A stretch of DNA of 64,000 nt, taken from positions 27,288 to 91,287 of the forward strand of contig CAMDEM010000006.1 of assembly GCA_945896675.1 (NCBI GenBank). The letters run 5' to 3'. This document shows positions 1 to 64,000 of the stretch, piece after piece. Every line of letters starts with the position of its first letter. Within the stretch, counting starts at the first letter, position 1. The notes under the pieces were generated by a model, which saw nothing but the letters and a program-made list of their open reading frames with translations, made no database searches and was not told the DNA's origin. This DNA is from Cyanobium sp. NIES-981. GTDB taxonomy: Bacteria; Cyanobacteriota; Cyanobacteriia; PCC-6307; Cyanobiaceae. Both the position numbers and the translations under genes were made by a program.

Positions 1-727
1 TCACATGGCCCACGAGCAAAAGGGCGGTGTTCTGGCGTTTGGCAATCCGGGCCAGGGCCGCAGCGCACTCCCGCACTTGGGCCACGGAGCCCGGGGCGCT
101 GCCGAGCTCGGCGTCGTGCAGGGCCTGGATGCTGTCGATGATGGCCACCGCTGGCCTCAAGGCCTCGAGTTCCTGCAGCACCAACTCCAGGTCGGTTTCG
201 GCCAACAGCTGAAAATCAGCCCCCAGGTTTTGAGCTTCTGCCCCAGAACCTCCAGCTCCTGTGACCTCTGCTCCGGGAACCTCAGCCAGCCGGCGCCAGC
301 GCAACTTCACCTGCTGGGCCGATTCCTCCGCACTCACGTAGAGCACCGAGGTGCGCCCAGCCATGGAGCGGCAGCTCTGCAGCAGCAAGGTGGATTTGCC
401 GATACCCGGATCCCCGCCCAGCAACACCAGGGAGCCCGGCACCAGCCCCCCACCCAAAACCCGATCAAATTCGCCATAGCCCGTAGCCAGGCGCTGCAAG
501 GGCCGCTCCCCCACCGATTGGATCGGCTCCGAGCGCTTCGGCTGCCCCGCCCCTGCCTCCGCCGGATTAGGCACGGGCCGCCGCCGCCGGCTATCGGCAG
601 CTGGTGCGGCCGTCTGCAGCTGTTCCACCAGGCTGTTCCAGCTGCCACAGCTGGAACATTTGCCAAAAAATTGACGGGTTTGGGCCCCGCAACTGGTGCA
701 AACAAAAACGGAGCTGGATTTAGCCAC
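1..727 (-). CDS. radA: DNA repair protein RadA/Sms, C-terminus truncated by window edge
   Basis: Minus-strand translation from GTG at 727: VAKSSSVFVCTSCGAQTRQFFGKCSSCGSWNSLVEQ (C4 zinc finger), then LGGDPGIGKSTLLLQ Walker A and YVSAEES. Start and frame differ from the ORF-track entries. Confidence 0.93.
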   Translation of the reverse strand, partial: MAKSSSVFVCTSCGAQTRQFFGKCSSCGSWNSLVEQLQTAAPAADSRRRRPVPNPAEAGAGQPKRSEPIQSVGERPLQRLATGYGEFDRVLGGGLVPGSLVLLGGDPGIGKSTLLLQSCRSMAGRTSVLYVSAEESAQQVKLRWRRLAEVPGAEVTGAGGSGAEAQNLGADFQLLAETDLELVLQELEALRPAVAIIDSIQALHDAELGSAPGSVAQVRECAAALARIAKRQNTALLLVGHV

Positions 728-858
728 AGGGGGTTGGGCTTGGCGAAGGGAATCGGAATTGGGGCCACCGTTCTATGAAGAAAGATGGCGTTCGATGAAC
801 TGTTTGCCCCTCAAGACACTTCAGTGGTCTGATCCGATGTAGCAGCAGGGCTGCGGCG

Positions 859-1605
859 ATGACGGCTTCCGCCCCCGCAAAAGAAACCATCCTTGTCGTC
901 GACGACGAGGCCAGCATCCGCAGGATTCTGGAAACCCGGCTTTCCATGATTGGCTACCACGTGGTCACCGCCTGCGACGGCGTCGAGGCCCTGGAGCTGT
1001 TTCAGAGCACCAACCCCGACCTGGTGGTGCTCGACGTGATGATGCCCAAGCTCGATGGCTACGGCGTTTGCCAGGAGCTGCGCAAGGAATCGGACGTGCC
1101 GATCGTGATGCTCACCGCCCTCGGCGATGTGGCCGACCGCATCACCGGCCTTGAACTCGGCGCCGACGACTATGTCGTCAAACCCTTCAGCCCCAAGGAA
1201 CTCGAAGCCCGCATCCGCTGCGTGCTGCGCCGGGTGGACAAGGATTCGGTGGCTGGCCTGCCCAGCTCCGGCGTGATCCAGGTGGGGAATCTCCGCATCG
1301 ACACCAACAAGCGTCAGGTGTTCAGCGGCGAGGAGCGCATTCGGCTCACCGGCATGGAATTCAGCCTGCTGGAATTGCTGGTCAGCCGCTCCGGAGAACC
1401 CTTTAGCCGCGGGGAAATCCTCAAGGACGTGTGGGGCTACACCCCCGAGCGCCATGTCGATACACGGGTGGTGGATGTGCATATCTCCCGGCTTCGCTCC
1501 AAACTGGAAGACGACCCTGCCAATCCCGAGCTGATCCTCACGGCTCGGGGCACTGGCTACCTGTTCCAACGCATCGTTGACGCCGTTGTCTCCGAAGGAG
1601 CCTGA
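859..1605 (+). CDS. rpaB: OmpR-family response regulator, RpaB/Ycf27-like
   Basis: Receiver domain (ILVVDDEASIRRIL, LDVMMPKLDGYGVC, KPFSPKELEARIR) plus winged-helix C-terminus (DTRVVDVHISRLRSKLEDDP); close to the cyanobacterial RpaB pattern. Confidence 0.9.
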   Translation: MTASAPAKETILVVDDEASIRRILETRLSMIGYHVVTACDGVEALELFQSTNPDLVVLDVMMPKLDGYGVCQELRKESDVPIVMLTALGDVADRITGLELGADDYVVKPFSPKELEARIRCVLRRVDKDSVAGLPSSGVIQVGNLRIDTNKRQVFSGEERIRLTGMEFSLLELLVSRSGEPFSRGEILKDVWGYTPERHVDTRVVDVHISRLRSKLEDDPANPELILTARGTGYLFQRIVDAVVSEGA

Positions 1606-2965
1606 TTTCTCCCCCGCCAGCCCCAAGCGGGCCAAGCCCAGTCGGGCGATCCGACGGCTGGTGATTTGGTACCGGCGCAATGCCGCCGTGACCAGCCTGG
1701 TGGATACGGCCACTTCCGCAGCAAACACCGCCGGCAGCATGGCTGGGTCCGTTGCTGGGGTTGCCGGGTCCGTGGCCGGCGCTGCCGTCTCAGGGGCAGG
1801 ATCGGTGGCCGGAGCGGCCGTTTCCGGCGCAGGCTCCATGGCCGGCGCCGTGCTGCAACCCCTGGTCTTTGACCCCCTACGCCGCCTGCAACAGGGCAGT
1901 GGGAACGATGGCTCCATCAACGACGCCGACCGTCTCTGGGTGGCCGTTGATGGCATGGGCGGTGATTTCGCCCCGGGCCCCATCCTCGAGGGCTGCCTGC
2001 GCGCAGTGGAGTTACTCCCCCTGCGGGTGCGGTTTGTGGCCGAAGAGGCTCCCCTGCACCAGGCCGTAGCCGCCATGGGTCTCCAGCAGGAGCTCGCCAC
2101 AGCCCTCGAGCGCAACCTGATCCAAATCATCCCCAGCGGCCCGTCAGTGGGGATGGATGAGGAAGCCACGGTGGTGCGCAAAAAGCGAGACGCCAGCATC
2201 AACATGGCGATGGACCTGGTCAAAGGGGGCCAGGCCACGGCCGTCTATTCGGCAGGCAATTCGGGCGCGGTGATGGCCTCCGCCATCTTCCGGCTGGGAC
2301 GGCTCAAGGGCATTGATCGCCCCGCCATTGGCGCCCTCTTCCCCACCCGGGATCCGGCCCAGCAGGTGCTCGTGCTGGATGTGGGCGCCAACATGGATTG
2401 CAAAGCCACCTACCTGCACCAGTGGGCCCTGCTCGGCAACATCTACAGCCGCGATGTGCTGCAGGTGAAACAACCCCGCATTGGCCTGGTCAACATTGGC
2501 GAAGAGGAATGCAAGGGCAACGAGCTCTGCCTCAAGACCTACCCCCTGCTCGCCGCGGAGCAGCGCTTTGTATTTGCGGGCAACTGCGAAGGTCGCGACG
2601 TGCTGTCAGGCGATTTCGACGTGGTGGTCTGTGACGGCTTCACCGGCAACGTGCTGCTGAAATTCCTGGAATCGGTGGGCAGCGTCCTGCTGGATGTGAT
2701 CAAGGAAGAGTTGCCCCGGGGCCGGCGCGGCAAGGTGGGCTCGGCCTTCCTGATCAACAACCTGCGCCGAATCAAAAAGCGCCTCGACCATGCCGAACAC
2801 GGCGGCGCCCTGCTGCTGGGCGTTGATGGGGTCTGCGTGATCGGCCATGGCAGCAGCAAGGCCCTCTCCGTGCTCAGCGCCCTGCGCCTGGCCCACTCCG
2901 CCGCCAACCACGGGGTCATGGCCAACCTGCATGCCCTCAGTGCAAGCGCACCTGTGGTTGACTGA
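1577..2965 (+). CDS. plsX: Phosphate acyltransferase PlsX with long low-complexity N-terminal extension (start TTG 1577 uncertain; GTG 1661 also possible)
   Basis: Core begins RLWVAVDGMGGDFAPGPILEG; YSAGNSGAVMASAIFRLGRLKGIDRPAIG; CDGFTGNVLLKFLES, all typical of PlsX. Confidence 0.92.
   Translation: MTPLSPKEPDFSPASPKRAKPSRAIRRLVIWYRRNAAVTSLVDTATSAANTAGSMAGSVAGVAGSVAGAAVSGAGSVAGAAVSGAGSMAGAVLQPLVFDPLRRLQQGSGNDGSINDADRLWVAVDGMGGDFAPGPILEGCLRAVELLPLRVRFVAEEAPLHQAVAAMGLQQELATALERNLIQIIPSGPSVGMDEEATVVRKKRDASINMAMDLVKGGQATAVYSAGNSGAVMASAIFRLGRLKGIDRPAIGALFPTRDPAQQVLVLDVGANMDCKATYLHQWALLGNIYSRDVLQVKQPRIGLVNIGEEECKGNELCLKTYPLLAAEQRFVFAGNCEGRDVLSGDFDVVVCDGFTGNVLLKFLESVGSVLLDVIKEELPRGRRGKVGSAFLINNLRRIKKRLDHAEHGGALLLGVDGVCVIGHGSSKALSVLSALRLAHSAANHGVMANLHALSASAPVVD
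1730..1852 (+). repeat. In-frame G/A/S/V-rich imperfect repeat in plsX N-terminal region
   Basis: Encodes AGSMAGSVAGVAGSVAGAAVSGAGSVAGAAVSGAGSMAGAV; GSVAGAAVSGA occurs twice in tandem (33-bp unit). Confidence 0.9.
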
Positions 2966-2986
2966 GCCCACTTCTGGCCGGCTCCC

Positions 2987-4024
2987 GTGTCGCTTGGCGG
3001 CGTTGCACAACCAGCACCTGGCCTCCTCCCTTGGGGGATGGCCCTGGTGGGCAGCGGCAGTGCCGTTCCAGCCGCCAGTATTAGCAACACCCAGCTGAGC
3101 GGCCGGGTTGAGACCAACGACGAGTGGATCCGCACCCGCACCGGCATTGGAGCCCGCCGGGTTGCCGGACCCGAGGAATCCCTCACCACCCTGGCCACCC
3201 GGGCTGGCCAGGCAGCCCTCGATCACGCGGGCTGGCGGGCTGAGGATCTGGACCTGATCCTGCTGGCCACCTCCAGCCCCGACGACCTCTTCGGCACAGC
3301 GCCGCGCATTCAAGGGGCGCTTGGGGCCACCAAGGCCGTGGCCTTCGATCTCACCGCGGCCTGCAGCGGCTTTCTTTTTGCCCTGATCACTGCCAACCAA
3401 TACCTGGCCACGGGGGCGATGCGCCGGGCCCTGGTGATTGGCGCCGACCAGCTGAGCCGCTGGGTCAACTGGGACGACCGCAGCACCTGCGTGCTGTTTG
3501 GCGATGGCGCCGGCGCCGTGGCCGTGGAAGCATGCCCATCCCCTGAAACGGGCCTGCTGGGCTTTCGGATGCGCTCCGATGGCAGCCGCAATGGCTGCCT
3601 CACCCTGGCCCAAACCAACACCCATGAACCCCTCTTGGATGGGCTTTCAGCCCAAAAAGGTGGCTTTGCCCCGATCCAGATGAATGGCCAGGAGGTTTAC
3701 AAGTTCGCGGTGCGGGAAGTGCCCGCAATCCTGGCCGAGTTGCTGGAGGCCACCGGCACGTCGCCCGACCAACTCGACTGGCTGCTGTTGCACCAGGCCA
3801 ACCAGCGCATCCTCGATGCGGTAGCCCAGCGCTTTTCCATGCCCCAAGAGCAGGTGCTCAGCAACCTGGCCCACTACGGCAACACCTCGGCCGCCACGAT
3901 CCCGCTGATGCTGGATGAGGCGGTGAAGGATGGCCGGGTGCAACCGGGCCACCTGCTCGCAAGCAGTGGCTTTGGTGCTGGCCTGAGCTGGGGTGGTGCC
4001 CTGCTGCGCTGGAGCGGGCCCTAA
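2987..4024 (+). CDS. fabH: 3-oxoacyl-ACP synthase III (start may be ATG 3038)
   Basis: ETNDEWIRTRTGIGARRV, AACSGFLFAL active-site Cys, LLHQANQRI, GFGAGLSWGGALLRW. Confidence 0.94.
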   Translation: MSLGGVAQPAPGLLPWGMALVGSGSAVPAASISNTQLSGRVETNDEWIRTRTGIGARRVAGPEESLTTLATRAGQAALDHAGWRAEDLDLILLATSSPDDLFGTAPRIQGALGATKAVAFDLTAACSGFLFALITANQYLATGAMRRALVIGADQLSRWVNWDDRSTCVLFGDGAGAVAVEACPSPETGLLGFRMRSDGSRNGCLTLAQTNTHEPLLDGLSAQKGGFAPIQMNGQEVYKFAVREVPAILAELLEATGTSPDQLDWLLLHQANQRILDAVAQRFSMPQEQVLSNLAHYGNTSAATIPLMLDEAVKDGRVQPGHLLASSGFGAGLSWGGALLRWSGP

Positions 4025-4054
4025 TCTCCTGCCGACCGTTACAGCACTAGCTCC

Positions 4055-4945
4055 ATGGGGATTGCCTGGGTGTTTCCTGGCCAGGGTTCGCAGAAGGTGG
4101 GCATGGCCGATGGCCTCCTCGATCTCCCTGGGGCGTTGGAGTGTTTTCGCCAGGCCTCCGATCTGCTGGGCCGCGACCTGCTCGCCATTTGCCAAGGCCA
4201 GGCCACCGGTGAGCTCAGCGACCTCAACGACACCCGCAACACCCAACCGGCCCTCTTTCTGATCGAAAGCCTGCTTTCCAGCCAACTACAAGCCCAGGGC
4301 CGCAGCCCCTCGCTCGTGGCCGGTCACAGCCTCGGTGAATTGGTGGCGCTCCATGTGGCCGGGGTGTTCGATTTCGCCACGGGTCTGGCCTTGATGCAGA
4401 AGCGCAGCACCTTGATGGCCGCCGCGGGCGGTGGGGCCATGACCGCTGTGATGGGCTTCGATCGGAGTCAACTGGACCAGCTTGTGGCAGCCACCGAAGG
4501 CGTCGTGATTGCCAACGACAACAGCAGCGCCCAGGTGGTGCTCTCCGGCAGCCCGGAAGCAGTGGCCGCCGTAGCCGGCCAACTCACTTGCAAGCGTGCC
4601 ATTCCCCTGGCGGTGAGCGGGGCCTTCCATTCCCCCTTCATGGCCGATGCCGCCCAGGCCTTTGCCCAGGAGCTCGAAGCGGTGCCCTTTGCCGATGCCC
4701 AGGTTCCGGTGCTGAGCAACACCGATCCCACCCCCGCCACCAGCGGCGAAACCATCAAGGTCCGCCTGATCCAGCAAATGACCACGGGGGTGCGTTGGCG
4801 GGAAACCATGGACCAGTTCACGGCCCTGGGGATCGACACAGCCGTGGAGATCGGCCCCGGCGCGGTGCTCAGCGGCTTGATCAAGCGCAGTTGCGAGGGC
4901 ATCGCCACCGCCCAGGTGGCCAATGCCGGTGACCTCGGCCAATGA
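4055..4945 (+). CDS. fabD: Malonyl-CoA:ACP transacylase
   Basis: WVFPGQGSQKVGM, VAGHSLGELVALHVAG (GHSLGE nucleophile motif), AVSGAFHSPFM. Confidence 0.94.
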   Translation: MGIAWVFPGQGSQKVGMADGLLDLPGALECFRQASDLLGRDLLAICQGQATGELSDLNDTRNTQPALFLIESLLSSQLQAQGRSPSLVAGHSLGELVALHVAGVFDFATGLALMQKRSTLMAAAGGGAMTAVMGFDRSQLDQLVAATEGVVIANDNSSAQVVLSGSPEAVAAVAGQLTCKRAIPLAVSGAFHSPFMADAAQAFAQELEAVPFADAQVPVLSNTDPTPATSGETIKVRLIQQMTTGVRWRETMDQFTALGIDTAVEIGPGAVLSGLIKRSCEGIATAQVANAGDLGQ

Positions 4946-5652
4946 ACCGCCCCGTTGCCGCGGTGAAGCGGGCCCTGCGTCGCCGCAAACCGGCTGATCC
5001 CCCCGCCCTGATCAGCAACCCCAAGCCCAGCCTCACCTACCGCTTGATCAGCTACCTGCTGGTCTTTCCGGTGTACCGGTTGCTGTTTCGGGGCCGCACC
5101 TTGGGCAATCGAAACGTGCCGATGGATGGCGCCGTCGTGGTGGTGGCGAACCACGGCTCCCACCTCGATCCACCCCTGCTGGGCCATGCCCTGGGGCGCC
5201 CCGTGGCCTTCATGGCCAAAGCAGAACTGTTCAAAGTTCCGCTGCTGGGGGCGATTATCCGGGCCTGTGGCGCCTACCCGGTAGCGAGGGGCGCCAGCGA
5301 TCGGGAGGCCATCCGCACCGCCACCGATCGGCTGCTCGAGGGCTGGGCCATCGGCGTGTTCATCGACGGAACCCGCCAAGGGGATGGCCGGGTCAACAAT
5401 CCCCAGGCCGGCGCTGCCCTCCTGGCAGCCAGGTCCGGAGCCCCCCTGTTGCCTGTGGCGATCATCAATAGCCACCGGGCCCTGGGGCCTGGCAAGGGCG
5501 GGATCCGGCTGGTGCAAATCCAAATCCGCATTGGCACCCCCATCCAGCCGCCGGCCTCGCGCAAGCGGCCCGACCTGGACTTGGCCACCGAGGCCTGTCA
5601 GCGGCAAATCAATGCCCTTTTGGATCAGGGCCTCGCTCAGGACGTCAGCTAA
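4942..5652 (+). CDS. plsC: 1-acyl-sn-glycerol-3-phosphate acyltransferase
   Basis: VVVANHGSHLDPPLLGHAL (HX4D motif), FIDGTRQGDGRV; overlaps fabD stop by 4 nt. Confidence 0.9.
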   Translation: MNRPVAAVKRALRRRKPADPPALISNPKPSLTYRLISYLLVFPVYRLLFRGRTLGNRNVPMDGAVVVVANHGSHLDPPLLGHALGRPVAFMAKAELFKVPLLGAIIRACGAYPVARGASDREAIRTATDRLLEGWAIGVFIDGTRQGDGRVNNPQAGAALLAARSGAPLLPVAIINSHRALGPGKGGIRLVQIQIRIGTPIQPPASRKRPDLDLATEACQRQINALLDQGLAQDVS

Positions 5653-6281
5653 CTGACCATCCAGCTGCGGATGTCGCGGCCGGTGAGCACCCAAAGCATG
5701 GCCCGGGCGCCATCGCCCCACACCTTGCCCTGGCTCTCCTGGTGGCAACTGTCGCCACAGGGCACCGGCACTGGGGTGAGCTGGATCCCCCGACTGCCGG
5801 CAACAATCCGTCCCACCATCAGGGCCCTCGGCATGTGGTCGCTGCTTGTCACGAGAAGGGCATGGCGAATGCGGGCCCGCTGCAACTCATCCACCAGGGA
5901 GGTGAAATTGGTGAGGGTGTCGTGGGCCCGGTAATCGAGCTGCACCTGGTGGGCTGGCAGGCCTTCCCGCTGCTGGAACAACCAACGGGCGTACTCGGGA
6001 TTGCTGCCCCCGGTCACCACCACGGGCAAGCCATCCTGCTGGGCCAATTCGGCCCCCCTCTGCTCCCGGGCCACATCCCCCCCCAGCACCAGGATCATCT
6101 GGGGAGGGGGAGAAGCCGGCCACCACCAGCCCCGGGACAGCCACAGCAAGCCAGCGGCCCCGGCCATGAGCGCCATCCGCTTCACCGGGCCTTTGCGCCT
6201 TGGCCGGCGTGGGGGGACGCGCCCCGCTGATTGACGCCCCCCCGAGGGGCGGCGTGGGGAATTGCGACGGGGAGTACCCAC
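5649..6281 (-). CDS. YdcF-like (DUF218) membrane protein
   Basis: N-terminal TM, then MILVLGGDVAREQRGAELAQQDGLPVVVTGG...VTSSDHMPRALMV, DUF218/ElyC-YdcF pattern. Confidence 0.8.
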   Translation of the reverse strand: MGTPRRNSPRRPSGGRQSAGRVPPRRPRRKGPVKRMALMAGAAGLLWLSRGWWWPASPPPQMILVLGGDVAREQRGAELAQQDGLPVVVTGGSNPEYARWLFQQREGLPAHQVQLDYRAHDTLTNFTSLVDELQRARIRHALLVTSSDHMPRALMVGRIVAGSRGIQLTPVPVPCGDSCHQESQGKVWGDGARAMLWVLTGRDIRSWMVS

Positions 6282-6286
6282 GGCCC

Positions 6287-6925
6287 TCAGGCCTCCCCCA
6301 CCGGGGAGGTGGGATAGAGGGGCAACACCGGCTGCCAGGGCGCCTCAATGCCCGCAGAGGCCGCCAGGCAGGCCAGGTGCACCAACTGGTCCACATCCGC
6401 AGGCAGCTCCGGGATCGCGACCTGCTGGGGCCCGGCAGGCAACTCCGAAGCGCTCGCGTAGAGCTTGGGGGCAGCCAATTCCTCCATGCCACCCCAGGCG
6501 TCGGGATTGAAGCCATGGGCCCCCGGGCCATAACAACCGGCCACCACCCCCCGGCGCGGCAAGGTCTGGACCAACCATGTCGGCTCCTGCAGCTGCAGCC
6601 GCCGGGCAATCAGCAGAAAACTACCCACCCCATCGAGGGGCACCCCGAGCTGCTCGGCCAGGGTGCGGGCCATCACCACCGTCAAACGGGTGCCCGTAAA
6701 TCCCCCTGGGCCAAGGGCCACCGCCAAACGGCCAATCTGCGGCCACTGCTCGGCCGGCAACACCGCTTCCACCGCATTGAAGAGCTGGTTGGAGAGGGAA
6801 CGGCCCAAGGGGAACGCCTGGCTTCGGCCCGCCGGGTTGCCAGCAAAAGCTCCCTGGCCATCAAGGGAGGCCACCCCAACACCAAGCACCTCGCTGGAGC
6901 TGTGCAACGCCAACACCAGGCTCAT
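6287..6925 (-). CDS. tsaB: tRNA threonylcarbamoyladenosine biosynthesis protein TsaB
   Basis: LVLALHSSSEVLGVGV...LAVALGPGGFTGTRLTVVMARTLAEQLGVPLDGV. Confidence 0.88.
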   Translation of the reverse strand: MSLVLALHSSSEVLGVGVASLDGQGAFAGNPAGRSQAFPLGRSLSNQLFNAVEAVLPAEQWPQIGRLAVALGPGGFTGTRLTVVMARTLAEQLGVPLDGVGSFLLIARRLQLQEPTWLVQTLPRRGVVAGCYGPGAHGFNPDAWGGMEELAAPKLYASASELPAGPQQVAIPELPADVDQLVHLACLAASAGIEAPWQPVLPLYPTSPVGEA

Positions 6926-6935
6926 GGCCGCGCTC

Positions 6936-7187
6936 TCATGACGGCAGCACCACCCCTGGCCTTAGGCGCTGCCAGCGACCAGGCTCGGCAAGAAAACTGG
7001 CGCAAGCGCGCACATCCCATTCCACACCCACTCCACCTGCCGGTAGATCTTGCACCTGCACGTGAATTCTTGGCTCGCTGGGGCTGAAATCGGGCCCTGC
7101 GGTGAGATGGTCCACACCGTGCTGCCGTTCCACCGCGTGGTAGGCCTGACATCGGTCGACCCAGTGGCAATCCACGCAGATGCACAT
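6936..7187 (-). CDS. ycf34: Ycf34 family protein
   Basis: MCICVDCHWVDRCQAYHAVERQHGVDHL...PRIHVQVQDLP; the Cys-rich N-terminus matches Ycf34. Start taken as ATG at 7187, inside ORF 6936..7448. Confidence 0.83.
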   Translation of the reverse strand: MCICVDCHWVDRCQAYHAVERQHGVDHLTAGPDFSPSEPRIHVQVQDLPAGGVGVEWDVRACASFLAEPGRWQRLRPGVVLPS

Positions 7188-8472
7188 GCCGCCGCAGCTA
7201 CACCAGAACTTCATTCTGGCGGGCCAAGTGCTCGAGAGCCTCAATCCTGCCGGCTGGCCGCTCCGCCCCGAGGCCTTTCCTGAGGGCACCGCCCTGGTGG
7301 GAGGAGCCGTGCGGGATGCGCTACTCAATCGGCTTAGGCCGCGGCCGGATCTGGACCTGGTGGTGAACTGTGATGCGATTGGCTTTGCCAAGGAGGCCTC
7401 CCGCCGCTGGGGGGGCACCTGCGTGGTGCTGGATGCGGACCACGGCATCGCCCGGCTGGTAATTCAAGGCTGGACCGTTGACCTAGCCACCCAAGAGGGG
7501 GGCAGCCTGGAAGCGGATTTGGGGCGGCGGGATTTCACCGTCAATGCGATCGCCCTGCCCCTGGAAGAGGGAGCAAGCCTGGTCGATCCCACAGGCGGCC
7601 TGGATCACCTGCAAAGGGGCCAGCTGGTGGCGGTGCAGGAAGCCAATTTGGTGGCCGATCCCCTGCGGCTGCTCCGGGGGCTGAGGTTGGCCTCGGAACT
7701 GGGCTTTGAACTGGAGCCCCAAAGTCAGGTTTGGATCGAACGCCACGCCGAATTGCTGGGCAACGTGGCCGGCGAACGGGTCCTGGCGGAGCTGGAAAAA
7801 TTAGCGGCCGCCCCCGGGGGTCACCGCGGGCTGCAGGCCTGCCAAGCCATGGGGCTGCTCAAACCCTGGGGCGCCGATCCCTTGGCCCAGGGCAGACTGC
7901 AGGAGCTATCTGAGCAAAACGCCCGGGGCCGGGGCCTTGGCACCGAAGAGCTTTCCTGGGCCTTGCCCCTGGCCCGCCTGGCGGCCCTCTTTGGCCGGCA
8001 AGCCCTCGATGGGCTCCGCAGCAGTCGGCGCCTCCAGCAGCGCTGCCGTGCCCTGCGCCATTGGCAGACCGCCGGCCCCAGCGGACAGCTCAGCGAAACC
8101 GATCAGCTGCGCTTACACCAGGAGCTGGAGGCGGACCTCCCGGCCCTGCTCCTGTACTGGCCTGAAGTCTGGGCCAAAGCAGCCCTGGATCGCTGGCGCG
8201 ATCCAGCCGATCCCCTGTTTCACCCCCGCCCCCCCGTCGACGGCAAGGCCATACAGGAGCACCTCGCCTTGAAGCCAAGCCGCCAGCTCGGTGAGCTGCT
8301 CCATCACCTCACCCTGGAGCGCGCCTTCGGGCGGCTCCCCACAGCCCCTGACCCATCAGCCGAAGAAATGTCCGACGTGTGGGCCTGCGCAAAACGCTGG
8401 CTCGAACAGCCGGCGACGGAAGAGAAGGCCAAAACGCTGGGGAAGCGGAAAGAATCAGAGAAGGCGCCGTGA
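7180..8472 (+). CDS. CCA tRNA nucleotidyltransferase / poly(A) polymerase family protein
   Basis: ALVGGAVRDALLNRLRPRPDLDLVV, RRDFTVNAIALPL, DPLRLLRGLRLASELGF: class II NTase motifs. ATG 7180 or 7186. Confidence 0.9.
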   Translation: MHMPPQLHQNFILAGQVLESLNPAGWPLRPEAFPEGTALVGGAVRDALLNRLRPRPDLDLVVNCDAIGFAKEASRRWGGTCVVLDADHGIARLVIQGWTVDLATQEGGSLEADLGRRDFTVNAIALPLEEGASLVDPTGGLDHLQRGQLVAVQEANLVADPLRLLRGLRLASELGFELEPQSQVWIERHAELLGNVAGERVLAELEKLAAAPGGHRGLQACQAMGLLKPWGADPLAQGRLQELSEQNARGRGLGTEELSWALPLARLAALFGRQALDGLRSSRRLQQRCRALRHWQTAGPSGQLSETDQLRLHQELEADLPALLLYWPEVWAKAALDRWRDPADPLFHPRPPVDGKAIQEHLALKPSRQLGELLHHLTLERAFGRLPTAPDPSAEEMSDVWACAKRWLEQPATEEKAKTLGKRKESEKAP

Positions 8473-8555
8473 TTAACTCACTAATGCAATGGCTTGACGC
8501 CAGAGGTTTTCCCTCACCTTCAAGACAGACAGTATTTCCCTCCCCCCTTCTATCC

Positions 8556-8990
8556 ATGAGCATTCGCCTCTACGTCGGCAACCTGCCGCAGACCTTTGAA
8601 GCCCAAGAGCTCGAGGCTCTGTTCACTGGCGTGGGCGAAGGGGTTCGCTTCAAGGCCGTCAACGACCGGGATACGGGAGCTTGCCGCGGATTCGGCTTCG
8701 CCAACGTGGACAGCCAAGCCATGGCCGATGCGGTGATCGAACAGCTCAACGGCAAGGAGTTCGGCGGCAACAGCCTGCGCATCGAGGTTTCTGAGCGTCG
8801 CGACTCCAACAGCGGCAGCGCCGGCAGGGGCGGCCCAGGCAGCAATACAGCCACCCCCACTGTTTCCCGCAAAGCTGTCAACAAGGTGGTGCATGCCGAC
8901 AGCATCGACACTGGCGCCCCCGATCCCCGCTGGGCTGGTGAACTGGCCAAGCTGAAGGGCCTGCTCGACAACCAGAAAGCAGCGGTCTGA
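8556..8990 (+). CDS. Cyanobacterial RRM-type RNA-binding protein
   Basis: MSIRLYVGNLPQTFEAQELEALF (RNP2) and GACRGFGFANV (RNP1). Start placed at ATG 8556, not the 8379 start in the ORF track. Confidence 0.92.
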   Translation: MSIRLYVGNLPQTFEAQELEALFTGVGEGVRFKAVNDRDTGACRGFGFANVDSQAMADAVIEQLNGKEFGGNSLRIEVSERRDSNSGSAGRGGPGSNTATPTVSRKAVNKVVHADSIDTGAPDPRWAGELAKLKGLLDNQKAAV

Positions 8991-9082
8991 ACCAGCCCGT
9001 AGCCCAAACTCTGCTGCCCTGGATTTGGCAGGGCCACAGGATCAATCTTCAACGCGGCGGTGATCCTGCCAATCCCATCAAG

Positions 9083-9949
9083 GTGCTGCTGATCCACGGA
9101 TTTGGCGCCTCGATAGGCCATTGGCGGCACACCATGCCAGCCCTGGCAGCCCAGGCCGATGTCATTGCCATCGACTTGCTTGGTTTTGGAGCCAGCGACA
9201 AACCCCGCTCCCGGTTGGCGGACGAACCGATCCAGCCGGGTGCCGTTCTGTACTGCTTTGATCTTTGGGCCCGGCAGGTGGCCGATGCGGCCATCAGCCT
9301 GTTTGGCCTCAACGAAACCTCCAAGAGTGAGCGCCCGGCACCGCAGCCGGAACTCCACCTAATCGGCAATTCGATTGGCGGCATGGTGGCCCTCACGGCA
9401 GCTCGCTTGCTGGTGAAAGAGGGCATCCCTCCGCAGCAAGTGATTTTGATCGACTGTGCCCAGCGCACCCTCGATGACAAACGGGCTGCCGAATTGCCCG
9501 GCCTCGAGCGGATCAGCCGCCCCCTCTTGAAGCAACTAGTGCGTCAACGCTGGGTGATCGCACCGCTATTTCGGCTACTCGCCCAACCGGGGTTCATCCG
9601 CAGGGTCCTACGGAAGGCCTACCCCAGCGGCGCCCACATCGATGACGAGCTCGTTGGCCTCTTGCACCGCCCAAGTACCGACCCTGGGGCCACCGAGAGC
9701 TTCCGCGGCTTTGTGAACCTGTTCAGCGACTACCTGGCCCCCGAGTTGCTGGTCGATCTGGCCGTGCCCGTGCGCCTGCTGTGGGGGGCAGACGACCCCT
9801 GGGAAGATCCCAAAGAAGCCCGGCGCTGGGCCAACGCATTCCCCTGCATTCAGGAGCTTCAAGTGCTGAGTGGACTAGGCCATTGCCCCCAGGACGAAGG
9901 CCCGGAACGGGTCAACCCGATCCTGTTGCAATGGATTGGCGGGGCATAA
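9083..9949 (+). CDS. Alpha/beta-fold hydrolase; true 5' end probably upstream of 9083
   Basis: VLLIHGFGASIGHWRHTMPAL, LIGNSIGGMVALTAA nucleophile elbow, GLGHCPQDEGPERVN. Frame is open upstream (PWIWQGHRINLQRGGDPANPIK) but lacks a clear ATG/GTG. Confidence 0.88.
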   Translation: MLLIHGFGASIGHWRHTMPALAAQADVIAIDLLGFGASDKPRSRLADEPIQPGAVLYCFDLWARQVADAAISLFGLNETSKSERPAPQPELHLIGNSIGGMVALTAARLLVKEGIPPQQVILIDCAQRTLDDKRAAELPGLERISRPLLKQLVRQRWVIAPLFRLLAQPGFIRRVLRKAYPSGAHIDDELVGLLHRPSTDPGATESFRGFVNLFSDYLAPELLVDLAVPVRLLWGADDPWEDPKEARRWANAFPCIQELQVLSGLGHCPQDEGPERVNPILLQWIGGA

Positions 9950-9981
9950 CGGGAAACCGGCCAATCAGCAACCTTGAAGAA

Positions 9982-12350
<2,369 letters not shown>

Positions 12351-12427
12351 TCAACCAAGTGTGAGGACAACCTTAAAGGCCGCGCTTGCCTAAAGTTGGC
12401 AAATCGGGTGCCCCCAGCTGCCAGCCC

Positions 12428-12790
12428 ATGGCCGACACACGTCCAGTCGAGACCCTGCTGAAGTCGACAACCCGCCATGTGCGGCTTTTCACCGCCTGCG
12501 TGGAAGGAGGAAACCTGGTGCCATCCAGGGACCAGCTCACCCTGGACGTGGATCCCGACAACGAATTCCTTTGGGATGCCCCGGTGCTCACCAAGGTTCA
12601 AGAACGCTTTGCCGAACTGGTGGGGGCCCAAGCCGGGGCCGAGCTCAGCGAGTACAACCTCAGGCGCATTGGTTCCGAACTGGAGGGCCTGATCCGCCAG
12701 CTGCTCCAGGCCGGGGAGCTGCGCTACAACCCGGATGCCCGGGTACTGAACTACTCGATGGGTCTTCCGCGCAGCCCCGAAACCCTGTGA
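12428..12790 (+). CDS. ndhM: NAD(P)H-quinone oxidoreductase subunit M
   Basis: [49 protein letters not shown]...[21 protein letters not shown]. Confidence 0.92.
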
Positions 12791-13512
12791 CCCGCTCCCG
12801 CTATCGCGCCAACGGGGACGATCCCAGGGATCAGAATCGCCCCTACGCCAGTGGCCGCTACCAGGACGCCTATGAGCGCTACAACGACCCCCGCCAAGAG
12901 CCCTCCCGGTCAGTCGGTCGCAACCGGGGCGGCAACGGTGGCGGCCAAAAGGGTGGCCAGGGCGGTGGACCCGGTGGTAGCCAAGGCGGTGGTCCTGGAG
13001 ATGGCAAGGGCGACGGCCAAGGGCCTTTTCAATTCAATGTGGCCAAGATTGCCGTGCTGGCAGGCGTGCTGGTGGTGGGCATTGGCATCGGCACCAGCCT
13101 CTCGAGCAACACCCAAGGCGACCAGGGCAACATCGCCAGCAGCCAACAGCTCGACATGGCAGTGGCTGATCCGGAGTTCTGCAAGCAGTGGGGAGCCAGC
13201 GCCTTCGTGATGGACGTTCAGGTGTACACAACCATGAACCCCAGCAGCAGCTTCGTGACCCAGCCATCCCTGAAACCAGGCTGTGTGATCCGCCGGGAAA
13301 ACTGGAGCGTGCTGCAGAAGGAAGGGGCCATCACGGCTGACCAAATGCGCCAATGCAAACAACGGATGAACACCTTTGCCTACATCGGCTCTGTCAAAGA
13401 CAAGCCCGAGGTGCGCTGCGTCTACCAAACCGAGACCCGCGAAAACAAATTCATCACCAAAGGCATCGCCGACGACAGCGTTGGGGTGACGCCGGAATCC
13501 GACCAGTTCTAA
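12787..13512 (+). CDS. DUF3172-like membrane-anchored protein with Gly-rich linker
   Basis: GTG start overlaps ndhM stop (GTGA). [20 protein letters not shown]..., Gly-rich tract, one TM ([23 protein letters not shown]), then conserved [37 protein letters not shown]. Confidence 0.75.
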
Positions 13513-14477
13513 GACTCCCCTTGGGGGGTTTGCAGGGGACGCCGCAGGGGGCTGTCCGGGCTGGCGAAGACCGGCAACACCTCCTTGCGGAAGGCATCGG
13601 AAGCCCGCGAGCAATAGCGGGCTGGATGGGTGATCAACTTGAGCTGACGCCGCACCAACAGATCAGCCACCTGGGGGCGATGCAAGGTGCCTGCTGCCAG
13701 TTCACGCTCTATCGAGACCACCGGCAGGAACGCTGCCCCCAGGCCTGATTGCACCGCATTTTTAATCGCCTCAAAGGAATTGAGTTCCATTTCGATCTTG
13801 AGACGCCCCACATCCAAACCGGAGCGGGCTAGCAGTTGGTCCACCATTTTGCGGGTGGTGGACTGGGCATCGAGGCAGACAAAGCCAAGCCGGTAAAGGT
13901 CGTCCTTGGTGAGCTCGGGCAGGCGGGCTAATGCATGTTTGGTGGGCAGCACCAGCGCCAACTCATCGCTGGCATAGGGCACCACCTGGAGCAAGTCATT
14001 GAGCTCCGTGGGCAGCTCGCCCCCAATGATCGCCAAATCGATCTGGCCATTGGCCACACTCCAGCCGGTGCGCCGGGTGCTGTGCACCTGGAGTTGCACG
14101 GCCACATCCGGGTATTTCTGGCGGAACAGGCCAATCATGCGGGGCATCAAATAGGTGCCCGTGGTTTGGCTGGCTCCCACCACCAGGGACCCGCCTTTGA
14201 GGTTGTGCAGATCATCGAGGGCCCGGCAGGCCTCCTGGCACTGACTCAGGATGCGATCGCAGTAGCTGAGCAGAAGGTGGCCGGCCTCGGTGAGCTGGGC
14301 CTTGCGGCCACCGCGGTCAAACAGCGAGACATTGAGCTGCTTCTCCAGATTCTGGATCTGCAGACTCACCGCCGGCTGGGTCACATACAGGCTGTCCGCC
14401 GCCTTCTTGAAGCTGCCCTCGCTGGCAATCGCCCGCAGGATGCGCAGCTGATCGAGGGTAAAAGGCAGGTCTGCCAT
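13509..14477 (-). CDS. rbcR: LysR-family transcriptional regulator, RbcR/Ycf30-like
   Basis: [66 protein letters not shown]; start chosen at the internal Met of ORF 13509..14495. Confidence 0.87.
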
Positions 14478-14548
14478 TGGTGCCACGCAGACCAAAACTC
14501 TAGGGGGCCTTCCCGGTAGCCAGAATCCCGAGGTTTACAACTCCCAAC

Positions 14549-15337
14549 TTGCCTTTGCTCGCCAGCGCTGGATCGCCCCCAAACCTGCAACAGGTCAGCC
14601 TTCACGGGGGCAGCCTTCACCACAGCAGCCTGGTGATGCTTGGGCTGTTGCTTGTCTTTGCCGTGATTCACAGCGGCGGAGCCTCGCTCAGGGCCTGGGG
14701 GGCTGAACGCATCGGCGAGCGGGCTTGGCGGCTGCTCTTTGCGGCGGTGAGCATCCCTTCAGCGGTGGTGGTGATCGGCTATTTCCTGGCCCACCGCTAC
14801 GACGGCGTCCGCCTTTGGAACCTCCAAGACCAGCCGTGGATCATCCCTCTCGTCTGGATTGGAACGGCGATCAGCTTCCTCTTCCTCTATCCGGCCACCT
14901 ACAACCTGCTGGAAATCCCGGCGGTGCTGAAACCCCAGGTTCGCCTCTATGCCACGGGGATCATCCGGATCAGCCGCCATCCCCAGGCCGTGGGCCAGGT
15001 GCTGTGGTGCGCCACCCACCTGCTCTGGATCGGCAGCAGTTTCACGCTGGTCACCTGCCTGGGGCTGATCGCCCACCACGCGTTTGCGGTGTGGAATGGG
15101 GATCGGCGGCTGGCCAACCGGTTTGGGGCGGCGTTTGAGGAGCTCAAGGCGACCACATCGATTGTTCCGTTCCGGGCCGTCATCGATGGCCGCCAACAGC
15201 TGCTCTTAGGCGAATTCCTCAGGCCATCCCAGCTGGGCATTGCCATTGCCGTGGGCGTCTTCTGGTGGGCCCACCGCTTCATTGGCTTGGGAGCCACGGC
15301 CTTTTCCCGCACGGGCCTGGGCCATTGGTTGGGCTAA
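14549..15337 (+). CDS. NnrU/Z-ISO-like family integral membrane protein
   Basis: LLLVFAVIHSGGASLRAWG...LFLYPATYNLLEIPAVLKPQVRLYATGIIRISRHPQAVGQVLWCATHLLW; multiple TM segments. Confidence 0.82.
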   Translation: MPLLASAGSPPNLQQVSLHGGSLHHSSLVMLGLLLVFAVIHSGGASLRAWGAERIGERAWRLLFAAVSIPSAVVVIGYFLAHRYDGVRLWNLQDQPWIIPLVWIGTAISFLFLYPATYNLLEIPAVLKPQVRLYATGIIRISRHPQAVGQVLWCATHLLWIGSSFTLVTCLGLIAHHAFAVWNGDRRLANRFGAAFEELKATTSIVPFRAVIDGRQQLLLGEFLRPSQLGIAIAVGVFWWAHRFIGLGATAFSRTGLGHWLG

Positions 15338-15382
15338 AGCTCCGGGCTGCCTACACTCGCTGAAAACCGGCCGCGCCGCAGC

Positions 15383-17392
15383 ATGCCTTCCGCCGCTGAA
15401 ATCGCCTGGCTCATCCCGGTTCTACCGCTGGCAGGCGCCTGCTTGGTTGGGCTCGGGCTGATCAGCTTCAACCGCACCTTCAATCGGCTGCGCAAGCCCG
15501 TTGCTGTCTTCCTGATTAGCTGTGTGGGCGCGGCCGCCGTGTTGAGCTATGCCGTGCTGGCCGAGCAGCTGGCCGGAGCGGGCACCACAGAACTGTTGTT
15601 CAACTGGGCGAGCGCAGGCACCTTCAACCTGCAGATGGGCTTCCGGGTGGATCCCCTAGCCGCCGTGATGCTGGCCCTGGTCACCACCATTGCCGTGCTG
15701 GTGATGGTGTATTCCGATGGCTACATGGCCCACGACAAGGGCTATGTGCGCTTTTTCACCTATCTAGCCCTGTTCAGCAGCTCAATGCTGGGCCTGGTGA
15801 TCAGCCCCAACCTGCTCGAGATCTATGTGTTTTGGGAGCTGGTGGGGATGTGCTCCTACCTGCTGGTGGGCTTTTGGTACGACCGGGATGGGGCCGCCAA
15901 TGCGGCCCAGAAAGCCTTTGTGGTGAACCGGGTGGGCGACTTTGGCCTGCTGCTGGGAATCCTGGGCCTGTTCTGGGCCACGGGCAGCTTCGGCTTTGAG
16001 GAGATTGGCAGTCGCCTGCAGGAGGCCATCGCCGGCGGCAGCGTGCCCGGCTGGGCTGCCATCACCCTCTGCCTCCTGGTGTTCATGGGCCCGATGGCGA
16101 AGTCGGCCCAGTTTCCGCTCCACGTTTGGCTGCCCGATGCCATGGAGGGGCCCACGCCGATTTCAGCCCTGATCCACGCCGCCACGATGGTTGCGGCCGG
16201 GGTGTTCCTGGTGGCCCGCCTCCAACCGGTTTATGTGCCGTTTCCGGAGGTGCAAACCGTGATTGCCGTGGTCGGCACGATCACCCTGTTCTTGGGGGCC
16301 TCGATTGCCCTCACCCAGATGGATCTCAAAAAGGGCCTTGCCTACAGCACCGTCTCCCAATTGGGTTACATGATGCTGGCCATGGGCTGCGGTGCCCCCA
16401 TCGCCGGCATGTTCCATCTGGTGACCCACGCCTTCTTCAAGGCGATGCTGTTCCTGTGCTCAGGCTCGGTGATCCACGCCATGGAGGAGGTGGTTGGCCA
16501 TGAACCCGTGCTCGCCCAAGACATGCGGTTAATGGGGGGCCTCAGAAAATTCATGCCCGTCACCAGCACCACCTTCTTCATTGGCTGTATAGCGATCAGT
16601 GGCATCCCGCCCCTGGCCGGTTTCTGGAGCAAGGACGAAATCCTGGGCCAGGCCTTCGGCAGCTTTCCCATCCTCTGGGTTGCCGGTTTCTTCACCGCGG
16701 GCATGACCGCCTTCTACATGTTCCGGCTGTACTTCCTCACCTTTGAAGGGAGCTTCCGCGGCGGCAACAAGGATGTCCAAGTCGAGCTGATGGCCGCCGC
16801 CGGCAAGGTGGCTGAACCCCATGGGGATCCAAGCCACAGCCTTGCGGCCCATCCCCACGAATCGGGCTGGCAAATGGCCATGCCCCTGGCGCTGCTGGCC
16901 GTTCCTTCCGTGTTAATCGGGCTGCTCGGCACCCCGTGGCATAGCCGCTTCGCCGCCCTGCTCAATCCCGAGGAAGCAGCCGAGATGGCCGCCCACTTCT
17001 CCTGGGCTGAGTTCCTGCCGCTGGCTGGTTCCTCCGTGGCCATCTCCGCAGCCGGCATCACCCTGGCCGTCGTGGCCTACCTACTGCACAAGATCGACCT
17101 GGGCACCGCGGTGGCTGGCCGCTTCCCCGCCGTGAACCGCTTCCTTGCCAACAAGTGGTATCTCGATGCCCTCAATGACAAGATTTTCGTTCAGGGCAGT
17201 CGCAAGTTGGCTCGTCAGGTGCTGGAAGTGGATTCCAAGGTGGTTGATGGGGTGGTCAACCTCACCGGCCTGGTGACCCTGGGCAGCGGCGAAGGCCTCA
17301 AATACTTCGAAACCGGCCGGGCCCAGTTCTATGCCCTGATCGTGTTTGGCGGTGTGATCGCCCTTGTGGTGCTGTTTGGCGCCTTTGGCTAG
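15383..17392 (+). CDS. ndhF: NAD(P)H-quinone oxidoreductase subunit 5
   Basis: YVRFFTYLALFSSSMLGLVISPNLLEIYVFWELVGMCSYLLVGFWYDR; PLHVWLPDAMEGPTPISALIHAATMVAAGVFLVAR. Confidence 0.96.
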   Translation: MPSAAEIAWLIPVLPLAGACLVGLGLISFNRTFNRLRKPVAVFLISCVGAAAVLSYAVLAEQLAGAGTTELLFNWASAGTFNLQMGFRVDPLAAVMLALVTTIAVLVMVYSDGYMAHDKGYVRFFTYLALFSSSMLGLVISPNLLEIYVFWELVGMCSYLLVGFWYDRDGAANAAQKAFVVNRVGDFGLLLGILGLFWATGSFGFEEIGSRLQEAIAGGSVPGWAAITLCLLVFMGPMAKSAQFPLHVWLPDAMEGPTPISALIHAATMVAAGVFLVARLQPVYVPFPEVQTVIAVVGTITLFLGASIALTQMDLKKGLAYSTVSQLGYMMLAMGCGAPIAGMFHLVTHAFFKAMLFLCSGSVIHAMEEVVGHEPVLAQDMRLMGGLRKFMPVTSTTFFIGCIAISGIPPLAGFWSKDEILGQAFGSFPILWVAGFFTAGMTAFYMFRLYFLTFEGSFRGGNKDVQVELMAAAGKVAEPHGDPSHSLAAHPHESGWQMAMPLALLAVPSVLIGLLGTPWHSRFAALLNPEEAAEMAAHFSWAEFLPLAGSSVAISAAGITLAVVAYLLHKIDLGTAVAGRFPAVNRFLANKWYLDALNDKIFVQGSRKLARQVLEVDSKVVDGVVNLTGLVTLGSGEGLKYFETGRAQFYALIVFGGVIALVVLFGAFG

Positions 17393-17457
17393 GGCTGTCG
17401 CACAACGGACTGTGTGACATCCACCACCGGCAGAGTGCACCCAGGGACAGGATTTCT

Positions 17458-17480
17458 AAACTCATTACAAAGGTGAGTTT
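17458..17480. promoter_or_regulatory. Short inverted repeat upstream of ndhD
   Basis: aaactca-N9-tgagttt lies immediately 5' of ndhD (GTG 17487) in a locally AT-rich patch. Confidence 0.4.
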
Positions 17481-17486
17481 TAGTTC

Positions 17487-19064
17487 GTGCCGTTTCCCTG
17501 GCTGAGCGCGTCAATCCTGTTTCCGATTGCCGCGGCCCTGCTGATCCCCTTCTTCCCTGATGAGGGCCAAGGCAAACAGGTGCGCTGGTACGCCCTGGGC
17601 GTGGCCTTGATCACCTTTCTGCTGACGGTGGGCGGGTACCTCAAGGGCTACGACCCGAGCGACCCGGGCCTGCAGTTGGTAGAGCGGGTGGAGTGGCTGC
17701 CCGATATCGGCCTGGCCTGGTCGGTGGGCGCCGATGGCATCTCGATGCCCCTGATCCTTCTCACCAGCTTCATCACCGCGTTGGCGGTGTTGGCGGCCTG
17801 GCCGGTCACCTTCAAACCCAAGCTCTTCTTCTTCCTGCTCCTGGCCATGGATGGCGGCCAAATCGCCGTCTTCGCTGTGCAGGACATGCTGCTGTTCTTC
17901 CTGGCCTGGGAACTGGAACTCCTGCCCGTGTATCTGCTGCTGGCGATCTGGGGTGGCAAAAAGCGCCAGTACGCCGCCACCAAGTTCATCCTGTACACCG
18001 CAGGAAGCTCCCTGTTCATCCTGCTGGCGGGGCTGGCCATGGCCTTCTACGGCGGGGGGATTCCCACGTTTGAGTATTCCGCCCTGATGGCCAAGGGCTT
18101 CCCACCAGGGTTCCAGCTGCTCTGTTACGCGGGGCTGCTGATCGCCTTTGGGGTGAAGCTCCCGATCGTGCCCCTGCACACCTGGCTGCCCGATGCCCAC
18201 GGGGAAGCGACCGCCCCGGTGCACATGTTGCTGGCAGGAATTCTGTTGAAGATGGGCGGCTATGCCCTGCTGCGCTTCAACTGTCAGATCCTGCCCGATG
18301 CCCACGCCCAGTTCGCGCCGCTCCTGATCGTGCTGGGGGTGGTGAACATCATTTATGCCGCCCTCACCTCCTTTGCCCAACGGAACCTCAAACGCAAAAT
18401 TGCCTACAGCTCCATCAGCCACATGGGCTTTGTGCTGATTGGCATTGGCAGCTTCAGTGCCCTCGGCAGCAGTGGCGCCATGCTCCAAATGATCAGCCAC
18501 GGGCTGATTGGAGCCAGCTTGTTTTTCCTGGTGGGTGCCACCTACGACCGCACCCACACCCTGCAGCTCGATGAGATGGGCGGGGTGGGACAAAAAATGC
18601 GCAAAATGTTTGCCCTCTGGACCATCTGCTCGCTGGCATCCCTGGCCCTGCCAGGGATGAGTGGCTTTGTCTCCGAGTTGATGATCTTTGTGGGCTTCGC
18701 CACCGACGACGCTTACACCCTGCCGTTCCGGATCGTGATCGAGGGCTTGGCGGCCATTGGCGTGATCCTCACCCCGGTGTATCTGCTCTCAATGCTGAGG
18801 GAGATCTTTTATGGCAAAGAGAATGTGGAGCTGACCTCCCACGCCCAGCTCGTCGATGCTGAGCCCCGCGAGATCTACATCGTGGGCTGTCTGCTGGTGC
18901 CGATCATCGGCATTGGCATCTACCCCCGCCTCCTCACCGACACCTACCGGGCCTCCATGGAAGCCCTTGTGGCCCGGGATGAAACTGCGATGAAGGCGTT
19001 GACCGCACCAGCAGGCTCGAGCCTCATACGGCAAACCCCATTCAGGGCTCCTTCTTTGGGCTAG
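17487..19064 (+). CDS. ndhD: NAD(P)H-quinone oxidoreductase subunit 4
   Basis: [105 protein letters not shown]. Confidence 0.95.
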
Positions 19065-19097
19065 CGGTAGTGGTGGGCATCGACCACTACCGCTAGC
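19060..19097. repeat. 15-bp perfect inverted repeat spanning ndhD stop codon
   Basis: gctagcggtagtggt-gggcatcg-accactaccgctagc (stem 15 bp, loop 8 nt); no following T-run on the + strand. Confidence 0.9.
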
Positions 19098-19133
19098 GTA
19101 GGTAGAGCAGTCCTAAGGAGCGACACAACACCG

Positions 19134-20012
19134 GTGGCAGAAGGGGGAGCCAGGCTGGCCATCCGGCTGCTGCAGGACGCAGCCGTCCGGGGGGAACTCG
19201 ACCCCTGGGATGTGGATGTGATTGCCGTTGTCGATGGCTTTCTCGACCAATTGCGCCAACGGATTGAAGTGCCCAGGCTGGTGGCCGCCGCCGGTGGCAG
19301 CTACGAACAGGACCTGGCCGAGACCAGCGAAGCCTTTCTGGCCGCCTCCGTACTGGTGGGCTTGAAGGCCGAAGTGCTCGAAGCCGCCACGTTCCCCCCC
19401 GAGCCAATCCAGGACGACAGCCTCGGCTTTGATTTCGACGACGACGGCCAGGGCTGGCTGATGAACCCCGGCCTCGAGATGCCGCGCAGGCCCGAACGGC
19501 ATCTCTGGCGCCGCCCCGTAGCGCCCCCGCCGCTGCAGCGGCCGGTCACCCTGGGGGAGCTGATCCGTCAACTCGAAGACATTGCCGAGCGAATCGAAGA
19601 CGATGAAGGCAAAATCCGCAGCCGCCATCGCCCCAAGCGCTACAGCGAACGGGCTGCGATTGAGCAGGTGGCAGCCCTCGCCCACCGGGAAAAGCTGCCC
19701 GAAACCACAGCGGCCCTGAGTCAATTCCTCTTGCAATGGCCCCAAGCCGTGCAATGGGCCGGCTTCGAGGAGTTGGTGGAGGCCTGGGCCGCTGCGGTGG
19801 AGGCCAAGGGGGCCACCGCGGAACTGGATGCCGACCGGGTCGGGGTCTTCTGGGCCCTGCTATTTCTCTGCCACCAAGGCAAGGTGGAACTCGAACAAAC
19901 GGGCGGCTTGTTTGGCCCTTTGAGCCTGAAACGACTGCTGGATGTGGGTGAGAGCGTGCAATTGGCGCTCAGGCCAGCTCTAGTGCCGGCTCCTGAACCG
20001 CTTGCCGCCTAG
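19134..20012 (+). CDS. scpA: Segregation and condensation protein A
   Basis: LAIRLLQDAAVRGELDPWDVDVIAVVDGFLDQL...EAFLAASVLVGLKAEVL; ScpA-type N-terminus and C-terminal winged-helix-like region. Confidence 0.85.
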   Translation: MAEGGARLAIRLLQDAAVRGELDPWDVDVIAVVDGFLDQLRQRIEVPRLVAAAGGSYEQDLAETSEAFLAASVLVGLKAEVLEAATFPPEPIQDDSLGFDFDDDGQGWLMNPGLEMPRRPERHLWRRPVAPPPLQRPVTLGELIRQLEDIAERIEDDEGKIRSRHRPKRYSERAAIEQVAALAHREKLPETTAALSQFLLQWPQAVQWAGFEELVEAWAAAVEAKGATAELDADRVGVFWALLFLCHQGKVELEQTGGLFGPLSLKRLLDVGESVQLALRPALVPAPEPLAA

Positions 20013-20057
20013 GCCCATGACTAGGGTGGTGTTTGCGACCGACGTGAGCAAACGCCA

Positions 20058-21239
20058 ATGAAGGCGATGATCTTGGCGGCCGGCAAAGGCACCCGTGTAC
20101 GTCCCATCACGCACACGATCCCCAAGCCGATGATCCCCATCCTCCAGAAACCCGTGATGGAGTTTCTGCTGGAGCTACTGCGGGAGCACGGCTTTACCGA
20201 AATCATGGTGAACGTCTCCCACCTGGCTGAGGAGATCGAGAATTACTTTCGCGATGGTCAGCGTTTCGGCGTCGAAATTGCCTACAGCTTTGAAGGCCGC
20301 ATCGAAGACGGCGAACTGATCGGCGATGCCATGGGTTCCGCCGGTGGACTCAAAAAGATTCAAAACTTCCAGCGCTTCTTCGACGACACCTTCGTCGTGC
20401 TCTGCGGGGACGCCCTGGTCGACCTCGATCTCACCGAAGCGGTGAAGCGCCATAAAGCCAAAGGCGCCCTCGCCAGCCTGATCACCAAAAGGGTCCCCCG
20501 CGACCAGGTGAGCAGCTACGGCGTCGTGGTCACCGACGAGGACGGCCGGGTGCGCTCCTTCCAGGAGAAGCCCGAGGTGGATGAGGCCGCCAGCGACATG
20601 ATCAACACGGGTATCTACATCTTTGAGCCGGAGGTGCTGGATTTCGTTCCCAGCGACCAGGCGTTTGATATCGGCTCCGACCTGTTCCCCAAGCTGGTCG
20701 CCGCCGGGGCCCCCTTCTACGCCCTGCCGATGGAATTCGAGTGGGTGGATATCGGCAAGGTGCCCGACTATTGGCAAGCGATCCGCAGCGTGCTCCAGGG
20801 CCAGGTGCGCCAGGTCAAAATTCCTGGAAAACAAGTGCGCCCAGGCATCTATGCGGGCCTGAATGTGGCCGCCAACTGGGATCAAATCAACGTGACCGGG
20901 CCCATTTACGTGGGCGGCATGACCAGGATCGAAGACGGAGCCACCATCATTGGCCCGGCCATGATCGGCCCCAATTGCCACATCTGCGAAGACGCCACGA
21001 TCGACAACTCGATCATCTTTGACTATTCCCGCATCGGTGCGGGGGTGCGCCTGGTGGAAAAGTTGGTGTTTGGCCGCTATTGCGTCGACCGCAACGGCGA
21101 CCACTTCGACCTCCAGGAAGCGGCCCTCGATTGGCTGATCACCGATGTGCGCCGCCAGGATGTGGTCTCCCCATCAGCGGAGCAGAAGGCCATGGCCGAA
21201 CTGCTCGGCACCGACCTGGCCCTTACGGGATCGAACTGA
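20058..21239 (+). CDS. NDP-sugar pyrophosphorylase (mannose-1-phosphate guanylyltransferase/glucose-1-phosphate thymidylyltransferase-like)
   Basis: MKAMILAAGKGTRVRPITHTIPKPMIPILQKPVMEF; C-terminal hexapeptide-repeat region GPIYVGGMTRIEDGATIIGPAMIGPNCHI. Confidence 0.9.
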   Translation: MKAMILAAGKGTRVRPITHTIPKPMIPILQKPVMEFLLELLREHGFTEIMVNVSHLAEEIENYFRDGQRFGVEIAYSFEGRIEDGELIGDAMGSAGGLKKIQNFQRFFDDTFVVLCGDALVDLDLTEAVKRHKAKGALASLITKRVPRDQVSSYGVVVTDEDGRVRSFQEKPEVDEAASDMINTGIYIFEPEVLDFVPSDQAFDIGSDLFPKLVAAGAPFYALPMEFEWVDIGKVPDYWQAIRSVLQGQVRQVKIPGKQVRPGIYAGLNVAANWDQINVTGPIYVGGMTRIEDGATIIGPAMIGPNCHICEDATIDNSIIFDYSRIGAGVRLVEKLVFGRYCVDRNGDHFDLQEAALDWLITDVRRQDVVSPSAEQKAMAELLGTDLALTGSN

Positions 21240-22167
21240 CCCCTGCCAAAGGACCCAACCCGGCCAACCGCAGGATCTCTGGGATTCGTTCTTCTGCCTT
21301 GATCGCCATCAAATGGACCCCCTGGGCTAACTCCAGGTAGCTCGCCACCTGCTCCGCCGCAATCGCCACCCCTTCGGCAGCCGGGTTGCCCGCCCCGGCC
21401 AAGCGATCGATCACGGCCTGGGGGATGTTGGCGCCGGGCACCACCCGGTTGATGAAGGCAGCATTTTTCGCCGACTTAAGCAGGAATACCCCCGCCAGCA
21501 CGGGGATGCCCAAGGGTCCAGCGATCTCGCCCACAAAGCGTTCGAGCGCCGAGCGATCGGTGACCATCTGGGTTTGGAGAAAGCGCGCTCCAGCGGCTTG
21601 CTTGCGGCCAACCCGGCTTTTAAGGCCGCTCCAGCTGGGCGACTGGGGATCGGCAGCGGCCCCCGCAAACAGGGCCGTCGCCCCATCGGGCAGCTCGCCT
21701 GCCACCGGGTCTATGCCCCCATTGAGCTGGCTCACCAGTTGCAACAACCGCACCGCCTCGAGTTCATTCACGGGCCTGGCCCCCGGTTGGTCGCCGGCGC
21801 GCACCGGATCGCCGGTGAGGCAAAGCACATTGCGCAAACCGAGGGCATGGGCCCCCAGCAGATCCGCCTGCAGGGCAATCCGGTTGCGATCCCGGCAGGC
21901 CAGCTGAAGCACGGGCTCGATGCCGGCATCGAGCAGCAAGCGGCACATCGCCAGGCTGCTCATCCGCATCACCGCTCGGCTGCCATCGGTCACGTTGACG
22001 GCATGCACCCAACCCTTCAGGGCCTTAGCCGCCGCCAAGGTTCGGCTGGGATCCCCCCCGCGGGGCGGCGTGACTTCCGCTGTGATGGCCAACTGTCCGC
22101 TGGCCAAGGCCTGTTGGAGCAGCAAGCCAACCCTTGTTGAGCAAGCCCCATCATGCGGCAACGCCAT
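21223..22167 (-). CDS. metF: Methylenetetrahydrofolate reductase
   Basis: AITAEVTPPRGGDPSRTLAAAKAL, VNVTDGSRAVMRMSSLAMCRLLLDAGIEPVLQLACRDRNRIALQADLLGAHALGLRNVLCLTGDP. Confidence 0.87.
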   Translation of the reverse strand: MALPHDGACSTRVGLLLQQALASGQLAITAEVTPPRGGDPSRTLAAAKALKGWVHAVNVTDGSRAVMRMSSLAMCRLLLDAGIEPVLQLACRDRNRIALQADLLGAHALGLRNVLCLTGDPVRAGDQPGARPVNELEAVRLLQLVSQLNGGIDPVAGELPDGATALFAGAAADPQSPSWSGLKSRVGRKQAAGARFLQTQMVTDRSALERFVGEIAGPLGIPVLAGVFLLKSAKNAAFINRVVPGANIPQAVIDRLAGAGNPAAEGVAIAAEQVASYLELAQGVHLMAIKAEERIPEILRLAGLGPLAGVSSIP

Positions 22168-22200
22168 GCCTACAGTGATCCCAAGCCTGCAGGGTGGGGG

Positions 22201-22464
22201 ATGGATCGCGCGTACGACAGCCGGGAGCCGGCCATCTCAGAGCGGGAGACCGAGATCGTTGAGCTGGTGGCCCGGGGCCTCACCAACCAGGAGATTGCCC
22301 AGGTCCTCACGATCAGCAAGCGCACCGTGGACAACCACGTGAGCAATATCTTCACCAAAACGGGTGCCAAAAATCGGGTGGCCTTGCTGAATTGGGCCAT
22401 GGACAACGGCAAGATCTGCCGCGATGGCTTCAACTGCTGCGCCATCGACACCAGCCATCCCTAG
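22201..22464 (+). CDS. pedR: Small LuxR-type HTH regulator, PedR-like
   Basis: MDRAYDSREPAISERETEIVELVARGLTNQEIAQVLTISKRTVDNHVSNIFTKTGAKNRVALLNWAMDNGKICRDGFNCC; start placed at ATG 22201. Confidence 0.8.
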   Translation: MDRAYDSREPAISERETEIVELVARGLTNQEIAQVLTISKRTVDNHVSNIFTKTGAKNRVALLNWAMDNGKICRDGFNCCAIDTSHP

Positions 22465-22490
22465 GCCCCTAAGTCGTAGATCCCCCGTCC

Positions 22491-23015
22491 CTAGGCATCC
22501 GCCCAATCAAGGGAGCCTGCAAGCAATTTCTGGCGTCGATGCTCCGGCCAATCGGCCAGGGGGTGCTGGGCCAAGGCCGCATTGCTGAGGGAAGGGCGAC
22601 CGGTGAGTTCGAGCACGCAGCAAGCAGGAATTGGCACAGGCTGCTCGGGATCCTGCAACTCCACCTCCGCCACCACCAAGGGGGCATTGCTGCCCTCAAA
22701 CACATCCAGCACCCAATCGCCGCCGGGCCAATTGAGGCCATAGCGCCATTTGCTGAGTTGGCTCGGCGCCAGATCCAGCAGGCTGCATGCATCCTCCAGG
22801 GGAATCGGGTACTCGAACTCCTGGCGCACCAAACCATTGGCCGAGCCTGCCGTTTTGAGGGTGAGCCAAGCCTCCTGCTTGGCGGTTCGCACCCGCACGG
22901 TGAACCCCTGGGGTCCACTCACCAGATAGCCCTGCTGCAGCTGGGCCTGCCAACGGATCGCCTCCCGCCACTGGTCCCCATGGACCAGAAAGCGCCGTTC
23001 AATCTCGAGGGCCAT
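22491..23015 (-). CDS. CYTH domain protein (triphosphate tunnel metalloenzyme)
   Basis: MALEIERRFLVHGDQW (ExExR/K), RVRTAKQEAWLTLK, VAEVELQDPEQ. Confidence 0.88.
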   Translation of the reverse strand: MALEIERRFLVHGDQWREAIRWQAQLQQGYLVSGPQGFTVRVRTAKQEAWLTLKTAGSANGLVRQEFEYPIPLEDACSLLDLAPSQLSKWRYGLNWPGGDWVLDVFEGSNAPLVVAEVELQDPEQPVPIPACCVLELTGRPSLSNAALAQHPLADWPEHRRQKLLAGSLDWADA

Positions 23016-23020
23016 GGGGC

Positions 23021-23971
23021 TTAGTTATGGGAGGGCTCTGCGGCGACAAGGCTGCCGGTCCAATGCAGTTTGCGCGTCAGGGTGCGGTAGTAAGACGGGC
23101 TTTGCTCCAGCACAACCTGGAGGGCTGGGTGGGAGCTGCGTTGCACCATGGCCCGATCCCCAGGTTCCAGTTGGGTGGCGTGGGCCCCGTCCTTCCAGAG
23201 CTTCACCCGGCGGCTGGTTTCACCCATGGGCCACACGGAAAGCTGGGAACGCGGCGGCACCACCACGGCCCGGCTCGAGAGGCTCATCGGGCAAATCGGG
23301 TTGACCACAATCGCCTCAATGCCCGGATGGAGGATCGGGCCACCTGCTGCCATGGCATAGCCCGTGGAACCGGTGGGGGTGGCGATAATCAGGCCGTCGC
23401 CCCGGTATTGATCCACCACCTCGCCATCAATCTCCAACTCCAGGATGCAGGTGGGTGACACCTCATCGAGGCAGGGGCGGAAATAGAAATCGTTGAGGGC
23501 GAGATGGGTTTCCTCAAGGTCCTCCTGGGGGCCGCCTGAACCATCTTCCAATCCATAGGTCCTACCCCGCTCCACATGGGCCTGGAGCATCATGCGCCGC
23601 TCCATGGCAAAGCGATCATCACGGAGACGGTCCCAGAGGCAGTCCTCTTCACCGCTGAGTTTGAGCAGTTGGCGCTCATGGGTCAAAAAGCCCAGGTGGC
23701 CGCCCACATTGAAACTGAGGATCGGCACCCCGAGCGGAGCCAGATGGCGGGCCGCCCCCAAAACCGTGCCATCCCCCCCAAGCACCAAGGCCAGATCGGG
23801 GAGCGCGTCCTCGGTGGCCAGCAGACCTGGAAAGGGGTTCGCGTAGAGGCCGCTTTGGGCGGTCACCACATGGGTTCCATGGCTGCGTAAATCCTCGGCG
23901 CAGCGCTTGGCCTGGCGCTGGGCCGCCTGGCTACCAGAGCGCACAATCAGCCAGACCCGCTCAAGCAGCAT
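23021..23971 (-). CDS. nadK: NAD kinase
   Basis: [63 protein letters not shown]. Confidence 0.95.
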
Positions 23972-23983
23972 GGGACAGGCCGG

Positions 23984-24313
23984 CTACCAACGGAGCAGGT
24001 TGAAGCGCTCCATATCAACGGTTTCCCGATTGCGGTAGAGCGAGAGAAGGATCGCCAGGCCCACAGCTGCCTCGGCAGCGGCCACGGTGATCACAAAAAT
24101 CGTGAACACCTGGCCCCGGATCAACTGGCCATCGAGATAGTTCGAGAAGGCCATCAAGTTGATGTTCACAGCATTCAGCATCAGCTCAATGCTCATCAAG
24201 ACCCGCACCGCATTACGGCTGTTGATCAGCCCCCAAACACCTGTGCAGAACAGCACTGCGGCCAACGCCAGGTAGGCCTCAAGGGGGATTGTGGAGGAGA
24301 TGTTGGAGTCCAT
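23984..24313 (-). CDS. ndhE: NAD(P)H-quinone oxidoreductase subunit 4L
   Basis: [53 protein letters not shown]...[18 protein letters not shown]. Confidence 0.95.
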
Positions 24314-24431
24314 CGGAACAAGGGCGAGCTAGGGGAGAGCGAAGCGGGGTGGAGACAGAAAGGGGTGGGAACGGAAAGGGTTCTGGGGGATGCTCAACGG
24401 ATCGATGGGGAGACATTCCATGGGCAGACGG

Positions 24432-25034
24432 TCACCGGGGCGTCCGATCGAGCAGCAAGGGCGTGCGCTCCTTCTCAATGAGGCCTTGATCTACGGGGTC
24501 TCCCGTGGCGATATCGCTGGAAATGACATCCCGGCGGGCCAACACGATGGCGCCAATCATGGCGATTAACAGCAAGACAGAGGCCAACTCAAAAGGCAGC
24601 AGGTAATCGCTGAAGAGATGTTCGCCAATGCGAATCGTGGCATCTTCTCCCACGGGCTCGGGTCCCGGCAGGGGCCACGGCGTTACGAAGGCCACCCGAA
24701 TCAGCAGGGCGAACAAGCCGGCACACACCGCACCAGAGAGGACCCGGCGCAGGGCCAAACCGGGAATGGCCTCAAGGTTTTCCTTCTTGTTCACGAGCAT
24801 GATCGCGAACAAAATCAACACGTTCACCGCTCCCACGTAGACCAGCACCTGGGCCGCCGCCACAAAGCTGGCGTTGAGCATCAGGTAGAGCCCCGCCACC
24901 GAGAGGAACACACCCCCCAGGAGGAACGCGGAATAGACGATGTTGGGCAGGAGCACCACGCCCAAAGAGCCCAACACCAGGGTGGCCGCAAGGACCACAA
25001 AACAGATCAGCTGGGTGGTGGAGGCGATGGTCAT
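24432..25034 (-). CDS. ndhG: NAD(P)H-quinone oxidoreductase subunit 6
   Basis: [61 protein letters not shown]. Confidence 0.94.
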
Positions 25035-25681
25035 GAAGAGGTCTCCTCGGTTGTCGGGGTCACCTGGGTTGCCTGCGACGACTGGGTTGCCTGAGTCGAC
25101 TGGGGCAGGGTTGCAAGCACCTCCTCGGGGAGCTTGCCTGCCCGGGGAGCGCTGGGATCGACCCCATGGGGATCCATGACGCCCTTGGGCAGGTAAACCA
25201 GCTCCTTCAGGGCGACAACGGCGGGATCGCTGGTCACGCTGGTGGGGAGACGGCCCAAAGCCACATTGTCAAAATTGAGGCTGTGGCGATCGAAGGCTGC
25301 CAGTTCGTACTCCTCTGTCATCGAGAGGCAGTTGGTGGGGCAGTACTCCACACAGTTTCCACAAAAGATGCACACCCCGAAATCGATGGAGTAATTCCGC
25401 AACTCCTTCTTCTTGGTGGCCTTGTTCATCACCCAATCCACCACCGGCAGATTGATCGGACACACCCGCACACACACCTCGCAGGCGATGCACTTATCAA
25501 ATTCGTAGTGGATACGCCCCCGGTAACGCTCGGAGGGAATCAGCTTTTCGTAGGGGTACTGAACCGTGATCGGCCGGCGGCGCAGGTGGTCGAAGGTGAC
25601 CCCCAAGCCCTGGGCGAGGTAATTGGCCGCTCCCACCGCATCACGGGTGTAGTCGCCGACTTTCTTAAGGAACCCGAACAT
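25031..25681 (-). CDS. ndhI: NAD(P)H-quinone oxidoreductase subunit I, 2x[4Fe-4S] ferredoxin type
   Basis: [23 protein letters not shown] and [24 protein letters not shown]; 4-nt overlap with ndhG. Confidence 0.96.
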
Positions 25682-25765
25682 GGATTGAAAGGGGAGAGGG
25701 CGCGGAGCGGGGGAAGGGAACGGGACAGCAGCAGCAAGCCAAGCCCATGATGACTGGTGCGGGCG

Positions 25766-26914
25766 TTAGCCGCCGAAAGCCATCGGGAAGGCCAGCTTCA
25801 AAGAAGCCGTGACCAGGAGATTGACCAGGGCAATGGGCAGCAGAAACTTCCAGCCCAAATCCAGCAACTGGTCAATCCGCACCCGGGGCACGGTCCAGCG
25901 CAACAGGATGGCAAAGAACACCAGCAGATAGGCCTTGAGCACGGTCATCACGATCCCCACAGAGGCCGTGATCACCTGCACCAACGGCGCATCCACCGAT
26001 TGGCCTAACCAGCCCGCCAGCCATTCCACCGGCACCGGGAAGCCCCAGCCCCCCAGGTAGAGCACCGAAACCAGCAGGGCCGAGAGCACCAGGTTGATGT
26101 AGCTGCCCAGATAAAAGAGGGCAAACTTCATCCCGGAATATTCGGTCTGGTAGCCAGCAACGAGCTCCTCCTCCGCCTCAGGCAAGTCGAAGGGGAGTCG
26201 TTCGCATTCGGCCAGGGCACAGATCCAGAAGATCACAAACCCCACCGGCTGGCGCCAGATGTTCCAGCTGAGAATGCCCGCCCCGCTTTGCTGGTTGACG
26301 ATGTCGACGGTGCTGAGCGAGTTGCTCATCATCACCACGGCGAGAACCGCCAAGGCCAAAGGAATTTCGTAACTGATCGACTGGGCCGCTGCCCGCAAGC
26401 CACCCAGCAAGGAGTACTTGTTGTTGGAGGCGTAGCCGCTCATCAGCAAACCGATCGGCTGGATGCTGCTCAGGGCAATCCACAGGAAGATGCCGATCCC
26501 CACATTGCTGATTAGCAGGTTTTGGCCAAAGGGCACCACCAACCAGCTCAGGATGACGGGCACCAGCACCAACACGGGGCCGAGGGTGAACAGCACGCCA
26601 TCGGCCCGCGCTGGGATCACATCTTCCTTGAACAACAGCTTCATGCCATCGGCCAAGGGCTGAAGCACCCCCAAGGCGCCGGCGTACTCCGGGCCAATGC
26701 GCTGCTGCACGGCTGCAGAAATCTTGCGCTCCAGCCAAACGTTGACCAGCACGCCAACCACTGCTGCCACAAGCACGAGCACCATCGGCAGGGGCAGCCA
26801 AAGCAGGTGCGCAGCCCCTGGGCTTAGCCCCAGGCTCCGCATGGCCAGCTCAAAACTGCCCTCCAAATCAAGGCCCACTTGCGCGACCTGCGCCAGAGCC
26901 GGGATGGTCACCAT
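25766..26914 (-). CDS. ndhA: NAD(P)H-quinone oxidoreductase subunit 1
   Basis: [80 protein letters not shown]. Confidence 0.96.
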
Positions 26915-26938
26915 GACGGCCGCTCAGATGGGGGCAAC

Positions 26939-28123
26939 TTAGCGGGCCCCTTGCGGAATCCACTGCCTTTCGGCGTGGCCTGTGTAGATCTGGGTCGGTC
27001 GGTAGATGCGGTTGGCCCCGAGCTGCTCCTTCCAGTGGGCCAGCCAGCCGGCGGTGCGGGCAATGGCAAAGAGGGGGGTAAAGAGGTCTTCCGGGATGCC
27101 GAGCTTGCGGTAGACGAGGCCGGAATAGAAGTCGACATTGGGATAGATACCCTTCGGCCCCAGCCGTTCCGCTGCAACGCTTTCCAGCTTTCTGGCCAGG
27201 TCGTAGAGGGGGTCGTGGCCAAATTGGTCAAACAACTCTTCGGCCAGCTTTTGCAGGATCACGGCCCGGGGATCCTTCACCTTGTATTCGCGGTGGCCAA
27301 AACCCATGATCTTGCGCTTTTCAGCGATGGCCCGATCCAACCAGGGTTCCACCTGATCTTCCGTGCCGATCTGCTCAAGCATCTCAAGCACGTCTTCGTT
27401 GGCTCCACCGTGGAGGGGGCCCGCCAGGGTTCCCACGGCTGATGCCACCACCGCATAGGGGTCGGTGAGGGTACTGGCGGTGACCCGGGCACTGAAGGTG
27501 CTGGCGTTGAGGCTGTGCTCGGCGTGCAGGATCAGGCAGGCATCAAAGATGCGAGCCGCCAGGGGATCGGGCTCCCGTTCCGTGAGCATGTACAGAAAGT
27601 TGGCGGCGTAGGCGAGATCGTCGCGGGGCTGGATGGGGTCCTGGCCTTTGCGAATCAGCTGGAACGCCGCCACCATCGTGGGGATCTTGGCGATCAGCCG
27701 CACCACCGCCGCCGCGATGTAGTCGGGGCTATCCAGGGCCCGCCGGGAATAGAACAAGCCAAGGGATGCGGCACTGGCCTGCAAGGCATCCATGGGATGC
27801 CCCCCCGAAGGGAAGCTCTTCATCATGTCGCGGATCCGGAAGCTGACCCGCCGGTGCATTTGCACCTCACTTTCAAAGGCCAGCAGCTCATCGGCGGTGG
27901 GCAACTCGCCCCAGATCAACAGGTAGGCCGTTTCCAGGAAACTGCTGTTGGCCGCGAGGCTTCCCACCTCGTAACCGCGGTAGGTGAGCTTGCCCTTGAG
28001 GCCATCGATATCACAGATCGCCGACTGGGTCGCCGGAACCCCCTCCAGACCGGGGCGAAACACGGGAGCTGCCGTCCCTACTGCTGAACTGGCCATGCCT
28101 TGGGGCTTCCCCGCGCGGAGCAA
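26939..28123 (-). CDS. gltA: Citrate synthase
   Basis: GLEGVPATQSAICDIDGLKGKLTYRGYEV; LHAEHSLNASTFSARVTAST; GPLHGGANEDVLEML; MGFGHREYKVKDPRA. Confidence 0.95.
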   Translation of the reverse strand: MLRAGKPQGMASSAVGTAAPVFRPGLEGVPATQSAICDIDGLKGKLTYRGYEVGSLAANSSFLETAYLLIWGELPTADELLAFESEVQMHRRVSFRIRDMMKSFPSGGHPMDALQASAASLGLFYSRRALDSPDYIAAAVVRLIAKIPTMVAAFQLIRKGQDPIQPRDDLAYAANFLYMLTEREPDPLAARIFDACLILHAEHSLNASTFSARVTASTLTDPYAVVASAVGTLAGPLHGGANEDVLEMLEQIGTEDQVEPWLDRAIAEKRKIMGFGHREYKVKDPRAVILQKLAEELFDQFGHDPLYDLARKLESVAAERLGPKGIYPNVDFYSGLVYRKLGIPEDLFTPLFAIARTAGWLAHWKEQLGANRIYRPTQIYTGHAERQWIPQGAR

Positions 28124-28175
28124 GGAATTGAACCTAGGGCTGGCGGCCCTCCCCGTGCCGTAGCGCAGGCTGCCG

Positions 28176-28685
28176 CTACTGGGTGCCGAGAAGTTGCCGG
28201 GGAGCCATCAGCAGCTTCAGCTGGCCCCACCCAGGCCCTAGGAGCAGCAAAGCGATACCAGCCTTTTTCAAAACAATCGCCCCCTCGGGCGCACCGATCA
28301 GCTGGGCCGCCAAGGCCCCCAAATCCGGCTCATGGCCCACCAAGGCCAGGCGCTGAAGCCTGGTATGGGCCGAAGCCGCCCGCTGAAACTCCGCCACCAG
28401 GGGCAAGGGATCACCCCCTGGTGCCAGGGCGGCATCAACCCGCAACGACAAGGACGCTGATCCCTCGGCCACAAGGCGCTCCGCAACAGCAATCTCCGCC
28501 GTTTGGCGGGCGCGCACCAGGGGGCTCGTCACCAACTGATCACAGCCCAGGCCGAGCAGCACCAGCCGCCCAGCCACGGCCCTGGTGCGACTGCGGCCAA
28601 GGGGGGTTAGGGCCCTTTCCCCATCCACGCGCTCCGGGCACCGCTCTTCGGCAATGCCGTGGCGCAGCAGCAGCAGCTCAACCAA
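28176..28685 (-). CDS. sixA: Phosphohistidine phosphatase SixA-like
   Basis: MVELLLLRHGIAEERCP...DGERALTPLGRSRTRAVA; LVGHEPDLGALAAQLIG. Confidence 0.87.
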   Translation of the reverse strand: MVELLLLRHGIAEERCPERVDGERALTPLGRSRTRAVAGRLVLLGLGCDQLVTSPLVRARQTAEIAVAERLVAEGSASLSLRVDAALAPGGDPLPLVAEFQRAASAHTRLQRLALVGHEPDLGALAAQLIGAPEGAIVLKKAGIALLLLGPGWGQLKLLMAPRQLLGTQ

Positions 28686-30261
28686 AACTCAACCTCGCCT
28701 TGAGGTGCACCGCATTCGCCTCACTCTCCAAACCAACCGCCAACCCATCGACGGAGGCCGCCAAGGGTTGGCCTGCCAGGCCCGATAGCAGGCGCCAGGT
28801 GGTCCAGCGCTGCAACAGCTCCTGGGCCTTGGCCGGGCCCAGGGCCCACTGGAGGGGGGCCTTGGCCATCTCCAAGGCAGCGAGCTGGGCTTGGCGCTGC
28901 TTGGGGCCCTGGCGCGACTCCCGTTGCTGCTTCAAAACCTCCAGGTCTTGGCCCCACCAAGCGATCGTGCCTTCCGTGGAGCGGGCCGCTTCCAGGCTGG
29001 CTTGCAAGGGGGGCGCCGCAGCGGCATTGGGGCCCGCCTCCAGGTGGGTCCAGACCCGCAAGGGAGGGCCCCCGTCAACGGTCAAAGGTGCACTCAACAG
29101 ACCCTGGGCTGCAAGGGCCGGATCCAAGGCCTCTGGTGCTGGCTGGGCCAGGCCCGTACCGATCAACCAGCCCGTCGGGCTGTCCCTCCAGAGCAGCGGT
29201 CCGGCGTCGGCCGCCGCCACCAGCGCCGGAATTGGACTGGATCCAGCCCCGGCCAACACGCCCTGGAGCAGCCCTTGCAGGGCTTCAGGCCAAGCCGCCG
29301 GATTTTGCAGCAAGGCCAAGCTGTCCGCCTCCCCATGGACCGCCGCCAACAGGGCCCCATTGCGGCTTTGATCGGCCAGGGGCCGCCAGGGAAGGCTGCC
29401 CTCCGCCAGCTGGAACCAGGCCTCCGCGGCCAGGGTGCGCTGCTCGGGCCGCAGGGACGCCATCACATCCTTGAGCTCACCTGCAACAAGCCGATCTGGG
29501 GGGAGCCCCAGCCATTCGATGAGGGCCTCGGGCCTGGCGGTAAGCAGGGCCGAGCCTGGGCCCAGGCGCTGCAAGCCCTGGAGAAACTGGGGGCTTGCCG
29601 CCTGGTTGAGGTCATCGATTTGGGAGACATCGAGGGCCTGCTGCAACACCGATCGGCCCGAGGCAATCAACACCAGGTCGTCGTTGATCAGGGCCGTCGC
29701 CAAGGGCACAGGGGGCTCACCAGCCCCCACAAGGGCACCGCGGCCGCTGATCAGGCCCATGCCGCGGTAGGTGCTGATCTGCAGGTCGGTACCTGAGAGG
29801 CTGCGGGTTTGCCAAAAGCGCTGCAAAAAGCGACGGGCCCCATCGCCGTTGCGGCTACGCAGGGCCAACAACCAGCCCTGGGGCGCATCACCGGGGCCTT
29901 CGGAAACCAGGGCCAGGCTGGTTTCCGGACCAATCCAACTGGCTAATTCCGTGGCGTAGTCGATGCCCGCGGCAGCAAAGGCTCCATCGCGCAGGCGCGC
30001 AACCGTATCGGCCGCCAGGCGGCGCTGACGCGACGGGGCCACCGCCCGGGCGTACACAACGGGTTGCTCGGGATCGGCCAGCCAGTAGAAGCTCAACGGC
30101 GTCAGTCGCGGCACAAACCGAGCGGCGGCGGGCACCACCAGGGCCTGGTTTTGCAATTGCAGCGGGGAGTGTTGCAACACAAACCACCACCCCCCGATGC
30201 CGAGGCTGAGCAGCGACAACGCCACCGCAAGCACAACCGCCAGGAAGGGGCGGGCCTTCAT
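28678..30261 (-). CDS. DUF3352-like, signal/TM-anchored protein
   Basis: N-terminal TM (FLAVVLAVALSLLSLGIGGWWFVL), then AARFVPRLTPLSFYWLADPEQPVVYARA... as in cyanobacterial DUF3352 proteins; 8-nt overlap with sixA. Confidence 0.7.
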   Translation of the reverse strand: MKARPFLAVVLAVALSLLSLGIGGWWFVLQHSPLQLQNQALVVPAAARFVPRLTPLSFYWLADPEQPVVYARAVAPSRQRRLAADTVARLRDGAFAAAGIDYATELASWIGPETSLALVSEGPGDAPQGWLLALRSRNGDGARRFLQRFWQTRSLSGTDLQISTYRGMGLISGRGALVGAGEPPVPLATALINDDLVLIASGRSVLQQALDVSQIDDLNQAASPQFLQGLQRLGPGSALLTARPEALIEWLGLPPDRLVAGELKDVMASLRPEQRTLAAEAWFQLAEGSLPWRPLADQSRNGALLAAVHGEADSLALLQNPAAWPEALQGLLQGVLAGAGSSPIPALVAAADAGPLLWRDSPTGWLIGTGLAQPAPEALDPALAAQGLLSAPLTVDGGPPLRVWTHLEAGPNAAAAPPLQASLEAARSTEGTIAWWGQDLEVLKQQRESRQGPKQRQAQLAALEMAKAPLQWALGPAKAQELLQRWTTWRLLSGLAGQPLAASVDGLAVGLESEANAVHLKARLSFG

Positions 30262-30315
30262 GCGCCCAACGCAGGATGGATCCCATCTTGACCCTTACCC
30301 CTTCGCTTGCCCGCC

Positions 30316-30660
30316 ATGGCCACCCCTGAAACGATCCGCGCCCGGGATCTGAACGCACGCCTGGCCCAGGGGGAATCCATCCAGCTGGTGGATGTGCGGG
30401 AAGACCAGGAACTGGAACTGGCCCGGCTGCCCTACCCCGTGGTTCATCTCCCCCTCAGCCGCTCGGGCGAGTGGATGGCCAGCATCGACGCCCAACTGGA
30501 CCGGGATCGGCCCATCGCCGTGCTGTGCCATGCGGGGGTCCGCAGCTGGCATTTCGCCTGCTGGCTGATCGAGGAGCACAGCTTTGGCAGCGTGTGGAAC
30601 GTCCAGGGCGGCATTGATGCCTGGAGCGTGGACGTGGACCGCAGCGTGCCGCGTTACTAG
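30316..30660 (+). CDS. Rhodanese-like sulfurtransferase
   Basis: IQLVDVREDQELELARLP...IAVLCHAGVRSWHFACWL...NVQGGIDAWS. Confidence 0.9.
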   Translation: MATPETIRARDLNARLAQGESIQLVDVREDQELELARLPYPVVHLPLSRSGEWMASIDAQLDRDRPIAVLCHAGVRSWHFACWLIEEHSFGSVWNVQGGIDAWSVDVDRSVPRY

Positions 30661-30677
30661 GTGGTGGGGCCGCGGCG

Positions 30678-31745
30678 TTGGTGCGGCAGCTGCATCCGTA
30701 CGATCAGTTCGAGAGCCAATCCATCCCCAGCCCGAGCCTCGCCCCCTTGCAGAGCCTCGCTCCCCGTCCACTGTCCAACCGCCAGCGGGATGTGCTGCAG
30801 CTGGCGGTCCGCCATTACGTGGACACCATGGAGCCCGTGGGCAGCCAAACCTTGGTGCGGCGCTTTGGCCTACCCGCCAGCCCCGCCACGGTGCGGTCCG
30901 CCATGGGAGCCCTGGAGCAGAAGGGCCTGCTGACCCAGCCCCACGCCTCCGCCGGCCGCATCCCCAGCCAGCAGGGCTACCGCCTCTACGTGGATCAGCT
31001 CCTGCCTGCCCCAGGGGCCGCGGCCCTGCAACTGGACCGGGAATTGACCGGTCTGAGCCTGCAATGGGCGGCCCTCGACGACCTGCTGCATCACCTCAGT
31101 CGTCGGCTGGCGGATCTCACCGGGTTACTCAGCCTGATCACCCGGCCTGAACGCTCCCAAACCCATCTGCACGCCCTGCGCCTGGTGCCCAGCGGCGAAC
31201 GGCTGTTGATCTTCCTCGTGGCCGGCTCGGCAGCAGCCACCAGCCTCAATCTGCGGCTACCCGCCCAAGCCAGCGACGAATTGCCGGCCCTCGAGCGCTG
31301 GGCCGGCAACCAACTGCAACTGGGCCAGGGCGGCCAAATTGATTGGAACGCCCTGCCCCCCCAGCTCAACCGCAGCGGCAGGTTGGTGCGCCAGGCCCTG
31401 CAGAGTCACCAAGATGCAGGCCTGGCCGCCGGTGGAGGCGCCGTCGCCACGGGCCTGGCCGGCCTGCTGGGTCAACCGGAATTCAGCCAAACGGCCACCC
31501 TGCGCCCCCTGGTGGAACTGGTGGAAGACGCCCCCCAGCAGGTGCTGCAACAGGGCGGCATCTGGATTGGGGCCGAGCATCCCCACGCAGCCCTCCGGGA
31601 CTGCTCCGTGGTGCAAGCCGACTACCGCACCGGTGATGGGGGCCGCGGCCAGGTGGCCCTCATCGGCCCGATGCGGATGGCCTACGCCACGGCCCATGCG
31701 GCCGTGCGGTCGGTGGCGGGGGTGCTGCAACGGCTGTTGGCCTAA
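30678..31745 (+). CDS. hrcA: Heat-inducible transcription repressor HrcA (start uncertain)
   Basis: RQRDVLQLAVRHYVDTMEPVGSQTLVRRFGLPASPATVRSAMGALEQKGLLTQPHASAGRIPSQQGYRLYVD; C-terminal VALIGPMRMAYATAHAAV. Confidence 0.93.
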   Translation: MVRQLHPYDQFESQSIPSPSLAPLQSLAPRPLSNRQRDVLQLAVRHYVDTMEPVGSQTLVRRFGLPASPATVRSAMGALEQKGLLTQPHASAGRIPSQQGYRLYVDQLLPAPGAAALQLDRELTGLSLQWAALDDLLHHLSRRLADLTGLLSLITRPERSQTHLHALRLVPSGERLLIFLVAGSAAATSLNLRLPAQASDELPALERWAGNQLQLGQGGQIDWNALPPQLNRSGRLVRQALQSHQDAGLAAGGGAVATGLAGLLGQPEFSQTATLRPLVELVEDAPQQVLQQGGIWIGAEHPHAALRDCSVVQADYRTGDGGRGQVALIGPMRMAYATAHAAVRSVAGVLQRLLA

Positions 31746-31775
31746 CCAGCACCAGGCCTGGGGAGCCCCAACACC

Positions 31776-31801
31776 CCTAGAGGGCACTCCTAGAGGGCAC
31801 T
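31776..31801. repeat. Tandem 13-bp duplication at trpB stop codon
   Basis: cctagagggcact cctagagggcact, two perfect copies; trpB stop (31790-31792) lies in the second copy. Confidence 0.95.
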
Positions 31802-33064
31802 GCCCAGGCGATCGGCCACGGTGTTCACATCCTTATCGCCGCGGCCCGAGAGGTTGAGCACCAGCTCCGTGCCGGGGGCAAGGGTGGGGCAGAGCGTATC
31901 GAGGGCGGCAAAGGCGTGGGCTGTCTCCAGGGCAGGAATGATGCCTTCGAGCTCGCTCACCAAGCGCAGGGCATCCAGGGCCTGCTGGTCGGTGACAGCC
32001 ACGTACTCAGCCCGGCCGATCTCGCGCAGATAGCTGTGCTCAGGGCCAACGCCCGGGTAATCCAGGCCTGCACTGATCGAATGGGCCTCTTGCACCTGGC
32101 CCTCGTTGTCCTGCAGGAGCAGGCTCATGGCGCCATGGAGCACCCCCACCCGGCCTTCGGTGATGGTGGCGGCATGGCGTCCCGAGGCCACTCCCTCACC
32201 GGCCGCTTCCACGCCCAAGAGCCGCACCGAGGTGTCTTGCACAAACGGGTGAAACAGCCCCATCGCATTGGAGCCGCCGCCCACACAGGCCACCAGCACA
32301 TCGGGCAAGCGCCCAAAGGACTCCGCACACTGGCGTTTGGCTTCCTCGCCAATCACAGCGTGAAAATCCCGCACCAGCATTGGGTAGGGATGGGGGCCGG
32401 CCACGGAGCCCAGGATGTAGTGGGTGCTTTCCACGTTGGTCACCCAATCGCGAATGGCCTCACTGGTGGCGTCCTTGAGGGTGGCGCTGCCGGCCGTCAC
32501 CGGCTGCACCGAGGCTCCGAGCAAACGCATCCGAAAGACGTTGAGGGCCTGGCGGCGCATGTCTTCTGCGCCCATGTAGATCACGCAGTCCAGACCGAAG
32601 CGGGCGCACACGGTGGCCGTGGCCACCCCGTGCTGGCCAGCGCCGGTTTCAGCAATGATCCGCTTTTTGCCCATGCGCAAGGCCAACAGGGCCTGGCCGA
32701 GGGCGTTGTTGATCTTGTGGGCACCGGTGTGGTTGAGGTCCTCGCGCTTCAGCCAAATGCGGGGTCCGCCCTCGGGCCGGGCGTAATGGGCGGTGAGCCG
32801 CTCGGCTTCATAGAGGGGGGTAGGCCGGCCCACATAGTTGCGAAGCAGGTGGTTGAGGCGGTCGGTGAAGGCCGGATCCTGCCAAGCCTCCGCTGCCGCC
32901 ACCTCGAGCTCCGCCAGGGCCGGCATCAGGGTTTCTGGCACGTACTGCCCCCCAAACTGGCCAAAGCGGCCGGCACTCGAGGGGCGCGCCGAAGGCTGCA
33001 GGGTTGAAGGATCCAGGAGCGAAGGATCCAGGGCCGCAGAATTGGAAGGAAACGTGCTGGTCAC
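31790..33064 (-). CDS. trpB: Tryptophan synthase beta chain
   Basis: [59 protein letters not shown]; start set at GTG 33064. Confidence 0.95.
33006..33035. repeat. Two tandem 15-bp units in trpB N-terminal coding region
   Basis: gaaggatccaggagc / gaaggatccagggcc; encodes [10 protein letters not shown] on the minus strand. Confidence 0.85.
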
Positions 33065-33123
33065 CGGCGGCACTGCGGCTTGGTTGATGCCAGGGTAAGA
33101 ACTTGAGATCTCCAACCAAGGCA

Positions 33124-33462
33124 ATGCCCAAGGGTGGCTGGCAGGAATTCGGGGCAATGGCCAGTTCGAGCGCCAGCCTGCAGAGGCCCAGCGGCCCCGC
33201 AGCCGAGCCCCAAACCAAGGCCCAACAGCGGGTTCGGGTGCAGCGCACCAAGGCCGGCAAGGGCGGCAAATTGGTAACCGCCATCACCGGCCTGGTGTGC
33301 AGTGATGCCGAAGCCAAGGCCCTGCTCAAACAACTCAAGGCCGCGGCGGGCACCGGCGGCACCCTCAAAGACGGGGTGATTGAGCTGCAGGGCGACCAGG
33401 TAGCCCCCGCCCTGGAGGCCCTGGAGAAGGCGGGCTATCGGCCCAAGCAAGCCGGCGGCTAA
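33124..33462 (+). CDS. SUI1/YciH-like translation initiation factor homologue
   Basis: [24 protein letters not shown]...[42 protein letters not shown]. Confidence 0.9.
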
Positions 33463-33540
33463 GGGCTGGGAGCCGGAGCTGGGAGCTGGCGGGGAGAATG
33501 GCAAGCAATTCCATGCCCCCAGCGGCAGCCGTTGTCCGTC

Positions 33541-34173
33541 ATGAGCGCCACCCCCCCAACCACCACGGTCGGCCAATCCACCAACATCGCCTGGCATGCC
33601 GCCTCGGTGGATCGCCCCACCAGGGCCCAGCAACGGGGGCACCGCAGCGCGATCCTGTGGTTCACCGGCCTATCGGGTGCGGGCAAAAGCACCCTGGCCA
33701 ACGCCGTCAATGGGGCCCTGTTTGAGCGGGGTCTGGCCTGCTACGTGCTGGATGGCGACAACATCCGCCACGGCCTCTGCAAAGACCTGGGCTTCTCCGA
33801 TGCCGACCGGGAAGAAAACATCCGCCGCATTGGCGAAGTGAGCAAGCTGTTCCTCGATGCGGGCATCGTGGTGCTCACGGCATTTGTGTCGCCGTTCAAG
33901 GCCGACCGCGACAAGGCCAGGGCCCTGGTGGAAGCCGGCGACTTCATCGAAATCCACTGCGCCGCGGACCTCGACGTGTGTGAAGAACGCGACACCAAGG
34001 GCCTCTACGCCAAAGCCCGGGCCGGTGCCATCAAGGATTTCACCGGCATCTCCAGCCCCTACGAGGCCCCCGAGAACCCCGAACTCAAGGTTGATACCGG
34101 CAGCCAGAGCCTGGAGGCCTGCGTGGCCCAGGTGATCGGCCACCTGGAGGGCAAAGGCCTAATGGCCGCTTGA
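33541..34173 (+). CDS. cysC: Adenylylsulfate kinase
   Basis: ILWFTGLSGAGKSTLANAVN Walker A; VLDGDNIRHGLCKDLGFSDADREENIRRIGEVSKLF; KGLYAKARAGAIKDFTGI. Confidence 0.95.
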   Translation: MSATPPTTTVGQSTNIAWHAASVDRPTRAQQRGHRSAILWFTGLSGAGKSTLANAVNGALFERGLACYVLDGDNIRHGLCKDLGFSDADREENIRRIGEVSKLFLDAGIVVLTAFVSPFKADRDKARALVEAGDFIEIHCAADLDVCEERDTKGLYAKARAGAIKDFTGISSPYEAPENPELKVDTGSQSLEACVAQVIGHLEGKGLMAA

Positions 34174-35259
34174 GCTTTCGGGGTTGGGGCGGCCCGGTTG
34201 GTCGCCCAAGCGCAGCTGGGCGCCCCAGGCATCCAGGAAGGTTTTGGCGCAGCTGGCCACCGGCACCGCCAACAGCAATCCGAGCAGATCTCCCAAGCCC
34301 AGCAGGCTGCCAAGCCTGGCCCCTAGCGGCAGGCTGATCAACAGCCAGGCCGGCTGGAGGCCCACGATGCTGCCCATCAACCGGGGCTGGATCACCTGAT
34401 CCACCACCTGGCCCACCGAAATCGCCGCCACGAGCACTTCGATGCCGGTGCTGGGGTCATCGAGGGCCAACAGGGCACTCACCACCACGATCGTGACGGC
34501 ACTGGCATAGGGAATCAGGGTGGTGAAGCCAATGGCCACGGCAAACAGCACCCCATAGGGAATGGCCAGCAGGGTGAACACCAGGATCTGGGCCCCGCTG
34601 AGGATGCCCGCCAAGAGAACCTGGCCGGCGAAATAGCCCCGAAAGGTGCGGTTCAAGGTGCTCGCCACCAAAGGGCGCACCCCAGGCGAGAGCCATTGGA
34701 TCAGCCCAGCGGCGATGGGCTCGCCGCCCAAGAGCAAAAACACCGCCAGCACCAGCACGATCACCGTGTTCACGGTGAGGCCCAAGGTGGCCCCCAAAAG
34801 GCCCAACAGCCTTTGGCTGAGTTGGCTGGCCAACTGGCTTGTGCGCTTGAGCAGCTCATTGCTGATGTCGCCGAAATCCGTGGGCAAGCCCCGGGACACG
34901 GCCCAGTCCTGCAAACGCCCCAGCAGCGATTCCCCATCGGCCAGCCAACTGGGCAAGGCATTGATCAGTTCCCCGAGCTGCTCCACCAGGCGCGGCACCA
35001 ACCAAACGCCCGCCAGGGAGATCAGGCCCAGGCTCGCCCCCAGGACCAAGCCATAGGCCAACAGGCGGGGGAGCCCCCTGGTCATCAACCAGCGGCTGGG
35101 GATATCCAACAAAAAAGCAAGCAGCGCCGCCCCAACAAACAACGCCGGGAATGGTGCCAAGGGCAAGAGCAATTGGCGCAGCACCCACAGGTTGAGCACC
35201 AGCAGGGGCAGGGCCAGGCCCGCCTTGAGCCAGGGAGGTAACACCAGCCGTTCCAACAT
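34159..35259 (-). CDS. AI-2E family (PerM-like) transporter
   Basis: Multiple TM segments; VNTVIVLVLAVFLLLGGEPI; FRGYFAGQVLLAGILSGAQILVFTLLAIPYGVLFAVAIGFTTLIPY; VDQVIQPRLMGSIVGLQP. Confidence 0.88.
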   Translation of the reverse strand: MLERLVLPPWLKAGLALPLLVLNLWVLRQLLLPLAPFPALFVGAALLAFLLDIPSRWLMTRGLPRLLAYGLVLGASLGLISLAGVWLVPRLVEQLGELINALPSWLADGESLLGRLQDWAVSRGLPTDFGDISNELLKRTSQLASQLSQRLLGLLGATLGLTVNTVIVLVLAVFLLLGGEPIAAGLIQWLSPGVRPLVASTLNRTFRGYFAGQVLLAGILSGAQILVFTLLAIPYGVLFAVAIGFTTLIPYASAVTIVVVSALLALDDPSTGIEVLVAAISVGQVVDQVIQPRLMGSIVGLQPAWLLISLPLGARLGSLLGLGDLLGLLLAVPVASCAKTFLDAWGAQLRLGDQPGRPNPESSSGH

Positions 35260-35852
35260 CAGCCCATCTGCTCGAGATAGGCCTGGGCGCCAAGATCCTG
35301 CAAGCGTTCATCCTTGGCGCGGACCTGGCCGTGGAGCTCGGCCCGGTAGGCCTCCAGGGCTGTGGCCAAGCCAGGATTCCCAAGCGCCAGGATTTGAACG
35401 GCCAGCAGGCCCGCATTGGCCCCATTGCCGATGGCCACGGTGGCCACGGGAATGCCAGCCGGCATCTGCACAATTGAATGCAGGGAATCCACCCCTGAAA
35501 GGGCCCGGGTCTGCACGGGCACCCCAATCACCGGCAGGGTGGTGAGTGAGGCCACCATCCCCGGCAGATGGGCAGCGCCGCCGGCGCCAGCAATCACCAC
35601 TTTCAAGCCCCGGCCAGAGGCCTGCTGGGCAAAATCAACCATCTCCAAGGGAGTGCGATGGGCCGAAAGCACCCGCACCTCCGCAGCCACGCCAAAGCGT
35701 TCCAGCATCTGCACCGCAGGCTGCATGGTGGGGAGGTCGGAGTCACTGCCCATGATCACCGCCACCACAGGGGCTGGGGTGCCAAGGGCCGATGCAGATG
35801 CGGAAGCGGCGGGCATGGGCGTCAGCGGCGGCGATGGCGGCGAGAATCCCAT
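35259..35852 (-). CDS. purE: N5-carboxyaminoimidazole ribonucleotide mutase
   Basis: [27 protein letters not shown]...[13 protein letters not shown]...[29 protein letters not shown]. Confidence 0.95.
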
Positions 35853-35869
35853 CCTCTCCCGTCTTGCCC

Positions 35870-37042
35870 ATGCGCTGGCTGACCAACGTTCGTCTGCCCC
35901 AGGCCAAAAGCTGCAGCCATGGGGCCCAGCAACGCTGGCGGGTGGGCCTGGATCGCTCCAACCAAATTGAGGCCATCGAGCCCATTCCCCCAGTGGGAGC
36001 TGCCGCCGGGATCGACTGGCAGGGGGATTGGCTCAGTCCAGGGGGGGTGGATCTGCAGATCAACGGCGGCCTGGGGCTGGCCTTCCCGGAACTCAGTTCC
36101 GGCGATCTGCCGCGGCTGCTGGAGCTGCTCGAGCTGCTCTGGCGGGATGGAGTCGAAGCGATCTGCCCGACCCTGGTCACCTGCGCCGTGGCCCCCCTGC
36201 GCCAGTCGCTCGCCGTGCTCGCGGAAGCCCGGGAACGGCATCAGGCCGGCCGGGCCCAGCTGCTGGGCGCCCATTTGGAGGGCCCTTTTCTGGAGCCCAG
36301 CCGGCGCGGCGCCCACCCCAAAGAACACCTCTGTGCCCCCAGCCTGGCAGCCCTCGTTGAGCGCATTGGCGGCTTTGAAGCCGATATCGACCTGGTCACC
36401 CTGGCCCCGGAACTGCCTGGATCTGAAGCGGTGATTGCGGCCCTACGGGAGAAGGGGATTGTGGTGAGCCTGGGCCACAGCGGCGCTACGGAATCCCAGG
36501 CCAACGCGGCCTTTGCTGCGGGCGTGGGCATGCTCACCCACACCTTCAATGCCATGCCTGATCTGCATCGTCGGGAACCAGGGGCGATTGCGGCCGCTGT
36601 GCTGCAAGGCGATGTGGCGATGGGCCTGATTGCCGATGGGGTGCATGTGGCCCCATCGATGGCGGTGCTGCTCCAAAAGCTCGCCCCCGAGCAGGTGGTG
36701 CTGGTGAGTGATGCCCTCGCTCCCTATGGCCTGAGCGATGGCGAACACCGCTGGGATGAACGCACCTTATTGGTGGCCAACGGCACCTGCCGGCTGGCGG
36801 ACGGCACCCTGGCCGGAGTCACCCTGCCCCTACTGGAAGGGGTACGCCGGCTGGCCCTGTGGAGCGGCCGTCCCGAACGGGCCATTGCGGCCGCCACGCT
36901 TTTGCCCCGGCACGTCTTGGGGGATCGGCGCAGCGCCGCCGAGATGCTGGTGGGCATGCCCCTTCGCGAAACCCTGCGCTGGAGCGGCAATAGCCAGGCG
37001 CTGCGTTGGCAGAGGGCCGCCTTGCCAGATCCCACTCCCTAG
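35870..37042 (+). CDS. nagA: N-acetylglucosamine-6-phosphate deacetylase
   Basis: [94 protein letters not shown]. Confidence 0.92.
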
Positions 37043-37069
37043 GATCCGCGCCACCATCCCCTAGGCCCC

Positions 37070-37768
37070 ATGTCCACGGAAACAGCTGCTGAAAAGGCCG
37101 TGGTGCAGGCCTACTTCAACAGCACCGGCTTTGAGCGCTGGAACCGGATCTACAGCGACAGCAGCGAGGTGAACCGGGTGCAACGCAACATCCGCATCGG
37201 CCACCAAAAAACTGTCGACAACGTGGTGGCCTGGCTCCAGGAGCAGGGCAACCTGGCGGGCCGCAGTTTTTGTGATGCCGGCTGCGGCGTGGGCAGCCTG
37301 AGCCTGCCGCTAGCCCAGCTCGGCGCCGGATCGATTGCCGCCTCCGACCTCTCCGAGGCCATGGTGGGCGAAGCCAGCCGCCGGGCGGCTGAAGCCGGGA
37401 TCGCCACCAGCCAACTGCAATTCAGCGCCTCCGACCTGGAGAGCCTGGAGGGCCGCTTCGACACCGTGATCTGCCTGGATGTGTTCATCCACTACCCCCA
37501 GCAGCCCGCCGAAGCCATGGTGCGCCACCTGGCCTCGATGGCGGAGAACCACTTGATCGTGAGCTTTGCCCCCTACACGCCGCTACTGGCGGTGCTCAAA
37601 AAGATCGGCGAACTCTTCCCCGGCCCCAGCAAGACCACCCGGGCCTACACCCTCAAGGAAGACGGCATCGTGGCCGCCGCCGCAGAAGCCGGCTTCAAGC
37701 CGGTGCGCCGCAGCCTCAACAAGGCCCCCTTCTATTTCTCCAGGCTGCTGGCGTTCGAGAAGGCCTAG
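37070..37768 (+). CDS. chlM: Magnesium protoporphyrin IX O-methyltransferase
   Basis: VQAYFNSTGFERWNRIYSDSSEVNRVQRNIRIGHQKTVDNVVAWL; FCDAGCGVGSLSLPLAQLGA; CLDVFIHYPQ. Confidence 0.95.
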   Translation: MSTETAAEKAVVQAYFNSTGFERWNRIYSDSSEVNRVQRNIRIGHQKTVDNVVAWLQEQGNLAGRSFCDAGCGVGSLSLPLAQLGAGSIAASDLSEAMVGEASRRAAEAGIATSQLQFSASDLESLEGRFDTVICLDVFIHYPQQPAEAMVRHLASMAENHLIVSFAPYTPLLAVLKKIGELFPGPSKTTRAYTLKEDGIVAAAAEAGFKPVRRSLNKAPFYFSRLLAFEKA

Positions 37769-37780
37769 GGCGGGATCACT

Positions 37781-38539
37781 TTGGAACTGTTCATCACCGG
37801 GCTCATCGCCTCGATCGCCGCCATCGGTAGCGGCCTGGCCAGACGCCATCAGGTTCGGAACCTAGCCGTGCTTTTGGATGCCCACAGCAGCAGCATTGCC
37901 GAACTCCACGGGCTGCAGGCCACCGTCGCCGAGCAACTCGGGCCGGGCTCCTTTCGCGAACGGGTGAAGCTTTCGGCGGAAATTGTCTGCGATGAGCCCT
38001 TGCTGGCTCCCTGGAGCGGCGAGCCCTGCGTGGCTTTCAGCCAGACCGTGACCCACCAGCTGGAAGTGCAAACAGAAACAATCAACACCGACAGCGAAGG
38101 GAAAACCCAAAAAACAATCAGCTGGGAGCAAAGAAATGAAACCCTTTCGACCCTGGAGCGCCGCTGTCCATTTCATCTTCGCCAGGGAGCTCAAACAGTT
38201 TCCCTGATCCCCGATGGAGCGGATCTGGAGCTGGAACCCGTGTTTCACCACGTGGATCCTCCCCAGAACAGCAACAGCCTCACAACCCGCAGCCTGGGAG
38301 TGCTCCGGGAGGAAGCGATTTTCAGTGCCAGCGGCATGGTTTTCGTGCTGGCCGAGTGCAGTGATGCCGACGGCATGGTCCGCCTGCAAGCACCCAGCGA
38401 AAGCGGCCTGTTTGTGGTGCGCCGGGGCACCGAAGACGACTTCAGCCAGTCGATCCGCTTCTGGCGCCGCCTTTGGGGCGCCGCGGCCTCGAGCTTTTCC
38501 GTTCTGGCGTTGGCTCTCTTTCTATTGGCCGCTCGTTAG
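37781..38539 (+). CDS. GIDE-domain-like (MUL1 BAM-like) membrane protein, no RING visible
   Basis: N-terminal TM (LFITGLIASIAAIGSGL), central ...PLLAPWSGEPCVAFSQTVTHQLE...LSTLERRCPFHL, C-terminal TM (FSVLALALFLLAAR); layout resembles GIDE/BAM proteins. Confidence 0.55.
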   Translation: MELFITGLIASIAAIGSGLARRHQVRNLAVLLDAHSSSIAELHGLQATVAEQLGPGSFRERVKLSAEIVCDEPLLAPWSGEPCVAFSQTVTHQLEVQTETINTDSEGKTQKTISWEQRNETLSTLERRCPFHLRQGAQTVSLIPDGADLELEPVFHHVDPPQNSNSLTTRSLGVLREEAIFSASGMVFVLAECSDADGMVRLQAPSESGLFVVRRGTEDDFSQSIRFWRRLWGAAASSFSVLALALFLLAAR

Positions 38540-39601
38540 GTTCCCAATCTTGGGCGCCTCCAGCACCAACTGGCCGCCCCCAGGCAGTACCAGCTCCAGG
38601 CGAAAGGCCTGCAGCTGGTAGCCCCCATCGCCTGGCAGGGCCCCGGGGCGCCCCATGCCGCCAACCGCATAGAGCGGGTCCCCCAGCAGGGGCGCCCCGG
38701 CAGCGGCCATGTGGATCCGGATCTGATGGGGCCGGCCGCTGGCGATCGCCACCTCCACCAGCCAGCCCTCGGACCGGCGTTCCAGCAACCTCACCCAGCT
38801 GTGGGCAAGTAGGGCCCCAGGATCCCCCGGGGCCGCCGCACACCACAACTCGCCCAAGCGGGGGTGGGGCTGCCGGCCAATCGCCGTGGTGATGGCCAGA
38901 CCCTCGCCCCCCACCAGGGCAGCCTCCGCTCGGGCCAAAGCCGAGCCCACGGCGGGCAACGCCACCAGGGCCCGATAGAGCTTGCGGCAGCCCTTCGCGG
39001 GGCCCCCATCAGGCTCGGCCTGGGCTGTGGTGGCTTGCCTAAGGGAGCCCGTGCTCTCCCGCAGCTGGGCGCTCAGCCAGGCCCGGCTCTCGGGCTGGCG
39101 CGCACACACAAGCAGGCCCGAGGTGAAGCGGCCCAGGCGATGCACCGGCCTGGGGAGTCCGAGGGGGTCGGCGTGATGGCGCTGCTGCAGTTGGGCGAGC
39201 AGGGTGTGCTCAAGAAAGCCCCCAGCTGGCAACACGGGCAGGCCCCTGGGCTTGTTGATCACCACCAGGTCGCCGTCATCGAACAGGGGGCCCGGCAGCA
39301 CCGGCACGGCCGCCTCCTGCCAGGGGGGCCGATGCCACACGAGCTGATCCCCGGCTTGGACCAGGCCATCGGCCCAGAGCTGCTGGCCGTTGCACCAGAT
39401 CTCCCCGGCGGCAAGCCGCTCCAGCCACACCCCATGGTCTGAATGGGAGTACCTGGCGGCATAAAACGCCGCAATCCCATCCCTGGGCGCCACCCCTGCA
39501 CAGGGATCAAGCAGGCTGCGGGCCCCAACCCGATCGCGATAGCGGTGGCCCCGGTTTAGGGCCGCCGGCAACCAGTCAGCCGCGGGCAGCTCAGTCGACA
39601 A
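38522..39601 (-). CDS. RluA-family pseudouridine synthase
   Basis: VINKPRGLPVLPAGG; PVHRLGRFTSGLLVCAR (HRLD variant HRLG); GRPHQIRIHMAAAGAPLLGDPLY. Confidence 0.88.
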   Translation of the reverse strand: MSTELPAADWLPAALNRGHRYRDRVGARSLLDPCAGVAPRDGIAAFYAARYSHSDHGVWLERLAAGEIWCNGQQLWADGLVQAGDQLVWHRPPWQEAAVPVLPGPLFDDGDLVVINKPRGLPVLPAGGFLEHTLLAQLQQRHHADPLGLPRPVHRLGRFTSGLLVCARQPESRAWLSAQLRESTGSLRQATTAQAEPDGGPAKGCRKLYRALVALPAVGSALARAEAALVGGEGLAITTAIGRQPHPRLGELWCAAAPGDPGALLAHSWVRLLERRSEGWLVEVAIASGRPHQIRIHMAAAGAPLLGDPLYAVGGMGRPGALPGDGGYQLQAFRLELVLPGGGQLVLEAPKIGNLTSGQ

Positions 39602-40382
39602 GCCCGTGCTCGAGGGCGTAGCGCACCAATTCGGTGCGGCTGGCGGTGCCGGTTTTGATAAACAGCCGGCTCACGTACTTCTCCACATTGCGGATCGACG
39701 TTTCCAGGCGGCGGGCAATTTCCTTGTTCATCATTCCCTCCGCCACCAGCTGCAGCACGGAGGCCTCCCGGGGCGTAAACACATGCTCTGGAGCTGGGGC
39801 AGACTTTTTGCTGCCGCCGGTGGCTAGCAGGGAGCGGATCTCGGTGATCTGCTTGGCCATCTGGCCGATGTCGGCATCGGCAAACCGGGCAGCTTCCGCC
39901 AGCAGCCGCTCCTGGCGACGCACCACGTTGTGCACCCTCGCCACCAATTCATCCGGGTCAAACGGCTTGGGGATGTAGTCGTCGGCACCAGCCTGGAAAC
40001 CACTGATGCGATCGGCTGTCATCCCCTTGGCGGTGAGGAAGATCACCGGGGTGCCCCCCAGCCGTTCGTCGGCCCGCAGCAGCTTCAGCAAGCCATAGCC
40101 ATCGCAGCGGGGCATCATCACGTCGGTGATGACCACATCTGGCAACAGCTCCTGGGCCTGGACCCAGCCCTCTTCCCCATCGTTGGCCGTGGTCACCTGA
40201 AAGCCTTCGTCTTCGAGGTAGGCCTTCACCGCCGTACGCAGGCCGGGCTCATCGTCGACCAACAAAATCCGGGCCGGCGGCTGGGGCTCGCTGGGCAGCT
40301 CAGGCAGCGGCTCTGCAGCCGGATCTGCCGCCGGATCGGTGGCGAGATCGGGGGCGAGATCGGCGGGGGAGTCTGGGTTCAT
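39591..40382 (-). CDS. NarL/FixJ-family response regulator (Ycf29-like)
   Basis: RILLVDDEPGLRTAVKAYLEDEGF, ITDVMMPRCDGYGLL, FLTAKG, KPFDPDEL; LuxR HTH FTPREASVLQLVAEGMMNKEIARRLETSIRNVEKYVSRLFIKTG. Confidence 0.88.
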   Translation of the reverse strand: MNPDSPADLAPDLATDPAADPAAEPLPELPSEPQPPARILLVDDEPGLRTAVKAYLEDEGFQVTTANDGEEGWVQAQELLPDVVITDVMMPRCDGYGLLKLLRADERLGGTPVIFLTAKGMTADRISGFQAGADDYIPKPFDPDELVARVHNVVRRQERLLAEAARFADADIGQMAKQITEIRSLLATGGSKKSAPAPEHVFTPREASVLQLVAEGMMNKEIARRLETSIRNVEKYVSRLFIKTGTASRTELVRYALEHGLVD

Positions 40383-40402
40383 GGCAGCCAGTGTGAACGC
40401 TG

Positions 40403-40924
40403 TTAGCGGGAGCGTCCAGGCAGGATTTGCTCGGATTCCCGAAGGGCGCCGCTGTAGCCCAATTGGCGGGCCACAGGGCCCAGGGTGGCGGGATCCTTCC
40501 CCGCCTGCTTGGGGAAACAAGTGGCCCACCAAACCAGGTGATTGATGCGGTTGCCGGGGTGGATCGGACCACCGGGATTGAGCTCACGCACGATCAGGTT
40601 GGAACCATTGCTGGTGACCCGCATCGGTGCTTCCGGGGTGCAGCGGATCGTTTCGCTGATCACGGACATGTCATTGGGCAACTCATCCCAAACCTTGATC
40701 TGGAACAGCCCTGGGTTTTTGGCATCGGCCTGGACGGCGTACACCCCGATCAAATGGGTGCCATAGGCCACCGGACGCTGCCAGATCACCATCAGGCCCT
40801 CCGGGCGTGCCTCGGCCGGATCTGACTTGGTCTGGCTGCCAGCCCAGGCTGGCTGGAGCAAACCGGCCAGCACCAGGATCCCCATCAGGGGCTTACGCAG
40901 GGGGGTTCGCAAGATTGTCAGCAT
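40403..40924 (-). CDS. Hypothetical secreted protein
   Basis: Signal-peptide-like MLTILRTPLRKPLMGILVLAGLLQPAWAGSQ; no family recognised. Confidence 0.6.
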   Translation of the reverse strand: MLTILRTPLRKPLMGILVLAGLLQPAWAGSQTKSDPAEARPEGLMVIWQRPVAYGTHLIGVYAVQADAKNPGLFQIKVWDELPNDMSVISETIRCTPEAPMRVTSNGSNLIVRELNPGGPIHPGNRINHLVWWATCFPKQAGKDPATLGPVARQLGYSGALRESEQILPGRSR

Positions 40925-40930
40925 GGGGCC

Positions 40931-42085
40931 ATGCTCGCCTACCTCGACCACCACGCCACCACCCCCTGCGATCCAGCGGTGGTGGACGCCATGGCGCCCT
41001 GGTGGACCGAGCAGTTCGCCAACCCCGCCAGCCGCCTGTACCGGCCAGCCCTAGAAGCCGCCGCCGCCGTGGCAATGGCCCAGGGCCAGGTGGCCCGGGC
41101 CCTGGGGGCCAGCCCGGAGATGGTGATCTTCACCAGTGGGGCCACCGAAGCCAACAACCTGGCCCTGAAAGGGGTGTGCGAAGCCGCTCTCCAGGCTGGG
41201 ACTGGGCCTTCCCAGGGCCCGCCCCGGCGGCGCTTGGTGAGCCTGGTGAGTGAGCACCGGGCAGTCCTGGATCCCCTGGCCTATCTGGAGCGCCATGGCT
41301 TTCCTCTCACCCTGCTGCCGATCGGCCCCAAGGGCCAGGTGAACCTGGAGCAGCTCGACCAGGCCCTGGGCCCCGACGTTCTGCTGCTCTCGGTGATGGC
41401 CGCCAACAACGAGATCGGCGTTGTGGCTCCCTTGCCGGCCATCGCCGCCCTGTGCAAGGCCCAGGGGGTGCTGCTCCACTGCGACGCCGCCCAGGCGGCA
41501 GGCCACATCCCCCTCTCCATGGCCGATCTGGAGATCGATCTGCTCAGCATCAGCGGCCACAAGCTCTATGGCCCCAAGGGCATCGGTGCCCTGCTGGTGC
41601 GCCCTGGCGTGCCCCTAGCCCCCCAACTCCATGGCGGCAACCAGCAAGACGGCCTGCGGGCCGGCACCCTGCCCGTGCCCCTGGTGGTGGGTCTCGGGGC
41701 TGCCTTAGAGCACGCCATGGCCGACCGCGAGGCCCGGGCGCAGCGGCTGGGGGTCCTCCGCGACCAGCTCTGGGAAGGCCTCGCCGGCCTGGGCGGCCTG
41801 GAACGCAATGGCGACCCCCAAGCCTGCCTGCCCCACAACCTGAACATCACGGTGGCCGGGGTCGATGGCACCCAGCTGCATCAACGGCTGCGGCGTCAGA
41901 TAGCGGTGAGCAGCGGCTCGGCCTGCAGCCAGGGCAGCCCATCTCCGGTGCTGGCCGCCCTCGGACGCACCCGGCAAGAGGCCGCCGCATCGATTCGCTT
42001 TGGCCTGGGGCGGGCCACCAGCGCCGAAGAGATTGCCCTTGCGATTGCCACGGTGCGCGAGGCGATCCACGGGCTGAGGGCCTAG
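40931..42085 (+). CDS. Cysteine desulfurase, NifS/IscS family
   Basis: [86 protein letters not shown]. Confidence 0.93.
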
Positions 42086-42999
42086 GACTCCCGCCGCCTG
42101 GCCACCCGCCATTTGGCACTGCGGCTCCGGGGGTTGGCCTCTTCTTCTGCTTCCGTTGCCACCAGGGGTTTACGGGTCACCCGCTGCAGGCGCTCGTCGG
42201 AGACAAAGGCCGTTTTGACGCGGCGATCCTCCAGGGAATGGAAGCTGATCACCCCGAACAACCCCCCAGGCACCAGCCAATCGGGGGCCCGCTGCAACAG
42301 CTGGTCGAGCACCCCGAGTTCGTTGTTGACCGCAATGCGCAGGGCTTGGAAGCTGCGGGTGGCGGGATGGATGCGGCCTCGCCGGGCCTTGGGGGGGTAG
42401 CAACCGGCCACCACGTAGGCCAATTCCGCCGTTCCCTTGCCCGGGCCACCCCAGGGGCCCAGCTCCTTGATCTTGCGGGCAATCCGCCGCGACAGCCGCT
42501 CCTCGCCGTAGGCATAAATCAGATCGGCCAGTTCGGATTCCTCCAGCCGGGTGATCAACTCGGCGGCCGTTTCACCCCGCTCGGGGTTCATCCGCATGTC
42601 TAGGGGCCCATCAGCTCGAAAACTGAAGCCCCGCTCGGCCACATCCAACTGGGGGCTGCTTACCCCCAAATCAGCCATCACGGCCACCACTGGGGGCAGG
42701 CCAGAACCTGGCGGGGTGTAGTCGGCGAAATTGCTGGCCACAATCGTGGCCCGATCGCCAAAGGGGGCCAGCCGATCGGCCGCCGCCAACCGGGCCGAGG
42801 GATCTTGATCGAGGCCGATCAACCGCAAACCAGGGTGGGCCTCGAGCAGCAAAGCGCTGTGGCCGCCTCCGCCCAGGGTGCAATCCAGCAACACCCCTTC
42901 GCCGTCAGACCGCAGCGCCAGAAGGCCTGAGAGCTCAGCGAGGGAGGCCAGCACCTGCTCCGCCAACACCGGCACATGGTCGAAAACGGTCTCTGGCAT
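42082..42999 (-). CDS. rsmH: 16S rRNA (cytosine1402-N4)-methyltransferase
   Basis: [69 protein letters not shown]. Confidence 0.95.
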
Positions 43000-43045
43000 G
43001 GGTTCCTTCCTAAGATCCCGACATTGCTTTGCAGATCACGGCCCC

Positions 43046-44230
43046 ATGACGCAGCTGGAGACGCGCACGGAGCCGATGCTGATCAATTTCGGTCCGCACC
43101 ACCCCTCGATGCATGGGGCCCTGCGGTTGGTGGTGACCCTGGACGGCGAAGACGTGGTGGATTGCGAGCCCGTGATCGGCTATCTCCACCGCGGCATGGA
43201 GAAGATCGCCGAAAACCGCACGAACATCATGTTCGTGCCCTACGTGAGCCGCATGGACTACGTAGCTGGCATGTTTTACGAGGCCATCGTGGTGAACGCG
43301 CCGGAGCGGCTGGCGAACGTGCCAGTGCCCAAGCGGGCCAGCTACATCCGGGTGTTGATGCTGGAGCTCAATCGCATCGCCAACCACCTGCTCTGGCTTG
43401 GACCGTTCCTGGCGGACGTGGGCGCCCAAACCCCCTTCTTCTACATTTTCCGTGAGCGGGAAATGATCTACGACTTGTGGGAATCGGCCACCGGTCAGCG
43501 GATGGTGAACAACAACTACTTCCGCATTGGCGGTGTGGCCGCAGATCTGCCCTACGGCTGGCTGGAAAAGTGCCTGGATTTCTGTGATTGGTTTGGCCCC
43601 AAGATCGATGAATACGAAAAGCTGATCACCGACAACCCCATCTTCCGCAAGAGGGTTGAAGGATTGGGAACCATCACCAGGGAGCAGGCGATCAACTGGA
43701 GCCTGTCTGGCCCCATGTTGCGGGCTTCTGGAGTGCCCTGGGACCTGCGCAAAATTGACCACTACGAGTGCTACGACGACTTCGATTGGGCCGTGGCCTG
43801 GGAGACGGGCGGTGATTGCTTCGCCCGCTACCGGGTGCGGGTGCAGGAGATGCGTGAATCCCTGAAGATCGTGCGCCAGGCCTGCCAAATGATTCCCGGC
43901 GGCCCCACCGAAAACCTGGAGGCCCATCGCATGGCCGAGGGTAAAGGCAGCGAGTGGTTTGGCTTCGATTACCAATACGTGGCCAAGAAAGTGGCCCCCA
44001 CCTTCAAAATTCCCTCCGGCGAGCTCTACACCCGCCTCGAATCGGGCAAAGGAGAAGTCGGGGTGTTCATCCAGGGCAACGACGACGTGACCCCCTGGCG
44101 CTTCAAGATCCGCGCTGCCGATTCCAACAACCTGCAGATCCTGCCCCACATCCTCAAGGGCAACAAAGTGGCAGACATCATGGCAATCCTCGGCTCGATC
44201 GACGTGATCATGGGCTCGGTGGATCGCTGA
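43046..44230 (+). CDS. ndhH: NAD(P)H-quinone oxidoreductase subunit H
   Basis: [59 protein letters not shown]; start placed at ATG 43046, not 42878. Confidence 0.96.
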
Positions 44231-44234
44231 GTCG

Positions 44235-44681
44235 GTGGCTCCCAAAGCCTGTCTTGAGCTGCACCGCAGGGTGCGTTTCGGCGATACCGACGCCGCCGGC
44301 GTCGTGAACTTCGCCCACCTGTTGCGCTGGTGCCACGAAGCCTACGAAGAAAGCCTGGAGCGCTTTGGGCTCACCGCGGCCGAGGTGTTCCCCACCCCGG
44401 GCTCCCTACTGGAGGTGGCCTTGCCGATCGTGCACTGCAGCGCCGACTACTTCCGCCCATTGGTGTGTGGCGATGCCATCACGATTCGGTTGGTGCCGGT
44501 ACGCCTCGATCTCGGCAGCTTTGAGGTGCGCTACAGCTTCACAAGCTCCGACCAATCCGTGGCGCAGGGCCTCACGCGCCACCTGGCCATCGAAAATCCA
44601 AGTCGCCGGCGCTGTGCCCTACCAACGGCCATCAATCGCTGGTTGGAGGCATCCAACCTGGGCGGAATCCAGCCCGTCTGA
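44235..44681 (+). CDS. 1,4-dihydroxy-2-naphthoyl-CoA thioesterase-like hotdog protein
   Basis: RRVRFGDTDAAGVVNFAHLLRWCHEAYEESLERFGL hotdog motif; next to men genes. Confidence 0.85.
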   Translation: MAPKACLELHRRVRFGDTDAAGVVNFAHLLRWCHEAYEESLERFGLTAAEVFPTPGSLLEVALPIVHCSADYFRPLVCGDAITIRLVPVRLDLGSFEVRYSFTSSDQSVAQGLTRHLAIENPSRRRCALPTAINRWLEASNLGGIQPV

Positions 44682-44758
44682 AACCACTCTTTTGTGGCGT
44701 CGATGTAGCGGGTCTTGAATTGTTTGGATCACCACAACGGGGGCCAACAGCAAGCTGC

Positions 44759-46036
44759 CTAACGCTCTGGACTCTGATCTGCTTCTCGCGATTGCAACCA
44801 CCGCTGCCAATGGCTGCGCAGCCATTTGCCCTGGGGCGAGGGAGCCAACGACCCACAAATCAGCCATTGTCTCGGTCGCTCAGCAGGGGGCCAGGCCGCA
44901 ACCGCGGCCTGGAGCACCGCGATGAGGGCCTGACCATTCGCTGCCCGTTCATTGGCTGCTTCTCCATTCGCTGCACCTCCATTCGCGATCTCGGCCGGGC
45001 GCACCAAAGCCGTCAGGCGCTCACCCCAGCCTGGCTCGGCGACTGCCAATAGCAGCAGCTCCTGCAACGGCCAGCCCTGGATCTGGGCCAGGGCCCGCAG
45101 GCGCTGCTCCAACTGCTCGGGAAACACCGTTTCACCGCCACTTTGGATCGCCCCATCGAGTCGGCCGAAGATCTCCAGCCCCGAAGAGCCAAGCCGCCCG
45201 CCATCGCCGCTGCGCCACCAGCCATCGGCCGTGCGCGGCAGCGGCTCTAGAGCTCCGCCATCGCCAATCCAGCCCGGGCTGAGCCGGTCGGTGGCCACCT
45301 CCACCGCCCCCGTGCGGGCATCGATCCGGAGCCGCACATCCGCCAAGGGCTGGCCGCAACCGCTGGCCCCAGCCAAAAATTGGTCCGGGGGCAGCGCGCT
45401 CACCATGGCCGCCGTTTCCGTGGCGCCGTAGCAAGGGGCAAGCCGAATCCCGGCCGAGCGGGCCTGGGCTGCCAGGGCCTCCGGCAGGGCCGCCCCTCCC
45501 ACCCACACCACCGCCAATTGGCGCAGCCAGGCCCGGGCCTGCGGCACCGCCATCAGGCGGGCCAACTGGATAGGCACCAGCGACAGCAGCACGGGTTGGT
45601 CGGGCAACACCACCGCCTCCACCAGGGCTCCGGGCTCCCGGAGCAACGCGGGCGGTACAGGCTGGTGCCGCGCTCCCCATTGGTTCGAACGCACCAAAGG
45701 AAGCAAGCCGCTGACATGGTGGAACGGCAGTGGGTTGAGATGGAGGCAAGCAGCAGGATCAAAGCCTTCTTGGCCTAACCACTCCGCCGTCGCAACAGCC
45801 GAGGCTTCCAAATGGCTGAGGGGCTGCAGGCACCAGCGCCGTCCGCCCGTGCTGCCGCCACTGGCCACCACCACCCCAGGCCCCCAGGTGGCTTCGAGCT
45901 CAGTGCGCAGCTCTGGAGTGAGCAGGGTTTGGGCCCAAGACTGCTGCTCAGGCGGCGCCAGCACCACCAGCTGTCTGCGCCGCCAGGCCCCTTCCAGGGC
46001 GGAACCATCTTGAGAGAGCTGGGAAGGGAGGGTCAT
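44759..46036 (-). CDS. menE: O-succinylbenzoate-CoA ligase
   Basis: VVASGGSTGGRRWCLQPLSHLEASA; APCYGATETAAMVSALPP; WWRSGDGGRLGSSGLEIFGRLDGAIQSGGETVFPEQLEQRL. Confidence 0.87.
   Translation of the reverse strand: MTLPSQLSQDGSALEGAWRRRQLVVLAPPEQQSWAQTLLTPELRTELEATWGPGVVVASGGSTGGRRWCLQPLSHLEASAVATAEWLGQEGFDPAACLHLNPLPFHHVSGLLPLVRSNQWGARHQPVPPALLREPGALVEAVVLPDQPVLLSLVPIQLARLMAVPQARAWLRQLAVVWVGGAALPEALAAQARSAGIRLAPCYGATETAAMVSALPPDQFLAGASGCGQPLADVRLRIDARTGAVEVATDRLSPGWIGDGGALEPLPRTADGWWRSGDGGRLGSSGLEIFGRLDGAIQSGGETVFPEQLEQRLRALAQIQGWPLQELLLLAVAEPGWGERLTALVRPAEIANGGAANGEAANERAANGQALIAVLQAAVAAWPPAERPRQWLICGSLAPSPQGKWLRSHWQRWLQSREADQSPER
44934..44993. repeat. Four imperfect 15-bp tandem units inside menE
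   Basis: ccattcgctgcccgt / tcattggctgcttct / ccattcgctgcacct / ccattcgcgatctcg; encodes EIANGGAANGEAANERAANG. Confidence 0.85.
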
Positions 46037-47025
46037 GCGGCCGCCTGCCAAACCAGCTGCGGATCGGCGCTAAACAGGTCGCCCTGGGGACACCAGCCTG
46101 GCGCCAACCCCGGGGCCGTGGGCGTGGGACCGAGGGCCTGGAGGGCCGCCAAATGGTCCACCCAGCGCCGGCCAATGCCCGTTTCCAAGGCCGTACTCAC
46201 CATCCAGCGGGGCTGTCCCGCCTCAAAGGCGGCCAGGAGCGACCTGGGGTCGCCCTCCAAGAGGGGACGACGCACTTGCCAGCCAGGCCAGCTTGCCGCC
46301 AGGGCAGGGGAGGCCCGCAGCGATTCATCCAAGGCCACCGGCACCCTGGCCGCCAGGGCCTCCAAACCCTCCTGATCCAGGGGCTGAAGCGGTTGCTCCA
46401 GCCACTCCAGCCAGGGTTCCCTCGCTAGGCGATCCGCCCAGGTTGCGGCTGTTGCCCGATCCCAGCCCCCATTGGCATCGAGCCGGAGCAACGCCCCAGC
46501 AGGCAGCCGCTGGACCAGCAGCTCCAGCAGGTCCAGCTCCTGGCGGGCCGGCAAGGCGGCCACCTTCCACTTGAAGGCCGGGGGCGGTGGCCCTGATGCC
46601 AGCACCCGCTCCAGCTCCTCCACTGCCCGCGCCCCAGCCGGCAGCAACCACGCCGAAGCCGGGGCCTGCAACCACCCGCCCCTCCCCAGACTGCCCAAAC
46701 CATCCAGTTCGGCCAGGGCCGCCCCCAAGGCAAAGGCCAGGGACTTGGGTGCGGCGCCGATCGCGGCTTCGATCTGGGGGCGGCTCAGGCAAGGAGGCAT
46801 GGCTCGGATCGCCCCAGCCAGCCCACTTGCCAGCGCACCAGCCAGCGAACCTTGCTCCGGCTCCAGCGGCAACGCCTCCCCCCAGCCAAGCCGGCCATCG
46901 GCAGCTTCTAGGCGCAGCAACCAGCCGCGGCGCTGGGCCAAGGCCCCGTGGGCCGTCACCATGGCCTGGGGCAGATGGAACTGGAAAGGGCGCCAGGCAA
47001 GACGCAACAGAGGCTCCCCCACCAC
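46033..47025 (-). CDS. menC: o-Succinylbenzoate synthase
   Basis: Enolase-superfamily features: GWGEALPLEPE, FKWKVAALP, LLRLDANGGWDRATA, LEWLEQPLQP, VALDESL; overlaps menE by 4 nt. Confidence 0.87.
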   Translation of the reverse strand: MVGEPLLRLAWRPFQFHLPQAMVTAHGALAQRRGWLLRLEAADGRLGWGEALPLEPEQGSLAGALASGLAGAIRAMPPCLSRPQIEAAIGAAPKSLAFALGAALAELDGLGSLGRGGWLQAPASAWLLPAGARAVEELERVLASGPPPPAFKWKVAALPARQELDLLELLVQRLPAGALLRLDANGGWDRATAATWADRLAREPWLEWLEQPLQPLDQEGLEALAARVPVALDESLRASPALAASWPGWQVRRPLLEGDPRSLLAAFEAGQPRWMVSTALETGIGRRWVDHLAALQALGPTPTAPGLAPGWCPQGDLFSADPQLVWQAAA

Positions 47026-47027
47026 CT

Positions 47028-48017
47028 TCAGCCTGGCCCGCCAACCCAGGGCCTTAGCAGGGGTCCCAGGGCCAGGCCCACCGCCAGACCCAGGCCATTG
47101 AGGGCTTGAAACCGCAGGGCCAAAAATTTGCTACCAGCGATCCGATCCGGTTCACGGTGGTGGTCGCGCAACAGGGCAATCAAGGCCCGTCCAGGCGGCA
47201 AACCAATCACGCCTAACAATGCCGTAAGCGGCCAATGACCCGCCAGCACCGGGGCCCACTCAAACGCCAGGGTGAGGGCGATCATCCACGGCACCAGGCG
47301 GGCCGCGGTGCCGGTGCCAAGCCGCACCACCGGCGAGCGCTTGCCGTGGGCCGCATCCTCATCCACCTGGTGGAAATGGGAGCAAAACAACACCAAGGTG
47401 GTGGCCAGGGCCGGGCCACTGCCCAGCTCGATGGCCTGGCGCCAAGGGATCTGGGCCCATGGCGCCTGGTCCCCGCCGATGGCCGCAGGGGCGAGGGCGA
47501 GCAATCCCGCCGCCGTGGCGAGGGGCCCAAAGGCCAGCCAACACAGGGGTTCCCCCAAACCCCGATACCCAAGGCGAAACGGGGGGCCTTGGTAGAGATA
47601 ACCCAGGCCACAACAGGCCAAAACCAGCACCAAAACCGCCGGGGAACTGCGCCAGGCCACCAGGGCCATCAGTCCCAGGCCCAACACCAAACAACCATGG
47701 GCCCAAGTCGCGACCCGGTCGCGGCGACCCGTGAGGTTGACCACCGAGTGGGGCTTACCGAGCACATCAACGCCCGTGTCGGCATCAAAAACGTCGTTGG
47801 CCAGGTTTTCCCAGGCCAGCAGCAGAATCGCCGCCAACAAAAAAACCAGCAGCTGATCCCAGCGCAACGGCTGGTTCCGCGCCAGGTGCCAGCCCGCCGC
47901 CACCAGCACTGGCATCACCGCCACGGCGTACATCGGCCACTTGATCGCGGCCTTCCAGAGCTGGCGGCGATCCCGGTTGGTGGCGTAACGGCTTGCGACG
48001 ACCTCGAGCTCAGGCAT
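47028..48017 (-). CDS. menA: 1,4-dihydroxy-2-naphthoate phytyl/polyprenyltransferase
   Basis: WENLANDVFDADTGVDVLGKPHSVVNLTGRR; FCSHFHQVDEDAAHGKRSPVVRLGT; start set at ATG 48017 (MPELEVVASRYATNRDRRQLWKAAIKWPMY). Confidence 0.92.
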   Translation of the reverse strand: MPELEVVASRYATNRDRRQLWKAAIKWPMYAVAVMPVLVAAGWHLARNQPLRWDQLLVFLLAAILLLAWENLANDVFDADTGVDVLGKPHSVVNLTGRRDRVATWAHGCLVLGLGLMALVAWRSSPAVLVLVLACCGLGYLYQGPPFRLGYRGLGEPLCWLAFGPLATAAGLLALAPAAIGGDQAPWAQIPWRQAIELGSGPALATTLVLFCSHFHQVDEDAAHGKRSPVVRLGTGTAARLVPWMIALTLAFEWAPVLAGHWPLTALLGVIGLPPGRALIALLRDHHREPDRIAGSKFLALRFQALNGLGLAVGLALGPLLRPWVGGPG

Positions 48018-48092
48018 GGGTGGCGCCAGCGGCAAGGTGGGGAAGACCCATACATTTGAGCAGCTCTTCGCCTCGGCCCAAGGCCCTTCCTG

Positions 48093-49529
48093 GTGCAGGC
48101 CCCCAATTCCTTCACCGAATTGCTGGCTGTAGCGAGCGACAGCGCTCGCCAGCTGGAGGAGGATGGCGTCTTGAGCCTGGCCATGCCCCTGGCTGGGGGC
48201 GATCCGATGGTGCTGTTGCCCCATCTCGATCCCGGCGCTGGCGGCCAGGGAAATGGCAGCCAGGGAGATGGATTTCGCTTCCTCTGGGATGGGGCCCCAG
48301 GGCTGTGCCTGGCTGCCAGCGGCCGCTGCAACAGCCTGGAGCTCAGTGGTCCGCGCCGCTTTGAGCTGGCCCAACGCTTTGCCAGCGCCAGCCTGAGCCG
48401 CCTCGCCACCCCCCAGAACTGTCCGCCCCTGGCTCGGCCCAGGGTGCTGCTGGCCTTTGGCTTCTTTGATGCTCCCCTCGAGCAATCCGCAGCCGCCATC
48501 CCCGGGGTGCAGGCGGTGCTGCCCCGCTGGCAATTGAGCCGCCAGGGCCTGCACTGCTGGCTGCGGCTGCAACGGCCCCTTGGCGGTGAGGTGACAGCCC
48601 GCAGCTTGGCGGAGGAACTCTGGGAGAAAGCCCAAGACCTGATGGCGGCCTGGCATGGCACGCCGCTCCGCGAAACCACCCCGCTCCGCGCTATCTCCCA
48701 GCTCCGCCATGGCACCCACTGGGAGCAGGGCTACCGCTCGGCCGTCGAGCAGGCCATGAACCTGGTGAACCAGGGGGATCTGCAAAAACTGGTGCTGGCG
48801 GTGCGCCAGGAGCTGAGCCTGGATCGCACCATCGACCCGTTGGAGCTGCTGGCCCCGTTGCGCAGGCACCAAAGCGGCAGCTGCCGTTTCCTCTGGCAAC
48901 GGGCCGCAGGCTCAGCCCTGATCGGCGCGTCGCCAGAACGGCTGCTCACCGTGCGTCAAAACCAGTTGCGCAGTGATGCCCTTGCCGGCACCACCCCGTG
49001 GGGGCCCGGGGCCTCTGAGCTTCTGCAATCGGTCAAAGATCGCCACGAGCACGACTTGGTGGTGGACACCATCACCGCGGTGTTGCGCCGGGCGGGACTC
49101 AACCCGTGCCGCCCCAGGCATCCCCGCCTGGCCCGCCACGGGCAACTGGTGCATCTGCACACCCCCATCACCGCCCATCTCCAGGGGGAACAACCCCTCG
49201 CGATTGCGGCCGCCCTGCACCCCACCCCCGCCGTGGCAGGTTTGCCCCGCAAAGAGGCCATGGGCTGGCTGCGCAGCCTCGAACCGTTTGAGCGCGGCCA
49301 CTACGCCGCGCCGATTGGCTGGATTGATAGCGCCGGCGACGCCGACCTGCGGGTGGCCATTCGCAGCGGCACCCTGCGCGGCAGCCAACTGGAACTGACC
49401 GCAGGCGCCGGTCTGGTGCGGGGATCCACGGTGGAGAGGGAACTGCAGGAAGTGGCCCTCAAGCTGGGCGTGCTGCAGCAACAACTCAACCTGCCAACTC
49501 AGCTGGCCAGCAACCGCTCAATCGTCTGA
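48093..49529 (+). CDS. menF: Isochorismate synthase
   Basis: [86 protein letters not shown]. Confidence 0.93.
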
Positions 49530-50512
49530 TCGGCGAGGGGAATCCCGCCGAGGCGTTCCACCTCCCGCACCCCGGTGGGGCTGGTGACGTTGATTTCGCT
49601 GAGGCGCCCATCGATCACATCGATGCCCACAAAAAACAAGCCTTCTGCCTGCAAGGCCGGCGCCAGGGCCGCGCAGATCTGCCGTTCTGCATCCGTGAGG
49701 CCCGTGGCCTCAGGGGCCCCACCCACGGCGAGATTGCTGCGGAATTCCCCCGCCATCGGCTTGCGATTCACCGCCCCCAGGGGTTCCCCATCCACCAACA
49801 AGATCCGCTTGTCTCCCGCTGTCACGCCAGGGAGGAAGGCCTGGGCCATCACGGGCAGGCGCTGCTGGTCTGTGACCAGTTCAAGTAAGGCCCGCAGGCC
49901 CGGGGCCCCGCCGTGGGAGCGCACCACCCCTTGCCCGGCCCGGCCGCCCAGGGGTTTGAGCACCACATCGCCATGGCCGGTGGCAAAGGCGGCGAGCTGA
50001 TCCACCTGGCTGCTCACCAGGGTGGGGGCCATCAAATGGCTCCAGCGCAGGGCGCCCAGCTTTTCATTCCAGGCCCGAAGCGAGGCAGGCCGGTTCAACA
50101 CCCGCACCCCATGGCGCTCCGCCAACTCCAACAGATGGGTGGCATAGAGGTAGGCCTCATCCACCGGTGGGTCCTTGCGCATCCACACCCAGGGGAAGGC
50201 ATCGAGGGGCAGCTGCTGGGGCTCCCCGAGCAGAAACCAGGGCTCGGGCACCTGCCAGCCCGCTGGGCTGGACTCCATGGGGGCCAGGGTGACGGGCTGG
50301 GCCCGAACCCGGCCACCGTGGCCAGCCAAGGGAGCTCCGGGCCGCTCAGCCGCGGATAGGTCTTGGAGGGTGCAGACCCAAATCTGCTGACCAGCACGCT
50401 GTGCCGCCTGCATGAGGGCCACGCTGGAATCTTTGGCTGGATTGAGCCGCGGAAGCGGATCGATCACAAACAACTGGGAGTTGGTTCCGGGTGCCGGAGT
50501 GGCCAAATTCAA
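49499..50512 (-). CDS. gshB: Glutathione synthetase
   Basis: [82 protein letters not shown]. Confidence 0.95.
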
Positions 50513-50769
50513 GCTCCCAGGATGGGATCGAGCTGGCCACTGCGCTCCAGCGCATGGATGTCATCACAGCCGCCCACGTGCTGGCCGTCGATAAAAATCT
50601 GGGGGACGCTTCTGCTGCCGCCACTCTTGGCCGCCATGGCATCTCTGGCAGCCCCATCGCCATCGATGGCGTATTCGGTGTAGGCAACGCCCTTGCGATC
50701 CAGCAGTCCCTTGGCGCGGATGCAAAACGGGCAGGCCCGCCAGGTGTAGATCTCAACGTTGGCCGCCAT
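50509..50769 (-). CDS. grxC: Glutaredoxin 3-type
   Basis: [24 protein letters not shown] (CPFC); [21 protein letters not shown]; 4-nt overlap with gshB. Confidence 0.94.
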
Positions 50770-50855
50770 TCGGGCTCCCAATCCGGTGGGCCAATCCTAG
50801 AAGCGACGACCCCACTGATACGGTCTTGGCAACGCTTTACCTACGCTTCTGCCAG

Positions 50856-51981
50856 GTGCTCGACCTCACCGACTTCAAGCGCGATCTTTCCGAGCTCACC
50901 GACCGCCTGGGCCATGCCCAGGACTGTCTTTGACGTACCGGCCCTGAAAGCCCGCCAGCAAGACCTCGAACAACTGGCATCCCAGCCCGATTTCTGGGAC
51001 GACCAACTGGCGGCGCAAAAGCAAATGCGCCAACTCGATGAGGTGAAGGCCCAACTCGAACAGTTGGACACCTGGAAATCATCCGTAGCCGATGGAGTGG
51101 CCACCCTCGAGCTCTACGACCTCGAGCCGGATGCCGAGCTCCTCGAAGAGGCCAATGGGGCCCTGCAAACCCTCAAATCCGACCTCGATCGCTGGGAACT
51201 GGAACGCCTGCTGTCTGGCATCTACGACAAGGAAGGGGCGGTGATTTCGATCAACGCCGGCGCCGGCGGCACCGACGCCCAGGACTGGGCGCTCATGCTG
51301 ATGCGGATGTACACGCGTTGGGCCGAAGACCACGGCATGAAGGTGTCGGTGGCGGAACTCTCCGAGGGGGAAGAGGCGGGCATCAAAAGCTGCACCCTGG
51401 AAATTGAGGGCCGCTACGCCTACGGCTACCTCCGCAATGAAAAGGGCACCCACCGCCTGGTGCGGATCTCCCCGTTCAACGCCAACGACAAGCGGCAAAC
51501 CAGCTTTGCGGGCCTGGAGGTGATGCCCAAGCTCGATGAGGAGGTCAAGCTCGACATTCCCGAAAAAGACCTGGAAATCACCACATCCCGCTCCGGTGGC
51601 GCCGGGGGCCAGAACGTGAACAAAGTGGAAACGGCCGTGCGGATCCTGCACATCCCCACCGGCCTGGCGGTTCGCTGCACCCAAGAGCGCTCCCAACTGC
51701 AGAACAAGGAAAAGGCCATGGCCCTCCTGATGGCCAAATTGCTCGTGATTGCCCAGGAGCAACGGGCCGCCGAGATCGCCGACATCCGCGGGGACATCGT
51801 CGAAGCGGCCTGGGGAAACCAGATCCGCAACTACGTCTTCCACCCCTACCAAATGGTGAAAGACCTGCGCACCAGCCACGAAACCACCGATGTGCAGGGG
51901 GTGATGGATGGCGACCTCGATCCCTTCATCCAGGCGCTGCTGCGCCAAGGTGTGGAGGTGGGTATGGGAGCTGAGAGCTAA
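50856..51981 (+). CDS. prfB: Peptide chain release factor 2, expressed via programmed +1 frameshift at CTTTGAC (50928-50934)
   Basis: Zero frame GTG 50856: [25 protein letters not shown] then TGA 50931; +1 frame from GAC 50932: [24 protein letters not shown]...; body has [21 protein letters not shown] and [16 protein letters not shown] (GGQ). Confidence 0.93.
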
Positions 51982-52139
51982 TGGCGTCTACGGACAGCTT
52001 TGTGAAATTGGCCATGCGCAACATGGTGCGCAAAGGCAGCCAAAGCCTGCTGCACTTCGGGTTGACTGCCGTGGGTCTCACCGGCTTCCTGGTGTTGATT
52101 GCCTGGCTTGGCCGCCCCGGCCTGCCCCCCACTCCCTAA
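51981..52139 (+). CDS. Small single-TM protein, DUF3285-like (52 aa), absent from ORF track
   Basis: ATG overlaps prfB TAA (TAATG). [52 protein letters not shown]. Confidence 0.8.
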   Translation: MASTDSFVKLAMRNMVRKGSQSLLHFGLTAVGLTGFLVLIAWLGRPGLPPTP

Positions 52140-52169
52140 CTGCATCCGCCCCATGGGCCCTGCCATCCG

Positions 52170-52772
52170 ATGAGCATTCCAGCGGGCAGCATCGATCTGG
52201 ATCTGGCCTTCCAAACCGGTGACGACCTGCCCCCAACCCTTCTGGGTGATGCCGTGGGCTTGGCTGATGCAAAAGCCCTGGTAGATCCCTTGGCCGGCAG
52301 TGGGGCCTGGGCAGACCTGCTCGGCCACTGGCTCAGCCAGCTGCAGGCCGAACTCCCCCCCCCACTCCAAGCGGGGGCCTACTGCCTGGGCTTGAGCTTG
52401 GTGAGCGATGCCGAGATCGCCGAGCTCAATCAGGATTGGCGCCAGAAGCAAGGCCCCACCGATGTGCTGGCCTTCGCCGCCCAAGAAACCATCGACGACG
52501 ACGGCACCCCCTTCGCCCCCATGCCGCTGCCCCCAGACTTCAGCGATGACGACTGCGGCCTGGGACCCGAAGCCCTCGAACTGGGCGACATCGTGATCTC
52601 CCTGGAAACCGCCGCGCGTCAGGCCCCGGACCACGGCCACAGCCTGGCCCAGGAACTGCGGTTCCTGGCCAGCCATGGACTACTGCATCTCCTGGGCTGG
52701 GACCACCCCGATGACGCCAGCCTCCAAGCCATGCTGGCCAGGCAAGACCAGCTACTCGCCGGCGCAGAGTGA
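52170..52772 (+). CDS. ybeY: Endoribonuclease YbeY / rRNA maturation factor
   Basis: LVSDAEIAELNQDWRQKQGPTDVLAFAA; LGDIVISLETA; ELRFLASHGLLHLLGWDHPD (HGxLHLxGxDH). Confidence 0.94.
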   Translation: MSIPAGSIDLDLAFQTGDDLPPTLLGDAVGLADAKALVDPLAGSGAWADLLGHWLSQLQAELPPPLQAGAYCLGLSLVSDAEIAELNQDWRQKQGPTDVLAFAAQETIDDDGTPFAPMPLPPDFSDDDCGLGPEALELGDIVISLETAARQAPDHGHSLAQELRFLASHGLLHLLGWDHPDDASLQAMLARQDQLLAGAE

Positions 52773-52773
52773 G

Positions 52774-53247
52774 ATGGAAAGCGGCGTAAGGGTGACCACC
52801 TCGGACCCCATCAAACCCCAAGACACCCCCGATGGCGGGCACCGACGGGGCCGGAGGCTGCGGGTTGGGGCCTGGAAAGTGGCCGGTGATCTGCCGAGCA
52901 GTTTCCGGTACGCCGCCCAGGGCCTGGCTTACAGCATCGCCAGCCAACGCAATTTCCGCATCCACGTTTTCACCGGGCTGGTGGTCTTCCTGATGGGGCT
53001 GTGGCTGGGATTAAGCCCTGAACGGCTGGCCCTGCTGGTGCTCACCGTGACTGCGGTCTTGGTGCTGGAACTGCTCAACACCGCCACGGAAGCCGTTGTC
53101 GACCTCGCCATCGGCCGCCAGTTCCACCCCCTGGCCCGCATCGCCAAGGACTGTGCCGCCGCCGCCGTCCTCGTGGCTGCGTTGTCATCGCTGATGATTG
53201 CCCTACTGCTGTTGGTGCCTCCCCTGCTGGCCCGGCTTGGCTTCTAA
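52774..53247 (+). CDS. dgkA: Diacylglycerol kinase family protein
   Basis: SSFRYAAQGLAYSIASQRNFRIHVFTG; VLELLNTATEAVVDL; ARIAKDCAAAAVLVAAL. Confidence 0.92.
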   Translation: MESGVRVTTSDPIKPQDTPDGGHRRGRRLRVGAWKVAGDLPSSFRYAAQGLAYSIASQRNFRIHVFTGLVVFLMGLWLGLSPERLALLVLTVTAVLVLELLNTATEAVVDLAIGRQFHPLARIAKDCAAAAVLVAALSSLMIALLLLVPPLLARLGF

Positions 53248-53253
53248 GCACCC

Positions 53254-53847
53254 ATGCTCCTGGTTCTCGACAACTACGACAGCTTCACCTTCAACCTGGT
53301 GCAATACCTGGGCGAACTGGCAGGCGACTATCCCCTCGCCTCCGAGCTGCGGGTGGAGCGCAATGACGCCCTCAGCCTCGAGCAGATCCGCCAACTCAAC
53401 CCCGCCGCGATCCTGATCTCCCCCGGTCCAGGGGATCCCGATCAATCCGGGGTTTGCCTCGAGGTGCTGCGTGAACTCAGTCCCCGCATCCCCACCCTGG
53501 GGGTATGCCTAGGGCACCAGTCGCTTGCCCAGGTGTACGGCGGCACTGTGGTGCGCGCCAACCAATTGATGCACGGCAAAACATCGCCGGTGTTCCACGG
53601 CAACCAAGGCGTCTTTGAGGGGTTGGCCAACCCGCTTACGGCGACCCGCTACCACAGCCTGATCGCCGAACGCGCCAGCCTTCCCGACTGCCTTGAGATC
53701 ACCGCCTGGCTCGATGACGACACGGTCATGGGCCTGCGCCACCGCGACTATCCGCACCTGCAAGGCGTGCAATTCCACCCGGAAAGCGTGCTCACCCAAG
53801 ACGGCCACAAGCTGCTGGCCAACTTCCTGCGCCAGGCCAGCTCCTAA
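53254..53847 (+). CDS. trpG: Anthranilate/aminodeoxychorismate synthase glutamine amidotransferase
   Basis: [67 protein letters not shown]. Confidence 0.94.
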
Positions 53848-53901
53848 TCGACCGCTGCTAGCTTCGCGCCATCTCTGTGCCCGAACGGGGCCCTGGAACC
53901 G

Positions 53902-54654
53902 ATGGCTCGTGCTGCCACCAAAGGCCTGAAAGCTCGTCTGGGTTGGGGAGCCCTGGGGTTGGCTACAGCCATGGCACCTGCAGCCCTGGCACCCGCAGTC
54001 TTTGCCGGCGGTGGCGTGAGCATCACCAGCTACGGCCATAGCGCCCTCCTGATCCAAGGGGGCGGGGCCAGTGTGCTGGTGAATCCCTTCAAAGCGGTGG
54101 CCTGCGCGGCGGGCCTGGCCGAACCGCGGGTCAGCGCCACTGTGATTTTGGCCAGCAGCCGCCTAGCCGACGAAGGCGCCAACGTGGCCAGCGGCAAGCT
54201 CCTGGTCAAGCCAGGCTCTTACAAAATCGCCGGCTTGAAGATTGATGGGATCTCTGGCCCCCACGACCGGGTTGGCGGTCGCAGGTTTGGCCAAGCCACC
54301 CTCTGGCGCTGGAAGCAGGGGGGCCTGGATATTGCCCACCTAGGTGGCACCGCCGCCAGGCTGAGCCCCGCTGATCGGGTGATGCTGGGTCGCCCCGACG
54401 TGTTGATCATTGGCGTGGGCGGTGGAGCCAAGGTGTACGACGGCAGTGAGGCCGCCGCCGTGGTGCGCGATCTCCAACCCAGGGTGGTGATCCCGGTGCA
54501 ATACGTCAGCGGCAAAACCCCCAAGGATTGCGACCAATCCAGCGTCGAGCCCTTCCTCAAGGCCATGGCAGGTACGCCTGTCAAACGCACGGGCCGCCAA
54601 ATCAGCCTGCCCGGCAAGCTCAGCGACACCACGGTGATCGAGGTGATGCGCTGA
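53902..54654 (+). CDS. Exported MBL-fold-like metal-dependent hydrolase
   Basis: Signal-like N-terminus; GGVSITSYGHSALLIQGGGASVLVNPF; LDIAHLGGTAARLSPADRVMLGRPDVLIIGVGG; RVVIPVQYVS. Confidence 0.8.
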   Translation: MARAATKGLKARLGWGALGLATAMAPAALAPAVFAGGGVSITSYGHSALLIQGGGASVLVNPFKAVACAAGLAEPRVSATVILASSRLADEGANVASGKLLVKPGSYKIAGLKIDGISGPHDRVGGRRFGQATLWRWKQGGLDIAHLGGTAARLSPADRVMLGRPDVLIIGVGGGAKVYDGSEAAAVVRDLQPRVVIPVQYVSGKTPKDCDQSSVEPFLKAMAGTPVKRTGRQISLPGKLSDTTVIEVMR

Positions 54655-54666
54655 GCCAGTGGGGTA

Positions 54667-55830
54667 CTAGGTCGTGGGGTGCTCGATGGCGGCGTAGGCC
54701 GCCCAGAAGCGTTGCATGTGCTCGAGGGTGCCGATGCTGACCCGCAGGGAGCCCGAGATCAACGGCTTGCCATCCATCGAGCGCACCAGAATCCCAGCCT
54801 CCCGCAACCTGGCTTCCACCACCGCCGGGCCTTGCTGGGGCCAGAGCAACAGGTAGTTCCCCCCGGCCGCATGGTGTTTCACCCCCGCAGCCATCAATTG
54901 CTGCACCAGCCAGTCCCTGGCTTGCCCCACCTGCTGGACATAGGCATCCACATAGGGCTGATCAGCCAAAGCAGCTAGGGCCGCCGTCACCGCAAAGCTG
55001 TTGATGTCGTAGGGGCCGCTCACCCGGGAGACCCGATCAACCACGCCCGGATCGCCGATGGCAAAGCCCATGCGCAGGCCAGCCAACCCTGCGGTTTTGG
55101 CGAGTGATCTCAGCACCAGCAGATTGGGGTGGCGGGCGAAATCGACCAGGGGCATCAGGCTGTCGCCGGTGAAGGCCTCATAGAGCTCATCCACCACCAC
55201 CAGGGTTTGGGGGGCAGCGGCGGCCAACGCCAAGATCAGCTCCGGCGCGAGGCGGGTGCCGGTGGGGTTGTTGGGATTGCAGATCAGCAGGAGGCGCGGG
55301 GGCTGGCCTAGGAGGGCGGCCCGGAGCTGGTCCAGCGGGAAGGCGAAATCGGCTCCCTGGTAAGGGATCGCCTCAATCGCCATCCCCTGCATCTGGGCGC
55401 AGGGGGTGTAATAGCCAAAGGTGGGACTGGTGGTGAGCAGGCGATCGCCGCTGGCTCCATAGGCGTGGAACACCGCATGCAAGGCCGCATCCACACCGTT
55501 GAACAGGCCCACGTGCTCGGGGGTCAGGGGGTGGGCAAGGCCAGGTCTGCCGCCGAAGCGATCGGCCAGGTTGGTGGCCACCGCCTCCCGGAGGCCGTCG
55601 TACTCGGGATAGATGGCGTAGTGATCGGCGGGGATGGCTCGAATCGCCTCCACCACCTTGGGGCTGGGGCCCACGGTGTTCTCGTTGAAATCCAGGCGCA
55701 ACAGCCCCCGGCGCCCCTCCAGGGGCGCGCTGTAGGCCTGCAGGTCCTCCACCTCTGGACGGGCCAAAGGCGGGGAGGGCGGGGGCAGCGGAAACCGCGA
55801 AGAGGTCACAGGCACCGGAATCTCCCTCAC
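54667..55830 (-). CDS. hisC: Histidinol-phosphate aminotransferase
   Basis: [70 protein letters not shown]. Confidence 0.88.
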
Positions 55831-57638
55831 ATTCTCTCGAGGGTGGCAATGCCGAGCAGCCCCAGGCCCAGCTTGAGGGTGTCCGCCGTCAGGCTGCAGA
55901 GGGCCAGCCGCGACGAGCGGGACGGCTCTTCAGCCTTGAGAACCGGCACCTGGTCGTAGAAGCGGTTGAACATTTGGCTGAGCTCAAACAGATAGCTGCA
56001 GAGGCGATTGGGGAGCAACTCCTCCTCCACCTCGGCAATCACCGCATCGAGCTTGAGCAACTCGCGCACCAGGGCCCACTCCTGGGGCTCGCTGAAGTGG
56101 AGGGCGGCGGAGGCGGCCCGCATATCCCCCCCCTTGCGGGCAATCCCGGCGATGCGCACCACCGCATAGAGGAGATAGGGGGCCGTGTTGCCCTGCAGGG
56201 CCAGCATCCGGTCAAAGCTGAACTGGTAGTTGGTGTTCCGGTTCTGGCTGAGGTCGGCGTACTTCACAGCGGCCAGACCCACGGTGGTGGCCACCTGCTC
56301 GATGAAGGCCTCGTCCTCGCTGCGCTCCTCCTCCTGCAGGCGCCGACACAGATCGGCTTTGGAGCGCTCGACAGCCTCATCGAGCAGATCCTTAAGCCGC
56401 ACCGTGTCGCCAGAGCGGGTCTTGAGCTTCTTGCCGTCCTCTCCCTGCACCAGCCCAAACGGCACATGCTCCAGCCGGCCGTCAGCCGGGATCCAGCCCG
56501 CCCGCCGGGCCACCTGGAACACCCCGGCGAAATGGTTGGCCTGGCCCGAATCGGTCACGTAGATCACCCGCCGGGCGCCATCCCCCCCAGGGGCGGCCCC
56601 AAAGCGATAGCGAATCGCCGCCAGATCGGTGGTGGCGTAGTTGAAGCCCCCATCTGTTTTCTGAACGATCACCGGCAGGGGATTGCCGTCTTTGCCGCTC
56701 ACGCCCTCCAGGAACACGCAGCGGGCCCCTTCATCCACCACGAGCAAGCCGGAGGCATCGAGGCCCGTAACGACGGCTTCGAGGTAGGGGTTGTAGAAGG
56801 ATTCGCCACGCTCTGAGAGACGAATGTCAAGGCGGTCGTAGATGGTCTGGAATTCGCGGCGCGACTGATCACAGAGCAGCTGCCAGGCCTTGCGGCTGAT
56901 CGGATCGCCCCCCTGCAACTTCACCACCTCCTCCCGGGAGGTGGTTTGGAACGCTTCGTCCCCGTCGAAGCGCTGCTTGGCCTGGCGATAGAAGGCCACC
57001 AAATCCCCCAGATCCACCGCATCGGCTGTCTCCAGCACCTGGGGGGCCACCTGCTTGAGGTGGGTGATCAGCATCCCGAACTGGGTCCCCCAGTCGCCCA
57101 CGTGGTTGAGCCGGAGCACCGGGTGGCCGCGGAACTCGAGCACCCGCGCCAGGGAGTCGCCAATGATCGTGGAGCGCAGGTGCCCCACATGCATTTCCTT
57201 GGCAATGTTGGGGCTGGAAAAATCGACGATCACCGGAGTCCCAGCACCCCCGTCGTCGCCCGCTCCGATCTTGGGCACGCCCAACCGGGGATCCCCGAGG
57301 CGAGCCTCCACTTCGGCCGCCAGCAGCTCAGGCCGCAGGGTGAGGTTGATAAAGCCAGGTCCGGCGATCTGGGGGGCTTCGCAGAGCTCGGCAAAGCCGG
57401 GATCAGCGGCCAGCTGCTCCACGATCGCCGCAGCGATCTGGCGCGGGGCCTGGCCTAGGGGCTTGGCCAGGGGCAGGGCCCCATTGGCCTGGAAATCACC
57501 AAATTCCGGCTTGCTGGCCGCAGCCAGCTGGGGGTCGAGGGGCTTGCCGGCCGCCTCAGCCTGGGCCGCCGCCTCGGGGAAGGCCCGCTCCATGGCCGCC
57601 AACAGCTGGCTGTGCAAGGTTTGGGCGATGCGGAGCAT
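55827..57638 (-). CDS. argS: Arginyl-tRNA synthetase
   Basis: [32 protein letters not shown] (HVGH); [25 protein letters not shown]-terminal DALR-like region. Confidence 0.96.
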
Positions 57639-57717
57639 GGGGCCGAAAACCGCAGCGGCGGCAGCAAATCCCCCCGATCATCCCGCGCCGCCCCAAGGGC
57701 ATCCGCAAGGAGCAAGT

Positions 57718-58599
57718 TCAAGGGACCGGATCAAAGCGCATGCTCAAATCCAGCCAGGGGCTGCGGGTGATCGGAGCACTGGTGGAAATCAGATCAATGC
57801 CTGTGGCGCCGTAGGCCTTGAGCTGGTCGGGCTGCACCCCTGAAGCCTCCAGCACCACAACCCGGCCAAGCCTGGCTGCTTCAGCCCGCAACTGGGGCAC
57901 TAACGCCGCCAGCTCCGCCGGGCTGAATTCATCCAGCAGCACGCCATCGGCACCGGCCTCCACTGCCGCCAGCGCCTCGGCAGCGGTTTCAGCCTCCACG
58001 ATCACCCGCGCCGGCCACGGGGCTTGGAGCCGCACCGCCGCCACCGCAGCGCCCACGCCCCCCGACCAGGCCAGGTGGTTTTCCTTGAGCATGGCCGCGT
58101 CGTCGAGGCCCATGCGGTGGTTACGCCCGCCCCCGCAGCGCCCTGCATACTTCTCCAGCAGCCTCAAACCAGGGGTGGTTTTGCGGGTGTCGGCCAGGGC
58201 CACGCCCATGCCCTCCAGCTCAGCCACCAAGAGGGCCGTGGCGGTAGCGATCCCGGACAGCCGCATCGCCAGGTTGAGGGCGGTGCGTTCCCCTGCCACC
58301 AAAGCCGTCGCTGGACCGTCGAGCCGCAGGAGCGTTTGGCCCGCCACCACCGCCTCCCCATCGGCCACCAACAGCTGGACCGTCACGGCCGGATCCAGCA
58401 GCTGAAACAGCGGTTCCACCAACACCCCCCCGCAGAAAATGCCGGCTTGCTTGGCGATCCACGAACCCTTACCGCGCACCCCAACCAGGGCTGGTGCCGT
58501 GAGATCACCCCGGCCCACATCTTCGCTGAGCCAGGCCCGCAGGGAGGGCTCAAGGGCGGGGTTGGCGAGCAGCGCAGCAGCGCAAACGGGTTGCATCAA
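57718..58599 (-). CDS. nadC: Nicotinate-nucleotide pyrophosphorylase (carboxylating)
   Basis: WLSEDVGRGDLTAPAL; TRKTTPGLRLLEKYAGRCGGGRNHRMGLDDAAMLKENH; ATGIDLISTSAPITRSPWLDLSMRF. Confidence 0.95.
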   Translation of the reverse strand: MMQPVCAAALLANPALEPSLRAWLSEDVGRGDLTAPALVGVRGKGSWIAKQAGIFCGGVLVEPLFQLLDPAVTVQLLVADGEAVVAGQTLLRLDGPATALVAGERTALNLAMRLSGIATATALLVAELEGMGVALADTRKTTPGLRLLEKYAGRCGGGRNHRMGLDDAAMLKENHLAWSGGVGAAVAAVRLQAPWPARVIVEAETAAEALAAVEAGADGVLLDEFSPAELAALVPQLRAEAARLGRVVVLEASGVQPDQLKAYGATGIDLISTSAPITRSPWLDLSMRFDPVP

Positions 58600-59390
58600 G
58601 GTCGCTGGTGGGCCAGGTAGCCCACGGTGAGATCACCGGGATCGCTCTGGATGTAGAGGTAGCCGGCCCCCGAAGCGAGCAGCACAACCCGGTAGTTGTA
58701 GACGCCCCCCAAACCATCCACCTCCCGCAACGCGCCCAGGCAATCGGCCTCCAGATTCAAGCTGCCGGTGTAGGGAGCCTGCTGGCGTTTGCCGCCATAG
58801 CTGGAGACGGCCAGGCCGCTGACCTTGCCGCCCTGCCACTGTTCACGCTGGATCACGGCGTTGGGCTGCCAGCTGCCTGAGTGAAACGTGAAGCCCTGCT
58901 GCTGGCTGATCACCAAACCATCCAATTGGCTGACGTTGCAGGGGCGTTCGGGCTGGGGAAGGTACTGGGAGGTGAACACCACGCCGGCGCTGGTGCCAAT
59001 CCCAACCTTGGGCCGCCCTGCCCCATCAAGAGCCACCTGGGCCGGCATCAGCCCGGAGCGATCCGCCCGCTGCACCGCCAGCCAACAGCCCGGCATCACG
59101 GCATAGCTGGCGAGGTAGCGCTGCTCCACAAACAGCTTGCCCTGGCGGCTAAAGCGCACCCCTTCAATGCGGCCATTGGGCAGCCAGCGCTCCTGGGCCA
59201 ATTCCGCCAAGGGGGTCACGCCCTTGCGCCCCTGGCCCATCACTACATAACGACCCAACTGGGGCGCCGGGCAGGCCAGCGGGGTTGCTGGGGCCGCCGG
59301 TATCGCTGCCGATGCCTGCGTGGCCAGGGCCATGGCGACCAACACAGCAGGGGAACGGTCGACCAGGGCGCGCACGGAGGGACAAGCCAA
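58596..59390 (-). CDS. Hypothetical exported protein
   Basis: Signal-like AVLVAMALATQASA; ACPAPQLGRYVVMGQGRKGVTPLAELAQERWLPNG...; ATGA overlap with nadC; no family recognised. Confidence 0.6.
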   Translation of the reverse strand: MACPSVRALVDRSPAVLVAMALATQASAAIPAAPATPLACPAPQLGRYVVMGQGRKGVTPLAELAQERWLPNGRIEGVRFSRQGKLFVEQRYLASYAVMPGCWLAVQRADRSGLMPAQVALDGAGRPKVGIGTSAGVVFTSQYLPQPERPCNVSQLDGLVISQQQGFTFHSGSWQPNAVIQREQWQGGKVSGLAVSSYGGKRQQAPYTGSLNLEADCLGALREVDGLGGVYNYRVVLLASGAGYLYIQSDPGDLTVGYLAHQRP

Positions 59391-59420
59391 AAACCTTTTG
59401 GCCTTATAGCCCCGGGGGTC

Positions 59421-60842
59421 CTATTTGCCGATGCAGAAGCGGGAAAACACACGATCGAGCACGGCCTCGCTCACCTCTTCACCGGTGATCTCCCCAAGGC
59501 TGTAAACAGCCGATCGCAGATCAATGGTCCAAAAATCCCAAGGCAGCTGCTGCTCCGCCGCCTCGAGGGAGCGCTGCAGGCTGGCGGCCGCTGCGGCCGC
59601 CAGATCCCGCTGGCGGGCATTGAGGGCCACCTGGAGCCCCTCCAGGGGGCCTGCTCCACAGCGCTCTAGAAGCAGGGCCACCAGGGCATCGCGCCCCTCG
59701 CCGGTGAGAGCACTAAAGCGGCCATGGGCTGGGTCGTTGGCTGGGTCGGTTGGCTGCGGCTCCACCCATTGGTCGAGCTTGTTGCCAGCCACTACCAAAG
59801 CCACCCCCTCGGGCACCAGGTCGCGAAGGGCCTGGTCGGCAGCGGTCCAACCGGCGGTGAGATCAAACAACAGCAGCACCAGATCGGCACTGGCGAGGGC
59901 CTCCAGGCTGCGATCAATGCCCAGCTGCTCCACCCGGTCGTCGGTGGGGCGGATGCCGGCGGTATCGAGCAGAGTGAGGGGTACGCCTTCAAGCACCAAC
60001 TGGCTCTCGAGCAGATCGCGGGTGGTGCCTGGGACGTCGGTCACGATGGCCCGCTGCCTGTGGCTGAGCAGGTTGAGCAGGCTGGATTTGCCCACATTGG
60101 GCCGGCCCACAATCGCCACCCGCAGGCCTTCGCGCAGCAGCTCGCCCTGGCGGGCCTGCACCACCAGGTCCTCCAATGCGCCCAGCACCGCCGTGAATTC
60201 CGCCACCACGGCCCGGCCATCGAGGGGCGGCAAATCCTCTTCAAAATCAACCCGCGCCTCCAGTTCGGCCAACTGATCCAGCAAGCGCTCCCGCAGAGCG
60301 CTGATTTGCTGCTGCAACCCCCCATCCATGCCAGCCATGGCCAGCTGGGCAGCCCGGCGGCTGCGGGAACACACCATCTCGCTAATGGCTTCTGCCCGGG
60401 TGAGATCCAGGCGCCCGTTGAGGAAAGCCCGCTGGGTGAATTCCCCTGGCAGGGCTCGCCTCGCCCCGGCCGCCAACACCAGCTCGAGCACCCGCTGCAC
60501 TGCAACCAATCCGCCATGGCAATGGAGTTCCACCACGGTTTCCCGGGTGAAGCTGCGGGGGGCCCGCATCAACAAGAGCAAGGCTTCGTCCACCCGCTGC
60601 TCGCCAGCGGGATCCACCACGTGGCCGTAGAGCACCCGATGGCTTTCCCAGCTCTGGCTGCCTGGGGCCACAAACAGCTGCTGACCAATGGCTTCCGCCC
60701 CAGGCCCGGAGATCCGCACGATGGCCACGCTGCCCTCCCCCGGAGCCACCGCCGTGGCAATGGCCGCGATGGTGTCGAAGCCGTAGTCGTGGTCTTGCCC
60801 GTGATCGTGGAGGTAGTCGGAACCGATGGAGGAAACCATCAC
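59421..60842 (-). CDS. mnmE: tRNA modification GTPase MnmE
   Basis: IAAIATAVAPGEGSVAIVRISGPGA; VAIVGRPNVGKSSLLNLLSHRQRAIVTDVPGTTRDLLE; C-terminal FCIGK. Confidence 0.97.
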   Translation of the reverse strand: MMVSSIGSDYLHDHGQDHDYGFDTIAAIATAVAPGEGSVAIVRISGPGAEAIGQQLFVAPGSQSWESHRVLYGHVVDPAGEQRVDEALLLLMRAPRSFTRETVVELHCHGGLVAVQRVLELVLAAGARRALPGEFTQRAFLNGRLDLTRAEAISEMVCSRSRRAAQLAMAGMDGGLQQQISALRERLLDQLAELEARVDFEEDLPPLDGRAVVAEFTAVLGALEDLVVQARQGELLREGLRVAIVGRPNVGKSSLLNLLSHRQRAIVTDVPGTTRDLLESQLVLEGVPLTLLDTAGIRPTDDRVEQLGIDRSLEALASADLVLLLFDLTAGWTAADQALRDLVPEGVALVVAGNKLDQWVEPQPTDPANDPAHGRFSALTGEGRDALVALLLERCGAGPLEGLQVALNARQRDLAAAAAASLQRSLEAAEQQLPWDFWTIDLRSAVYSLGEITGEEVSEAVLDRVFSRFCIGK

Positions 60843-60855
60843 CCCATTTCAGCGG

Positions 60856-61041
60856 TTAGCTGGCCAGGCCGGGGAACACCATCAGATCGATATGGCCCCC
60901 ACTGGGATGGCGCCATTCGCGAAATTCCGCCGCCAGGGCCCGCTGCTCGGCGGCCAGGGATTGGGCCTGCAGGTCTTGGAGGCGCTGGTGCACCAGGTCG
61001 AGGGTGCTGTCAATCAGTTGGGCCGCTTGCTCGGCGGTCAT
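60856..61041 (-). CDS. Small hypothetical protein (about 61 aa), helical
   Basis: MTAEQAAQLIDSTLDLVHQRLQDLQAQSLAAEQRALAAEFREWRHPSGGHIDLMVFPGLAS, internal Met of ORF 60856..61119. Confidence 0.55.
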   Translation of the reverse strand: MTAEQAAQLIDSTLDLVHQRLQDLQAQSLAAEQRALAAEFREWRHPSGGHIDLMVFPGLAS

Positions 61042-61137
61042 GGCTGGGCTCGCGAAGGCTGGAGCCTTTGTAGATACAGAACCCGGACCCAGTTGTAGCG
61101 AAGGGCACTGGGCCGCCAACCAATGAAGCCAGGAGCT

Positions 61138-63498
61138 TCAACCAATCCCCATCCGGCAGATGTCGAGCACATCGGCCATCGAGCCGATTTGGTTCATGGT
61201 GTTGGTGAGCTGGCTGGCGCTGTCGAGTTCCACGCGCAAATCAATCCGAGCCGGCTTGCCTGCGGCGGTGCGCACCCGGGCATCACTGACGTTGATACGG
61301 TGGTCGGAAAGGCGCATCAAGATGTCTTTGAGAACGCCGACCCGATCCAGCACCTCGATCCTCAGCTGCACGGGATAGCGGCGGTTTTGGGCCGTTGAAG
61401 CCGGATTCCAATCCACCAGCAACCGCCGCTCCGCAGGCACTTGGGCAACGTTGGCGCAATCTTGACGGTGGATGGTGATGCCGTGGTTGCCCAGGGCCAC
61501 CGCCCCCACGATCCCCTCCCCCGGCAAGGGGCTACAGCAACCGCCGAGGCGGTAATCCAAACCCTCCAAACCCTGGATCGGACTCGAGCCGCCGGGGGCC
61601 AGGGGGGCTGGATGGCCGGCATGGGCCGGGCCCACCCCCGCTGCCACCTGCTCATTGCTGAGCACCGGGGCAGCAGTTGCGGAGGCCAGGCGGATTTCTT
61701 CGCGCAGGCGGTTGATCACCTGCTGCAGGGTGACGCCACCAAAGCCAAGGGACGCCAGCAAATCTTCGGTGCCAACCAGGTTGCAGCGCTTGGCCACCTT
61801 GGCCATCGCCTCCCCATGGAGCAGGGCATCAAAGCCATCCCGGCCCAACTCCCGCTCGAGCATCTCGGTGCCGCGGTTGATGTTCTCGTCGCGGTGGCTG
61901 CGCTTGTACCACTGGCGGACGCGATTGCGGGCCGTGGGGGTAGCCACGAAGTTCAACCAATCCAGGCTGGGATGGGCCGCCTTGGCGGTGATCACCTGCA
62001 CGAAATCGCCGTTCTGGAGGGGCGTTGCCAGGGGACACAGCCGATCGTTGATCCGCACCCCTTGGCAATGGTTGCCGATCTCGGAGTGGATCCGATAGGC
62101 AAAATCCACTGCTGTGGAGCCCTTCCGCAGGCCCACCACATCGCCGTTGGGGGTGAACACAAACACCTCCTCATCGAAGAGGTCTTCCTTGATTGAGGCG
62201 AGGTAGTCGCTGCTGTCCTGCCCCCCGTCATCTTTCTGCCAATCCACCAGCTGGCGCAGCCAGTTGAAACGCTCGGTATCCCCCGCACTGGCTGGGGAGC
62301 CCCCTTCCTTGTATTTCCAGTGGGCGGCAATGCCGTACTCCGCCATCTGGTGCATGTCGGCCGTGCGGATCTGCACCTCAATGGGCCGGTGGCGGCCGAT
62401 CACCGCCGTATGCAGCGACTGATAACCATTGGGCTTGGGCAGGCCGATGTAGTCCTTAAAGCGTCCAGGGATGGGGCGGAAGGTGTCATGCACCACCGCC
62501 AGGGCCCGATAGCAACTCTCCAAATTCGGGCAAAGGATCCTGAGGGCCGCCACGTCAAAGATCTCGTGGAAGGCCTTCTGCTGGCGTTGCATCTTGCTCC
62601 AGATGCCATAGAGGTGCTTCGGCCGGCCACTCACCTCCACCCCATCCAGGCCCACGGCGGCGAGGCGGTCGCGAAGGAGTTGAACCGTGACCCCCAACCG
62701 CTCCTCGCGCTCACTGCGCTTGGTGGCCACCTGCTGCTGCACATCCCGAAAGGCCTCGGGCTCGAGGATCTTGAAGGCCAGATCCTCGAGTTCCCACTTC
62801 AGCCGACCAATCCCAAGGCGATTGGCCAAAGGGGCATAGATCTCCCGGGTTTCGCGGGCAATGCGCTGCTGCTTCTCGGGCTTAAGGGCACCCAGGGTGC
62901 GCATGTTGTGGAGCCGGTCGGCCAGCTTGACCAGCACCACCCGAATGTCACTGGCCATCGCCAGGAACATGCGCCGCAGGTTTTCCGCCTGGGCTTCGGT
63001 GTGGTTCGTGAAATGGATGCCGCCGAGCTTGGTGACGCCCTCCACCAGGGCCCGAACCTCCGCCCCAAAATGCTGCTCGATTTCCTCGGGGATGACGTCG
63101 GTGTCCTCGACAACGTCGTGGAGGAAGCCCGCCGCAATCACCCCCGGACTCGCGCCGATATCGCGCAGCAGATCGGCCACCGCGATCGGATGAATGATGT
63201 AGGGCTCGCCGGTGGCCCGAAACTGACCTTCGTGGAGTTGGTAGGCAAAATCGAAAGCCGCGGCCAGCAGGGCTTCCCCATCGGTGGGGCAGCTGTCCCC
63301 AGACCCCGGGGGAGCATGCTCGATGCAGCGCTGTAGCCACTCAGGCAAGGGCACCCCATAATCCGCGGGCGCCTGAATCGGGCGCCTGAGCTGCGGAGCT
63401 GGATCCAGCTGCTGATCCAGCTGTGGGGGCTCCAGATCGTGGATGGCCCTGGGCATCCCATCCTGCGAACTTTTTCCATCGTATGCAGCCGCCGTCAC
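61138..63498 (-). CDS. spoT: Bifunctional (p)ppGpp synthetase/hydrolase, RelA/SpoT family
   Basis: HD domain (FLHDVVEDTD), synthetase (YGIWSKMQRQQKAFHEIFDVAALRI), TGS (VFTPNGDVVGLRKGSTAVDFAYRIHSEIG), C-terminal ACT. Confidence 0.96.
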   Translation of the reverse strand: MTAAAYDGKSSQDGMPRAIHDLEPPQLDQQLDPAPQLRRPIQAPADYGVPLPEWLQRCIEHAPPGSGDSCPTDGEALLAAAFDFAYQLHEGQFRATGEPYIIHPIAVADLLRDIGASPGVIAAGFLHDVVEDTDVIPEEIEQHFGAEVRALVEGVTKLGGIHFTNHTEAQAENLRRMFLAMASDIRVVLVKLADRLHNMRTLGALKPEKQQRIARETREIYAPLANRLGIGRLKWELEDLAFKILEPEAFRDVQQQVATKRSEREERLGVTVQLLRDRLAAVGLDGVEVSGRPKHLYGIWSKMQRQQKAFHEIFDVAALRILCPNLESCYRALAVVHDTFRPIPGRFKDYIGLPKPNGYQSLHTAVIGRHRPIEVQIRTADMHQMAEYGIAAHWKYKEGGSPASAGDTERFNWLRQLVDWQKDDGGQDSSDYLASIKEDLFDEEVFVFTPNGDVVGLRKGSTAVDFAYRIHSEIGNHCQGVRINDRLCPLATPLQNGDFVQVITAKAAHPSLDWLNFVATPTARNRVRQWYKRSHRDENINRGTEMLERELGRDGFDALLHGEAMAKVAKRCNLVGTEDLLASLGFGGVTLQQVINRLREEIRLASATAAPVLSNEQVAAGVGPAHAGHPAPLAPGGSSPIQGLEGLDYRLGGCCSPLPGEGIVGAVALGNHGITIHRQDCANVAQVPAERRLLVDWNPASTAQNRRYPVQLRIEVLDRVGVLKDILMRLSDHRINVSDARVRTAAGKPARIDLRVELDSASQLTNTMNQIGSMADVLDICRMGIG

Positions 63499-63539
63499 AA
63501 ATCCACGGATGTGCGGGTCTGCGGATCCAAGCTGGGGCG

Positions 63540-64000
63540 ATGACCAGGCCCGTACTCACGATTAACAACCTGGTGGTGCACTACCCGGGGGCTGCGCTTC
63601 CCACCCTGGACGGCCTGGATCTGAGCCTCAAGGCCGGGGAGCGGCTGGCCTTGATAGGCCCTTCCGGTTGTGGCAAGAGCACCGTGGCCCGCGCCGTACT
63701 GCAGCTATTACCAGAGGGCAGCCGCTGCACCGGGGAGCTGGAACTGGCCGGCCAAGACCCGAGGCGGCTGAAACGCCCCGCCCTCAGACGCCTGCGGGGG
63801 GAAGCGGTGGGCCTGGTGTTCCAGGACCCCATGACCCGGCTCAACCCCCTGCTCACCATTGGTGACCATCTGGCCGACACCCTCGAGGCCCATCGCTCGA
63901 GCTGGCGCCACAAGCGCATTCAAAGCCGGGCCACCGAGCTCCTGGAGCGGGTGGGGATCAGCCCAACGCGCTACGGCAGCTACCCCCATGAATTCAGCGG
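63540..64000 (+). CDS. Dipeptide/oligopeptide-type ABC transporter ATP-binding protein, truncated by window edge
   Basis: MTRPVLTINNLVVHYPG...LALIGPSGCGKSTVARAVLQLLPEG; VGLVFQDPMTRLNPLLTIGDHL; runs off at ...YPHEFSG. Confidence 0.92.
   Translation, partial: MTRPVLTINNLVVHYPGAALPTLDGLDLSLKAGERLALIGPSGCGKSTVARAVLQLLPEGSRCTGELELAGQDPRRLKRPALRRLRGEAVGLVFQDPMTRLNPLLTIGDHLADTLEAHRSSWRHKRIQSRATELLERVGISPTRYGSYPHEFS

Follow-up and report, generated by a model that had tools for sequence, protein, structure and literature searches.

Results

The prfB locus and its slip site

The DNA analysed here (a stretch of 64,000 nt, referred to as the window) is part of a 1.97 Mb draft genome and carries the prfB gene on its plus strand. 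The zero frame opens with GTG at 50856, comprises 25 codons and stops at codon 26, a TGA (50931 to 50933) embedded in the sequence CTTTGAC (50928 to 50934). The RF2 body occupies the +1 frame, from the GAC at 50932 to the stop at 51981; it scores 469.8 bits against TIGR00020 (cut-off 370), includes the Pfam PCRF and RF-1 domains, and is 99% identical to its nearest public record, a Synechococcaceae MAG. The locus shows the short leader frame, the early in-frame UGA preceded by a slippery CUU and followed by C, and the +1 body of the prfB frameshift cassette: it represents the classical programmed +1 frameshift of prfB, which in itself is nothing new. The original prediction had recognized it as such, and its coordinates check. 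It had also stated, correctly, that prfB is not simply the 50491..51981 open reading frame listed by the mechanical ORF track.

Family searches and targeted fetches yielded 301 prfB loci from Cyanobacteriia, among which 103 different 31-mers occur; because two sampling routes were used, some genomes are included twice. CTTTGA is present in 301/301 of these loci and CTTTGAC in 297/301; locus selection required CTT followed by TGA or TAA plus an RF2-like body, and none of the fetched Cyanobacteriia loci was excluded for want of a CTT-stop site. With this degree of conservation the site is not a chance occurrence. In the codon preceding CTT (TGT at 50925 to 50927, the E-site codon), the class uses TAT, TGT, TAC or TGC: taking the C of CTT as position 0, there is a T at -3 in 301/301 loci, A or G at -2 and T or C at -1. 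The base after TGA, otherwise C, is G in L115 and L133, A in L138 and T in L244. Loss of the frameshift in some Cyanobacteriia was considered and discarded, as the loci initially flagged (for instance those on the reverse strand) all carry CTTTGA on inspection. One locus from another class of the phylum (L158) lacks CTTTGA where expected and has an apparently single-frame body, likely reflecting loss of the frameshift.

The position of the start codon, -72 from CTT, is conserved as well. GTG or TTG is found there in 144/151 loci of the same family; outside the family, in the rest of Cyanobacteriia, ATG lies at -72 in 60 loci and at -69 in 78. This conservation supports GTG 50856 as the start, as proposed initially, and the suggested comparison with other cyanobacterial prfB N-termini thus finds both slip site and start position maintained. 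The in-frame ATG at 50914, against which the prediction had warned, was examined as an alternative start and rejected: it occurs in only 107/301 loci and is thus not conserved as a start, and its use would entail loss of the conserved leader. We note that the combination of a GTG/TTG start and a frameshift favours misannotation of the RF2 N-terminus in this family.

A conserved hairpin precedes the slip site

Overlooked in the prediction was a potential hairpin ending 5 nt before the CUU (50906 to 50922). It consists of a 5' arm CCUGGGC (50906 to 50912, positions -22 to -16), a CAU loop (50913 to 50915), inside which the internal ATG begins, and a 3' arm GCCCAGG (50916 to 50922, positions -12 to -6). 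Residues -22 to -17 pair with -11 to -6; a further pair, -16 with -12, is possible across the triloop. The predicted energy of the 20-nt hairpin segment is -13.4 kcal/mol; its 37-nt context folds at z = -4.5, and a folding-energy scan along the region displays a single sharp minimum, at the stem. No Rfam match was obtained in the window.

All six outer pairs can form in 287/301 loci, five in 11 and four in 3, and no insertion or deletion alters the distance between stem and CTT in any of the 301. A pattern combining hairpin and slip site, with at most one mismatch allowed, was found in 112/116 genomes of the class, in one copy per genome save for one genome with two on one contig, while a reversed control pattern gave zero matches in the same 116 genomes. 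In the window the combined pattern occurs once, with none expected. In three of the negative genomes (G159, G182, G202) the family search gave matches at RF1 level only; the fourth, G215, is 68% complete and gave a lower-scoring match. A few Prochlorococcus-like loci (L099/L300, L289 and partly L306) have a decayed stem, with 4-5 of the six pairs and weak energies, and keep CTTTGAC; L289 and L306 also lack the AGGA described below. Such loci offer natural tests of the way frameshifting fares when the stem is weakened.

Evidence for selection on the hairpin at the RNA level

Most pairs of the stem include at least one third codon position. Pair -18:-10, which joins the first base of a Gly/Ser codon to the third base of an Ala/Thr codon, is GC in 55 of the 103 distinct sequences, GU in 19, AU in 26 and other in 3, with A-C never occurring (0). 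At -16:-12 the corresponding figures are CG 52, UA 20, UG 15, GU 1 and other 15. Paired cells make up 96% in the real register as against 54% or less with slid partners, and the score of 0.239, compared with 0.157 upon shuffling, was attained in 0/500 shuffles; both the shuffles and the Fisher tests ignore relatedness. When changes were mapped on a tree built from 163 full-length prfB loci, those at -18:-10 mostly preserved pairing, and about seven at -16:-12 were double C-G/U-A switches. Since most stem columns are nearly invariant, real covariation is confined to these two pairs; for the same reason RNAalifold, applied to the alignment, was limited to the five outer pairs, and its covariation term was weak (-0.4).

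Codon usage provides a separate line of evidence. Among 28 AT-rich genomes, the CTG in the stem is kept in 27/28 and the CAG in 28/28, though CTG represents 5% of the Leu codons and CAG 26% of the Gln codons in the prfB body. Under a synonymous-codon null, P is about 0.01-0.05 in most AT-rich genomes and about 0.3 in GC-rich ones, this one included, so the case rests on comparison and not on this genome alone. At the level of sequence comparison, these data establish the existence and conservation of the hairpin.

The SD-like element and its counterpart in outgroups

Frameshifting in prfB is the textbook example of a bacterial programmed frameshift; in Escherichia coli it is stimulated by a Shine-Dalgarno (SD) duplex beside the E site. 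A strong internal SD is the usual prfB stimulator, albeit not strictly part of the cassette definition, and is commonly held to be nearly universal. Nothing near AGGGGG is found 3 nt before the CTT in the window. The original prediction had pointed to AGGA (50920 to 50923) as a possible stimulator; it does lie 4 nt before CTT, as stated, but the role assigned to it was probably misread. The motif is one base off the canonical SD register, and its predicted duplex with the anti-SD amounts to -4.0 kcal/mol versus -10.8 for E. coli (the 16S 3' end was not found in this genome, so energies were computed with the tail GGCTGGATCACCTCCTTT, taken from 3/6 other genomes). Furthermore, AGG falls inside the covarying 3' arm of the hairpin, and some genomes change AGGA and keep the hairpin. 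While AGGA is kept in 294/301 Cyanobacteriia loci and changed in 7, two of the variants (L213, L229) have AGCA and a stem of 5 pairs, and two (L316, L326) have GGGA with 6 pairs preserved through G-U. AGGA could be a weak, shifted SD remnant or a coincidence.

The picture is reversed in 24 outgroup loci from other classes of the phylum. Here CTTTGA is preceded by AAAGGAGTGT, AGGAGGTCA, AGGGGGTTG or similar sequences, and the anti-SD energies range from -8.2 to -12.0 kcal/mol (median -9.05). The median hairpin energy in this set is -0.3, six weak pairs occur in two loci, and none of the 24 has a hairpin of comparable stability. The medians in Cyanobacteriia are -4.0 kcal/mol for the anti-SD and -11.7 for the hairpin. 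The outgroup pattern suggests that the exchange of SD for hairpin took place on the stem lineage of Cyanobacteriia.

Discussion

A proposed model for hairpin-stimulated frameshifting

In the classical model of prfB regulation, the ribosome slips from CUU to UUU while UGA awaits RF2. The conserved site and established prfB knowledge lead us to infer the same steps here: when RF2 is scarce, the ribosome would pause with UGA in the A site, the peptidyl-tRNA-Leu would slip from CUU to UUU, and reading would resume at GAC. What would differ is the stimulator. We propose that the mRNA hairpin of 6-7 bp at 50906 to 50922 stands in for the SD duplex between mRNA and 16S rRNA. Upon arrival at the shift site, the hairpin would refold at the mRNA exit side with its base 5 nt from the P-site codon, where it may pull the mRNA in the 5' direction and/or block backward movement or destabilise the E-site tRNA, thereby promoting the +1 slip. 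The comparative data make it quite probable that the hairpin, rather than an SD duplex, serves as the RF2 frameshift stimulator at this locus and in Cyanobacteriia generally. It likewise appears likely, from the distribution of the two elements, that the hairpin replaced the SD:anti-SD pairing in the ancestor of Cyanobacteriia and has been kept since, providing a natural bacterial instance of an upstream stem-loop driving a +1 shift. The frameshift itself being known, the hairpin as its putative stimulator is the new part. Several points weigh against this reading: some Prochlorococcus (L099/L300, L289) keep CTTTGAC with a decayed stem, AGGA is itself highly conserved, hairpins are weaker than the SD in vitro (PMC6321510), the pairs could arise from the coding sequence by itself in GC-rich genomes such as this one (P about 0.3), and the covariation is limited to two pairs, with a weak RNAalifold term.

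An ordinary prfB frameshift, with AGGA acting as the internal SD and the hairpin arising as a by-product of the conserved peptide R-L-G-x-A/T-Q-D-Y/C-L and high GC, is an unlikely account of the data. It can draw on the occurrence of AGGA at 294/301 loci and on the synonymous null in GC-rich genomes (P about 0.3), but it fits poorly with third-position covariation in which G-C is replaced by A-U, with the rare codons retained in AT-rich genomes, with the weakness and shifted register of the anti-SD match, and with the four loci where AGGA is altered and the stem intact. Alternatively both elements could matter, the hairpin masking AGGA and thereby adjusting a weak SD, perhaps as a switch sensitive to temperature or growth, in which case the stem would lower frameshifting. 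The location of AGG in the 3' arm lends itself to such an arrangement, since AGG cannot pair within the stem (-13.4 kcal/mol) and with the anti-SD (-4.0) at the same time. However, almost every genome, irrespective of habitat, has a strong stem, so that little SD function would be left, the stem persists at loci without AGGA, and published upstream stems stimulate +1 shifting; we thus hold masking to be improbable. A leader hairpin might in principle also act outside frameshifting, in initiation, mRNA stability or transcription pausing, but its constant 5-nt spacing to CUU at 301/301 loci, in the place where outgroups have the SD, makes such a role very hard to credit.

Relation to known systems

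The E. coli prfB site (AGGGGG UAU CUU UGA C) shares with the present one the early in-frame UGA, the CUUUGAC, the RF2 body in +1 and an E-site codon of the type U-purine-pyrimidine; it has an AGGGGG SD duplex with 3-nt spacing where the present site has a hairpin whose 3' end lies 5 nt from CUU. A parallel to the proposed hairpin mechanism comes from yeast ABP140, where +1 shifting rises from 40% to 60% owing to a stem-loop located 6 nt upstream; the effect is lost when one codon is added, and the stem-loop is thought to pull the mRNA (PMC12661321). Both sites have a conserved upstream stem-loop, a re-pairable CUU and pair-preserving substitutions. Here too a conserved stem lies a few nucleotides 5' of the P-site codon, with a 5-nt spacer, possible re-pairing from CUU to UUU and pairing maintained by covariation; the position of its base relative to CUU makes a geometry similar to that of ABP140 available. 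The yeast case differs in involving the 80S ribosome, another gene and another A-site codon, and function was demonstrated there whereas here it is deduced. Bacterial evidence cited for upstream structures comprises the SD, artificial stem-loops and gene 60 (PMC12661321, 2025). In E. coli extracts, synthetic hairpins placed by the E site at CUUUGA, hence on the RF2 slip site and the 70S ribosome, partly replace the SD, a stable stem giving about 60% of the SD effect, only when RF2 is omitted (PMC6321510). Those stems were designed, with 12 bp, as compared to the natural 6-7 bp stem described here. In bypassing of T4 gene 60, a 5' stem-loop in the exit channel is also thought to pull the mRNA (PMC5009743), although that event is a long bypass involving further signals and not a one-base slip.

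A 2025 survey of prfB in 12,753 genomes described the SD-like element as hyper-conserved (PMC12421855); its main text does not mention cyanobacteria. No description of a prfB hairpin was found in the searched passages of a 2016 recoding review and a 2026 paper on prfB loss, nor did we find a hairpin-stimulated prfB frameshift described for bacteria in the open-licence literature; an earlier mention may exist elsewhere. If correct, the hairpin model suggests that what matters is a duplex beside the E site and not the anti-SD itself. Tractable strains would also allow a direct test of the suggestion, made in 2025, that +1 shifting is stimulated by upstream structures beyond yeast, and tools that seek the prfB cassette by its SD-like motif may miss the cyanobacterial version.

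Split release-factor genes in viral contigs

A scan of viral sequences for the hairpin cassette returned two contigs, neither of them a prfB with hairpin. It led, however, to IMG/VR viral contigs of up to 618 kb (L331-L333, L335-L349), which encode release-factor homologs that lack the N-terminal domain and have RF1 as their best NCBIfam match. Each is interrupted by CTT TGA (CTT TAG in the case of L344 and L346), and the GGQ part continues in the +1 frame. The published prfB survey (PMC12421855) did not find TAG, and the literature searched offered no description of frameshifted virus-encoded release factors. The splits fall into about three positions along the protein, in most cases just 3' of an SD-like GGAG stretch. 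From their sequence, these look like programmed +1 frameshifts. Other phages from the public collection have the release-factor match in a single frame; LR745208.1 (H1), whose match comes in two pieces, is a possible further case.
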